From IMG/VR virus record IMGVR_UViG_3300033150_000749, positions 1 through 42,593 of that record: a stretch of DNA of 42,593 nucleotides; one strand, written 5' to 3'. The stretch is from a virus. Under the pieces are notes generated by a model. The model saw nothing but the letters and a program-made list of their open reading frames with translations. It ran no database searches and had not been told where the DNA came from. Positions 1 through 42,593 of this stretch are shown here, piece by piece; the stretch's first letter is position 1, and each line of letters begins with the position of its first letter. The position numbers and the translations under genes were made by a program.

Positions 1-114
1 ACCATGAAGTTTATACGGAGCAACGGGGCTGGGTAAGGATCGACCAGCTGAGACACGCCGACAAGGTACTGGTATGGGATCCAGGCACCTTCAGCACTTA
101 CTTCGCCTTCCCTC
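1..114. repeat. Terminal direct repeat, identical to 42480-42593
   Basis: The first 114 bases are identical to the last 114. They fall inside the intein coding sequence, and the reading frame is uninterrupted when the ends are joined. This is the normal signature of a circular assembly with overlapping ends and need not be a packaged terminal redundancy. Confidence 0.97.
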
Positions 115-437
115 TTGCTTACTACCGGTACTATGTCAAGGAGCCTCTCGTTCGTATCACTGGCCATGGCTTCTCGACTGTCTGTACCAGGAACCATTAC
201 TTTCCTATCTCGCCTCATAGGGATGGAGAAGTCTTCAGGGTGCCTGCAGAGGTAGCGGTACATCGAGGCGGGCTGATCCACTTTATGTTCGGCGACCTCG
301 ACAACCCGCTAGAAATCTTACCCAAGCAGGACGTAGAGATGACGACGGAGTACTATGAAGGCCCTGTCTACTGCCTCGCTGTCCCTACCAAGTTCTTCGT
401 CGTCAGGCATGGAGGCAGCGTTCATATCACAGGCAAC
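1..437 (+). other. Mini-intein, C-terminal part (splice junction Asn/Ser at 437/438)
   Basis: The intein starts at Cys codon 42467-42469 and ends at Asn codon 435-437. It is 150 residues, too short for a homing endonuclease domain. Visible splicing blocks are block A (CLTPDHEVY), block B with the T-x-x-H motif (TRNH in CTRNHYFPI), block F (VYCLAVP..FFVVRHGG) and block G (VHITGN followed by Ser). The residue before the terminal Asn is Gly instead of the commoner His. A TGN/S ending is, as far as I recall, frequent in phage inteins. The host site lies inside polymerase motif B, between RDIAKSVGHA and SNYGEG. Confidence 0.9.
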
Positions 438-1040
438 TCCAACTACGGTGAAGGTCTGGTGGTCCTCCCGCCTGGGCGACTGGAGAAGTCTAAGAACCTC
501 ATCTCCCGGGGCGCTTTGAAAGTCTACCGTGACTGGGAATATGCTGGCGGTGTCGTAGGCTTCACCGGCGTCAACTTGGCCATGCGCTTGTTCGGCAGCG
601 CCAGCCTGGAGCACCGGAAGCTGGCCTTAGAGATCCAAGACCAGTACTTCCGGCGCTTCCCTCAGATAAGAGAGTGGCAGAAGAAGCTATCCGAGCAGGC
701 GGAGAAGGGCTACGTCCAGACAGCTTCCGGCCGCTACCTTAGGCTGCAAGGGTCGCCTGAAGAAAGACTGAAGCAAGCCCTAGCCTTTCATGGTCAAGGC
801 GGTGCAGCTGACTATTGCCAGGAAGCCATGATAAAGTATTACCAGAGCGGCCATGTTCCTTTGCTTCAAGTCCATGACGAGCTGGTGTTTGAGATTCCAG
901 CAACCATGTCTGATAAGCAGGTGCTGGAGTTCTTCTCAGTCATGCAGCAGGAGAGCTCTTTCTTCCCTGGCTTCACATGCCCGGTAAAGGTCAAAAGAGG
1001 TTCAAATTACCTGGACATGCGCGAGATCTCGAAGCGCTGA
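1..1040 (+). CDS. polA: Family A DNA polymerase, C-terminal part, with the C-terminal part of a mini-intein
   Basis: This is the continuation of the reading frame that leaves the right edge at 42593; bases 1-114 repeat 42480-42593, so the codon phase is certain. The precursor is about 784 residues, or about 634 after removal of a 150-residue intein. Up to base 437 the frame encodes intein; from base 438 the polymerase resumes with SNYGEG, the second half of motif B (O-helix), and ends with motif C, VHDELVFEIP (Asp codon at 876-878). It is the phage replicative polymerase. The frame overlaps the next small gene at its 3' end. The start codon is at 41165; the GTG at base 240 is internal and not a real start. 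Confidence 0.95.
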   Translation, partial: HEVYTEQRGWVRIDQLRHADKVLVWDPGTFSTYFAFPLAYYRYYVKEPLVRITGHGFSTVCTRNHYFPISPHRDGEVFRVPAEVAVHRGGLIHFMFGDLDNPLEILPKQDVEMTTEYYEGPVYCLAVPTKFFVVRHGGSVHITGNSNYGEGLVVLPPGRLEKSKNLISRGALKVYRDWEYAGGVVGFTGVNLAMRLFGSASLEHRKLALEIQDQYFRRFPQIREWQKKLSEQAEKGYVQTASGRYLRLQGSPEERLKQALAFHGQGGAADYCQEAMIKYYQSGHVPLLQVHDELVFEIPATMSDKQVLEFFSVMQQESSFFPGFTCPVKVKRGSNYLDMREISKR

Positions 1041-1072
1041 TCACTCCTACGCCGCGGGAGGTGCTGACCTTC

Positions 1073-1258
1073 GTGCATAACGCACAAGTCCAAGCGGCGA
1101 AGAGAGTAGAGAAGAAACGTATCAGAACCTGCGCTGCCTACGCTTATGAGACGGTCCAGGCTTTCCGTTCCTTCAACCTTACGACGGATGAGGCTGTGGC
1201 TGTCTTAGTGTCGGCGGCGTATGAGATACTGAGGTCGGTATGCGAAGGAAAACGGTAA
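1073..1258 (+). CDS. Small hypothetical protein between polA and the phosphoesterase
   Basis: The frame is open from an ATG at 977, but that start lies well inside the polymerase gene and has no ribosome-binding site. GTG 1073 is preceded by GGGAGG at 1056-1061, so it is preferred and gives about 61 residues. The predicted protein is helical and rich in Ala and Arg/Lys (e.g. AAKRVEKKRIR). I recognise no family. It overlaps the start of the phosphoesterase gene by 19 bases and belongs to the same operon. Start uncertain. Confidence 0.55.
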   Translation: MHNAQVQAAKRVEKKRIRTCAAYAYETVQAFRSFNLTTDEAVAVLVSAAYEILRSVCEGKR

Positions 1259-2037
1259 GCTTCTTGGCCTTTGGCGATCTTCACTTCGGCTACTCCCGGT
1301 CAGTCTCCCCGTCTGGCAAGCTGGTGTCGGTGCCGGTCCATAACACCAGAGCTTTCCGGGCCATGCTTGAGTTCGCCCGGGACTTCAAGCCTGACATCGT
1401 CTTGTTCATGGGCGATAACTTCGACATGCGGCCCGTCAACAGGCACGGACTGGACAAGCCTAAAGAAGTGGAAGTCCAGCGCCTGGTAGAGGTCTACGAG
1501 AAAGGCATGGAGTTCTTCATCAAGCCTTTCCTGGACCTCGCCCCTACCGTACACTGGTTCGACGGCAACCATGAAGCCTGGGTCTGGGAGTTAGAAGCGA
1601 AGTACCCAGGCATCTCAGGCATGCTGGATCCTGTCAGCTATCTAGGCCTGCGGAAGGACGTCATCTACCATCCTTACGGTGAAATCTACCGCATGGGTGA
1701 CGTCTATTTCGCTCATACAGTAGTCCGTAGCAGCAAGAACTGTGCCAAGGCTGCCGTTGATAAGGTTCGTGCGCCGGTCAGGATCTGGCACTTCCATACC
1801 TACCAGGCCTACACGCAGGAAGCCATGAAGAACCACGGCTACCAGACGGGTGTTGCCGTTCCTTGTATGTGCAACCGCGGCCCTGACTACGATCCCTTCA
1901 AGATCAACCACTGGGTCAACGGTTTCTTGTACGGCTGGGTGGAGCCTAACGGGGATTTTCATGACAACGTTGTCATCATCTGGAAAGACAAGTTCATCGC
2001 CGGAGGTAAGCTGTATGACGGACGTAAGAAGGCTTGA
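1240..2037 (+). CDS. Calcineurin-like metallophosphoesterase
   Basis: 265 residues with the metal-binding signature of the family: GDLH at residues 12-15, MGDN at 57-60, DGNHE at 108-112, and later histidines in VYFAHT and IWHFHTY. Such proteins cleave phosphodiester bonds in nucleic acids or small nucleotides; phage versions next to polymerases are often SbcD/Mre11-like nucleases, but no SbcC partner is visible, so the substrate is unknown. Its ATG lies in the last codons of the upstream small gene and its 3' end overlaps the next start, indicating translational coupling in the replication operon. Confidence 0.88.
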   Translation: MRRKTVSFLAFGDLHFGYSRSVSPSGKLVSVPVHNTRAFRAMLEFARDFKPDIVLFMGDNFDMRPVNRHGLDKPKEVEVQRLVEVYEKGMEFFIKPFLDLAPTVHWFDGNHEAWVWELEAKYPGISGMLDPVSYLGLRKDVIYHPYGEIYRMGDVYFAHTVVRSSKNCAKAAVDKVRAPVRIWHFHTYQAYTQEAMKNHGYQTGVAVPCMCNRGPDYDPFKINHWVNGFLYGWVEPNGDFHDNVVIIWKDKFIAGGKLYDGRKKA

Positions 2038-2290
2038 GAGGGACGATCTTGTGAGGATTCGCTGGGTGGACGCCAGCTTTACGATCGAGGAAGTCATTCC
2101 GGAGACCTGCGCCCTCGGCCAAGGGATTGAACTGGACACGGTCGGCTATGTCGTCCACGTCGGCGAGGAGTTTGTAACGGTAGCGATGGAGAGGTCACAG
2201 GATGGCGTCTATCGCGGGGCCTGTGACATTCCCATTGCTTGTATCAGGGGGTTATCAGTACTGAAGAAAGGAGGAACATGGGAGTCTTAA
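2015..2290 (+). CDS. Hypothetical protein, 91 aa
   Basis: ATG 2015 is preceded at 8 bases by GGAGG (2002-2006), which places the start inside the end of the phosphoesterase gene. The product begins MTDVRRLERDDLVRIRW and is beta-rich with alternating hydrophobic residues (e.g. GYVVHVGEEFVTVAM), suggesting a small barrel fold. I recognise no family. Its stop overlaps the start of the next gene. Confidence 0.65.
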   Translation: MTDVRRLERDDLVRIRWVDASFTIEEVIPETCALGQGIELDTVGYVVHVGEEFVTVAMERSQDGVYRGACDIPIACIRGLSVLKKGGTWES

Positions 2291-2451
2291 TCGCGTTCAA
2301 GTTCTTACGCTGGACCCTGGCGTTCAGCATCGGGCTGGAGCTGAAGAAAGAGCCACGGTCAGAGAAGGAGGCACTGATCGAGGCGTTGCTCAATGCAGCA
2401 GCTAATAGACCTGTACAACAAGCCGCTACCGGAGACAGCAGCCTGGATTGA
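2278..2451 (+). CDS. Small hypothetical protein, 57 aa
   Basis: ATG 2278 follows AAAGGAGG at 2267-2274, one of the best ribosome-binding sites in this operon. The N terminus (MGVLIAFKFLRWTLAFSIG) is hydrophobic and could be one membrane helix; the rest is charged (KKEPRSEKEALIEAL). The gene overlaps both neighbours. Function unknown. Confidence 0.6.
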   Translation: MGVLIAFKFLRWTLAFSIGLELKKEPRSEKEALIEALLNAAANRPVQQAATGDSSLD

Positions 2452-3205
2452 TAAGGGGATACTGCCTAAGAGCTCCATCCTCCTGCTCGGCGGGGAAGCC
2501 AAGATCGGTAAGAGCCTGCTGGTGATGGACTTGATGCATTACTTACGCACAGGCTCTTGCCCTTGGCTTCCTGTGGCTGAGCTTCCCCGGGCTGTCCTAT
2601 ACATTGAGCAGGAAATAGGCGAGATCGGCCTGCAAATGAGAGTCAAGACCCGGTACAGGGACGTACAGCCGCCGGGAGGAATATTCATATGCTCCAAACA
2701 CCCGGACTTCTACCACCTCGATAAGGTCTTAGGAAGGGACGCCCTGTACCGTGCTATTGATGAAACAGGCGCGCAGGTGGTAGTTATCGACCCTATCTCG
2801 CGCTGCTTCCTGGGTGATGAAAACTCGAACACTGAGGTCAACCGTCTTTTTGTCTCGCTTGACATGGTGTTGGAGCGCTATCGGTCTGAAGGGCTGTCGA
2901 TCGTGCTGGTTCATCACTTCGGCAAGCCCCCGCTCATGACCGGCGAGCTGAACCGGGATCCTCTTTCCCCTTACAACTTCCGGGGCGCATCCAAGTGGTT
3001 TGACGCTCCGGACGCGCTCATCACCATGATCAAGCAGACACCTGGCCCCGGCGAGTGGCTACGAGTAAAGATAGGCTTCGAGGTCAGGCATGGGGAACAC
3101 CTGCCGCCGAAGCTGCTGGCTATCAAGGAACCCGGCTGGGTTCACGAGGTTTGTCTTCGGGGGCTGCGAAGTGCGCCCTTACACCTGCGGTCAGCAGCTG
3201 AATGA
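2393..3205 (+). CDS. RepA/DnaB-like RecA-fold ATPase (replicative helicase-type)
   Basis: 270 residues. Walker A GGEAKIGKS is at residues 33-41, and the hydrophobic strand of Walker B ends in VVVIDPISR near residue 120, followed by IVLVHHFGKP, a pattern seen in the AAA_25/RepA group of hexameric helicases. With the polymerase, UDG and recombination genes it completes the replication module; no primase domain is fused and none was found elsewhere. It is the last rightward gene. Its final 83 bases overlap the end of the leftward virion gene, so the two operons collide here. Confidence 0.82.
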   Translation: MQQLIDLYNKPLPETAAWIDKGILPKSSILLLGGEAKIGKSLLVMDLMHYLRTGSCPWLPVAELPRAVLYIEQEIGEIGLQMRVKTRYRDVQPPGGIFICSKHPDFYHLDKVLGRDALYRAIDETGAQVVVIDPISRCFLGDENSNTEVNRLFVSLDMVLERYRSEGLSIVLVHHFGKPPLMTGELNRDPLSPYNFRGASKWFDAPDALITMIKQTPGPGEWLRVKIGFEVRHGEHLPPKLLAIKEPGWVHEVCLRGLRSAPLHLRSAAE

Positions 3206-4904
3206 AGCGTTTGTTGGCTGCAGGGTTGGTGGCCGCCTTCTCCATCAGTCGCACGAAAGAGTCACCGTGGGTCAGGACCTTCTGAATGATCAGCGTTGCC
3301 GGGACCACCAAGGTTGCTGCCTGAAGGGTCCCGGTAACTGCTGAGACACCCAGCGCGCCTACTAAGAAGATGCCACGGGTGGCGAGGTATGCCATGGAGC
3401 GTGAGCCTTGAGACTGCCCGGCGGCCAGCAGCTCTTCCGGCCGCAACCTGTTCATGAGGTCGGCAAGGTCGTACAGGGCTTTGGTCTTGCTCTCACCGAA
3501 CAGCGCCTTCAGTACGTTCCTGCCTAAGTTGTCCAGGCTCTGCTTGAACGTCTTACCGCTGATGACGTAGCCTTCGCGCATCAGCCTGGCAGACTTGGCT
3601 ACGACCGCATGGATAAGGCCGCTGCCGAGTGCAGCCTTCAGCTCAGGGTCATCGACAGCGTCAGCCAAGTACTTGAGGTTAATCAAATACCGGTTGAAGG
3701 CCTGCTGGTTGCTGAAGGAGGGTGTAGCAGCTGCGATGAGGCGTGCCACACCGGCACCTTTGACTTGCTTGTACAAGGACTGGAGGACTTCCTTGCCTAG
3801 TTCGATGGCTTCTTTTTGCTGCAGCGGTCCTAAGCCCTCTTCCCTTGCTACCTGACGGCCTATTTTGGCAGCAGTCCGGCCGAGACCTAAGACCTCCTCT
3901 TTTGCTTGTGGGTTCAGCAAGTCATACAGCTTGACAACGGCGTCGTCAATCTTGCCTTGGAAGGCTTGAAGGATCGCACGAGCCTGGCGTACGACCTCAT
4001 CAGGTCCGATCTTACCCAGACCCTGCGCGACACCAGAGAGAGCCTTCTTGGCCCATCCTGCCTGCGTCCAACCCAACTTCTGCCTGGCTTTACTGCCTAG
4101 AAGGAAGACGTCCTCCAAGAACTTGCCGAAGGAGCCTAGGCCCGGCCCGGCTTCTCGTGCTTTGGCCTGGGAAAGCGTCATAGGGAGCCTCTTGGGCATC
4201 TTGACTCCCCACAGCTTTTCGATCTGTTTGGCCACCTTGGGGGCTATACTGGCCGCGTGCTTGCCTGTGTACCGGGCGACATCGCTCAGATTCTGCATAG
4301 CCAGCACGGCCATTTCCGGCGTAATGGCGTAGGCGAAGATCAATTCTCCGTCCTCGTCAGCCCATAACACAGGCGTCTGGCCTTTGATCAGCTGGTCCAG
4401 GCGGTGCCCGGTCCAAGTAGCGGCGGCGGTGAACATGGTACGCTGGAGAGCATTGGTCAGCCGGGCAAAGTTTTTGGGTGAGAACTTATACTTCAAGTAC
4501 GGCGCATAGCTGGTGGCCAGCATGGCCGCAGCTGTGGTGGCAGCTTCATCTTTGGCCGGTGGGTTCAAGAACCACATGGCCGCCGGAATACCGCCACGGA
4601 TGAGAGCTTGGCGGGTAAGCAAGGCTGCAGGACCTGCGCCAGGTAAGGCGTTGCTCAAGGCGTACATCCCTGCTGCACCACCTGCACGGTACAAGAAGTC
4701 CAGCAGCTTCTTACCGGCTTCTACGCTCGACAGCTGTTCCGTCGTCGGTATAGGTCTGGCCTGTATAGCCCCGCCCGTCGGGTTAAAGTAGCGGTCCAAG
4801 AGAGTAGGAGTCACAGCAGGGGACTCCGCCGCCTGCTGAGGCTCGCTTACAGGGAAGTACGCCTCAAGATCAATGGTCTTCTTTTCGTTATTGTTGCCCG
4901 GCAT
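3123..4904 (-). CDS. Putative internal virion (ejection) protein, 593 aa
   Basis: Last gene of the late operon. The product is Ala/Leu-rich and largely helical, with hydrophobic stretches near residues 68-105 and around 515-550 (e.g. GIFLVGALGVSAVTG) that could insert in a membrane. Position, size and composition match the internal core/ejection proteins of T7- and P22-like phages, which are encoded after the tail nozzle gene, but no specific motif proves it. The start overlaps the end of the upstream gene by 17 bases. The 3' end overlaps the convergent RepA-like gene by 83 bases. Confidence 0.6.
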   Translation of the reverse strand: MPGNNNEKKTIDLEAYFPVSEPQQAAESPAVTPTLLDRYFNPTGGAIQARPIPTTEQLSSVEAGKKLLDFLYRAGGAAGMYALSNALPGAGPAALLTRQALIRGGIPAAMWFLNPPAKDEAATTAAAMLATSYAPYLKYKFSPKNFARLTNALQRTMFTAAATWTGHRLDQLIKGQTPVLWADEDGELIFAYAITPEMAVLAMQNLSDVARYTGKHAASIAPKVAKQIEKLWGVKMPKRLPMTLSQAKAREAGPGLGSFGKFLEDVFLLGSKARQKLGWTQAGWAKKALSGVAQGLGKIGPDEVVRQARAILQAFQGKIDDAVVKLYDLLNPQAKEEVLGLGRTAAKIGRQVAREEGLGPLQQKEAIELGKEVLQSLYKQVKGAGVARLIAAATPSFSNQQAFNRYLINLKYLADAVDDPELKAALGSGLIHAVVAKSARLMREGYVISGKTFKQSLDNLGRNVLKALFGESKTKALYDLADLMNRLRPEELLAAGQSQGSRSMAYLATRGIFLVGALGVSAVTGTLQAATLVVPATLIIQKVLTHGDSFVRLMEKAATNPAANKRFIQLLTAGVRAHFAAPEDKPREPSRVP

Positions 4905-6543
4905 GGTAACTCACCATAATAGGAAGCCCGGTGCCTCCAGTCTGCACTTCAAACTCTACGCCGTACTGATCACGGACGTACTTAAACACGCCGTCAAGAA
5001 ACTGTTGGAAGGTCGGCAAGGTCGGTACGCGCGCCGGATCTGGGTTCTTAACAAACTCTTCCCAGCGCCGTTGATATAAGTCGAGCGCTGACCTCCAAAT
5101 AGCGTCGAAGGTAGCTTTCCCACCTAGCGCCTTATTGACCATCCTATCAAGGCCGAGGAAGTCTACGGCAGCTTTACGGAGCAAGGAGAAGTGGAGCGCT
5201 ACCAACGACCGGCCGAAAGCTTCCTTAGTGTACCACATCTTCGGGAACACTTCCGCGTAGAAGTCGCGTTCCTCGTTCGTCACCTGAGCGCCGGTCTTGG
5301 ACTTGATGAACTCACCGATCATGTCACGCAGTAAGGCTAAGGCTTCTTGCTCTTCAGGTTGGACTTCGCCACGTATGACCTTGAGGAAGTACTGGCCCAG
5401 CCCTTTATGTTCGTCAAGGGCACGGCGGATATCCATGACGATCTCAGTGTTGGCAATGCCGCCCATGTCTCCGCCGCGGGCATAGAGGCTGGTAACGGCA
5501 GAGCTCAGCTGGGTAAGCTTGCTGATGTTAGCCAAAGTAGCGACGTAGCTCTGCGCAACCTTCTGGTCAACGGAGGCAATACCAGCTGCCGGTACTTTTC
5601 TGATCCTACCTGTAGCATCACGGATGAGGTAGAAACGGTCGGCGGGGTTCAGCTTGTTGGTGTAGACAGGGACGGTGGTGTTATCCAGCAGCCTCAGCTG
5701 GTCTTCAGCATACTCAGGCTGCGGGCGGTTCTTCTGTGCCGCCTCCAGAGCCTGTAATGTTACCAGCTTCTCTCCAACGAAGGACAGAAGCTGGTTACGG
5801 ATCTCAGTATTCTGCCACGCTCGTTCAAAGGCTTCTTTGACTGGCAGATCAGGGAATAATTCAGACACCTTCATGGTAACCAGCGTGTTGATCAATTCAT
5901 TCCCGGTAAGCCTGTTGAGCAAGTCGAACCACCAGTCGGTCTCTTCCCTTTTGGCCGCACTTTCGGCCCGCTTCTCGTCCATGATGCGGAAGTACATGCT
6001 GAGAGAGTTGTAGTCGTCCCGCATGAGGCTCTCGGCTATAGCGTGCATGATCTGAGCCTCGCCGAACGCGCGGGTTCTTTCTTCTCTAGCAAGGTCTAAC
6101 GCACCACGGAACCGCTGTTGCTCCTGCTGTAGTGCGATCTGGTATGTCTGGAGCGCTTCCTGTTGAGCCTCGCGCTCCATCTGTTTCTCTAACAAGAATG
6201 CCTCAAAAGCTTCCTGGCGCAAGGTCTTGAACTGCTGGCCCGTCATACCGGAAGCAAAGCCACGGAGGAAGTCTACCAACAGTTCCCGGGCCACAGAGAC
6301 GGAGTTCCGGTAGCGCTCGTTGAATTCACGCAGCAAGTCCTGCCTGTTCTGCTGGGCGAACGTACGCTGGATGTTGTTGAGGAAGTCGAACCTACGCCGG
6401 ACGTCTTCAAGCGTTGGTGCTGATGGTAAGGGTTTCTGTTGACCTAGCAGTGTCTCGGCAGCTTTCTTGGCCCTGTCAAGGCTGCTGGTGTAGCTACCCT
6501 GAAGGGCTCTCTGCTGTAGGTCCTGTAGTCTGTTATCAGCCAT
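4888..6543 (-). CDS. Putative internal virion protein, 551 aa
   Basis: Middle gene of three large tail-end late genes. Residues about 115-160 form a long Glu/Gln/Arg-rich predicted coiled coil (LEKQMEREAQQEALQTYQ), and the remainder is helical with no recognisable catalytic motif. Its start codon overlaps the stop of the upstream gene (TAATG). By synteny it would be a gp14/15/16-type core protein injected with the DNA; this is inference from order, size and composition. Confidence 0.6.
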   Translation of the reverse strand: MADNRLQDLQQRALQGSYTSSLDRAKKAAETLLGQQKPLPSAPTLEDVRRRFDFLNNIQRTFAQQNRQDLLREFNERYRNSVSVARELLVDFLRGFASGMTGQQFKTLRQEAFEAFLLEKQMEREAQQEALQTYQIALQQEQQRFRGALDLAREERTRAFGEAQIMHAIAESLMRDDYNSLSMYFRIMDEKRAESAAKREETDWWFDLLNRLTGNELINTLVTMKVSELFPDLPVKEAFERAWQNTEIRNQLLSFVGEKLVTLQALEAAQKNRPQPEYAEDQLRLLDNTTVPVYTNKLNPADRFYLIRDATGRIRKVPAAGIASVDQKVAQSYVATLANISKLTQLSSAVTSLYARGGDMGGIANTEIVMDIRRALDEHKGLGQYFLKVIRGEVQPEEQEALALLRDMIGEFIKSKTGAQVTNEERDFYAEVFPKMWYTKEAFGRSLVALHFSLLRKAAVDFLGLDRMVNKALGGKATFDAIWRSALDLYQRRWEEFVKNPDPARVPTLPTFQQFLDGVFKYVRDQYGVEFEVQTGGTGLPIMVSYHAGQQ

Positions 6544-8255
6544 TAGCCCATCACTCCTTCAGGTCCTGCAAGACTAAAGCCGCCGCCTCTTCCAAACACC
6601 CTACCGGATAGGATGTTAGCCCCACCGGCAGCAAGACCGCCTAGACCTTGACCGAGACCGCCTAAGAAGCTGCTGTACCAAGGCTGCTTGCCAACCCAAG
6701 TGTTGAGAACGCTCATGTAGTCACCGAAAGCTGATGTAGCCGACCCTATAGCTGTCTGCCCAAAGCCAAAGTACGGCTTAGCAGTCTCAGTGATCAGACC
6801 CAAGGCCCGCAACGTGTTATCGATGTATTGCTGCATCATGCCCATCTTGGTACCGATACCGGTGGCCCATAGCTGGCTCTGCAGCTGGATCTTATTCAGC
6901 TCAAATCCGGCCAGATCCATCTGCTGCTGGTTATACCGGAAGACGGTGTCGGCAATGGTACGGGCGATATTCCCTTGCTGCTCCATGGCACCAAGTAGGC
7001 GTTGAGTCTCTAAGCCCAGCACACCCAAAGCCTGCTGTCCTGCTGCCAGTCGTTCTTGCGTCAGGCCTGCTAAGGTTTCATAAGCCATGCCTACGTTGGC
7101 CTGAGCCAGTCGCTCCAATGCTGTCATCTGCTCAAGCGCTGTAGCCTCTCGTGCTGCTGCAATCTGCTGGGAAGCTCGTGCCATCTCAGCGCCGGTAGCC
7201 ATACCAGTAGAAGCGGCCCGGGCCAGGTCAGCCAGTGCGGAAGCGCCATAAGTACGCAGCGCCACGTTCGACTGCATTTGAGCGCGGGCGATGTCTGACG
7301 CTGTCTGCATGGCTCCTGTCATCTGCTGCAGACGAGCACGCTGGTGCTCCAGTAGTGCCTGCCCGCGTGCCTGGCTCAAAGCTTGCAGGTACTGCTCGGT
7401 CAAGGCTCCTTCTGCTGTTCCTGCGCTCACTGCCGCCGTACCTAGACGCTGGGCAGCTTGTCTCTCTGCTGCTTCTTTAGCCTGCCGGTACTGTCGGGTC
7501 GCTGCCTCTTCGGTCACTGCAGCGACTTTACGCAACGGCAGGACGGCACCACCTTCTCCTCCGCGCTCGATAATATCAAGCATCCGCCGGTAGAGCCTGC
7601 GCGTCTCTTCAGGAAGCTTGGCGCCCTTCTCTAACTGGGCTTGGATATCAGCCTTCAGCCGCTCCAGCGCAGGCGTCCAGCCTCCCTTACGGACCAGCTC
7701 CATGCCTGCGCCGTACATTTCCCGGGTCTCAGGCGTCTGGCCATAGGTAGAAGTAATGGTCTCTAGGGCCTTGCGCTGGGCTTCCATCTTGGGCGTGTAG
7801 CCCCAGGACGCTAAGGTCTCCAGCGCCTTTTGTAGCCGGGCCTGCTGCTCAGGGGTCTTAGCCCCCATGATGTCTTTAGCCCGGTCAAGGATGTAAGCAG
7901 TGTCCTCTGTGCGGCCCCTATAACGGATAATCTCGTCAGCAGCCTGCCGGGCACCGATCAGAGGCAGGATAGTGTCACGCAGGATCGGCGGTAAGTCTTC
8001 CCAGGACTCGGCAAAGTCAGGCTTAACTGACTCAATCTTCTCCATGAACTCGGCGACGCCTGGGTCAATCTCTTTGAACAACTCCGCCCAGTCGCCCATC
8101 GGCGTGACGAAGCCGTTCTTGATGAGCCACATGAGCTCCGACCACGCCGCTTTCAGGCGCGCGTCGCCTTCAGGGAGGTACTTGTTGTACTGCTCAAGTA
8201 CCCAGTTGTGGTAGCTCTGCCACTCCTGCTTGGCTTTCTCTACTTTCTTTCCCAT
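6543..8255 (-). CDS. Putative internal virion protein, Ala/Gln-rich, 570 aa
   Basis: First of the three. The N-terminal 200 residues are mixed helical. The centre (about 240-450) is extremely rich in Ala, Gln and Arg (e.g. TAEGALTEQYLQALSQARG), and the C terminus is a Gly-rich hydrophobic tail (GGLGQGLGGLAAGGANIL). Such low-complexity helical proteins with membrane-active ends occur among podovirus ejection proteins. The gene starts 29 bases from the divergent small gene at 8285, so transcription from upstream may be interrupted or renewed here. Confidence 0.6.
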   Translation of the reverse strand: MGKKVEKAKQEWQSYHNWVLEQYNKYLPEGDARLKAAWSELMWLIKNGFVTPMGDWAELFKEIDPGVAEFMEKIESVKPDFAESWEDLPPILRDTILPLIGARQAADEIIRYRGRTEDTAYILDRAKDIMGAKTPEQQARLQKALETLASWGYTPKMEAQRKALETITSTYGQTPETREMYGAGMELVRKGGWTPALERLKADIQAQLEKGAKLPEETRRLYRRMLDIIERGGEGGAVLPLRKVAAVTEEAATRQYRQAKEAAERQAAQRLGTAAVSAGTAEGALTEQYLQALSQARGQALLEHQRARLQQMTGAMQTASDIARAQMQSNVALRTYGASALADLARAASTGMATGAEMARASQQIAAAREATALEQMTALERLAQANVGMAYETLAGLTQERLAAGQQALGVLGLETQRLLGAMEQQGNIARTIADTVFRYNQQQMDLAGFELNKIQLQSQLWATGIGTKMGMMQQYIDNTLRALGLITETAKPYFGFGQTAIGSATSAFGDYMSVLNTWVGKQPWYSSFLGGLGQGLGGLAAGGANILSGRVFGRGGGFSLAGPEGVMG

Positions 8256-8284
8256 CCTGCTACCATTGTACTAGAGGTAAGGCT

Positions 8285-8539
8285 ATGCAGAAGGAAGAGC
8301 GTAGAGTACAGCTGACTAAGGATGAGATTGCTTACATTCAAGCGCTGGAGCAAAAGGCTTTAGTGTATGAAACTGCTGCTCGAATAGTCAGGGAGGTTTT
8401 GGTGGATTACTTGCGGCACTTACTAGCCAGCCGGGGTATTAAAGGTCAGTGGGCTATGAAACTCGACGGGAACGCGCTGGAGCTTACTCCCGTCAAGCAG
8501 GCGCAAGAGACATTTTGTAGTGAACCCCGCCGATCCTGA
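8285..8539 (+). CDS. Isolated plus-strand small gene inside the late operon, 84 aa
   Basis: ATG 8285 follows AGAGG closely and a -10-like TGTACT just upstream. The product (MQKEERRVQLTKDEIAYIQ...) is a predicted helical, mostly charged protein of unknown function. It points against all its neighbours and its last 47 bases overlap the end of the leftward fibre gene. This is the layout of a moron-type insertion carrying its own expression signals. Confidence 0.6.
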   Translation: MQKEERRVQLTKDEIAYIQALEQKALVYETAARIVREVLVDYLRHLLASRGIKGQWAMKLDGNALELTPVKQAQETFCSEPRRS

Positions 8540-9770
8540 CGAGAATGAAGGGAGTCCCGCTACTGGAGTCATACCACAGGGCGATTTCGCTGTCGTAGTT
8601 CAAGGTAGGCCTTGAGCTACTGTAAAAGTACCGGAGGATATGAGCGCCTGAACCTGTAGTTGCACCGGTCGCCTGCAAGATAGCGTAGTCCCCGCCGACA
8701 CGAATTGCGGCGATATCCAGTATGCCTCCTGACGTAATCTTTGCTGCTGGAGAACTGTAACTGGACCCGATGCGTAGTTCTTGGCCCCAGATGTAATCGC
8801 TATATACCCCTGCTTTATAAGCGCCTCCCTCCGTAACGCTGAGTCCACTGGTTCCTAACCCCGCTCCCGTGTCTGTTGATTGAGACACTGTAACTCCATG
8901 GTTATCAATCGTGACTTGAGGATAAGCGCCGGAGGCGTACAAATGTACGCTGCCGGGAATGATATCGGTCCTAAGGTTGTCTGACAGTCGTTCAACCCGA
9001 ACGCCCACTGTGTCACCACCTTCAAGAAAGTTCTCGATGATAGTCTGGGCGTTATTCCGCTTCAGTTTGAAGGAGGTTAGGTACGTATCGTCGCTTGTGT
9101 TGTCAATGACTACATTACCAGAAGAATCTACATAGAACGGCGCATTGTCCGGCCCTGTACCGCCGATCCATATAGCGTTCGACCAGATGCCCCGGTAAGT
9201 CAGATGCTGACCAAGGAAGGCAATGATGTTATCCAGCGCGTCATAGACGTAGATCTGGCCCGGCCCGGCGGTCGCTTCGCCTCCTACATGCAGCGTGCCT
9301 GATGTGATCTTATTGGCTGACAGGCTTACGACATCAGCGTCTACGATCTTGATCCTGTACGCACTTACGCGGTCAAAGTGCTGGTCTTGTATGGCTCCTT
9401 CAGCAATGTCGCTGGAAGAGGCTACGTAACGGTACACATTGACGGCGACGGCGGGGCTTTCTGTGACGGCTGTAGCCCGCCCATCCTTCATGACCGTGCG
9501 GACGTACAGCACAGCCACAGTGTCTTGGTCTGCTGTAACGGTGAATGCTGCGGGTGGCTCCGTGACTGACGCCACCATGTAGGGGTTCTCGTCCGGATAA
9601 GCTGTACGAGAAGTCCAGATCTCGTAATGGTCTACGTTAGGGTCTTCAGGTATGGTCCAGCGTAGGACTACCCTTGTAGCCCCGGAAGTCATATCAGCGG
9701 CGACAAGCTCTACGTTACGGGGCAGAGGGACTGTATAGTCGTTCGGCAGAGGCGGTAAGGTCTCGCTCAT
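8493..9770 (-). CDS. Fibronectin type III tail fibre/tip-like protein, 425 aa
   Basis: Residues about 15-110 look like a fibronectin type III domain (VVLRWTIPEDPNVDHYEIW, later LYVRTVMKDGRATAV). This is followed by KIVDADVVSLSANKITSGT, a segment typical of phage tail-tip and fibre proteins just before their beta-rich distal part. The C-terminal half is a Gly/Ser/Thr-rich beta repeat region. A likely role is receptor or surface contact. The start overlaps the stop of the nozzle-like gene (ATGA). Confidence 0.75.
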   Translation of the reverse strand: MSETLPPLPNDYTVPLPRNVELVAADMTSGATRVVLRWTIPEDPNVDHYEIWTSRTAYPDENPYMVASVTEPPAAFTVTADQDTVAVLYVRTVMKDGRATAVTESPAVAVNVYRYVASSSDIAEGAIQDQHFDRVSAYRIKIVDADVVSLSANKITSGTLHVGGEATAGPGQIYVYDALDNIIAFLGQHLTYRGIWSNAIWIGGTGPDNAPFYVDSSGNVVIDNTSDDTYLTSFKLKRNNAQTIIENFLEGGDTVGVRVERLSDNLRTDIIPGSVHLYASGAYPQVTIDNHGVTVSQSTDTGAGLGTSGLSVTEGGAYKAGVYSDYIWGQELRIGSSYSSPAAKITSGGILDIAAIRVGGDYAILQATGATTGSGAHILRYFYSSSRPTLNYDSEIALWYDSSSGTPFILVRIGGVHYKMSLAPA

Positions 9771-11695
9771 GTCTCTACAGCCTTGAAGACGAAGCCTATG
9801 TTATCAACGGCAAAGTAGCCGGTACCGCTCACTTTTAGTTTAAACCTTCTAGCCAGCTTCTCGACGCTGTACCAAGCCTCCTTGGCCGTGGAGGGCTGGT
9901 CATAATACGGCGGGTCTTCTGCTGTAGCCGTAGAGTAAGTCCCGCTCAGTTCATTGATCAAGTACTGGACTGTAGGCGAGGAAGACGTATCCTTCTCCAG
10001 CACCACGTAAGACAGCCGCCAGGTACGGATAGGCTGGTTGACGGCGTTCAGCTGGTAGCCTGACGGGGCTTCCTGTGGGCTGAGCACGAATGACCAGTTG
10101 ATGTCGCTGGTGCCGTCTTGGGTAGCGTCCAGGTCAAGGTAATAGACCTTACCTCCATTAGCCACGTACAAGTCTCTATGGTCGTGGAGCGCCCGTCCCC
10201 AGCAAGCAGCTGTAGCGGAGAAAGACCATGGAGGGAACCAGATGTTGGCTGCAGGATCATAAACGTAGACTGTAGCCTGGCCCGTGCTCCGGTCGAAGAA
10301 CCAGCAGGTGAGCCAGTTGATGCCTCCTGAGGCGAACGGTAGAAAGCTGACGTCGTCATAGACAAGCTTCTGGATTGAGTCCTTAAGCGGCAAGGAGGCA
10401 ACCTTGGGATAGCTGCCAGGAGAGAGGACGTAGATCTGGCCGTCGTTAGCCAGAAAGATCAGGTCGTCGCCCCAGGTCATAGCGGCGCGGGTTACGTCAG
10501 CGCCTCCGAGGCCGGAGTAAAGAAGCTCGGCTCTGAATTCTACGCGTGCCTGGCCTGTGATACCGATGATTTCGTCCTCGGTCAGTACGTATAGGAAGTT
10601 TCGTGCTGGAGCCAGTGACTTGATGTGATTCTTCAGCAGGAAGTAGTTGCCCAGGACATTGTTCGGGCCGAAGAAAGACTCTTCCTTGACGCCATTGATG
10701 ATCTCTTCATAGCCGGAGAAGTAAAGCCTGTTCTCAATCCCATACCAAATCCGCCGTGCATAATGTGCAAGGTTTGTAGAAGGGTCGCCCAGTGTCCCGT
10801 CGGGTGTCTTGCCGGGTGGAGGCTCATTACTGATCTCCGTCGGGGCGATGTCAAAGGCGTCCAGGTAGTCATCAGGCAGGGGATCGCTGCCTGTTAGGTC
10901 GTCGTCGCTGAAGGTGACGTCGACATCGCCCGGGTTATCAATCTCGGCCAGCTTGAGGAATGTTCCACCACCATCTCTAGTGCGCCAGATAATGATCTTG
11001 GGGATCCTGGTAGTATCTGCATGACCTCGGACGGTGATCTGTGGGATCTTGTCGGTGAAGGCTCCTGTATCGCTGGGTTGCTGGCTGGGATCAAATTCTA
11101 ACGGTGACCGGCAAGAAACATGCCCCGTACGTGACTTCCAGCTGTAAGCGTACTTCCAGCCGAAAAGAACGGTGACAGGGTTGGCTGACGCAGACCAGGT
11201 CGAAGGATCTGTCCGGCGCGCAGGCTGTATAGGCTTATCAAGGCCCCAGTAGTCCGTGCTGGTACCGTCGAACTGAACGGTGGAGATGCTCGTCGTGGTA
11301 TAGCCTTTGATGAATACTCTGCCCCGGGCCGCCAGGAACTCATGCGGCCTGGTAGAAGCATGAATGTCGCGCAGGTCGTCGATCTGTGTCCATGTAGGTG
11401 TGGCAGCGCCGGGGTTGATGTACCAGACTTCCCAGCAGCCGGTGCTGGAGTTGTAAGCAGAGACGACGATGTACTTGTCCCCCGTGAAGGTTTCCAGCGT
11501 GACCATCCGGTCAATGCGCCGGTCCGCCAGCTCCGGAAGGCCGCTGTCAGCCAATCCCGGTCGGAGACGCAGCCTGTTCTCGTAGACGCAGACGTTGCTG
11601 CCTTCAACAATGCGAGTGGTCTTCTCCCTCTCCTTCCGGTAGGTGTCATACGGAAGGCTAAGGTTGTCCAGCCAGACTACATTCGCGTCACGCAT
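9767..11695 (-). CDS. Tail nozzle-like (tubular protein B-type) protein, 642 aa
   Basis: A large beta-rich protein with many Trp/Tyr/Gly residues and repeated hydrophobic strands reminiscent of beta-propeller blades (e.g. DKYIVVSAYNSSTGCWEVW). It lies directly after the two adaptor genes, where T7-like phages encode the tail nozzle. Its ATG overlaps the stop of the small basic gene before it (ATGCGTGA). The identification rests on position, size and composition. Confidence 0.6.
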   Translation of the reverse strand: MRDANVVWLDNLSLPYDTYRKEREKTTRIVEGSNVCVYENRLRLRPGLADSGLPELADRRIDRMVTLETFTGDKYIVVSAYNSSTGCWEVWYINPGAATPTWTQIDDLRDIHASTRPHEFLAARGRVFIKGYTTTSISTVQFDGTSTDYWGLDKPIQPARRTDPSTWSASANPVTVLFGWKYAYSWKSRTGHVSCRSPLEFDPSQQPSDTGAFTDKIPQITVRGHADTTRIPKIIIWRTRDGGGTFLKLAEIDNPGDVDVTFSDDDLTGSDPLPDDYLDAFDIAPTEISNEPPPGKTPDGTLGDPSTNLAHYARRIWYGIENRLYFSGYEEIINGVKEESFFGPNNVLGNYFLLKNHIKSLAPARNFLYVLTEDEIIGITGQARVEFRAELLYSGLGGADVTRAAMTWGDDLIFLANDGQIYVLSPGSYPKVASLPLKDSIQKLVYDDVSFLPFASGGINWLTCWFFDRSTGQATVYVYDPAANIWFPPWSFSATAACWGRALHDHRDLYVANGGKVYYLDLDATQDGTSDINWSFVLSPQEAPSGYQLNAVNQPIRTWRLSYVVLEKDTSSSPTVQYLINELSGTYSTATAEDPPYYDQPSTAKEAWYSVEKLARRFKLKVSGTGYFAVDNIGFVFKAVET

Positions 11696-11861
11696 TCTTC
11701 TTGCGCTTCTTCGCTGCTTTTCTCAGTGCTTTACTTCCTGCTGCACGCCTCTGAACGTCATAAGCGATGGCCAGTGCCTGCTTGCGAGGATACCCCTCCC
11801 GCAGCAGCCTTTTCAGGTTAGCGACGAAGGCTTTACGGGAAGGGCTCTTGATGAGAGGCAC
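11688..11861 (-). CDS. Small basic phage protein, 57 aa, GTG start
   Basis: The GTG start follows AAGGAGGG. The protein begins MPLIKSPSRKAFVANLKRLL and continues QALAIAYDVQRRAAG to a Lys/Arg-rich end. The pattern of MPL(I/V)KS..KAF...N...QA.AIAY...RR is one I associate with a widespread small protein of podovirus and siphovirus structural operons; its function is unknown. It lies between two structural genes with a 7-8 base overlap downstream. Confidence 0.75.
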   Translation of the reverse strand: MPLIKSPSRKAFVANLKRLLREGYPRKQALAIAYDVQRRAAGSKALRKAAKKRKKNA

Positions 11862-11862
11862 G

Positions 11863-12069
11863 CTAGCCCTCCTTACGGCGCTTCTTTGCCATCTTTCGCA
11901 GCGTTCGGGCTAAGTAAGCCTGTCGCACGGTCTCAGTCGAGAATTTGTTCTTGTTCTTCAGGACATGACGGACAAACTGGCTGACCGTCATGCCGTGACG
12001 CCTAGCTTTCTCGGTAAACTCTCCTGGATGCTCAATAGCGCCTTGAATCCAACGCTTCTTCTCAGCCAT
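11863..12069 (-). CDS. Small basic hypothetical protein, 68 aa
   Basis: Begins MAEKKRWIQGAIEHPGEFT and ends in a Lys/Arg-rich tail (TLRKMAKKRRKEG). Like its downstream neighbour, it is a small very basic protein placed between the adaptor and nozzle genes; a KRWIQ.A..HPG start recurs in phage structural operons as far as I recall. Possibly DNA-binding or virion-associated. The start overlaps the end of the adaptor gene. Confidence 0.65.
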   Translation of the reverse strand: MAEKKRWIQGAIEHPGEFTEKARRHGMTVSQFVRHVLKNKNKFSTETVRQAYLARTLRKMAKKRRKEG

Positions 12070-12712
12070 ACCTTAAATCCTCCTCAGGATGTATGACAAC
12101 CGGACCCGCGACGAGACCTTCCGTTGCGGCCATGTCTCTTAGCATGATCAAGAACTTGGTGAACTCACTGTCAGCCTCCGGAGATTGGATGATCTCCTGC
12201 TTGAACTTCCACAACAAACCTTGCCGGATAACATGGGCGTAGATGTCATCAAACGGCAGCTCTTGACTGGCTAAGTTCTCGTTAGTAATCTCCGTCGGCT
12301 TCTTCTTGTACGTCCCTGCTACCCACCAGTAAGGTGGGTTGTAACCGGAGGGGATCGGCCAGAGCCTGAACCCGCTCTTCTCAGGTAAGTAACAAATAGC
12401 TTCAGGTTTCCCATACACATTGTACTTGCTGAGGTTAGCAGTGATCTCGATAGGTTCCGTGTCGCCGCCGTAATGTTGCAGCCAGACCTCGTGTAGGCCG
12501 TGGAAGTCTGTCGGTATGTTGACTAGAGGCGCGTAGACCTCCGCCTGGCCGTCGATCAAGTAGAAAGGCGGTAAGTCCTCCAAGCTCTGCCGCCATGGAT
12601 AACGGTGCCACATGATAGAGACGACCTCATTAACGAATCTAGCCCCGTAAGGCTCCGTAAAGACATGAGGATAGACGGCAGAGATAAGCTCTAATGCGTC
12701 GCGCCCCGTCAC
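12062..12712 (-). CDS. Adaptor (head-tail connector) protein, second copy, 216 aa
   Basis: GTG 12712 is preceded by GGAGGAG and overlaps the stop of the upstream gene. The N-terminal helices contain IMWHRYPWRQ, followed by a beta region with FRLWPIPSGY and a helical end (PFDDIYAHVIRQGLLWKF). The layout parallels the preceding gene, suggesting two related adaptor proteins of the T7 gp11/P22 gp4 kind that bridge portal and nozzle. Assigned by architecture and synteny. Confidence 0.6.
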   Translation of the reverse strand: MTGRDALELISAVYPHVFTEPYGARFVNEVVSIMWHRYPWRQSLEDLPPFYLIDGQAEVYAPLVNIPTDFHGLHEVWLQHYGGDTEPIEITANLSKYNVYGKPEAICYLPEKSGFRLWPIPSGYNPPYWWVAGTYKKKPTEITNENLASQELPFDDIYAHVIRQGLLWKFKQEIIQSPEADSEFTKFLIMLRDMAATEGLVAGPVVIHPEEDLRYG

Positions 12713-13374
12713 TTGCCTACTCCTCCTACGAACAATCCAGAAACTTTTCGTAGCATGGGAGTCTGCTGGATGATCATCTGGAACGCCTGGAAGACTCTAG
12801 CCCATTGACCGTTCGCGGCGTACCGGCCGTCGCTGCTGACCTGGACCTGTCCCGCACGAGGATCCCGGACAAACTCCATAGCTTTAGCCAGCAGGACTTC
12901 CTCCCAGACCCAGACCCAGTCAAAAGGAATGCTAGTGAACTCGGAGTCTATGTTTGTAGAGTCGATCTGAGGTACTTCCTGTTTATACCAGTACTCCAGC
13001 ACCGGCAGCGTGGAGTACCCGTAAGGCTTAGGAGAGATCCTGATGGTGGTGTCGTCTACAGCGCAGACCTTCTCCGGGCAACCTCTGACGTTGGGCGCAG
13101 GGAAGGCCGGGACTACGGTTAGATCTTTGACGTGGTCCTGGTCATGCAGCCTGGCGTAGTAAATATACAGCCCCGTAGTACCCGTATAGTCGCTTGTGTC
13201 GTCAGCCAAGGAGACTGTAGACTGTGTCAGCGTCCATTCCCATGGCCCGGCCAGCCAGAAAAAGGACAGGGAGTTGTTCAAGAGACGGTACAAGATCTCG
13301 CTGTCGTCAAGCGGCGGGTTGCCCAGGAACCGCTTGACCGAGTTCAGCAGCTCTCTTGGCGTAGGGTTAGCCAT
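12709..13374 (-). CDS. Adaptor (head-tail connector) protein, first copy, 221 aa
   Basis: N-terminal helices (ELLNSVKRFLG, then ILYRLLNNSLSFFWLAG with Trp) are followed by a beta core with TIRISPKPYGYSTLPVLEYWY and a C-terminal helical part (PFDWVWVWEEVLLAKAMEF). This is the usual design of podovirus adaptors that dock below the portal. It is translationally coupled to the following paralogue-like gene. Confidence 0.62.
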   Translation of the reverse strand: MANPTPRELLNSVKRFLGNPPLDDSEILYRLLNNSLSFFWLAGPWEWTLTQSTVSLADDTSDYTGTTGLYIYYARLHDQDHVKDLTVVPAFPAPNVRGCPEKVCAVDDTTIRISPKPYGYSTLPVLEYWYKQEVPQIDSTNIDSEFTSIPFDWVWVWEEVLLAKAMEFVRDPRAGQVQVSSDGRYAANGQWARVFQAFQMIIQQTPMLRKVSGLFVGGVGK

Positions 13375-13376
13375 GT

Positions 13377-13772
13377 CTACCCGCCGATAGCGTCACTGTG
13401 CGGGATAAGCTCCTTAGGTACTTCCTCCTGGCCTTCATATGCCGGGTAGTAGAAGCTTTTAGCGCAGCCCAAGCACACGAAGCATAGCTGGCCGGTGCCG
13501 GTCAGTCGTTGCCCTACCAGCCGTGAAGAACCGTCTTCTTTCCGGTGCGTGCAGCGTTCTTGCTCGCTTCTGCGGGCCTCTCGCTCCTGCTGGATAATCT
13601 TGAGCCGGTTCTGGACGAACTGCTCGCGTTGCCTCTTACGCTCGCGGACAGTCTCCACGTAATCTACCAGGATCTCCTTTATAGCAGCCTTTAGGTCATC
13701 GTCTAACTTGTCAATGTTAGCCAGTGCAATGGCTACTTCAGTCGGGATACCTTCATCTTTCTTGCGTGCCAT
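13377..13772 (-). CDS. Hypothetical protein with coiled coil and zinc-ribbon-like C terminus, 131 aa
   Basis: Residues about 30-80 are a charged predicted coiled coil (VRERKRQREQFVQNR). The C-terminal part has spaced ligands C-x-H and C-x2-C (ERCTHRK ... LCFVCLGCAK) that could bind one zinc ion. It sits immediately before the adaptor genes and starts 53 bases from the divergent gene at 13826. Function unknown. Confidence 0.62.
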   Translation of the reverse strand: MARKKDEGIPTEVAIALANIDKLDDDLKAAIKEILVDYVETVRERKRQREQFVQNRLKIIQQEREARRSEQERCTHRKEDGSSRLVGQRLTGTGQLCFVCLGCAKSFYYPAYEGQEEVPKELIPHSDAIGG

Positions 13773-13794
13773 AGCTTACCTCACTTACAGTCTA

Positions 13795-13806
13795 GCATGT
13801 TATACT
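13795..13806 (+). promoter_or_regulatory. Putative extended -10 promoter for the isolated plus-strand gene at 13826
   Basis: The sequence GCATGTTATACT contains an extended -10 (TG-T-TATACT) 20 bases before the ATG. No good -35 is visible at 17-18 bases. The 11-mer CATGTTATACT also occurs, on the minus strand, just before the major capsid gene. Confidence 0.5.
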
Positions 13807-13825
13807 GGTGCTAGGAGAGATAGGT

Positions 13826-14098
13826 ATGCCAACGGTTGTCGCACCTTACCGTTTCAAGGGAACTGTTACGATTGATCTTAGCTCTATTGCTGCCGGTGCT
13901 GGTAGTGTCGTTGACGTTGGTGTGACGGGGTTACGAGCTAACGCTCCAACGTTTGCTTGGCCTGCGGCGGACTTTAACGCGGGGCTTCTCTGGCAGGCGT
14001 GTTGTATCCAAGACGACCAGCTCCGGCTTTATGTCGTGAATGTAACGGGCGATGCTATCGACCCTGCCTCTATGACCTGGCACGTAGTCCAGTTCTAA
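13826..14098 (+). CDS. Small beta-rich virion-associated-like protein on the opposite strand, 90 aa
   Basis: ATG 13826 follows AGGAGA at 7 bases. The pattern TIDLSSIAAGA...VTGL, then AGL(L)WQA, then YVVNVTGDAIDPASMTWHV is one I associate with small proteins near capsid genes in many phages, where they are thought to be virion-associated. Here it is detached from the capsid gene, inverted relative to the late operon, and preceded by its own extended -10. Its end overlaps the neighbouring leftward gene by 4 bases. Confidence 0.7.
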   Translation: MPTVVAPYRFKGTVTIDLSSIAAGAGSVVDVGVTGLRANAPTFAWPAADFNAGLLWQACCIQDDQLRLYVVNVTGDAIDPASMTWHVVQF

Positions 14099-14619
14099 AG
14101 CGGAAACTTGTCGTTTGTCTTCCCTGTCTGTGCCTGCCAGGAGAACCTGTCGCCGGAGCCGAACTCTTTCTCCGCCAGTTCTGCTGAGACTAGTCCCATC
14201 TGTATAAGCCTAATCAGACAGGTACGCCAGCCTCTTTTGACTTCAAAGTAAGGCGCTGTCACGGGAGAATAGCCCGGCTCAGGATGTAGCACGCGCCTGT
14301 CTGCCATAATGGACCACTCAGGCATCCAGTCGCCTTCACAAGGGAAGAGGTACTGAAGAGAGTCCGGCTTCTGGAGGTAGATGCATGCCTTGGATTTGTC
14401 ACGCGGGTGAGGGAAGATTTTGAGCTTGGGGTTAAGCTTCTGAATCCTCCGCGCAAACTCATCCGTCTTCAGAGGCCGCCCAAGCTGATGAAGAGGGTTG
14501 GCGACGGACCGGAAAGGGTCAGCGACGAGTTCCTTCCCTCTGATCGCATTCTTGAAGGCTTCGAAGCGCGATTCTGTCCACTTTTCCTTCAATTCTGTCG
14601 AGTCTTTCTTTGATCTCAT
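14095..14619 (-). CDS. Hypothetical protein, 174 aa
   Basis: The start ATG is nested 101 bases inside the preceding gene and has GGAG at good spacing. The product is basic at the N terminus (MRSKKDSTELKEKW) with LGRPLKTDEFARRIQKLNPK in the middle, which could be a small helix-turn-helix-like segment. I recognise no family. It follows the lysis genes and ends at the inverted gene 13826-14098. Confidence 0.6.
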   Translation of the reverse strand: MRSKKDSTELKEKWTESRFEAFKNAIRGKELVADPFRSVANPLHQLGRPLKTDEFARRIQKLNPKLKIFPHPRDKSKACIYLQKPDSLQYLFPCEGDWMPEWSIMADRRVLHPEPGYSPVTAPYFEVKRGWRTCLIRLIQMGLVSAELAEKEFGSGDRFSWQAQTGKTNDKFPL

Positions 14620-14758
14620 CTAGCGACTCCTTTATAGCATGGATGTTCGTTCTGTTTTCCGTGATCTGATTACTGATGGCTGCCCGGTCTAAAGCAGCCC
14701 ACCCCAGCAGGCTCAGCACAGCCGCAAGAAGGACCGGTCTGATCCATGCTTCTAACAT
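14519..14758 (-). CDS. Membrane-anchored coiled-coil protein, lysis-associated (spanin/XhlA-like), 79 aa
   Basis: An N-terminal hydrophobic helix (RPVLLAAVLSLLGWAAL) is followed by a heptad-patterned segment (IKESLDEIKERLDRIEGKVD). This one-helix plus coiled-coil plan is shared by inner-membrane spanins and haemolysin XhlA-like proteins. It is the second such gene downstream of the endolysin. Its last 101 bases are overlapped in another frame by the next gene. The role in lysis is inferred from topology and position. Confidence 0.6.
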   Translation of the reverse strand: MLEAWIRPVLLAAVLSLLGWAALDRAAISNQITENRTNIHAIKESLDEIKERLDRIEGKVDRIALRSLQECDQREGTRR

Positions 14759-14761
14759 GTC

Positions 14762-14965
14762 TTACCCCTTCTGCACCAGCTTCTCCAGCTGTTGCGCGAA
14801 CTGGTTGAGAGATTCCTTAGCTTGCTGGACGTCGTCTAGGGCTTGCATGACCCACTTCTGGCCTGCGTCAGAGCATAAGAAGCGGAAGCACCAGATAACA
14901 GCTAGCAGGGCCAAGTCTGCCGTGGTTGTTGTAGCAGGGATGACAAGCTGTTGGTCAAGCGTCAT
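14762..14965 (-). CDS. Small membrane protein with coiled-coil tail, lysis-associated, 67 aa
   Basis: ATG follows AAGGAGG at 6 bases. Residues about 17-32 are hydrophobic (DLALLAVIWCFRFLC), followed by a helical tail QQAKESLNQFAQQLEKLV. It overlaps the end of the endolysin gene by 11 bases. By topology it could be a holin-accessory or spanin-like protein; the sequence does not decide. Confidence 0.6.
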   Translation of the reverse strand: MTLDQQLVIPATTTTADLALLAVIWCFRFLCSDAGQKWVMQALDDVQQAKESLNQFAQQLEKLVQKG

Positions 14966-15389
14966 ACACTCCCTCCTTGAACATACGAAGCTCCTTCCTG
15001 CGGCGGTTGACCAGGCCTTCCACTACGTGGCCTCCTGAATGGACCCAGCGTTTGAATTCATTGGCTGCTTCGTCGTACAGCCCCTTGTTGAGAAGCTTGA
15101 GGAGCGTAGAACTAAGGAGAGCCTTGACGCCTACATTGTACGCAAAGCTGACCAAGGCATCAAACTGGTGCTGTTTGAGCGGGACATGGACGGAGCTGTT
15201 GACGACACGAGCGATGTTCTCGACTTCTTCCCTCAGTCGCCGCTCAGCCTCGTCCCTGTCAATGACTTCATCCTTATAGCTCGCGCGGGTCCCATAGCCA
15301 ATGGAATAATGGTCTGAGTCTTTATAAGCACGGGCTTGGAACCCTTCAGCCTGCTTCAGGAACTCAATAAGCTGTTCGGAGGCATACAT
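14955..15389 (-). CDS. Endolysin, T4-type lysozyme (glycoside hydrolase family 24)
   Basis: 144 residues, the usual size. The catalytic Glu15 is in KQAEGF and Asp24 in YKDSD, spaced by 9 residues as in T4 lysozyme (Glu11/Asp20). The third active-site residue, Thr in T4, is Ser29 here (HYSIGYGT). The C-terminal lobe has FDALVSFAYNVG and GLVNRRRKELRMF, both typical of the family. It hydrolyses peptidoglycan. There is no N-terminal signal or SAR helix, so a holin is needed for release. GGAGG precedes the start. Confidence 0.93.
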   Translation of the reverse strand: MYASEQLIEFLKQAEGFQARAYKDSDHYSIGYGTRASYKDEVIDRDEAERRLREEVENIARVVNSSVHVPLKQHQFDALVSFAYNVGVKALLSSTLLKLLNKGLYDEAANEFKRWVHSGGHVVEGLVNRRRKELRMFKEGVYDA

Positions 15390-15390
15390 T

Positions 15391-15864
15391 CTACCACCTC
15401 CATTCCTTACGGCTTCTACGCCACACCCGGGCTACATGGAAGGGATCCACGATCCCTTTCGCCCCAGTCGCTAAGCCCTTCAGCCGGTACCACAGCCAGG
15501 ACAGACCATGATACAGAGCAGGAAGAGCGCCTTGGCCGGGATTGCCCTCGTCTACGTCCCATTCTCCCACCAGCTGCCAGTTCGGGGCCTGGTGGAGGAC
15601 TATTTGGACTGCAAACCATGGCCTTCTCTCGCGCCAGCCGATAAGAGCAGTGTCTGCGCCGAACGGTCGGTGCTTATGGATGGCCAGCGTCCACCTGTCC
15701 ATGTGTTCTTCGCACCAGGTATAGCAGTCCTTATGCCAGCCGAATAAGACGCGATCAGGCCGGACCTCCAACACTTCTACCGGCGGGAAGCCTTCGTTCT
15801 TGCCCCAGGTCTCGAAGTTTCTTGCACACTGGGCGCACAGCTTCTTATGCCTTTTCTCTGTCAC
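15391..15864 (-). CDS. Hypothetical Trp/Cys-rich protein in the lysis cassette, 157 aa
   Basis: GTG start after GGGGAG. Cysteine pairs at the N terminus (LCAQCAR, later CYTWCEEH) could bind metal. The remainder is rich in Trp, His and Arg (e.g. GLSWLWYRLKGL) with no transmembrane helix or known motif. It lies between the holin candidate and the endolysin and overlaps the holin candidate by 20 bases. I do not recognise it. Confidence 0.6.
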   Translation of the reverse strand: MTEKRHKKLCAQCARNFETWGKNEGFPPVEVLEVRPDRVLFGWHKDCYTWCEEHMDRWTLAIHKHRPFGADTALIGWRERRPWFAVQIVLHQAPNWQLVGEWDVDEGNPGQGALPALYHGLSWLWYRLKGLATGAKGIVDPFHVARVWRRSRKEWRW

Positions 15865-16009
15865 GGCTTAAGACTCCCCTCAGAAACCACAGGACGCCTA
15901 CGGCTAAGGTTGCAATCAGCCGTAGCGTCTCGTCCTGAAAGGTCTGCGTCAGCGCAAGGAGAGCAAAGAGAACAGAGTCTTTAGCTGTCTTTTTAACGAG
16001 TCCTGGCAT
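15845..16009 (-). CDS. Small membrane protein, holin candidate, 54 aa
   Basis: The chosen ATG at 16009 follows TAGGAG; an upstream in-frame start would give 64 residues. The product has a hydrophobic stretch DSVLFALLALTQTF and a stronger one LIATLAVGVLWFLRGVL, ending in a charged tail SRDREKA, which is the profile of a small two-helix holin. It precedes the endolysin by one gene. A perfect TATAAT lies about 20 bases upstream of the start. Confidence 0.6.
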   Translation of the reverse strand: MPGLVKKTAKDSVLFALLALTQTFQDETLRLIATLAVGVLWFLRGVLSRDREKA

Positions 16010-16592
16010 AACCTCGGCTCCTACCCACATTATACCCATGGGCAGCCCGAGGTTTCTGGACGGGATAACAGGCGGAGAGAGCTTCTATATCCGCAGCCGG
16101 TAACACATACCACGGACGCCAGAGATAAGGAGTCATGACAGAGTAAGGCGTGTCGAGGTTATGACCGAGGCCGAAGACGTGGCCTAGCTCATGAAGGACG
16201 ACCGTGCGAAGGTAAGCAGGATCATAGCCGCGTTCCAACCACCAGGAGAAGATAGTGATGTCTCCTGCGTAAGGTTCCGGTGTGGAAGGATAATGAGCAA
16301 TAGCCAGCGCACGAGGGATGAGGTCGTACTGCTTCTTCATGTCTATATGAACGGTACGGGGAGCGCCGGGCTCCCCGTCCGTCCAGACCACAACGCCGAT
16401 TTGCCGATACACGCGGGCTGCGTCAAGGATGACCTTAGCCGCGTGAAGAGGTACTGAAGCGTCAATGTACAAACCCAGTTTAGCAGGTTCTCCTCTGCAC
16501 CAGCAAGAATAGACAGGCGTAGGATTGATTTCTACGGCTACCGGAGCGACCGTGGCTGCAACTGACAGGATGATGCAGGCGGCTTGGCTCAT
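15993..16592 (-). CDS. Exported metzincin (matrixin-like) zinc metalloprotease, 199 aa
   Basis: The zinc site HELGHVFGLGH (His134, Glu135, His138, His144) is followed by the Met-turn SVMTP with Met153, the complete metzincin signature HExxHxxGxxH plus Met. The N terminus (MSQAACIILSVAATVAPVAV) looks like a signal peptide, so the enzyme is probably exported or cell-envelope associated. C-terminal ADIEALSACYP resembles the final helix of matrixins. It is coupled (ATGA) to the preceding gene and lies directly upstream of the holin candidate, suggesting a role in lysis, envelope degradation or virion release. Confidence 0.85.
   Translation of the reverse strand: MSQAACIILSVAATVAPVAVEINPTPVYSCWCRGEPAKLGLYIDASVPLHAAKVILDAARVYRQIGVVVWTDGEPGAPRTVHIDMKKQYDLIPRALAIAHYPSTPEPYAGDITIFSWWLERGYDPAYLRTVVLHELGHVFGLGHNLDTPYSVMTPYLWRPWYVLPAADIEALSACYPVQKPRAAHGYNVGRSRGYARTR
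16029..16034 (-). promoter_or_regulatory. Putative -10 box (TATAAT) ahead of the lysis genes
   Basis: The minus strand reads TATAAT here, 20 bases upstream of the holin candidate start. No convincing -35 was found 16-18 bases upstream, so this is weak. It would give lysis genes transcription independent of the distant late promoter. Confidence 0.35.
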
Positions 16593-17053
16593 GCCTTCCA
16601 GCCTTTAGGGACCCACAAGCGCTGGAAAACTAAAGAACCAGGCCTACCGATGACCACGAGCTCGTAGAGCTTGCCGTCGATGATGGTCTGCGTGCCAGGC
16701 TCAGCTATACTGCGGCCCGCTGCGAAGATCCCGGGGCCGATCTCCGGGCCTATATCAATCTCCGGCGCTGGTTCTTCTGCTTCCTTTTCCCATGGCGGCG
16801 TAGCAGGCTCGCAAACAAGCTCGTCAGTCTCTACAAGGCGCAGGTTCTCCTCATCAACGCCCAGAGCCTTGGGAACCTGAGGCATCTCCTGCATCAAGCG
16901 AAAGGCCTTCCAGTTCTTCTCTACGTTCTCAACAGCCTGCCGGTAGAGGATGACCGAACGGGCGTTGATCTGCGCTGCGACCTTATGCAAGGCCTCAACG
17001 GCTTGCCGACGTACATAGTCAGGGCGAAAGATTGGTAGGATGTCCATCATCAT
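16589..17053 (-). CDS. Hypothetical protein, 154 aa
   Basis: The start is one of three consecutive ATGs at 17053-17047 after GGGAG. The N-terminal half is helical (ALHKVAAQINARSVILYRQAV), followed by a Pro/Glu-rich linker and a short beta-rich end (TIIDGKLYELVVIGRPGS). No family recognised. It is the first gene after the promoter-like element at 17130-17158 and is coupled to the metzincin gene. Confidence 0.6.
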   Translation of the reverse strand: MMMDILPIFRPDYVRRQAVEALHKVAAQINARSVILYRQAVENVEKNWKAFRLMQEMPQVPKALGVDEENLRLVETDELVCEPATPPWEKEAEEPAPEIDIGPEIGPGIFAAGRSIAEPGTQTIIDGKLYELVVIGRPGSLVFQRLWVPKGWKA

Positions 17054-17092
17054 TTCTCTCCCATGTCCTAGCTCCAAGAGAGTCGGGACGAG

Positions 17093-17107
17093 AGGCTTAT
17101 AAAGCCT
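17093..17107. promoter_or_regulatory. Perfect dyad AGGCTT-ATA-AAGCCT in the leader
   Basis: A 6-bp perfect inverted repeat with a 3-base centre lies between the putative -10 (17130-17135) and the downstream gene, in the position of an operator or leader hairpin. Confidence 0.4.
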
Positions 17108-17129
17108 TACCCCGCCCAGCCCTGCCTAC

Positions 17130-17158
17130 ACTGTATCATCACTCAGATTCATTGTCAA
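17130..17158 (-). promoter_or_regulatory. Sigma-70-like promoter, leftward: TTGACA-N17-TACAGT
   Basis: On the minus strand a perfect -35 TTGACA (17153-17158) is followed after exactly 17 bases by TACAGT (17130-17135). It would drive the metzincin/lysis block independently of late genes upstream. The -35 lies inside the degenerate coding remnant described below, so it may have arisen after that region lost coding function. Confidence 0.6.
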
Positions 17159-17220
17159 TAGGCTTCCAGTCCCCAGGCAGCCGGTCAAGCAGCTCTACGC
17201 TCCCTTTCTGAGGCCATTCA
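17139..17220 (-). pseudogene. Orphan C-terminal coding remnant after the methylase gene
   Basis: In a frame different from the methylase, this stretch encodes FLAEWPQKGSVELLDRLPG then DWKPIDNESE and a stop. This matches the C-terminal end of the 18181-18834 product (FAKWLDEGVVEILDRLPAD, then WQPATE). No start or upstream body of a gene belongs to it, so it looks like a leftover tail from a duplication, recombination or frameshift near the methylase 3' end. Confidence 0.6.
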
Positions 17221-18165
17221 GCAAGGAACAGGTGAGGGACCACTGTTGAAACGCGCGACCGTCGGTGAGATCCAAAGCGAGTGGATACGTAATGCATTAG
17301 CGAGCCGTCGTGTCTGACCTTGCGACCTACTTTTCCGTATCCGCCCTATGGCATCACATGACCTCTCGTAGTCCACCCGGTGCCAACCATACTTCTCTAA
17401 CTGCCCGTAAATCGGGTGAGCGTAGCCGCTGACTATAGCGCCGCCCTGCAGCTTCAAAAGCGTGTCAACCAACTGCTCGTGCTGTTCGTCGGTCATCTCG
17501 TTGTCATAGCGGCCGTATCTCCTGGTACTAATCACGTAAGGAGGGTCAACGTAGAAGAGCGTCTCGGGTCGGTCCCAATAGGCTATAACGTCCAGGGCAT
17601 CTCGACAGTCTAATTGGACGTTGGCGAGTCGGGCGTGGAACTCACGGAGAAACGCGACCCTTGCCCAGTAGGACCTGGTGGCTCGTGTAGTGAAGGTTCG
17701 CCCCCAGCAACCGGGAGTATGTGCAGTATGCCCCGCAAAACCTTGATTAAGGACTACCAGGAATGCCCAGGCACGAGTGACATCGTCAGCGGCCTCACCG
17801 TCGAGGATTGCTCCGGCCCTACGAAATTCTGCCAACGAGTACGGCGTCCATAGGAGACGATGGAGCAACTCTGAGAACTTCTGTTTGCACTGGAGTACCC
17901 TGAAGACGTTCACTATCCGTTCGTCTATGTCGTTCAGTACCTCAACTTCGTACCGCCTCGGCAGGCTCCAAAACACGCTTGCAGCTCCAGCAAACGGCTC
18001 AACATAGACCTTGAATGCCGCAGATGGGGGCGGGAAGTGCGAGAGGATCCACCTAGTTACGCACCCCTTTCCGCCGTACCATCGAAACGGAGCAGACGGC
18101 ATCCTTGTCAGCTCAATTCCCGTTAAGCACAACTCGTCAAGCACTTGGATGACAGCTTGGCGCAC
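17218..18165 (-). CDS. dam: DNA adenine N6-methyltransferase (D12 class, Dam-like)
   Basis: 315 residues. The SAM-binding motif lies in FRWYGGKG (about residues 27-34) with YVEPFAGAASVFW following. The catalytic motif is DPPY in LFYVDPPYV, and LNDIDERIVNVFRVLQ matches the family's region after the SAM motif. It would methylate adenine in phage DNA, probably to evade restriction. The GTG start follows AAGGAG at 5 bases; an internal ATG at MPSAPFRW is also possible. The last few residues (ARFNSGPSPVPC) look non-homologous and abut an out-of-frame remnant. Confidence 0.9.
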   Translation of the reverse strand: MRQAVIQVLDELCLTGIELTRMPSAPFRWYGGKGCVTRWILSHFPPPSAAFKVYVEPFAGAASVFWSLPRRYEVEVLNDIDERIVNVFRVLQCKQKFSELLHRLLWTPYSLAEFRRAGAILDGEAADDVTRAWAFLVVLNQGFAGHTAHTPGCWGRTFTTRATRSYWARVAFLREFHARLANVQLDCRDALDVIAYWDRPETLFYVDPPYVISTRRYGRYDNEMTDEQHEQLVDTLLKLQGGAIVSGYAHPIYGQLEKYGWHRVDYERSCDAIGRIRKSRSQGQTRRLANALRIHSLWISPTVARFNSGPSPVPC

Positions 18166-18180
18166 ATCATCTCCTTAGCA

Positions 18181-18834
18181 CTACTCAGTTGCTGGCTGCC
18201 AGTCAGCAGGCAGCCTATCCAGGATCTCTACTACGCCCTCATCAAGCCACTTAGCGAAGTAACTTGTGTAGAAGTCCAAGTCTTCTTCGTTTAGGGGGTA
18301 ACAGACAGCTCTTCGCCCGTCAGCGCTGACAGCCGGGATGGAGGCTGTCGGAGGGCCGTTGTTGAAGTCAAAGAAGCCTGCTGGTTCTTCCCGCGTCCAT
18401 AAGATCACGCCGGAAGGGCTGACGGCTACTTCCCAGGCCAGCTTATCCCACGTCTGCTCGTCTTTGAAGACCAACACCAAGAAGCCTGTCGGTTTGGGCT
18501 CAGTAGGCATAGGAATATCCAGCAGCTCTTGTGCCCACGCAAACAAGTAACGAGGTTGCGACACATACCACACGGACGCACGTCTTACCACGCGGCCTTT
18601 TGGCCTGCGGCGACCCAGACGGTCTGGCTTGCCGAACCAATGCTCGATGCGCTCAGTGCGTTTCTGCAGTCTTAGCTGGACCGTGGCCGGCCGTTTGAAC
18701 TTGGCCCGGACTTGCCCGCGTAGCTGGATCGTGTGCTTTATCGGCCCTGCAGCAACGGTCCTATGAATCGTACGAACATTTTGCGCTGATAACAGCAGCG
18801 CACCCACAGCTATTAAAGCCAGCGCTCGCCTCAT
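18181..18834 (-). CDS. Exported hypothetical protein, 217 aa
   Basis: Start ATG 18834 after GGAGGG. The N terminus MRRALALIAVGALLLSAQ is a clear signal peptide with a likely Ser-Ala-Gln cleavage region. The mature part is basic then mixed, with YLFAWAQELLDIPMPTEPK and a C-terminal EILDRLPADWQPATE that is echoed in the orphan remnant at 17139-17220. No family recognised. It is coupled (ATGA) to the preceding gene and belongs to the block of exported accessory proteins. Confidence 0.65.
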   Translation of the reverse strand: MRRALALIAVGALLLSAQNVRTIHRTVAAGPIKHTIQLRGQVRAKFKRPATVQLRLQKRTERIEHWFGKPDRLGRRRPKGRVVRRASVWYVSQPRYLFAWAQELLDIPMPTEPKPTGFLVLVFKDEQTWDKLAWEVAVSPSGVILWTREEPAGFFDFNNGPPTASIPAVSADGRRAVCYPLNEEDLDFYTSYFAKWLDEGVVEILDRLPADWQPATE

Positions 18835-19193
18835 GTTGTACCCTCCTGCTCGACCTTCAGCAGTGCCTCTTGAATTGCAGAGACTGATATTCCTTCGCAT
18901 ATGCCGTCTGCGTAATCTTTACCCCCTAAGTCACCTCTCATCCAGAAGATGTAACCAACTTCTTCACCACCTGGCGGAATGTGAACGTGAATCTCCCCGC
19001 GATCGGTGTCGTGGTATAGCACGATGCCGCCATCAAAGCTTGTAAGCGAGTGGAACGGTAACTTAGTCTCCTCAATGATCTTGCGTGCCTGTTGGTAAGC
19101 ATAATTAGTCGGGCGAGCAATCCCGTACTCATCCTGCTCAGGCTCTTGAAGTAGCTCCTCTAATAACTCAAGCGACCGCTGTAACGTCCTCAT
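18831..19193 (-). CDS. Hypothetical bacterial-type protein, 120 aa
   Basis: Contains GIARPTNYAYQQARKIIEE followed by beta strands (GGIVLYHDTDRGEIHVHIP). This arrangement resembles small proteins of unknown function I associate with bacterial genomes rather than phage structural modules. It lacks a signal peptide, unlike both neighbours, and overlaps both (ATGA). Possibly an acquired accessory gene. Confidence 0.55.
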   Translation of the reverse strand: MRTLQRSLELLEELLQEPEQDEYGIARPTNYAYQQARKIIEETKLPFHSLTSFDGGIVLYHDTDRGEIHVHIPPGGEEVGYIFWMRGDLGGKDYADGICEGISVSAIQEALLKVEQEGTT

Positions 19194-21307
19194 CGCACCA
19201 TCTCCTTCCAGCCTAGTACCTGTCCAGGACTAGCAAGTAGCGGGAAGATGTTAGCCAACTCTAACATTGCCTGGGCGCGGAGGATGCGTTCGACCTCCTC
19301 GGGTGGTTTGAAGGCATATAGCGGCGGGTTCTGACAGATCGTGTCGCGGTAGCCGTCCGGGCAAGCAGCACGCCAGTTCCAGATGTAATAAGCAAGGTTC
19401 CGATGCAGGCTGCCAACTTCTGCCGCTGACAATGCACGTGACGCCACCTTACCACCGATAACTGTGCCGTTGAAGAATCCAGAGTAAGACGGGCCGGTAA
19501 TAGCACCGATTGCAGCTTTGTTCACGGTCACTGTGGTCGGCGTGTAACTACCGCTAGTGTCCAGCGACCCATCAACGTAGACAGCGTAACTGCCAGCATC
19601 GAGCACTACAGTGACCACGTGAATAGCTCCGTCGAACACGCCATTAGTGGTAATAGCGTCGACCAACGTAGCCCCGGCATCATCTGTAAGTACGACTCTC
19701 AAGGCAGCCTCTGACGTCTCTAGCCGGAAGCCTTGGGCTGAGCTAGAATCATTACCCTCGGAGTATACGGCCGTTCCAGTGCTCGGAACCCCTCGAACGA
19801 CAAACGTCCAACTTCCAATGTGGTCGCCCGCTTGCTCGGCGCCGTCTGCTATGTAATCATCTACCCCATCAAACCTCGCTCCAGCAACGACTGATTCCGT
19901 TGCAGGGTCGGTATAAGGGGTCGGTGAGCAGTCGAGAGAGCTGCAGTACTCGACTTGGAGGTTAGTGATCTTGACCGTTACAGGCTCAGAATTCGACGAG
20001 GACGCGGCGACCATGGAAAACTGATAATACACGAGGATCTCCCACTGATCACCGAGCGTATGCCCCGTCGTGTTACTAAACCTGATTGAGATGCCGCAAT
20101 CTAGTTCCTGGGTCTCCCCGGTAATAGGAACATTCGTTGCCTGCCACGTTGCTCCATTATCGTGGGACCAGCTGAACGTGTCCGGACTTCCTTCACCGTC
20201 AATCTTGATCAGGTAATACGCTACGTATCGGTTATCGTCAGGTAAATAATCTACGGCACACGTGAAGGAGGTCCCAACAGGCGTTAGGTCGTCCAAACCG
20301 GTACCACTAAAAATTGGAGACATTGCGCTCGCTCGTCCGCCCCTAAAACTACAGTGTCTTCCACTTGTAACGCCTGTTGAGTGCGACCCTTTCGATGAAT
20401 AGCTCGACTTAACGTCTACTGCTCCTCCAGAAGTGACCTCAACGTCAACGCAGAAGGCTGAGTAAGTGTTTGCCACGGTGTTAGACCAAAAGCCAATATA
20501 CGCCCCAGGGTTTATGGTTATTGTGTGAGAATCGATCCGGGTGCCTCCGCTTAGGTACCACTGTGACAGGTCAGACACATACTCTATCGGAGCCACATTC
20601 CTACTCGACGGCGTCACCAGCGACGCGTCGTTGGTATCGCTACTGGAGCTGGAGCCGTTCTGCAAGTGGTTCCCATTTCCGGACCAGTCCCAAATTACCT
20701 GGTCGTCGCCGGTGGGCTGGTAGGTGGTGGCGGTAGTGCCGACCTCCAGCTGTACGTTTGTGAATGTAACTGCGCCAAAGCCGGACGTGTTAGGGTCTCG
20801 CAGGCCTATGTCGCATGAGCCGGTAGATGCCGCGGTAAAGGTAACACTGTAGCGCTGCTCACTGGCAGTCACTGATAAGCTTACATAGTCACCGCACGCA
20901 ACCCACTCAAGCGATGTATTACCGGCAGAGGCGATGGTGGCACTTAAGGTGTATTGGATGCCCTCAGAGACGCTTACTGACTGGGTTACGCCACCGTTCT
21001 GTGCAGAGGGTGTAAAGGTCGTAGCAGTAGCCGTGGCGTTCGTCTTAGTCCACAAGGCCGACGTCAAGTCTTCTGAGGCCTTGAGTAGGTTCCTCCGCGG
21101 CTGGTACCACTTGCCGCGCCCGTTGGGGTCGCCGAAGACCCAGAAGCCTTCCAGGCCCTTGGTACTGATCCCTAATAGGCGAGACTGCCAAATCCCGGGT
21201 GCACCAATCTGAGCAAGACTCTCAACAACCAGCGCGGGCACACTCAGCAGCAAGAAGACTAAGGCGAAGCTGGCTACGTCTCTACCCAACTTTCTCCACA
21301 TACGCAT
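19190..21307 (-). CDS. Exported LamG/concanavalin-like fibre or carbohydrate-binding protein, 705 aa
   Basis: A hydrophobic N-terminal segment (ASFALVFLLLSVPALVVES) ending in LAQ looks like a signal peptide. The next region has NLLKASEDLTSALWTKTNA and FTNVQLEVGTTATTYQPTG, the hallmark of beta-sandwich carbohydrate-binding modules in phage fibres. Residues about 490-660 match a LamG-type jelly roll (ARFDGVDDYIADG ... SWTFVVRG ... AVYVDGSLDTSG ... SRALSAAEV). It probably binds glycans at the host surface or outside the cell. A signal peptide on such a protein is unusual for a phage fibre. Coupled to the 111-residue gene by TAATG. Confidence 0.75.
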   Translation of the reverse strand: MRMWRKLGRDVASFALVFLLLSVPALVVESLAQIGAPGIWQSRLLGISTKGLEGFWVFGDPNGRGKWYQPRRNLLKASEDLTSALWTKTNATATATTFTPSAQNGGVTQSVSVSEGIQYTLSATIASAGNTSLEWVACGDYVSLSVTASEQRYSVTFTAASTGSCDIGLRDPNTSGFGAVTFTNVQLEVGTTATTYQPTGDDQVIWDWSGNGNHLQNGSSSSSDTNDASLVTPSSRNVAPIEYVSDLSQWYLSGGTRIDSHTITINPGAYIGFWSNTVANTYSAFCVDVEVTSGGAVDVKSSYSSKGSHSTGVTSGRHCSFRGGRASAMSPIFSGTGLDDLTPVGTSFTCAVDYLPDDNRYVAYYLIKIDGEGSPDTFSWSHDNGATWQATNVPITGETQELDCGISIRFSNTTGHTLGDQWEILVYYQFSMVAASSSNSEPVTVKITNLQVEYCSSLDCSPTPYTDPATESVVAGARFDGVDDYIADGAEQAGDHIGSWTFVVRGVPSTGTAVYSEGNDSSSAQGFRLETSEAALRVVLTDDAGATLVDAITTNGVFDGAIHVVTVVLDAGSYAVYVDGSLDTSGSYTPTTVTVNKAAIGAITGPSYSGFFNGTVIGGKVASRALSAAEVGSLHRNLAYYIWNWRAACPDGYRDTICQNPPLYAFKPPEEVERILRAQAMLELANIFPLLASPGQVLGWKEMVR

Positions 21308-21642
21308 TACCGTTCATACAGCACGATAACCTTCTGACCGTCAGCGCTGGCATCCACATACAAGTCAGCCAAGTTGACTCTGTTACCCCGCGACAGTGAG
21401 ATGGTCAGCGCGTCGCCAGGCTGAAGGATGATGCCGTTGTCAGAGCTGACGTCTGAGCCACCAACATACACTTCGCCCGTGTTGTCGTAGTCAGACTGGA
21501 CAATGACGAAGCGAACCCAGGTGTTACTGGTTGCTAACTGGACGGCGGTCCCGGCGGTACTGACTGTCTTAGTCGTGGTAAAGACCGCTGCCAGTAATGG
21601 GATGCCTACGAAGAGCAGCAGAAGCTTGTTGAGAATCTTCAT
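21307..21642 (-). CDS. Exported small decoration-like protein, 111 aa
   Basis: After a hydrophobic start (MKILNKLLLLFVGIPLLAAV) the protein continues TVSTAGTAVQLATSNTWVRF, IYVGG-like EVYVGGSDVSSDNGIILQPG and a C-terminal beta strand. The body resembles small beta-sandwich virion proteins in many phages that normally have no signal peptide. AGGAGA precedes the ATG. It sits between two other exported fibre-like genes. Confidence 0.65.
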   Translation of the reverse strand: MKILNKLLLLFVGIPLLAAVFTTTKTVSTAGTAVQLATSNTWVRFVIVQSDYDNTGEVYVGGSDVSSDNGIILQPGDALTISLSRGNRVNLADLYVDASADGQKVIVLYER

Positions 21643-21663
21643 AGCACTCTCCTATCACCAATT

Positions 21664-23379
21664 CTACCGCGAGACCGAGGCGGTGAAACGGATGAAGTCT
21701 ACACGCAAATTTCTTTCCCCTGATGCTAATGTCTTAACCCAAGCGCCCATGTAGAGGGCTGACGTTGGAAGATTGGTGCTTGAACTCTGCTCGGTGCCGC
21801 CATTGACGGAAGCATAAATTGTACCGCCGTCACCTCGAAGCTTCAAGTAGTAATATGTTCCTGCGGCTACGGACACACCCAACGGAACTCTCGTGCAGGT
21901 GGAAGCACTACATGTCGCAAGTGTCCATTCGGTATCGCTTTCGCCGGTCAAGTACTCAATAGCAATGCGACTGCTGCCGACGCCTCCGGAGTCGACGTTG
22001 TTAAAGCCGACACCAACCTGGACGCTAAGGGTTGAATCAATAGAGACAATAGCTTCGAACGTCCATGTACCTGAACGAAGCAAAGTAGCATTGATAGTAT
22101 TGATTGCGTTCATATGGACGTAGTTGCCGGTCGATGCGCCGGTGCTCAAAACACGGATACCTGGATGATTGCTGTCTCCCGTCTCATAGCTGCTGTTTGC
22201 GGACGAGGAATACTGCTCGTCCCACATGGAGGAAGAGTCAAGCAAGAAGTCGTCCACAAGACCGGCCAGGTTCCTCGTCGGTACAGACTCACCGGGAGAA
22301 GCGGCTATAGTGACGTCGACCTTATCGTTCGTGGAATCATCAGCCACAGTAATAGCTACATTAGATCCTTCAATAAAGTTGATCCGTTTCCTTGTTGCTG
22401 TCAATGTACCGTCCTTGGCTACCTCAACCTTTTGGACAACTGAATTCTCCGTCTGCGCCACAGTCACGGTTGAATCAGCGCCGCCGTCAGTGATGCTGAT
22501 GCCTGTACCAGCCGTCAGGACTCGTTCAGCTGTCAGCGTAGGATTACTAGAGAGAGTCACGTAAGCAGCATCAGTAGGCGCGCCGCTGCCGGAAGAGACT
22601 GTTTGTGGCTCCCATTGGTTAGCACTGTCGTTCCAGACTAAAGCTTGCCCGTCCGCAGGTGCGGTGTTCGACACGCTACGGCCTTGAAGCGCTACCACAG
22701 TAGTGGACCCAGTAGCGCCCGTCACGTCGCCACCTAACGTGTGATCATGGCTTGTACTGGCCTTCTCATTGTCCAATTCGTTAATGGCATCCTGTACGTT
22801 TGTCGCTGCAATGTTACCGGCGGGCGTGTTAGTGATTTGGCTGGCTGTGTAGTCACCTGCCTGCGCGCTCACAGCACCTGTACGCCCGAAGACGCTTGTC
22901 ACAGGAAAAGAGCCGAACTCTAAGCCGTCTTCCGTGGCCTTGACCACGACAGGCTTATTCCCATAGCTGGTATAGCTTGAAGGAGTATCCGTCAAGCCTA
23001 TGAAGGACGTAACGCCTCCTGCACCCGATACTTGTGTCCATGTATTGGTAGACGTACAAGCGTACAGGTTTTCTCCCGGTGTGGCGTCCGTCTTAAAGAA
23101 CAGCTCACCCGGCGAGCAAGTAGAAGGCAGGCTGGTACCAGACTTAACCGGCTTAGTAGAGCCTGCGCTGGAGACGTCGAAGTTACCGCCTGTAAGCGTC
23201 AAGCCTCCCGAAATGGTCAGTACATTCGAGGACCACTTGATGTTCCCGGAGCAGTCTACCTGGCCGATATTACCGGCGAAGAAGACCCAGCCTTGGCTGC
23301 AGGAAGACTTACCCTGCCTATCGAGGGCTACTTGAGCGGAGAGAAGGCAAGGGAGCAGCAGAAGAACCAGCCGTTTCAT
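21664..23379 (-). CDS. Exported tail-fibre-like protein, 571 aa
   Basis: The start MKRLVLLLLPCLLSAQV is a textbook signal peptide. The body carries fibre motifs: FIGLTDTPSSYTSYGNKPVV, EDGLEF, VFGRTGAVSAQAGDYTASQI and NVQDAINELDNEKA, which occur as repeated modules in phage tail fibres. The C-terminal third (from about 390) is a separate beta-rich domain with SVDSTLSVQVGVGFNNV-type strands. It may be a receptor-binding or secreted glycan-binding protein; the signal peptide argues for export. Confidence 0.72.
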   Translation of the reverse strand: MKRLVLLLLPCLLSAQVALDRQGKSSCSQGWVFFAGNIGQVDCSGNIKWSSNVLTISGGLTLTGGNFDVSSAGSTKPVKSGTSLPSTCSPGELFFKTDATPGENLYACTSTNTWTQVSGAGGVTSFIGLTDTPSSYTSYGNKPVVVKATEDGLEFGSFPVTSVFGRTGAVSAQAGDYTASQITNTPAGNIAATNVQDAINELDNEKASTSHDHTLGGDVTGATGSTTVVALQGRSVSNTAPADGQALVWNDSANQWEPQTVSSGSGAPTDAAYVTLSSNPTLTAERVLTAGTGISITDGGADSTVTVAQTENSVVQKVEVAKDGTLTATRKRINFIEGSNVAITVADDSTNDKVDVTIAASPGESVPTRNLAGLVDDFLLDSSSMWDEQYSSSANSSYETGDSNHPGIRVLSTGASTGNYVHMNAINTINATLLRSGTWTFEAIVSIDSTLSVQVGVGFNNVDSGGVGSSRIAIEYLTGESDTEWTLATCSASTCTRVPLGVSVAAGTYYYLKLRGDGGTIYASVNGGTEQSSSTNLPTSALYMGAWVKTLASGERNLRVDFIRFTASVSR

Positions 23380-23394
23380 CTCACTTCTAGTGTA

Positions 23395-23997
23395 TCAAGT
23401 GAAGAGATAGTAACCTACTTGGTCGTCCGGCTGGGGAGCAGAAGTGAAGGTAATGGTGCTTCCGTCACGCGTGTAATGAACGCCTTCGACCTGGATGACG
23501 CCGTTGAGGAAGATAATAGCTATACCGCCTGAGGAAGGAAGTGCAAAGTCTGTAGTAGTTCCATCAGGCGTCCAGGTGCCTACAGTGACGTAGCTCTGAT
23601 CAGCCAAGGTTACCGGTGCACTTGTCGGGGCTTCAGGCGCATCACCGGCAGAAGGAGCAGTAAGTGTGGGGGGAGTGAGGTTGTACTCATCGTCTGTCAC
23701 TTCAAACTGCGCGCTGCCCGAGGTGAGGAAGTAGCCCGTAAGATCATACCAGAAGTCCAGATACTTGACGTTGGGAGGTTCTAAGTAATCAGTACGGAAG
23801 ATGTGAGCAGTACCAACATCAAACTCGCCTTCTTCTATGCGGAAGGTATAACGGTCAGGCACGCGGAGGCCTTTACGATACCAAAGCTCGCCGCGGCCTG
23901 ACGGGGGAGTAGCAAGAATAAGCAGGTAGCCGGAGAAAAGGCGGCCGTTGCTCCAGGTTGGAGCGGAGGCGAACCCCAACTGAGCAACAGCCGCCAT
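23395..23997 (-). CDS. Fibre/virion protein following the capsid gene, 200 aa
   Basis: The N-terminal half has aromatic and charged strands (GRGELWYRKGLRVPDRYTF). The C-terminal half is a beta domain with LADQSYVTVGTWTPDGTT, IIFLNGVIQVEGVHYT and TITFTSAPQPDDQVGYY, a motif set common in tail fibre tips. No signal peptide is obvious and no strong ribosome-binding site is near the ATG. It probably encodes a structural or fibre-attachment protein. Confidence 0.6.
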   Translation of the reverse strand: MAAVAQLGFASAPTWSNGRLFSGYLLILATPPSGRGELWYRKGLRVPDRYTFRIEEGEFDVGTAHIFRTDYLEPPNVKYLDFWYDLTGYFLTSGSAQFEVTDDEYNLTPPTLTAPSAGDAPEAPTSAPVTLADQSYVTVGTWTPDGTTTDFALPSSGGIAIIFLNGVIQVEGVHYTRDGSTITFTSAPQPDDQVGYYLFT

Positions 23998-24018
23998 GGC
24001 CCGCCGCGAGGAAACTCC

Positions 24019-24996
24019 TTACAGTCCTAGGGACGTCGGTACGTCGATCTTCCGCAGCCGGTAGTTGGTCGTGTCCAGGATCTTGGCGGCGAAGACGAAG
24101 TTGTAGCTGATAATCGCGCCAAGCTTGCCTTCAGGGTTGGCCGGACCGATTGGAGGTCGGCGGACGACGTTCAGGTTGAAGGTGTAGTCCTTACCCGAAG
24201 GCAGCTTAGGGCCACGACCTTGGAGCGGAACGACCGCCAAGCCCTCTTCGCCTGCAAAGTAGACGCGGTACTTGTTGGGCGTGCCGCTGACCGTGGTGAC
24301 GTTGGTGCTCTCCCACAGCTGGACTGACTGGTACTGGCCAGCATAGCCGCGGTCTTCTGGTGAGACCAGCTTGTCAGCCTGATCCTTCAGCTGCTTGACG
24401 ATGTCCTGGAAACCGCCAGCCGCCGGGTCATTCCAGAAGTCATACAGCACGAACGGGTGAGCAAGAGCGACATACTTACCAGCACGCAGAGGAGGGATGT
24501 TATTACCGGCGAAGATAGCACGGATCTGAGCAAGATCTGCAGCACTGAAGTAAGTCCCGATGGGTGAGACGTCGATCGAGCTGGCGGCAGAGTCGATTTC
24601 GTTGCGGATGATAGTATCGACTGACAAGGCGGCACGGTAACTCATCCGCTCGACGGCTGCAGCAGTGATGTCGTCGATCGCCGTGTCCACCAGCAGGTCG
24701 CTCAAGGTCATGTAGTCAGAGTACTGCGCAACAGTTGCCGAGACTGTGCTGGTGGTCAGCGACTGAGAAGAGCCTGAAGTACCTTCAGACGTCGCGCTGG
24801 TGTTAGCACCCAGCTCGCTGTAACGGAAGAACTGGATAGTCTTGCCGTTACGTAGCGCCAGGGTGCGCTCATCGGCCAGCTTACTAAACTGCAGCGTCGC
24901 TCGTAGCGAAGAAAGGGCCTTGCGGTCATAATAGACCGACGCCAGGTGTTGTAGAGTCGAAGTCCCAGTAGTTACGCCAGCGTCGTAGACTGCCAT
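24019..24996 (-). CDS. Major capsid protein, 325 aa
   Basis: Size and position (after scaffold) fit an HK97-fold capsid protein. Internal features agree: an N-terminal arm with TLQHLASVYYDRKALSSLRA, a central region with VAQYSDYMTLSDLLVDTAID and RMSYRAALSVDTIIRNEID, and AHPFVLYDFWND followed by a beta-rich end. GAGAGG precedes the start, and an extended -10 (TGTTATACT) lies about 25 bases upstream, so it probably has its own promoter for high expression. Confidence 0.87.
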   Translation of the reverse strand: MAVYDAGVTTGTSTLQHLASVYYDRKALSSLRATLQFSKLADERTLALRNGKTIQFFRYSELGANTSATSEGTSGSSQSLTTSTVSATVAQYSDYMTLSDLLVDTAIDDITAAAVERMSYRAALSVDTIIRNEIDSAASSIDVSPIGTYFSAADLAQIRAIFAGNNIPPLRAGKYVALAHPFVLYDFWNDPAAGGFQDIVKQLKDQADKLVSPEDRGYAGQYQSVQLWESTNVTTVSGTPNKYRVYFAGEEGLAVVPLQGRGPKLPSGKDYTFNLNVVRRPPIGPANPEGKLGAIISYNFVFAAKILDTTNYRLRKIDVPTSLGL

Positions 24997-25018
24997 GTCT
25001 TATTACCTCTCTGCTATG

Positions 25019-25029
25019 AGTATAACATG
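25019..25029 (-). promoter_or_regulatory. Putative extended -10 promoter before the major capsid gene
   Basis: The minus strand reads CATGTTATACT, identical over 11 bases to the element before the isolated plus-strand gene at 13826. TATACT plus the upstream TG forms an extended -10. No good -35 is seen. It lies 23 bases before the capsid start. Confidence 0.5.
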
Positions 25030-25036
25030 TTCGCAG

Positions 25037-25645
25037 CTATCTAACGCTCTTGAAGTAACCTAGCTCTTTCAGCTTCTTCTCTAACTCTTCCAGCGGGGCC
25101 TCATAAGCTTCCTTGATCAGGTCTTCAGGGACAGGCTCTTCCGGCTGGGTAGTCTGCTTGTTAGGCAACTTAGGTACGCCGGTATCTTCCTTCTTCTCTT
25201 CTTCCTTAGGCTTGATAAGACCTTCCTGGACGGCGATGGCTAGAGCGTCTTCGTAAGCCTTACGCCCGGGAGCCCAGCCGCGTTCCTGCATGATCTTCTC
25301 CAGCTTATCGATGTTTTCCTCGGTAGGGTCGAACTCTGGATGGTCGTCGAGGAAGGCTTCTGCTTCGAGCTCATGGACGCGTTCAACCAGCTGGGCGACG
25401 GCTTGGGCTAGCGTCGGCAAGGCCTTACTGACGCCTACGCCCAGTTTCTTCTCGTACAGCTCGTCCAGTGCGCCCATAGGGTCAGTTACAAGCTTTTGGA
25501 CGAACTGCTGCGGGTCTAAGTCACTTGTGCTCACTTGCTGTTGTGGCGGGGCTTGTTGTTCTTGCTCTAACACAGCAGCAAGAGCCTGTCGCAGCTCTTC
25601 TTCACTCATTGACTCAAGCTTCTTCCTCAAGTCTTCGTTCGCCAT
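25037..25645 (-). CDS. Scaffold protein, 202 aa
   Basis: Very acidic, Glu/Gln/Lys-rich and helical (MANEDLRKKLESMSEEELRQ, then ALDELYEKKLGVGVSKALP). A Pro/Glu-rich linker precedes a C-terminal helix (EAPLEELEKKLKELGYFKS). This composition and its place directly before the major capsid gene fit a procapsid scaffold. The start follows GGAGG and overlaps the end of the upstream small gene by 32 bases. Confidence 0.82.
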   Translation of the reverse strand: MANEDLRKKLESMSEEELRQALAAVLEQEQQAPPQQQVSTSDLDPQQFVQKLVTDPMGALDELYEKKLGVGVSKALPTLAQAVAQLVERVHELEAEAFLDDHPEFDPTEENIDKLEKIMQERGWAPGRKAYEDALAIAVQEGLIKPKEEEKKEDTGVPKLPNKQTTQPEEPVPEDLIKEAYEAPLEELEKKLKELGYFKSVR

Positions 25646-25868
25646 AATCAGAATCCTCCAGGATCTTGTTAATGCGGCGGAGCGTATAGTCAAAGCCATC
25701 TAAGCGGCCGATGGCTTTCAGCGCCTCCTCCGCAGTCTTAGCTGCTTTGATACTCTCAATAAGCAGCTGCCTGTCTCTTTCAAGAATACCACGAAGGACG
25801 TTGAAGCCGTAATGGCCGCGCAGGTTGGCCAGCGCTTGACGTTCCAGCTGGGTAAGGTCACGGTCCAT
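25614..25868 (-). CDS. Small helical protein between portal and scaffold, 84 aa
   Basis: Helical and charged (QALANLRGHYGFNVLRGILE, then AAKTAEEALKAIGRLDGFDY). Its start overlaps the portal stop (TAATG). A gene of this size is common between portal and scaffold in podovirus-like phages; function unknown, probably assembly-related. Confidence 0.65.
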   Translation of the reverse strand: MDRDLTQLERQALANLRGHYGFNVLRGILERDRQLLIESIKAAKTAEEALKAIGRLDGFDYTLRRINKILEDSDYGERRLEEEA

Positions 25869-27646
25869 TACTTACCCACCAGCCTTTGTAGGATGGCACG
25901 CGCAGACCGCTCGCCTGTCTCTTCCATCTTAGCCCGCGTGGACAGCTCAGCCTTGGCCAGCTCGGTGCTGGCTTTCAGGCCGCCCATACGGAGCCTGGTC
26001 TCAGCCTCAAGTTGCGCCTTCTGTAGTTGTGCGATTAGTTCGGGCGTGATGCTGTACATAGCGCGCTCCTCCGGCGTCATCTGGCGGAAGAACTGGTAGC
26101 GTTTTCCGGTACCGATAGCGTCCTCAAAGAACCGCTCCCATTCCTGAAAGTTGACCGCCCGGCCAGCCTGTGCGGCCATCTGCATGACCTTGGGGTTGAA
26201 GAGGAACTGGGTGACGGGGATCAAGAACATGGCTAGGCGTTCCCTGTTGAGAACTCGTGTCGCTGCTTCGAGACGGAAAGAGATGCGGCTAGGTACAGAG
26301 ATACCCTTCTTCTTCATGATCTGGTGAAGTTTCTGCAGTGTAGGGATGACGAAGTAGTTCTCATACCGCTCCACCAGCGGCCGCAGCCTCTGTCCTACCG
26401 CCATCACTTGCTGCGTGACGCCTGTCGCCGTCCTGTTGGCATTGGACGGGACAGGGACGCCGGACATCATCAGCTCGTTCACACCGAAGCGGCGGGCAGC
26501 CCTAGCCTCGATCAAAGCTTCTTCCTGAAAAGCTTGGGACGTGACTTCTTGCGGGATGATGAACTCCAGATGGTCCATCGACGTCACGCGCTCTTCTTTG
26601 CCGGGATAGAGTGACTGCTCCCGGGGCATAGTAGGGGCGTCGGCCATTCTTTTCCGCGGCGGGTTCAGGGCCAGCGCTAAGTTGTCCAGGCGGGCGTTAC
26701 GGATGCCCGTTGCGTACTCTTGGTCGTCACGGAGGGCTTCAGCGACGGAGATTCCAAAAGGCCGCCCAGGCAGCGGTAACGGAGAAGCCTTGACGAACGG
26801 CAGGAAGCCCCACGGGTTAGGCTTGTCCAGCAGGACCCAGCGCCGGTTCAGCAGCCAGAGAACCCTGTCCTTGGTCCAGCACTCCAAGACTTCTACGTTT
26901 TGGTAGCGCGGGTCTACCGGAACCTTGCCGTAGTCTACATGCTCAGCCCTTAAAGCGGCGGACTGCTGGAAGATCAGGTCGTCTTTGGGGAAGGAGCTTA
27001 AGACTTCCGTTAGTTGGTCGCCTGCAGGTAGGTTCAGCTGGTCGCTCAGGTCCAACAAATCTTGGAGCGTAAGGATCTTGCGCCGGAAGACAAAGCCTGA
27101 AGAGTCTACTAGCGGCCCGGAAGCACGAGGATCCAGCCAGATATCCCGTGCGTCTACGAACTCAACGTACGGCCGGTGAAAAGAGCTGTCCCAACCTAGT
27201 TCGATAAAGCTGTCACCCAAGATCAACGACTGGTGGACGGCCAGCTTCATCTGGGCAATCGGCGGCAGCTCATCCACCCGGGTCTGCTGGGTGAGGTAGA
27301 TGAAAAGCTGCTGCTCGAACTCTCTAAGCTCCTGTACGTCCGTCAGCGGGTCGTCAAGCGGGATGACCTCGAAAAAGGTAGGCTCACGATCGAATAGAGC
27401 GGCGGAGATGATGGGATAAATACTCTCGACCTGGTCAAAGATAAGGCGCGAGGAGATCGAGGCACGCGGGATGTTGGTCCCTTTCCACTTCCGCGGCGGT
27501 AAGTAGCCAAGGTAAAGACGCTCATTACGCAGCCAGCGGGGCTCGATATAGTTGCGCCGCCAAGCCGCGTAATATTCAAACGTCTTCTTGGCCAGGAAAT
27601 ACGGGCCTAGGCTTTCCTGTGGTATAAGTTCGAGCGCAGAAGCCAT
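25868..27646 (-). CDS. Portal protein, 592 aa
   Basis: Contains an N-terminal region with YLGYLPPRKWKGTNIPRASI, a middle with HQSLILGDSFIELGWD and VEFVDARDIWLDPRASGP, and a long helical C-terminal part with many Arg and Gln. These features and the position between terminase and scaffold identify the dodecameric portal of P22/T7-type phages. It forms the DNA channel and docks to the adaptors. Confidence 0.87.
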   Translation of the reverse strand: MASALELIPQESLGPYFLAKKTFEYYAAWRRNYIEPRWLRNERLYLGYLPPRKWKGTNIPRASISSRLIFDQVESIYPIISAALFDREPTFFEVIPLDDPLTDVQELREFEQQLFIYLTQQTRVDELPPIAQMKLAVHQSLILGDSFIELGWDSSFHRPYVEFVDARDIWLDPRASGPLVDSSGFVFRRKILTLQDLLDLSDQLNLPAGDQLTEVLSSFPKDDLIFQQSAALRAEHVDYGKVPVDPRYQNVEVLECWTKDRVLWLLNRRWVLLDKPNPWGFLPFVKASPLPLPGRPFGISVAEALRDDQEYATGIRNARLDNLALALNPPRKRMADAPTMPREQSLYPGKEERVTSMDHLEFIIPQEVTSQAFQEEALIEARAARRFGVNELMMSGVPVPSNANRTATGVTQQVMAVGQRLRPLVERYENYFVIPTLQKLHQIMKKKGISVPSRISFRLEAATRVLNRERLAMFLIPVTQFLFNPKVMQMAAQAGRAVNFQEWERFFEDAIGTGKRYQFFRQMTPEERAMYSITPELIAQLQKAQLEAETRLRMGGLKASTELAKAELSTRAKMEETGERSARAILQRLVGK

Positions 27647-27663
27647 CCTGCTTTCATTCTAAC

Positions 27664-29367
27664 TTACTGCAGGAGGCCTGTTATGTCTTCGTCCTGGAAA
27701 GGGTCGCCCAAGCCGAAGATTTCCTTCCACAGGTGAGGCTTAGTCTGGGCAAGATGACGAGCGTTCTGGATGATCTCACCGCCGGTCTTTTTAGCGTCTG
27801 GTGCGAAGTCTATCTTGGCCCGGAACTGGTCAGCTAAAGTGTCCAGGAAGTCTTTGTACTGGTACTTGGGGAAACGAAGAAGTTCCAGTTTGATATGCTC
27901 CTTGGTGAAGTCGTCGCCTAGGTCTTCGCTGAAGTACACCATCTTCTTCTCGAACCACGGGCGCAAGGCCTGGATACGTTCTTCTTTGCTCTTGTCCCGT
28001 TCGCGCTTGAGGAGAGTGATAGGCAGGACGACGCCTTCTTGATCAGCTGTTCGCCGCAAGGCCGGAAGAAGGCCGCGCACAAAGCCTGTGTCTTCAATGG
28101 CTATTCTTGTCGGGCAGTGCTTCCGGGCAGCCTCAATGATCTGCCGGATGAGCTCTTCAGGCATCCAGCGTCCCAGCCGGACTTCGAGCACGTAGCATCT
28201 GTTCATCCGGTCCCAGCCGCAGGTAGTGATGACGGAGAAGGAAGACTTGGGACCGGCGCTGTGAGCAGTGTCAATGGTTGTGGTCTTGTAGCGGATAGGT
28301 ACACGGGCTATTTCTTCCCTGGTCTTCCAGCGCAAGTATTGCGGTAAGAAGACCTGCTCGCCCGTCTCAGCTGCTACAGGGTCGTTCAGCTGCTGAGCGG
28401 CAAAGTGGACGCCTCTGATAGGATGCTTCCTCATTGCCTCCAGCTGCTCCGTAGTGACCAGCTCAGGGAACAAGCTGATTTTGTTCCCGTTCTTGCCCAG
28501 CTTGAACGGGTAGTCCAGCTCGTCGGGCGTAAACTTCTGGCCGCCAGGAACGTCACGAGCGTAGCAGGACATGAGGAAGATCCGGTAAGTATGAGGCAGG
28601 CCACGCCGCGCCTCTTCCCGCCACTGATCCACTAACTGCGCATGAAGGTCGCCGTAGTTGTAGATGGTGCCTTCAATATCGATCCAGTAATTAGGCGAGA
28701 TAAGCAAGTTCTCACACATGGCATAGGCGTCGATGATCTTGCGGCATAGCTCCGGCCGGGCGCTGTTCTTCTCATCCACAATGTCGGTGAACTTCAGCAG
28801 GTGGTAGTGCATGCCTGTCCGGATGGACTCAATGCCTGCCACGCTGACGGACGGTGCTGCTGACTTATGGCGCCGGTTGGGCAGGTCAAACCATGTCTTA
28901 GTCCCCGGCTCAGCCGGGCAGTAGTCAGGGAAGTAGTAGCGGAAGGTTTCGTTCTGGTAGAAGTGGTACCGCAGCACGCCGAAGACAAACTCCATGACCT
29001 CTTGCGAGCCATGGATCCATAAGATCGTAGCGTCAGGGAAGTTCAGCAGCCACTGGACGGTATGAGTGACTACATTGAGCGTTGTTTTGAACCAGCCACG
29101 TGGAGCCAGCAACAACCGCCGCTTGTAGTCATCCTTCAGCACGTCTAAGGGGTCAGACGCCAGGGGCTCATAATGCAGCCGCCCGTCACGTAAGAAGACA
29201 TCTTCGCCTTGCTCAGGGAACTGTGTCAGGAAGGCGGCCATAGGACCATGCACGCGGTCGTTCAGGCGATCGTAGCCAAGGATATGACGGCCGAGAAAAA
29301 GCAAATCCCGGCGGGCACGCTGCCTGACGCGCAGGATGGAGGCCATTTCCTTCTTGGTCAGTGCCAT
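27664..29367 (-). CDS. terL: Terminase large subunit (TerL), 567 aa
   Basis: The ATPase domain has a Walker A-like APRGWFKTT at residues 88-96 and a Walker B region in KFTDIVDEKN. The nuclease domain has TTTIDTAHSAG, RIAIEDTGFVRG and QYKDFLDTLADQF, with the acidic residues expected for metal-dependent DNA cleavage. It translocates and cuts DNA during packaging. ATG 29367 follows GGAAGGA and overlaps the stop of the 74-residue gene; an in-frame start 14 codons upstream is less likely. Confidence 0.93.
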   Translation of the reverse strand: MALTKKEMASILRVRQRARRDLLFLGRHILGYDRLNDRVHGPMAAFLTQFPEQGEDVFLRDGRLHYEPLASDPLDVLKDDYKRRLLLAPRGWFKTTLNVVTHTVQWLLNFPDATILWIHGSQEVMEFVFGVLRYHFYQNETFRYYFPDYCPAEPGTKTWFDLPNRRHKSAAPSVSVAGIESIRTGMHYHLLKFTDIVDEKNSARPELCRKIIDAYAMCENLLISPNYWIDIEGTIYNYGDLHAQLVDQWREEARRGLPHTYRIFLMSCYARDVPGGQKFTPDELDYPFKLGKNGNKISLFPELVTTEQLEAMRKHPIRGVHFAAQQLNDPVAAETGEQVFLPQYLRWKTREEIARVPIRYKTTTIDTAHSAGPKSSFSVITTCGWDRMNRCYVLEVRLGRWMPEELIRQIIEAARKHCPTRIAIEDTGFVRGLLPALRRTADQEGVVLPITLLKRERDKSKEERIQALRPWFEKKMVYFSEDLGDDFTKEHIKLELLRFPKYQYKDFLDTLADQFRAKIDFAPDAKKTGGEIIQNARHLAQTKPHLWKEIFGLGDPFQDEDITGLLQ

Positions 29368-29582
29368 TTTTCCTTCCGGCGCAACTTCGGCCGCATCTTC
29401 CTGACCCACGCCTGCGCTTCTTCTAGTGTCTCAGGCGTGGCAAAGGCGACAGCAATGACGCTGTCAGCCTGACGTTCAAAGTCCAGGATAATCTGCATCT
29501 CTTCTGCCTGTGTCTTTGGGCGGGCTTCTATAATCCGGTCAGCGTCAGCAAGCACAAGAATCCGGTCACGTTGCGGGCTCAT
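29358..29582 (-). CDS. Small hypothetical protein preceding TerL, 74 aa
   Basis: Start ATG after AGGAGA. The product (SPQRDRILVLADADRIIEAR, then IAVAFATPETLEEAQAWVRK) is alpha/beta with no known family. It is the first gene of the late operon. Its position before terL would suit a small terminase subunit, but its size and lack of a DNA-binding motif make that doubtful; 36768-37268 is a better candidate. Confidence 0.6.
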   Translation of the reverse strand: MSPQRDRILVLADADRIIEARPKTQAEEMQIILDFERQADSVIAVAFATPETLEEAQAWVRKMRPKLRRKEKWH

Positions 29583-29640
29583 GTTTTTCTCCTACTGATC
29601 AGCATAGCAGGCGGATGTTGAGGGTGTGAAGAAGCGTAAA

Positions 29641-29675
29641 GAAGGTGGTGTAAGGAAGGTGGTAAGGAAGGTGGT
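29641..29675. repeat. Three direct copies of GAAGGTGGT
   Basis: Exact copies start at 29641, 29655 and 29667, spaced 14 and 12 bases. They are immediately upstream of the first late gene and on the minus strand give a pyrimidine-rich leader. Confidence 0.7.
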
Positions 29676-29677
29676 GT

Positions 29678-29729
29678 AACGCCACTAAAACCGTGGCGTT
29701 AACTTTAGCGTTTACTTAAACGTTAAAGT
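29678..29729. promoter_or_regulatory. Hairpin followed by a 28-bp palindrome
   Basis: AACGCCAC and GTGGCGTT (29678-29700) form a perfect 8-bp stem around 7 bases. Directly after it, 29702-29729 is a palindrome with 13-base half-sites ACTTTAGCGTTTA and TAAACGTTAAAGT, matching at 12 of 13 positions around a 2-base centre. The size and symmetry suit a dimeric regulator binding site. The minus strand contains TTGACT near this palindrome but no well-spaced -10. Confidence 0.6.
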
Positions 29730-29744
29730 CAAGGGTATCCCCCA

Positions 29745-29792
29745 CCCCAATATATTGTGGAACCTTCTCGTGAGTACCCCAATATCTTGTGG
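29745..29792. repeat. Paired 16-bp sites, 32 bp apart
   Basis: CCCCAATATATTGTGG (29745-29760) and CCCCAATATCTTGTGG (29777-29792) differ at one base and each has a near-palindromic core. The 32-base period is about three helical turns, which would place two bound proteins on the same face of the DNA. Confidence 0.65.
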
Positions 29793-29808
29793 TGTGAGTG
29801 AAGGTAAG

Positions 29809-29983
29809 TTTGGCATGAGAATTGCTATAAGCAATTACCGTGCCAAACTTTGGCATGCGAATTGCACCCCAGCAACTGACGTACCAAAGTTTGGTAAGCG
29901 ATGTGCATATAGCAATCTGATTGCCAAACAGGGGCGGGTGAAAGAATGGCAAAGGACGTGCTTATAGCAATTACCGTGCCAAA
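29809..29983. repeat. Four 39-40 bp dyad repeats
   Basis: Units at 29809-29847, 29849-29888, 29890-29928 and 29945-29983. Each begins like TTTGGCAnnnnnnnTTGC, has a short, mostly TATA-type centre, and ends GCAA followed by TGCCAAA or TACCAAA. Outer TTTGGCA arms and inner ATTGC arms are both inverted. The first three are separated by one base; the fourth is 16 bases further. Such arrays serve as operators or as replication-origin iterons. Confidence 0.8.
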
Positions 29984-30004
29984 TATAGCCTCCAAACGAC
30001 CAGT

Positions 30005-30041
30005 GTGTAATTTTTACACGGTGGGGTGGCTAGAACTAGCC
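30005..30041. promoter_or_regulatory. Two short perfect palindromes
   Basis: GTGTAA-TTT-TTACAC at 30005-30019 and GGCTAG-AA-CTAGCC at 30028-30041. Both are perfect 6-bp inverted repeats and lie between the dyad array and the leftward terminator. Confidence 0.5.
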
Positions 30042-30060
30042 AGTCAGGAGGCATAAGAAA

Positions 30061-30089
30061 ACCCAGTACGCAAAATTTGCGCACTGGGT
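30061..30089 (-). terminator. Leftward intrinsic terminator of the left early block
   Basis: ACCCAGT(A)CGCAAA pairs with TTTGCG(C)ACTGGGT, and on the minus strand the stem is followed by a short T-rich run (TTTTCTT). It lies about 120 bases after the stop of the last gene of the left early block, separating it from the late operon. Confidence 0.6.
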
Positions 30090-30152
30090 GTGGAGTGGTA
30101 GGGGAATTGCAGGGGAACAGCCTATCTTACCTCGTCATATCTCTCCCAGACA

Positions 30153-30172
30153 CCATAGCCATAAGGCTATGG
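30153..30172. other. Hairpin CCATAGCC-ATAA-GGCTATGG
   Basis: A perfect 8-bp stem with a 4-base loop, 40 bases past the stop of the 106-residue gene. There is no T run in either direction, so it is more likely an mRNA 3'-end stabiliser or protein site than a terminator. Confidence 0.45.
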
Positions 30173-30211
30173 CCAATACCCATACTCCAGTACTCCAGAG
30201 TGTATCCATAC

Positions 30212-30532
30212 TCATCCCTCCTGGGGCGAGTCGACGTCGAGCTCTTCTTCATACTCGCCCTGCCATGTGATACGGCCGTAGTCCCACTCCGCGTAGGGGT
30301 GGTGGTCGGTCCAATACTGGGAGCACTGACACTCCCAGTCATCATCATCAGGGTCGACCGGCTCCAGACTGCACCAGTGCGGGTGCACGTAGACTGCACC
30401 GGGGCAGTCGTCAGGGTGCTGAGCCGAGGTATACGCCACGTCCTCGGCCCAGCGGTAGGCGTCGTCGGCGTTGTGAAACTCGCGCTCGTCAACGACGACG
30501 CCGTCGCAAAGTTGGACCACTTCCCACCACAT
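30212..30532 (-). CDS. Acidic hypothetical protein, 106 aa
   Basis: Starts ATG 30532 after GAGAGGAGG. Strongly acidic, with Trp and Cys clusters (PDDDDWECQCSQYWTDHH, then EYEEELDVDSPQEG). Such DNA-mimic-like acidity is seen in some early phage inhibitors of host nucleic-acid enzymes, but no family is recognised. Last gene of the left early block. Confidence 0.65.
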   Translation of the reverse strand: MWWEVVQLCDGVVVDEREFHNADDAYRWAEDVAYTSAQHPDDCPGAVYVHPHWCSLEPVDPDDDDWECQCSQYWTDHHPYAEWDYGRITWQGEYEEELDVDSPQEG

Positions 30533-30545
30533 GGTCGCCTCCTCT

Positions 30546-30785
30546 CTAGAAGTAATAGAACCGCCAGAATGTCTCGCGGTCGCTCAGTCGCTCTAGCCGT
30601 ACGACGATCGACTTGCCGTGCGACCCGAACGACATCTCCCAAGGTCTCTCGTAGGGATACGGAGTCTCCAGTACTCCGCAGACTCCGCGGGCATAGATCC
30701 ACTTATAGCGGCGTACGCCGCGGAATGGGATGCCCGCCAGCCTGCAGGCTGCTCGTAGCGCGTCGTCGACTCTGACTCTCCTCAT
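30546..30785 (-). CDS. Basic hypothetical protein, 79 aa
   Basis: ATG 30785 has GAGGAGG at 7 bases; the ATG two codons upstream is too close to it. The product is rich in Arg and Tyr (MRRVRVDDALRAACRLAGIP, RGVRRYKWIYARG). Function unknown. The ribosome-binding site sits in the last codons of the upstream gene, so translation is coupled. Confidence 0.6.
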   Translation of the reverse strand: MRRVRVDDALRAACRLAGIPFRGVRRYKWIYARGVCGVLETPYPYERPWEMSFGSHGKSIVVRLERLSDRETFWRFYYF

Positions 30786-30787
30786 GG

Positions 30788-30985
30788 TCATGCCTCCTCT
30801 ATAGGTGTGCCGTCGATGCGCCATGGACGACGGCGGTCGACCACATAGACAGACCGGTCAGAGTAGCCGCCCTGGCGGCGGCAGCCTCGACGGTCTCGCT
30901 CTAGACACCGCTCGGCCGCGGCATAGGTGCGATGGTAATGGCCGCACCAGCCACGGACTGGTCCGTAGGTTACGTACACTCGCAT
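30788..30985 (-). CDS. Basic hypothetical protein with structured leader, 65 aa
   Basis: ATG 30985 follows GGAG and lies 13 bases after the structured leader element at 30999-31060. The product (MRVYVTYGPVRGWCGHYHRT) has Cys/His and many Arg residues. It is unrelated in sequence to the other gene that carries the same leader. Function unknown. Confidence 0.62.
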   Translation of the reverse strand: MRVYVTYGPVRGWCGHYHRTYAAAERCLERDRRGCRRQGGYSDRSVYVVDRRRPWRIDGTPIEEA

Positions 30986-30998
30986 ATCTAGGCTCCAT

Positions 30999-31060
30999 GA
31001 CCCGAGTAGGGTCGAGCAACCTGCTGTGTCGACAGTAGGCTGGCCGCCCCCGCCCGAGTC
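30999..31060 (-). ncRNA. Candidate structured cis-regulatory RNA, copy A
   Basis: Transcribed leftward. The closing stem GACUCGGG (31053-31060) pairs with CUCGGGUC (30999-31006) over 8 bp including G-U pairs. The inner stem CCUACUGU / ACAGCAGG caps a CGAC loop. Single-stranded joining segments GGGGGCGGCCAG and GUUG...GACCCUA are nearly identical in copy B. The element ends just upstream of the ribosome-binding site of the 65-residue gene, the usual place of a translational riboswitch, protein-binding leader or put-like antiterminator. It matches no family I can recall. Confidence 0.6.
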
Positions 31061-31100
31061 TTTGCCTTCTCTTCCGGGCGATGAAAAAGCGAAAGGTCGA

Positions 31101-31136
31101 GCCAAAAAGAAAGGCCACCCCATGGCAGGGGTGACC
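31101..31136 (-). terminator. Leftward intrinsic terminator after the 87-residue gene
   Basis: On the minus strand GGTCACCCC and GGGGTGGCC form a GC-rich stem around TGCCAT, followed by TTTCTTTTT. It stands right after the stop of the gene ending at 31143 and before leader copy A. Confidence 0.75.
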
Positions 31137-31142
31137 AACGAG

Positions 31143-31406
31143 TCAACGCCCTGAGAACACCCGCCGGAGCCGGCGGGCGATAGGGCCGCGCCCGTAATGC
31201 CACAGGGAGCGGCAGTCCGCGCAGAGCTCGCGCGGAGTCTCCGGGATCCCGTGCGGCGGGAGCTCCGATAGCTCCCGCATGTACTCAGGGTCCACTCGCC
31301 ACGCCCGCTCAGGCGTGGTTCCGGCCAGTCCGCAGCCAGGACACTGGCCGGGCGCAACCTCTTCGCCTGCCGCTCGGCAGGCTTCTAGCTCCGTGATCCA
31401 CGTCAT
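31143..31406 (-). CDS. Zinc-ribbon-like hypothetical protein with structured leader, 87 aa
   Basis: ATG 31406 follows GAGGAGG. Cysteine pairs CPGC near residue 22 and CADC near residue 62 would form one zinc ribbon. The C-terminal end is basic (RGPIARRLRRVFSGR). The gene is preceded by leader copy B at 15 bases and followed by its own terminator, forming a self-contained leader-gene-terminator unit. Function unknown. Confidence 0.65.
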   Translation of the reverse strand: MTWITELEACRAAGEEVAPGQCPGCGLAGTTPERAWRVDPEYMRELSELPPHGIPETPRELCADCRSLWHYGRGPIARRLRRVFSGR

Positions 31407-31421
31407 CGCTCCTACCTCCTC

Positions 31422-31480
31422 GCCCAAGTAGGGTCAGTCAACCCACCAGCAAGTGATGGGCTGGCTGCCCCCACTTAGGC
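31422..31480 (-). ncRNA. Candidate structured cis-regulatory RNA, copy B
   Basis: Closing stem GCCUAAGU (31473-31480) pairs with ACUUGGGC (31422-31429) over 8 bp. Compared with copy A, at least four of these pairs change on both sides, keeping pairing (A-U to C-G, C-G to A-U, G-C to A-U, G-C to U-A). The inner stem CCCAUCA / UGGUGGG also differs in sequence but is conserved as a helix. Joining segments GGGGGCAGCCAG and GUUG...GACCCUA are kept. It lies 15 bases before the ATG of the 87-residue gene. Confidence 0.6.
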
Positions 31481-31520
31481 CTTCACCTTTTGATCGCTGG
31501 AAGAAAAGGCGAAGGTCGAG

Positions 31521-31555
31521 GGCAAAAAGGAAGGCCGCCCTTGCGTAGGGCGGCC
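31521..31555 (-). terminator. Leftward intrinsic terminator after the 119-residue gene
   Basis: GGCCGCCC and GGGCGGCC (31533-31555) form a perfect 8-bp GC stem followed on the minus strand by TTCCTTTTT. It stands 7 bases past the stop of the gene ending at 31563 and upstream of leader copy B, the same arrangement as the terminator at 31101-31136. Confidence 0.8.
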
Positions 31556-31562
31556 GAAGGGG

Positions 31563-31922
31563 TCACGCAGGAAGATCAATCCGGAAGGGGTCCAACGCGT
31601 AGTTGACCCCTTCCGTGACGAAAATCCGGCGGCACCCGTTGCAACGGGCCCGCCCGCCCTTCCGACGCCCTTGGGGGAACCCAAGCACCATCATTACTCG
31701 AGTTTGCGCACCACATGCCAAACACCGCAAGATGCAATCCTCTCCATAGGGGGGGTATACACCGACAGTTTCAACCTTTGCCCATCTGGTTGTTCCACGT
31801 ACCATCTTTCTGGCCTCCGTCTCCACAATAGCATACCTTCTACCCTGCGTCAACCCCTGCTGTAACTTATTGATACCACAACACTTGCATCTCACCCTAC
31901 CAACCACGCAAATCTTGCACAC
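31563..31922 (-). CDS. Zinc-binding hypothetical protein, 119 aa
   Basis: Cysteine pairs CKIC, CKCC, CLAC and CNGC could form two zinc-binding sites. A basic stretch (GFPQGRRKGGRARCNGC) suggests nucleic-acid contact. Several GTG codons (31922, 31907, 31895) could be starts and none has an excellent ribosome-binding site, so the N terminus is uncertain. It is the first gene of the left early block and reads away from the control region at 31923-32312. Confidence 0.55.
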   Translation of the reverse strand: MCKICVVGRVRCKCCGINKLQQGLTQGRRYAIVETEARKMVRGTTRWAKVETVGVYPPYGEDCILRCLACGAQTRVMMVLGFPQGRRKGGRARCNGCRRIFVTEGVNYALDPFRIDLPA

Positions 31923-31993
31923 TATAAACCGTTCTGCATCAACAACTTAGCCTGATCTTGTGGAAAAGTCTGCTACATCCGGCGACCCCACAA

Positions 31994-32007
31994 TTTACAT
32001 CTGTAAA
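31994..32007. promoter_or_regulatory. Perfect palindrome TTTACA-TC-TGTAAA
   Basis: A 14-bp inverted repeat with 6-bp perfect arms in the gene-free divergent region, an operator-like site. Confidence 0.5.
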
Positions 32008-32125
32008 CCCACCAAACCACTCAACTTACTAACCTTACCAAAGCTTAGCAAACCGATCAGCTTTATCGCCTTCATCGTCTCGACCGGCCTAGTGCGATAA
32101 AAGGAACCGGCCCCTCAAGACCGGC

Positions 32126-32234
32126 GCGTAAGTGAGTGGTGAGTCAAGAGTCAGTGAGTCGTGAGTCAGGGTTGAGTGGTGAGTCAGGGTTAAGGCGCGA
32201 AAATTTTTTCTTCTTTGCTATCAGTCACTTACGC
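32126..32234. repeat. GAGTC/GAGTG repeat array flanked by a 10-bp inverted repeat
   Basis: GCGTAAGTGA (32126-32135) and TCACTTACGC (32225-32234) are exact inverted copies. Between them, 32132-32191 contains at least seven GAGTC or GAGTG units. The 13-mer GAGTGGTGAGTCA occurs exactly at 32134 and 32174, 40 bases apart, and GAGTCAGGGTT occurs at 32163 and 32181. Suggests a cooperative binding region or origin. Confidence 0.7.
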
Positions 32235-32241
32235 CCAAAAC

Positions 32242-32255
32242 GCAAAAATTTTTGC
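32242..32255. promoter_or_regulatory. A/T palindrome GCAAAAATTTTTGC
   Basis: A perfect 14-bp palindrome ending 10 bases before the -35 of the early promoter. Related A/T-core palindromes occur at 30070-30081 and near 32203. Confidence 0.5.
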
Positions 32256-32265
32256 TGCAAGGGGG

Positions 32266-32294
32266 TTGACAAGACAGGGCGGGCAGGTTACTAT
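32266..32294 (+). promoter_or_regulatory. Early rightward sigma-70-type promoter
   Basis: TTGACA (32266-32271), 17-base spacer, TACTAT (32289-32294). Transcription would start near 32301, with the first ribosome-binding site AGGAGG and ATG at 32313 giving a very short leader. This is the best promoter in the window. Confidence 0.85.
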
Positions 32295-32312
32295 AGGGCC
32301 AGGAGGTTAGAG

Positions 32313-32804
32313 ATGCAGCGGATTCAACAAGTTTGCATTGATTGGCCCGACCGACGGGAGTACGAGGACGCCCATTATCTAGTGCTCACTTCAGGCCGTG
32401 AGGCCGCCGCACGTGCCATTGACGAGATCCGTGAGCGGTGGCAGCGGACGCTTGACGAGCACCCAGTCCTGCGCCGAATGCTCGATCAGGACTGGTCTCA
32501 ACCGCCAGTCTCATGGCAAGAGGCCGAACCTTACGTGCGCTCGGCGCTGGAAGCCAGCGCACTGGCGGACGGCCTGGACTGGAGCGAGCAAGCGGCCGAG
32601 GTTGTCGATCGTGCGCAGTCCTGGTGGCCGGACCAGGTGCGGCTGCTAGGCCTATTGCTCAAGGCTGAAGATGAGCTGCAGACCTACCGGGAAGTCGTGG
32701 CTGCCGCACGCGACTCCCTGTGCGAGTGCCAGGGGCACCTAGAGCCGGAGCGCTATAAGGCGCTGCTCTGGGGGCTCGGGATGCTCCTTGGAGACGTCAA
32801 ATAA
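32313..32804 (+). CDS. First early-operon protein, acidic, hypothetical, 163 aa
   Basis: ATG 32313 follows AGGAGG just after the early promoter; the longer frame upstream crosses the repeat array and promoter and is not used. The product is acidic and helical with many Trp residues (MQRIQQVCIDWPDRREYED, then ALADGLDWSEQAAEVVDRAQ). Being first after a strong promoter, it is likely made early and abundantly. No family recognised. Confidence 0.72.
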   Translation: MQRIQQVCIDWPDRREYEDAHYLVLTSGREAAARAIDEIRERWQRTLDEHPVLRRMLDQDWSQPPVSWQEAEPYVRSALEASALADGLDWSEQAAEVVDRAQSWWPDQVRLLGLLLKAEDELQTYREVVAAARDSLCECQGHLEPERYKALLWGLGMLLGDVK

Positions 32805-32822
32805 CAAGAGGAGGTGACGGAA

Positions 32823-33086
32823 ATGCATGATATCAAGCTAACAGAAGAAGTGTACACCTGGCAAGACTGGTTGCGAGAGAAGGCCAATCCAGCCTACAAG
32901 GCCTTCTGGTGGTTCGGCTCGACCTTCTGCCCTGATTGTGTTCCTGATCCAGATCCACGGGATTTCCCCATGGATCTTGGTCTTTGGATTGATCAATACA
33001 CTGTCCCGCAAGGGCTCACGGAAGAGGATATTACTGAACCCCTTCAGTGTGAGCACTGCGGGGCTTGGATATTTCCGCGGGCTTAA
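32823..33086 (+). CDS. Zinc-ribbon-like hypothetical protein, 87 aa
   Basis: ATG 32823 after AGGAGGTGA. Cysteine pairs FCPDC and LQCEHC flank a Trp/Asp-rich middle, consistent with one zinc site. No family recognised. One of several small CxxC proteins in this operon. Confidence 0.65.
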   Translation: MHDIKLTEEVYTWQDWLREKANPAYKAFWWFGSTFCPDCVPDPDPRDFPMDLGLWIDQYTVPQGLTEEDITEPLQCEHCGAWIFPRA

Positions 33087-33116
33087 CTCTGCGGTTCCAC
33101 TGAAAGGAGGCGTGAA

Positions 33117-33470
33117 ATGAGTGAGGTGAAGGTCATCAATCTAACACCCCATGATCTAAACATTCGCTGCGCTGACGGCCGCGTCCTGACCGTTCCGCCA
33201 AGCGGTATAGTAGCCCGTATCGAGGTTTCACAGGTACAGACAGACTCTATAGTCTGTCAGGGCTACGAAATTCCTATCTACTCTACCCGCATGGGTGAGC
33301 TGGTAGGCTTGCCTGATCCCGAACCTGCCACAATCTTCGTGACCTCTCTCGTCGTGGCCAAGCGTGCTCGTCAGCTTGGTCGTCGCGATGTCTTTGCGCC
33401 CGGGGAGTTAGTGCGTGAGAACGGGCGTGTTGTTGGTTGTGTTGGACTGGCAGACCCACAGGAGGCTTAA
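33117..33470 (+). CDS. Conserved phage protein of unknown function, 117 aa
   Basis: Start ATG after AAAGGAGG. The pattern INLTPHDLNI..., PPSGIVARIEV, GELVGLPDPEPATIFVTSLV, RRDVFAPGELVREN.GRVVGC is one I associate with a protein found in many phages and some bacterial genomes, function unknown. Length is typical for it. Confidence 0.75.
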   Translation: MSEVKVINLTPHDLNIRCADGRVLTVPPSGIVARIEVSQVQTDSIVCQGYEIPIYSTRMGELVGLPDPEPATIFVTSLVVAKRARQLGRRDVFAPGELVRENGRVVGCVGLADPQEA

Positions 33471-33471
33471 C

Positions 33472-33744
33472 ATGAAGTTCCGGTGTGAGCTGTGCGGCAA
33501 TTGGTACCGGTACACAGAACAGCACGGAGTGGAGCTGTTCTGGCAGGACAAGCGTATCGGGCTACAAGTTTCAGACTGGGCAGCGGTCTGTGGACGCTGT
33601 CTCAGTAAGTACCGCGTTGAAACCCCGCCTGAAGAGTCCAGAATCACTTGTCCTTGCTGCTATGAATCCCGCCCGTTGTATCCCCATCAAGGCGAGTTGT
33701 TGTGCTCAGAGTGTATTTATCACTGCCGAGGAGGTGAAGCATGA
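33472..33744 (+). CDS. Double zinc-ribbon hypothetical protein, 90 aa
   Basis: ATG 33472 after AGGAGG. Cysteine pairs CELC and CGRC in the first half, CPCC and CSEC in the second, would form two zinc-binding units. Overlaps the next gene by ATGA-type coupling. Function unknown. Confidence 0.65.
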   Translation: MKFRCELCGNWYRYTEQHGVELFWQDKRIGLQVSDWAAVCGRCLSKYRVETPPEESRITCPCCYESRPLYPHQGELLCSECIYHCRGGEA

Positions 33745-34097
33745 AAGGTACCTGCGGCTGCTGTGGTGAACTGAAGCCACTTCGCCCCTACTGTGGTGAG
33801 CTGTGGTGCGACGACTGTATCCGCCTTGACGGTTACGAGCTCCACGTTGATGTCTCGCAGTTTGATCCATGGTGGGATGAGGACGATGAGCGAAAGCATG
33901 ACGGCAAAATCTACGCTTGCTATAGGGACCCGGACACGGGCCGCACAGATTCAGAAGTAGAAGAGTACCAGGTGCGGCTAGAAGCCAACTTTGAGCTGAG
34001 AGTCCGGGGTGAGGATGAGTTTCAGGTAGCCAAACTGCGCCGGGTCAAGTCTGACCGGCCCGGCTGGTCTGCATGGGAGGTCGAGGCATGGGTGTAA
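33741..34097 (+). CDS. Zinc-ribbon hypothetical protein, acidic, 118 aa
   Basis: CGCC and CDDC at the N terminus form a zinc ribbon related to the C-terminal half of the previous protein (KPLRPYCGELWCDDC compared with RPLYPHQGELLCSEC), so the two may share a duplicated domain. The rest is acidic (PWWDEDDERKHDG). Function unknown. Confidence 0.65.
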   Translation: MKGTCGCCGELKPLRPYCGELWCDDCIRLDGYELHVDVSQFDPWWDEDDERKHDGKIYACYRDPDTGRTDSEVEEYQVRLEANFELRVRGEDEFQVAKLRRVKSDRPGWSAWEVEAWV

Positions 34098-34279
34098 AAA
34101 CTTGCGAATTTTGCGGCAAAACCTTTGAATACTCACATGTTTGCCGCGACATAATGAACGTGTATTTCAACGAAGACTGGGAAGTAGTAGGGCTGGACCT
34201 CCTGACGGCTGAGTTGGACCCGACTTGTTTGGAATGCGCCCGAAAGATAGCTGTGAGAATGGAGGAAGACCATGAGTAA
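34088..34279 (+). CDS. Small zinc-binding hypothetical protein, 63 aa
   Basis: ATG 34088 has GGGAGG at 7 bases. CEFC near the start and CLEC near residue 50 suggest one zinc ribbon. Overlaps the ends of both neighbours. Confidence 0.6.
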   Translation: MGVKTCEFCGKTFEYSHVCRDIMNVYFNEDWEVVGLDLLTAELDPTCLECARKIAVRMEEDHE

Positions 34280-34529
34280 GAATTCAGAGTATGAACGGAT
34301 GTTAGAAGCTGAGTTGAAAGCAGCTGAGATGATCTTGAATGTCTTGAACGATGAGCCACCCAAGGAGGAAGGCTATTTTCTCCAGGGTAAAGACGGTTAC
34401 AAGGCTTATGTGAAATCCTGGGCTGATGCTTGGGATCGGTCAGTAAAGCGCGCCATGAATGGGAAGTCTACCCGCATCATTGGCACAGATGGCACGAAGC
34501 TGGAGGTGCGGCCATGCTTAGAGGACTAG
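34272..34529 (+). CDS. Hypothetical helical protein, 85 aa
   Basis: Start ATG after GGAGGAA. Charged helical N-terminal half (YERMLEAELKAAEMILNVL) and a short basic end. No family recognised. Confidence 0.6.
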   Translation: MSKNSEYERMLEAELKAAEMILNVLNDEPPKEEGYFLQGKDGYKAYVKSWADAWDRSVKRAMNGKSTRIIGTDGTKLEVRPCLED

Positions 34530-34795
34530 AGCTGCGTTATGAAGTCTGGTCCCTTGACGAAGACCGAGAAAAGGCCATGTTACTCGGCAAGTTCTACTGG
34601 CTTGAGGATGCAGAGCTGTTCGCCAAACTCGTGAGCACCAAGTGTTACTACGGCGTGGTGCTTGAAGGTGAAGACATCGATCCGAAGCACTACCCGCCGC
34701 AGCATCATAAGATCATCGCTTACCAAGCCGCATGGCAAGGAGGCAGGACATGCCGAGGAAGCCGTTCTGGACACGACCAAGCGAAGGAAAGCTAA
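34514..34795 (+). CDS. Hypothetical protein, 93 aa
   Basis: ATG 34514 after GGAGG at 7 bases. The product (RGLELRYEVWSLDEDREKAM, then LFAKLVSTKCYYGVVLEGED) is alpha/beta. The C-terminal part is Arg/Gly-rich where the next gene overlaps in another frame. Function unknown. Confidence 0.58.
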   Translation: MLRGLELRYEVWSLDEDREKAMLLGKFYWLEDAELFAKLVSTKCYYGVVLEGEDIDPKHYPPQHHKIIAYQAAWQGGRTCRGSRSGHDQAKES

Positions 34796-34968
34796 GGAAA
34801 GACGAGATAACCCTCATCCGTAACTTTCCTGTAGGTTATCCTGTGCACTTGCCTTACCACAGGAAGAAACCTATACCGCTTACGGACTATCCTGACCCAG
34901 TAAAGAGTGCGTTGGTTGACGAGATAGTGGCCAAAGTGAGGAAGGAGTATGGACAGGGTTCAATGTGA
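34750..34968 (+). CDS. Basic hypothetical protein, 72 aa
   Basis: ATG 34750 has AAGGAGG at 6 bases, better than the upstream ATG at 34732. The product is basic and Pro-rich (MPRKPFWTRPSEGKLRKDE, PLTDYPDPVKSALVDE). Function unknown. Confidence 0.58.
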   Translation: MPRKPFWTRPSEGKLRKDEITLIRNFPVGYPVHLPYHRKKPIPLTDYPDPVKSALVDEIVAKVRKEYGQGSM

Positions 34969-35128
34969 TAAGTGCGTGATGAACAAAGTATTCAAGAAAG
35001 CCATTGAAGACCTTGACCGGGTAATTGACGACCTTGATGAGGTTGTAGGAGAGTTACAACGCCTTCGTATCAGAGCTATGGAGGCTCGTACAGGGTTCTT
35101 ATTCTTCAAGAAAGGAGATGTAAGATGA
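34949..35128 (+). CDS. Small coiled-coil protein, 59 aa
   Basis: ATG 34949 follows GAGGAAGGAG. The product begins MDRVQCDKCVMNKVFKKAIE and continues as a heptad-like helix (DLDRVIDDLDEVVGELQRLR). It fills the gap between neighbours exactly, overlapping both, and its TGA overlaps the next ATG, which argues that it is a real gene. One CxxC motif at the N terminus. Confidence 0.6.
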   Translation: MDRVQCDKCVMNKVFKKAIEDLDRVIDDLDEVVGELQRLRIRAMEARTGFLFFKKGDVR

Positions 35129-35538
35129 CCGACCATATTGACTTAAACTGCTTGTTAGAAGACTGCTTGAACTTCTTGGCCGTTCTTTGTCTTATGGGCG
35201 AGCCGGAGCCTGAGGATAAGCTTGCCATAGAAAGCTTAGCTTCCTTGACTAAGACGTTAGCCAAATTCCTTGGCTACGGTGAACAAGAAGTTTTACTGGA
35301 CGTCGACATTCTGACCAGCCACCCACCCCGGGACTATGAGTTCATGCGGTACGTGGGTCTTGCTGCCGGGCTGGGAGTAAAACCCCCGTCGGGAGCAGTA
35401 CAGGCTATTGCTCTGTGTGCCGGTAAAATGCCTCTTGCTGAGCGGGAAAAAGTGCTGCGTGAGTTTGCTAAGCGTGCGAATGAGTGGGCTAGGATTCTTG
35501 TTTCGACGGTTAACGACATAATCCTGAGAGGCAAATAG
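35125..35538 (+). CDS. Hypothetical helical protein, 137 aa
   Basis: Start ATG after AAAGGAGATG. All-helical appearance (EDCLNFLAVLCLMGEPEPED, later MPLAEREKVLREFAKRANEW). No family recognised. Confidence 0.62.
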   Translation: MTDHIDLNCLLEDCLNFLAVLCLMGEPEPEDKLAIESLASLTKTLAKFLGYGEQEVLLDVDILTSHPPRDYEFMRYVGLAAGLGVKPPSGAVQAIALCAGKMPLAEREKVLREFAKRANEWARILVSTVNDIILRGK

Positions 35539-35547
35539 GAGGTGATC

Positions 35548-35781
35548 ATGGCGCAGGGACCTTACTTGGAGTGCAGCGTATGTGGACGTCCAATCGCGTA
35601 CTGTGAGATCGAGGAAGTAACGGACTCTAGCCCCTTCTCACGGCATTACTGGGGACGTGGCTGGCGAGGCAGTTGGAGGATTAACGGCTCGCGCTACTAC
35701 GGGCGAGATATTTGCACTGACTCCAGGTGTATGGACGCGGTTTTCAAGGACTATTTGAGGCGTAGAGCACAGCAAAGGTAA
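35548..35781 (+). CDS. Zinc-binding hypothetical protein, 77 aa
   Basis: ATG 35548 after AGGAGGTGA. CSVC near the start and C-T-D-S-R-C near residue 58 could bind zinc, with an Arg/Trp/Tyr-rich middle (RHYWGRGWRGSWRING). Function unknown. Confidence 0.62.
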   Translation: MAQGPYLECSVCGRPIAYCEIEEVTDSSPFSRHYWGRGWRGSWRINGSRYYGRDICTDSRCMDAVFKDYLRRRAQQR

Positions 35782-35808
35782 TACGAAAGGAAAGGAGGTC
35801 GAGTAGCT

Positions 35809-36024
35809 ATGAAGTGGGAAGCAATAAACACAAACATGGGCTACTGTATAGAAGGTGAGTGGCGCGGCACCCGCCGTTACATCGCGCAGATGATCCCGGA
35901 AGAATGGATGGCTGAGTTGATGGCTGCAGCACCGGAGCTTCTTCAGCTGGTGCGTAAAACAGGTTGCAAGCTGCCACCACGGTTGAAGGTGGCCAGGTTC
36001 AACATAGAAAAGCTGGAGGGGTGA
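35809..36024 (+). CDS. Hypothetical protein, 71 aa
   Basis: Start ATG after AAAGGAGG. Mixed alpha/beta with Trp-rich start (MKWEAINTNMGYCIEGEWRG). No family recognised. Its stop overlaps a possible small frame at 36024. Confidence 0.6.
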   Translation: MKWEAINTNMGYCIEGEWRGTRRYIAQMIPEEWMAELMAAAPELLQLVRKTGCKLPPRLKVARFNIEKLEG

Positions 36025-36167
36025 TGAATACTGCTGTCCTATTACATCTTTATCTTCCCCTGCCCTTCTTTCCTATAGGGGCAAGATATAACCGAATCAA
36101 AGTACCCGAACGTTCGGGTGTGTATAGGGGCTATAGAATATCCAAATGGACGATAACTCCCCTCTAG
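36024..36167 (+). CDS. Doubtful small frame, 47 aa
   Basis: ATG overlaps the preceding stop and GGAGG lies 4 bases upstream. The translation (MNTAVLLHLYLPLPFFPIG, then basic) is unlike its neighbours and runs through a 16-bp palindrome and repeated TATAGGGG motifs. The 36025-36198 stretch may instead be a regulatory spacer. Confidence 0.3.
   Translation: MNTAVLLHLYLPLPFFPIGARYNRIKVPERSGVYRGYRISKWTITPL
36104..36119. promoter_or_regulatory. Perfect 16-bp palindrome ACCCGAACGTTCGGGT
   Basis: A perfect uninterrupted palindrome in an otherwise gene-poor 175-base gap, with TATAGGGG on either side (36074-36081 and 36123-36130). Likely a protein-binding site or internal regulatory switch for the downstream early genes. 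Confidence 0.6.
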
Positions 36168-36198
36168 GGGTACACCTATATAAGAGGGAGGAAGAAGC

Positions 36199-36438
36199 AT
36201 GAAGATCATCAATCTGCACCAGAATGACAAGGGGTTGTGGATCTTTGCCGTTGAGTTCTCTACGCCCTATGGTCCCATCACCACACGAGGCTGGCGGTAC
36301 GATCCAGAGGCCAAGACGATTCACAGACCTGCCATACGGATGAAGAACAACTGGTATACAGTCATTTACATGCCCACTGCTGTCTGGAACAGGTTATACG
36401 AGCTGGTGGAAGCAGAGCTCAAGAACGTGTTAGGGTAG
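36199..36438 (+). CDS. Hypothetical protein, 79 aa
   Basis: Start ATG after GAGGGAGG. Beta-rich with many aromatics (GLWIFAVEFSTPYGPITTRG, WYTVIYMPTAVWNRLYE). First gene after the palindrome-containing gap. Function unknown. Confidence 0.6.
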   Translation: MKIINLHQNDKGLWIFAVEFSTPYGPITTRGWRYDPEAKTIHRPAIRMKNNWYTVIYMPTAVWNRLYELVEAELKNVLG

Positions 36439-36457
36439 AAGCAGGAGGTGTTGTACC

Positions 36458-36787
36458 GTGAACGCGATTGGTGCAGTCTTGCTTCATGACCCTAAGGTTG
36501 TTCAGAGTAAAGGCAGGCCTATGATTCGTTTCTCTGTTCTATTCCGTGATAGTAAGGGGAACGCACTGCTTGATATTAAAGGCTTCCTCTACCACCCGCA
36601 GAGAGGCTTGATCCCTCCGCATGTAAGAGGGAGACGGGACGCTTCTGGTAGGAGTGAGTGGTTCCGCTTCATCGACGTGTATGCGACCTTGGAGGAGGCC
36701 TTGTTGCGGAGTCTGAGGAAGCTTCCCCTGGTCCAAGAAACATTCGGCAAGGACGTGGAGCTGCACAATGCCCGGGTTGTCGAATGA
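36458..36787 (+). CDS. Hypothetical protein, 109 aa, GTG start
   Basis: GTG 36458 after AGGAGGTG. Beta strands (MIRFSVLFRDSKGNALLDIK) and a helical end (LEEALLRSLRKLPLVQETFG). Possibly a small nucleic-acid binding fold, but no family recognised. The end overlaps the next gene. Confidence 0.6.
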   Translation: MNAIGAVLLHDPKVVQSKGRPMIRFSVLFRDSKGNALLDIKGFLYHPQRGLIPPHVRGRRDASGRSEWFRFIDVYATLEEALLRSLRKLPLVQETFGKDVELHNARVVE

Positions 36788-37268
36788 TGAAGATCTCCTG
36801 GTACCTGTAAAGGCTGTAGATTCTCTAGACCAGTTGAAGCTGAAGGAGCTCAGGCGGTACCTGAAGAAGGGCTACAGCACGGAGAAGGCTATGGAGAAAG
36901 CCGGGGTCCGCAAGAAGGACCTGATGAAGCCCGGAGAACTACGTGACAAAGTCAAGCAGCTACTCCAGGTGTACAAGGAAGCCGGTCTTAACAACCGAGA
37001 GCTGAGGAAGCGGCTTGTGAGGGCGATGATCTTCCAGCTGGCGTTACAGTCGGACAGGGATACCACAAAACTGAAAGCCCTGGAGCTGCTGCTGAAGGAG
37101 TTCAACCCTCAAGGTGGCAGGGTTAACATCAATATCGGTGCGCCCGCTGCCTTGATGGAAACACAAGTCGAGGAAGGAGGCGAGCTTGATTATGACCCGG
37201 AGAAAGGCGTCTACCGGCTCAAAGAAGGCGAAAAGGAACAAGACTCCGGCAAAGCTGAAGACCAGTGA
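36768..37268 (+). CDS. Putative small terminase subunit or DNA-binding protein, 166 aa
   Basis: Contains a possible helix-turn-helix (YLKKGYSTEKAMEKAGVRKK), a Lys/Leu-rich helix pair, and TTKLKALELLLKEFNPQGGR, a pattern resembling the end of the oligomerisation region in small terminase subunits (LKALELLGK...). The C terminus is acidic (EVQVEEGGELDY-like). If it is TerS, it sits in the early operon, far from terL. It could instead be an unrelated DNA-binding protein. Confidence 0.45.
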   Translation: MPGLSNDEDLLVPVKAVDSLDQLKLKELRRYLKKGYSTEKAMEKAGVRKKDLMKPGELRDKVKQLLQVYKEAGLNNRELRKRLVRAMIFQLALQSDRDTTKLKALELLLKEFNPQGGRVNINIGAPAALMETQVEEGGELDYDPEKGVYRLKEGEKEQDSGKAEDQ

Positions 37269-37386
37269 GAACTGCCGGTGCCCTGTATGTGATGAACTGT
37301 CCAAGATCTTTTACATATACCCTGGTGGGTACTTAGTATGTGAGAGATGCCATAAGGAAATCAAAAACATAGGAGGCAAGCAATGA
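37192..37386 (+). CDS. Small zinc-ribbon protein, 64 aa
   Basis: Either TTG 37186 or ATG 37192 after AAGGAGG (37174-37180). The N terminus is basic (MTRRKASTGSKKAKRNKTPA) and the C-terminal part has CPVC and CERC with FYIYPGGYLVCERC between them, a classic zinc ribbon. Possibly a DNA- or RNA polymerase-binding factor; unproven. Overlaps both neighbours. Confidence 0.62.
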   Translation: MTRRKASTGSKKAKRNKTPAKLKTSENCRCPVCDELSKIFYIYPGGYLVCERCHKEIKNIGGKQ

Positions 37387-37769
37387 AAGCGTTCAAAGTG
37401 GTCCGCCGTCATTACGACCAGAGATTCTCTCCCTACGCAGCATTGCCAGTCGAGTATAAGCCCGGTGAGTATGTACTAGCGCCGGAAGGAACAGGTCTTC
37501 TGTGCTTCCGTAAGATGGAGCAAGCTGTCCAATGGATCGGCTGGGATACTCATACGGGCCAGAAAATTGACCCTGATCTCGAAGTCTGGGAGGTTACCGG
37601 CAAGGAACAGATCCCGCTGCCAGCTGAAGCTCTGATGTACCGTGAGGACATCACCCTAGAAGAACTGAGACGCTTCTGGGCGGGAGAGCTGACCTCACAG
37701 CATACGATGGGGTGGCCCCCTGGGACTGTGGCCTTCAAGCAGGTCATGCTGCGGAGGAAGATCCTGTGA
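37383..37769 (+). CDS. Hypothetical protein, 128 aa
   Basis: Start ATG after GGAGGCAAG. Alpha/beta protein (FKVVRRHYDQRFSPYAALPV, GTGLLCFRKMEQAVQWIGWD). In layout it resembles small phage proteins of unknown function with a repeated strand-helix unit; no family assigned. Confidence 0.6.
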   Translation: MKAFKVVRRHYDQRFSPYAALPVEYKPGEYVLAPEGTGLLCFRKMEQAVQWIGWDTHTGQKIDPDLEVWEVTGKEQIPLPAEALMYREDITLEELRRFWAGELTSQHTMGWPPGTVAFKQVMLRRKIL

Positions 37770-37978
37770 GACCCCTACGCTGTGAGAATTGCCTGTTTTT
37801 GGCTCATACAAGCCCTCAGACGCGACGAAAGGGGAAGGGTAGTGGGGTAGTAGCACCCCCTCCCCTTCGAACGCTCTACGGGCTTCTATGGACCAGTTTT
37901 GAGGTGTTTGAGGAAGGAGGCCGTAGATGTCAGGGAGAAGGACATGAAGACCCTCGAAGCAGCCGTAGAACTTGTTGA
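37766..37978 (+). CDS. Doubtful small protein, 70 aa, GTG start
   Basis: GTG 37766 has GGAGG at 8 bases and overlaps the previous stop. The product starts MRPLRCENCLFLAHTS and then runs through a strong hairpin (37826-37869) and the ribosome-binding site of the nuclease gene. One CxxC. It may be a real short gene or a structured spacer. Confidence 0.4.
   Translation: MRPLRCENCLFLAHTSPQTRRKGKGSGVVAPPPLRTLYGLLWTSFEVFEEGGRRCQGEGHEDPRSSRRTC
37826..37869 (+). other. GC-rich hairpin before the nuclease gene
   Basis: CGAAAGGGGA pairs with TCCCCTTCG (9 bp with one bulge), and a second GGGG/CCCC pair lies inside. There is no T run after it, so it is more likely an attenuator-type or mRNA-processing structure than a terminator. 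Confidence 0.45.
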
Positions 37979-38687
37979 GAGCGCCCCTCTTCCCGTCTGG
38001 GCTAAGGAAGACGTAGCCCGGGCGCTGGACTACGTCCTACAGGTCTGGTACCCTGACGACGACCCCTTGCTTGTTGAGTCGGAATTAACGGCTGGACGGG
38101 TGAAGGGAATTGTGGATCTGCTTCTTGACACTGACCCGCCCACGCTGGTAGACTGGAAGCTGTCACGAAGGCTGGACGCGCAGTGGGAGCTGAGGATGGC
38201 CCGTTCCAACCAGCTTAGGCTCTACGTTGCTCTCCTTCATCACAACCAGCTGCTCGAAGGTCCTGTTGCTGTAGAGGCGCGAGGAATCAACCCAGAGGAG
38301 CGCGTTCAGTCGAAAGTGGTCCGCTATCTGGTAACACCTCAGGAAGCCCAGCAAGTTCTCCAGTGGTACCAGGACTTCCTGTCAGTACTGGAGGCTCTTG
38401 ATCCCAGCAAACCCTGGCTTCGTGATCCTTCCGGCTGCAGGCGTTATGGCTCCCAATACGCCTGCAAGTTCGAGCCTTATTGCTGGGAGGGCGCTGAGCT
38501 GGCGGAGAACAGACAAGAAGGGCAATATGTCAGTTTCTCTTCTGTGGAGGACTTCCTGCGCTGCCCTGAGCGGTACAGACTGACGCTGCTTACGGGTCAG
38601 GAAGACACGAGTGAAGCCCTGGAGACTGGCAAGGTCTTCCACGAGGCCGTAGCAGTGTTGTATAGAGCAAAACTACCACAAGTGTAA
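37944..38687 (+). CDS. PD-(D/E)XK nuclease with Fe-S-type cysteines and a truncated second domain start, 247 aa
   Basis: ATG 37944 after GGGAGAAGGA. The nuclease core shows GIVDLLLD (Asp58), LVDWKLS (Asp70, Lys72) and NQLRLY (Gln90, Tyr94), the RecB/Cas4 family pattern. Cysteines at 165, 174 and 180 resemble the cluster-binding end of Cas4/AddB-like nucleases. After that, SFSSVEDFLRCPERYRL and LETGKVFHEAVAVLY look like the start (S-S-x-x-x-F, C-x3-Y, G-x3-H) of a second PD-(D/E)XK domain whose catalytic part is missing. The gene precedes the Sak4-like ATPase, fitting an exonuclease role in recombination. Confidence 0.8.
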   Translation: MKTLEAAVELVESAPLPVWAKEDVARALDYVLQVWYPDDDPLLVESELTAGRVKGIVDLLLDTDPPTLVDWKLSRRLDAQWELRMARSNQLRLYVALLHHNQLLEGPVAVEARGINPEERVQSKVVRYLVTPQEAQQVLQWYQDFLSVLEALDPSKPWLRDPSGCRRYGSQYACKFEPYCWEGAELAENRQEGQYVSFSSVEDFLRCPERYRLTLLTGQEDTSEALETGKVFHEAVAVLYRAKLPQV

Positions 38688-38696
38688 GAGGTACAG

Positions 38697-38936
38697 ATGA
38701 ACTCTGAATCTTGTCTACCAGAGGAATTTGACGAGGTTCTTTACCTTCTCGGTCCTGCTTACTTTCACCCTGGCACACTTCAGAAAGACCCAATCACTGG
38801 TGACGAGGGACCCTGGCGTCTGCTGGTGGTTCCACTCAAGAACGACAGTGGCAGAGCTTTCGTGTTCTTGTTCGCTGTCGATGGCAGTAGGTTTAAAATC
38901 GTTGAGACGACCATCAACAAGGAGGCAAACAAATGA
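38697..38936 (+). CDS. Hypothetical protein, 79 aa, paralogue of the next gene
   Basis: ATG after GAGG. The product (EVLYLLGPAYFHPGTLQKDP, then PWRLLVVPLKNDSGRAFVFL) aligns with the 96-residue neighbour over most of its length. Function unknown. Confidence 0.62.
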   Translation: MNSESCLPEEFDEVLYLLGPAYFHPGTLQKDPITGDEGPWRLLVVPLKNDSGRAFVFLFAVDGSRFKIVETTINKEANK

Positions 38937-39223
38937 AGACTGTAGAAACTGCACCAGAAAGCTTCGAGCTGATCCTACCCAACGGTGACGCTAAGACGTT
39001 CCACCTGCTAGGCCTTGGTTATATCTGTGCTGAGGCCTTGGACAAGGACCCTGTGCGAAATGAGCCCGGGAAATGGAGGCTTATGCTGGTCTCTCCGCTC
39101 GATGGGTCCGCAAGTAATAAGGCTTACCTCTTCGTTTTCAGTACCAAAGACCCTAACATCTACCGGGTAGCTGAACTGGGCGTTCATACGCAAGCCATTG
39201 AGACGTCTAAGGAGGTGCAATGA
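38933..39223 (+). CDS. Hypothetical protein, 96 aa, paralogue of the previous gene
   Basis: Shares the order LLG.x.Y, L.KDP, WRL..V.PL and A(F/Y)(V/L)F.F with the 79-residue protein before it, so this pair is a tandem duplication with divergence. It overlaps both neighbours and sits directly before the Sak4-like gene. Function unknown. Confidence 0.62.
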   Translation: MKTVETAPESFELILPNGDAKTFHLLGLGYICAEALDKDPVRNEPGKWRLMLVSPLDGSASNKAYLFVFSTKDPNIYRVAELGVHTQAIETSKEVQ

Positions 39224-40071
39224 GCGTTCTTGAGGAGCTGAAGAGGCGCTCTAAGCAGCCCGTTAGCAAGCCCAAGATCACCAAACTTTCACCCAATGCC
39301 AGCCTCCCTATTAAGCTGGCAATCTACGGGCACACAGGCACTGGCAAGACCTACTTCCTTCGCGGCCCGCTGGAGTGTGGCGAGAAAGTCTTGGTTCTCA
39401 GCACTGACTTCGGCTCTAACGGGCTGATCACGCTTCAAAACTACTACACTTATAGGGACCCGGATAAAGCTGGCGTACTGGAGAACCTGGCCTACCTGGA
39501 GCTCTCCCGCTATCAGGACGTGGAGAACTTCCTCAACAACCCGGGCGAGTGGCTTCAAGAGTTCACGCCGACGGTCGTTGTGTTTGAAGGCTTCTCGACG
39601 TTCAACATCGACCTGCTCGATGAGTACATATTAAGCATCCCATCGAGCATTGATAAAGTGGGAGAACTGCGCCACGTAGGCTTGCAGTCTACGCTGCAGG
39701 ACTGGTACGCTATGAAGCGCGGGACTGTGAGAGCGTTGCGCAAGTTCTTAGCCTTGGCCAACCCGGACGGCTCTGTTCCTCACAAGATCCTTACGGCGTT
39801 GGAGTCCCGAGCAGAAGTAGACACGCTCACGAACAAGGTGGAGCATTCGCCGCTGGTTCATGGTTCCGGGCGTGCTCTTATGGGACCTGCCTTTGACGTC
39901 ATCCTGGAGACTTACAAGGAGGAGGAAGACGGCAAGATCAAGTACTACTACCGGTGCGAGGGTTCAAGCAGCAAGCATACCCTCAAGAGCAGGGGTTGGC
40001 CTCTTGAGCCTGTCATGGAGGCTGACCCGGTGAAAGTTTGGAGTATTTTGACTAGAAAGGAGGCTAAGTAA
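39220..40071 (+). CDS. Sak4-like RecA-fold ATPase (single-strand annealing/recombinase)
   Basis: 283 residues with Walker A GHTGTGKT at residues 37-44 and a Walker B-like TVVVFEGFSTF. The compact RecA-fold ATPase core fits the Sak4 group of phage recombinases, which assist annealing and recombination together with single-stranded DNA-binding proteins. The next gene is SSB-like and the upstream gene is an exonuclease, completing a recombination module. Starts with ATG overlapping the previous stop, preceded by GGAGG. Confidence 0.82.
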   Translation: MSVLEELKRRSKQPVSKPKITKLSPNASLPIKLAIYGHTGTGKTYFLRGPLECGEKVLVLSTDFGSNGLITLQNYYTYRDPDKAGVLENLAYLELSRYQDVENFLNNPGEWLQEFTPTVVVFEGFSTFNIDLLDEYILSIPSSIDKVGELRHVGLQSTLQDWYAMKRGTVRALRKFLALANPDGSVPHKILTALESRAEVDTLTNKVEHSPLVHGSGRALMGPAFDVILETYKEEEDGKIKYYYRCEGSSSKHTLKSRGWPLEPVMEADPVKVWSILTRKEAK

Positions 40072-40072
40072 C

Positions 40073-40678
40073 ATGGCATTGAAAGTAGCGTTAGTTCAGG
40101 AAAAGCCGGACTTGGCATGTCTAGGAGTAGTAAGAGACGTAGGGGAGCCCCGGGAAACCGAGAGCGGCCGGTACTGGATGCTCCCGATCGAGATTCAGAG
40201 CCCGCAGGCACCTGATGGGACGTTCTTCTTCCTGTTCCAGCCGCGCTGGTTCCGAAGTGACTTTGATCCTCAGGTGCTACGGGAAGAAGACCAGCAGATC
40301 CAGGAAGAGGCTAAACGACTGGGTGAGACGCCGCCAGGGTCTCAGTACGGGATGTACTGCCGGTATATTGCCTACGAGCGACAACCGGCAGCCTTACAGA
40401 TCCTGGCCGGTGAAGACTTTGAGAAACTAGCTGCGGCTTTCGATCAGATCCCGCCTGACCAGGTCACTCCCGACCTCATCCGGGAGGTTCTTCGTGAATC
40501 TCTTGTCGGCAAGGAAGTAGGCTACATCCTCCGCCAGCGTCGTGACAGGGACGGCCAGCTGACTGACTTCTACGGCGTGGACCGTCTCTTTCCTGCGCAG
40601 GACTACAAGCGGTATGAACAACCCTCCTCGCGTCGTCGTCGGCCATTGATCGTTACTTGGCTGGACGAGGAGGCGTAA
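40073..40678 (+). CDS. Probable SSB-like protein, 201 aa
   Basis: The sequence has strands with aromatic residues (YWMLPIEIQSPQAPDGTFFF) followed by a long linker and an acidic tip, WLDEEA, at the C terminus, like the interaction tail of bacterial SSBs. An OB fold is inferred, not seen in a motif. Immediate neighbours are the Sak4-like ATPase and UDG/polymerase genes, the usual company of phage SSBs. Start ATG 1 base after the previous stop. Confidence 0.5.
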   Translation: MALKVALVQEKPDLACLGVVRDVGEPRETESGRYWMLPIEIQSPQAPDGTFFFLFQPRWFRSDFDPQVLREEDQQIQEEAKRLGETPPGSQYGMYCRYIAYERQPAALQILAGEDFEKLAAAFDQIPPDQVTPDLIREVLRESLVGKEVGYILRQRRDRDGQLTDFYGVDRLFPAQDYKRYEQPSSRRRRPLIVTWLDEEA

Positions 40679-40679
40679 G

Positions 40680-41243
40680 TTGCCGCTTCGTTGCGCTCCT
40701 TGCCCACTGCGCGCCACGGGTCGCGGGTTCTGCCCTGACTGGGTAGGGCCTGCGGCCCGCCTCTTTTTCATCCTCAAAGCGCCAGGCAAGTACGAGATAG
40801 CTCTACGCAGACCTCTGAGCGGCGGTACAGGTGGTTGGTTTGAGCGTCATATTCTCAGCCCATTTGACTTGACCTGGGACGATGTAGCTGTCCTGAACGT
40901 CATCCGCTGCTACCCTGGCCCGACCTTCCCTACCGGCAAGAAGCGCCAGGAAGCTGTCCGTATATGCCGCCAGTATGACCCTGAACTACCGGAGCTGTTC
41001 ATCGTCACCTACAACCCTGCCAATATCTTCCGTGACCAGAACACAGCCAGGTTCATCATAAGGGCTGTTGAGTTTGCGTTAGGTTTTGACCAGAAGGTCT
41101 GTTTGTTATGCGGTCAGGAGGCGTTAGAAACCTTCGCACCTGAGTTGAAAGGAGGCTTAAAAAAGTGGCAGCGTCATTACTTTACCCGAAGATCTACGAC
41201 GCAATCAGGTGGGAAGATTTCGGAGCAGGGCCTGTTGCGATAG
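40680..41243 (+). CDS. Uracil-DNA glycosylase, family 4-like, with Fe-S cysteines
   Basis: 187 residues from a TTG start that has GAGGAGG at 6 bases. N-terminal Cys residues in LRCAPCPL and RGFCPDW, then C in NVIRCYPGP and VRICRQY, resemble the iron-sulfur cluster ligands of family 4 enzymes. LKAPGKYE corresponds to motif 1 (GEAPG.xE). In the position of motif 2 (HPA/HPS) the protein has YNPANIFRDQ, so the usual His is Asn. It would remove uracil from DNA before polymerase copies it; the substitution may change activity. Confidence 0.8.
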   Translation: MPLRCAPCPLRATGRGFCPDWVGPAARLFFILKAPGKYEIALRRPLSGGTGGWFERHILSPFDLTWDDVAVLNVIRCYPGPTFPTGKKRQEAVRICRQYDPELPELFIVTYNPANIFRDQNTARFIIRAVEFALGFDQKVCLLCGQEALETFAPELKGGLKKWQRHYFTRRSTTQSGGKISEQGLLR

Positions 41244-42593
41244 ACTTCGAGTATGAAGGAGACAAGCCGACGATCCTAGGCTTATCCCAGAACGGCATAG
41301 CGGCCTCAGCGCCTTGGGATGATTACTGCGGCCGGATCCTGCTGAGACTTGAGGAGGCTGGAGCAATCTGGTTGGGCTACAACTTCATCATGGCTGATCT
41401 TCCGTTGTTGACCGGTGTACTGGGGAAGCCGCCTAAGAGGTATGTTGATGTCATCCTGCTCTACTACCTCCTCAATGCTGACCTGTGCAAGAACGCGCCC
41501 AAGGATGAGGAAGACGAGGATCGTGGCAGAGGTTTTATGGACTTGTGGTCGATGGCGTCGTTGTACACGGACTTGCCTCAATGGAAACACTGCCGTGGAG
41601 AACTGTGCGAAGGGCCTTGTCCTGTGCACAATGTCTTCTACTACAACGCCCTGGACGCGCTGGCCTTGGAGCTTGCCTATCCCAAGCTGCTTCAGGAGCT
41701 GGAAGAGAAGAAGATCCCGGTAGAGCTGTACGACCACCTGCACAAGCTCACTCATGTCTGCTGGGCTATGGAGCAGCAAGGGATCAAGATCGACTGGGAG
41801 TATGTAGACTGGCTGTCTGAGCAGATTGACCGGACCAAGGCGGGTCTCTTCCCTTACCGGGAAATCTGGGAAGGGAAGTCTGGCAGGCGGCTGAAGCACC
41901 CACGTATAGAGTTCGACGCCCCGTTCAATCCTCAGTCACCCCGGCAGATCTTGGAGTGGTTCAAAGAGCAGAGGGTACCGCTGGAGTCTGCCAGCCTACA
42001 AGACCTCCATAAGGCTGCTGAGAGGATCGGCTTCAGTCACCCAGCTGCTCATTGGTTGGAGAAACTGATCAAGTACAAGGAAGCAGGTAAGGGGCTCAAA
42101 GCCTGGTTCGACCGCTCGCATGCTGGTAAGGATGGACTGATTTATCCCCGCTTCATCCCCTACGGCACCAGCACAGGGAGGCTTGCTTCTTCCGGCCCTA
42201 ACTTCCAGAATATTCCTCGTGTCGGCTGGGGTAAGCAGGTTCGTCGTGCTATTATCCCGCGTGATCCTTCCCTTGAGCTAGCCAAGGCAGACTATAGCCA
42301 GATTGAACTCCGCATGTGCCTCTGGTATGCGGGCGTAGAGGCTGATTTTGCTGACGCTTTCAGCTGGCTGGTTGAGCAAGTAGGACGGCCGTTCGAGCAG
42401 GCTGCTTCTTTGCCGTTCTGTACCTATGACAGCCCGAGAGACATAGCTAAGAGCGTAGGTCATGCCTGCCTCACGCCTGACCATGAAGTTTATACGGAGC
42501 AACGGGGCTGGGTAAGGATCGACCAGCTGAGACACGCCGACAAGGTACTGGTATGGGATCCAGGCACCTTCAGCACTTACTTCGCCTTCCCTC
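41165..42593 (+). CDS. polA: Family A DNA polymerase, N-terminal part, with start of a mini-intein
   Basis: GTG start at 41165 with AAAGGAGG at 41148-41155. The frame runs off the right edge and continues at base 3. The 3'-5' exonuclease domain has DFE (Asp27, Glu29), N73/D78 in GYNFIMAD and the third motif in YYNALDALALE, so proofreading residues are present. Polymerase motif A is KADYSQIEL (Asp376) and the first half of motif B is RDIAKSVGHA (Lys429). The intein begins at Cys435. Overlaps the glycosylase gene by 79 bases. It is the phage replicase. Confidence 0.96.
   Translation, partial: MAASLLYPKIYDAIRWEDFGAGPVAIDFEYEGDKPTILGLSQNGIAASAPWDDYCGRILLRLEEAGAIWLGYNFIMADLPLLTGVLGKPPKRYVDVILLYYLLNADLCKNAPKDEEDEDRGRGFMDLWSMASLYTDLPQWKHCRGELCEGPCPVHNVFYYNALDALALELAYPKLLQELEEKKIPVELYDHLHKLTHVCWAMEQQGIKIDWEYVDWLSEQIDRTKAGLFPYREIWEGKSGRRLKHPRIEFDAPFNPQSPRQILEWFKEQRVPLESASLQDLHKAAERIGFSHPAAHWLEKLIKYKEAGKGLKAWFDRSHAGKDGLIYPRFIPYGTSTGRLASSGPNFQNIPRVGWGKQVRRAIIPRDPSLELAKADYSQIELRMCLWYAGVEADFADAFSWLVEQVGRPFEQAASLPFCTYDSPRDIAKSVGHACLTPDHEVYTEQRGWVRIDQLRHADKVLVWDPGTFSTYFAFP
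42467..42593 (+). other. Mini-intein, N-terminal part
   Basis: Begins with Cys (TGC at 42467) directly after Ala of RDIAKSVGHA. Block A reads CLTPDHEVYTEQRGWVRIDQ and then ADKVLVWD, typical of the first splicing block. The rest continues at bases 3-437. Confidence 0.9.
42480..42593. repeat. Terminal direct repeat, copy of 1-114
   Basis: Exact copy of bases 1-114; marks the circular overlap. Confidence 0.97.

Follow-up and report, generated by a model that had tools for sequence, protein, structure and literature searches.

Known intercistronic RNA elements in phages

The closest described counterparts of the leaders reported here are the RNase III sites between the early cistrons of phage T7. 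Five of them (R0.3, R0.5, R1, R1.1 and R1.3), taken at their known cut positions, serve as the yardstick. When folded, each forms an imperfect hairpin with an internal loop in the middle of the helix. Four of the five cuts fall 27-35 nt before the next start codon, while the fifth (R1.1) lies 120 nt away. RNase III requires little sequence conservation, and the sites of T7 are not known to have a terminator ahead of every one of them.

Other phage systems use structured RNA differently. The put sites of HK022 are found upstream of the terminators they act on. The virus leaders can be likened to the put RNAs by layout, as both are two similar structured RNAs placed early in an operon, but the virus elements sit after terminators and against the SD site. 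The mobile regulatory cassettes of the T4 type consist of a promoter and a stem-loop. These cassettes, too, are regulatory units located between genes, and their stem-loop, which resembles a terminator, recurs ahead of genes that are unrelated. In the virus, however, no promoter was found inside the unit and an extra long hairpin is present at the SD.

Genomic context of the leaders

The window, i.e. the whole stretch of DNA that was analysed, is an entire virus record (G000) of 42,593 nt with 55% G+C. A perfect 114-bp direct terminal repeat (1-114 is identical to 42480-42593) suggests that the genome is complete. Terminase, portal and capsid genes are encoded on the minus strand and replication-type genes on the plus strand, and the small minus-strand genes are positioned between these two blocks. 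The carrier is best explained, if only tentatively, as a tailed phage with the leader module in its leftward small-gene operon. The genes and signals of this run are:

31853-31825, minus strand: promoter-like site TTGACG-17-TATTGT, at the start of the small-gene run
31805, minus strand: ATG of gene 1, after the promoter-like site and before terminator T1
31143-31406, minus strand: gene 2 (ATG 31406), 87 aa with CxxC pairs
30788-30985, minus strand: gene 3 (ATG 30985), 65 aa, arginine-rich
30089-30061, minus strand: later terminator, ahead of the terminase region

Read along the minus strand, the order is promoter-like site, gene 1, T1, leader B, gene 2, T2, leader A and gene 3; two more ORFs follow before the later terminator. 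A second promoter-like site was looked for from 31825 to gene 3 and none was found, nor was there one inside the duplicated unit described below. Terminator read-through is therefore the likely source of the leaders. The product of gene 2 has no match above the cut-off in the families searched, and that of gene 3 shows a weak match to phrog_33449 (unknown function). Comparison of the two bears out the first-pass annotation, which had described the genes behind leaders B and A as mutually unrelated. The frame of gene 3 is also open on its 5' side (30788-31357), running through leader A and the terminator and over much of gene 2.

The long hairpin P3

The first-pass annotation had located twin elements of about 60 nt on the minus strand, and both were recovered at those positions:

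30999-31060, minus strand: element A (P3), 25-bp imperfect hairpin with four 1x1 mismatches, core GGGGGCGGCCAGCC / GGTTGCTCGACCCTACT
31422-31480, minus strand: element B (P3), likewise an imperfect hairpin, with about 25 bp, core GGGGGCAGCCAGCC / GGTTGACTGACCCTACT

A closing stem and a separate second stem had been proposed for these elements. Instead, each folds as one continuous imperfect hairpin interrupted by 1x1 mismatches. The predicted energies are -35.7 kcal/mol for A and -42.9 kcal/mol for B. Both minus-strand folds are more stable than those of shuffled sequences (z of -4.6 for A and -6.1 for B, vs. -3.4 and -3.3 for the plus strand). Among the 66-nt windows of the minus strand of the genome, element B ranks first in stability and element A sixth among distinct places. 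As had been claimed, P3 ends 13 or 15 nt 5' of the ATG (30985, 31406), against the SD site.

Stable hairpins at 13-15 nt from a start codon could also serve as a passive stabiliser or insulator of the mRNA, blocking nucleases and shielding the SD from upstream structure without any specific partner. This explanation is unlikely, as it leaves the conserved core unaccounted for: 28 of the 34 core columns of P3 are identical in the two copies vs. nine of 28 elsewhere (Fisher 8e-5, with boundaries picked after inspection).

Covariation and the folding strand

Aligning A with B yields 25 pairs in P3. Of these, 15 are invariant, two of which have letters in only one copy; five carry a change on a single side and another five on both. 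None of the ten changed pairs is broken, and over all 25 pairs 0 of 48 cells are unpaired. The paired columns contain 15 changes, every one of them a transition. When transitions are placed at random in a simulation, about 4.5 pairs are broken on average and zero broken pairs occur in 0.4% of runs. If 20% of an equal number of changes are transversions, this outcome is seen in <0.02%. The accompanying shuffle control returned 18 of 500, a weak test as only two sequences are available.

At least four pairs of the closing stem had been said to differ on both sides. This is true only if the elements are aligned end to end without gaps. When the conserved GACCCTACTYGGG is kept in alignment instead, the closing stem has one pair changed on both sides, and the four others are located higher in the hairpin.

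G-U pairs occur in the minus-strand P3, five of them in A and four in B; the same positions could not pair on the plus strand, so that the conserved entity is the minus-strand RNA. Plus-strand folding was considered and is disfavoured, since five (A) and four (B) P3 pairs turn into A/C mismatches. Covariation and G-U pairs agree with the earlier reading that a structured minus-strand RNA is what is conserved. The RNA leader is real, covarying, strand-specific and duplicated once.

The larger duplicated unit

The duplication is larger than the 60-nt unit of the first-pass annotation, including a terminator and a further hairpin (P2) that had been overlooked. The stretch 31001-31145 matches 31423-31565 over about 145 nt at 65.8% identity, and the unit consists of terminator, U-tract, P2 and P3, ending at the SD site:

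31533-31555, minus strand: T1, intrinsic terminator behind gene 1, with a 9-bp stem and U-tract 31532-31524, folds alone
31113-31136, minus strand: intrinsic terminator T2 after gene 2
31480-31515, minus strand: P2 of copy B, 12-bp stem with internal loop and two more pairs
31064-31090, minus strand: P2 of copy A, 8-bp stem with two inner pairs
31415-31421, minus strand: SD of gene 2, GAGGAGG
30991-30996, minus strand: SD region of gene 3, GGAGCC, part of the predicted P1 fold

An intrinsic terminator thus stands before each element, as had been noted (T1, 31555-31533; T2, 31136-31113), and the distance from the end of the terminator stem to the start of P3 is 52 nt in each copy. P2 lies between the U-tract and P3 in both; in copy B one position is shared, the first base of P3 being the last base of P2. 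Among the twelve P2 pairs compared there are two with changes on either side, and copy A has two broken pairs; in this copy CUUU/AAAG can extend the stem outward beyond two mismatches.

A selfish or neutral duplication, in which an intergenic segment shuffles genes and the structure persists because the event is recent, would explain why the whole stretch from terminator to P3 is doubled. It is nevertheless highly improbable, since the copies have diverged by about 34% and yet the ten changed P3 pairs all pair.

From the order of terminator, P2, P3, SD and gene it follows that P3 can act on the downstream RNA and not on the preceding terminator. A role of P3 in attenuating that terminator was rejected, since P3 is transcribed after it. 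The same order bears on a put-like antitermination, whereby the nascent P2/P3 RNA would modify RNA polymerase and allow read-through of T2 and of the terminator at 30089-30061. In its favour are the twin structured elements close to a promoter-like site, in an operon with several terminators. However, each element lies downstream of its nearest terminator, on which it cannot act, and upstream of later ones. This weakens the role, as only later terminators could be affected, and the tight placement at the SD is left unexplained; a put-like function is therefore very unlikely.

Unguided folding from the terminator to the codons gives the same arrangement in both copies, namely the terminator followed by [P1 (P2)(P3)], with the SD region as the 3' strand of P1. 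The candidate P1 of copy A pairs GGCTC (31103-31099) with GAGCC of the SD region (RNA GGCUC/GAGCC). In the centroid fold of copy B, CCTCG (31521-31517) pairs with CGAGG (31422-31418; RNA CCUCG/CGAGG), and a longer pairing competes with P1. A three-way junction with a closing helix over the SD is possible in both copies according to these folds. Shuffling of the 5' flank gave 0.17 (A) and 0.89 (B) for P1, which is not significant on its own, and P1 was rejected as an established helix for want of support from this shuffle.

Such a junction, whose closing helix would contain the SD, is also the point of resemblance to translational riboswitches and protein-operator leaders. These differ from the virus elements, for which neither a family nor a ligand is known and the closing helix has no statistical support. 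The main rival explanation is a translational leader that binds a regulator, as a protein operator or in the manner of a riboswitch. A ligand or phage protein bound to the P3 core would alter the cover of the SD by P1, one signal thereby governing two unrelated genes. It would fit the conserved P3 core between variable arms (with the caveat on boundaries given above), the P1/P2/P3 fold found unguided in both copies with the SD in P1, and the unrelatedness of the two downstream genes. Against it stand the lack of significance of P1 alone (0.17 and 0.89), a core made up of single mismatches that offers little room for a small-molecule pocket, and the lack of an Rfam match and of a copy elsewhere in the collections searched. 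On balance a leader of this kind is possible but somewhat unlikely. A phage-specific RNA switch, in which a three-way junction reads a protein or ligand through the P3 core and so exposes or masks the SD of the two genes, is rather unlikely.

Comparison with the T7 RNase III sites

The virus leaders share several traits with the early intercistronic sites of T7. In both cases imperfect hairpins of similar length are repeated ahead of unrelated genes. The conserved G of GACCCTA, beside a mismatch, precedes the start codon by 28 nt in one leader and by 29 nt in the other. As in T7, a long mismatched hairpin recurs within one operon, directly ahead of unrelated genes and some 30 nt upstream of their start codons. 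Moreover, in the leaders the core is kept while the arms are freer, and in T7 the upper stem and loop are, by eye, common to the sites.

There are also clear differences. The mismatches of the leaders are symmetric (1x1), whereas the internal loops of the T7 sites are mostly asymmetric, so that cutting could occur on both strands or elsewhere. The virus hairpins are more stable and G+C-rich, and a terminator and a second hairpin precede each copy. A covariance model of the leaders gave no significant match in the T7 early region, hence no sequence homology. Judged from sequence and fold, the likeness is one of form and place, not of kinship.

Searches for other copies and relatives

No Rfam family was matched at gathering or relaxed thresholds, in line with the initial impression that the element belongs to no known family. 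The best sub-threshold hit, suhB at 23.2 bits (cut-off 41), falls on the terminator hairpins. The first-pass annotation had also proposed a search for further copies, and none was found in the collections searched, which speaks against a widespread new family. Viral contigs were scanned with four patterns, three of them strict and one relaxed, and genomes with a pattern; exact motif patterns gave no further copy in either. The relaxed pattern retrieved at least 119 viral stretches, 80 of which were searched with the covariance model. The best E value among the matches listed was 0.17, and a recurring group, again among the matches listed, appeared at about 0.8-1.2. The best match and one example of the recurring group were inspected; both lie within ORFs and were taken as chance. 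A pattern for the 3' half was present in three viral contigs, none of which (0 of 3) fitted the covariance model. A DNA similarity search of phages and plasmids returned nothing useful.

Relatives were sought via terminase, capsid and portal, yielding one full genome (G001), one short contig and one relative with 44% terminase identity. G001 is the nearest full relative (terminase 73% and capsid 83% identical); it contains no match to the covariance model and encodes other ORFs at the corresponding place. The element was not visible in the short contig, which is from nearly the same virus and stops inside element A, nor was it seen in the 44% relative, whose contig does not clearly span the corresponding place. 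In the collections searched, the element is thus known from one virus, in two copies. Riboswitches are recognised by an aptamer conserved across many genomes; here, no copy occurs outside this phage in these collections.

Proposed role as processing and translation-control leader

The explanation preferred here, tentatively and at somewhat less than even chances, is an intercistronic leader for processing and translation control that would work like the T7 RNase III sites. These fit best because of the repeated 60-nt imperfect hairpin by the SD, with mismatches 28-29 nt before the start codon. Processing is further favoured by the 25-bp hairpins with zero broken among ten changed pairs. One transcript from the promoter-like site (31853-31825) would span the genes, and read-through of each terminator would place P2 and P3 directly ahead of the ribosome-binding site that follows. 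The most likely role of P3 is that of a T7-like processing site, specific for double-stranded RNA, in which host RNase III would cut in or near the mismatched middle, perhaps assisted by another factor that reads the conserved core. The cut would part the downstream cistron from the upstream RNA while the ends keep a protecting structure, and it might free the SD that P1 can cover.

Two further observations temper the assignment to RNase III. As the enzyme needs little sequence conservation, the conserved core may indicate a specific binder. In addition, the related phage G001 gets by without the element, which weakens the RNase III reading. The sequence matches none of the catalogued RNA families, and the element is most likely a signal of a general kind that is already known.

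In a single genome of an uncultured phage, the duplication of the element sufficed to reveal a covarying, strand-specific regulatory RNA. Should it be a processing site, then the T7 strategy of one hairpin per cistron has also arisen in a sequence family unrelated to it; a switch would represent a new RNA family. Such elements can be lineage-restricted, as a phage with a 73% identical terminase does without it.

Other features of the record

An ORF for a Family A DNA polymerase is found at 240-1040, its N-terminal part ending in an intein-like VHITGN|S before the polymerase match; the gene probably continues over the record ends. Near a promoter-like site on the plus strand (32266), an 18-nt repeat resembling TGAGTSGTGAGTCAGGGT occurs three times (32133-32190). 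A near-identical pair of 17-nt repeats, ACCCCAATATMTTGTGG (29744-29760 and 29776-29792), lies in the gap ahead of the terminase genes.

In the G001 locus L003, purine-rich GAAGAAAAAGCGAAAGG-like repeats are followed by a complementary stretch (2450-2545 and 2680-2700). The plus strand of the P2 region in the window is similar, possibly by coincidence. An array of imperfect palindromes, TTTGGCAYG..GAATTGC..TATA..GCAATT..CGTGCCAAA, occupies 29806-29992 ahead of the terminase genes, and a similar array is present at the corresponding position in G001 (L003 5296-5470). These arrays are probably operators or a packaging/replication site.
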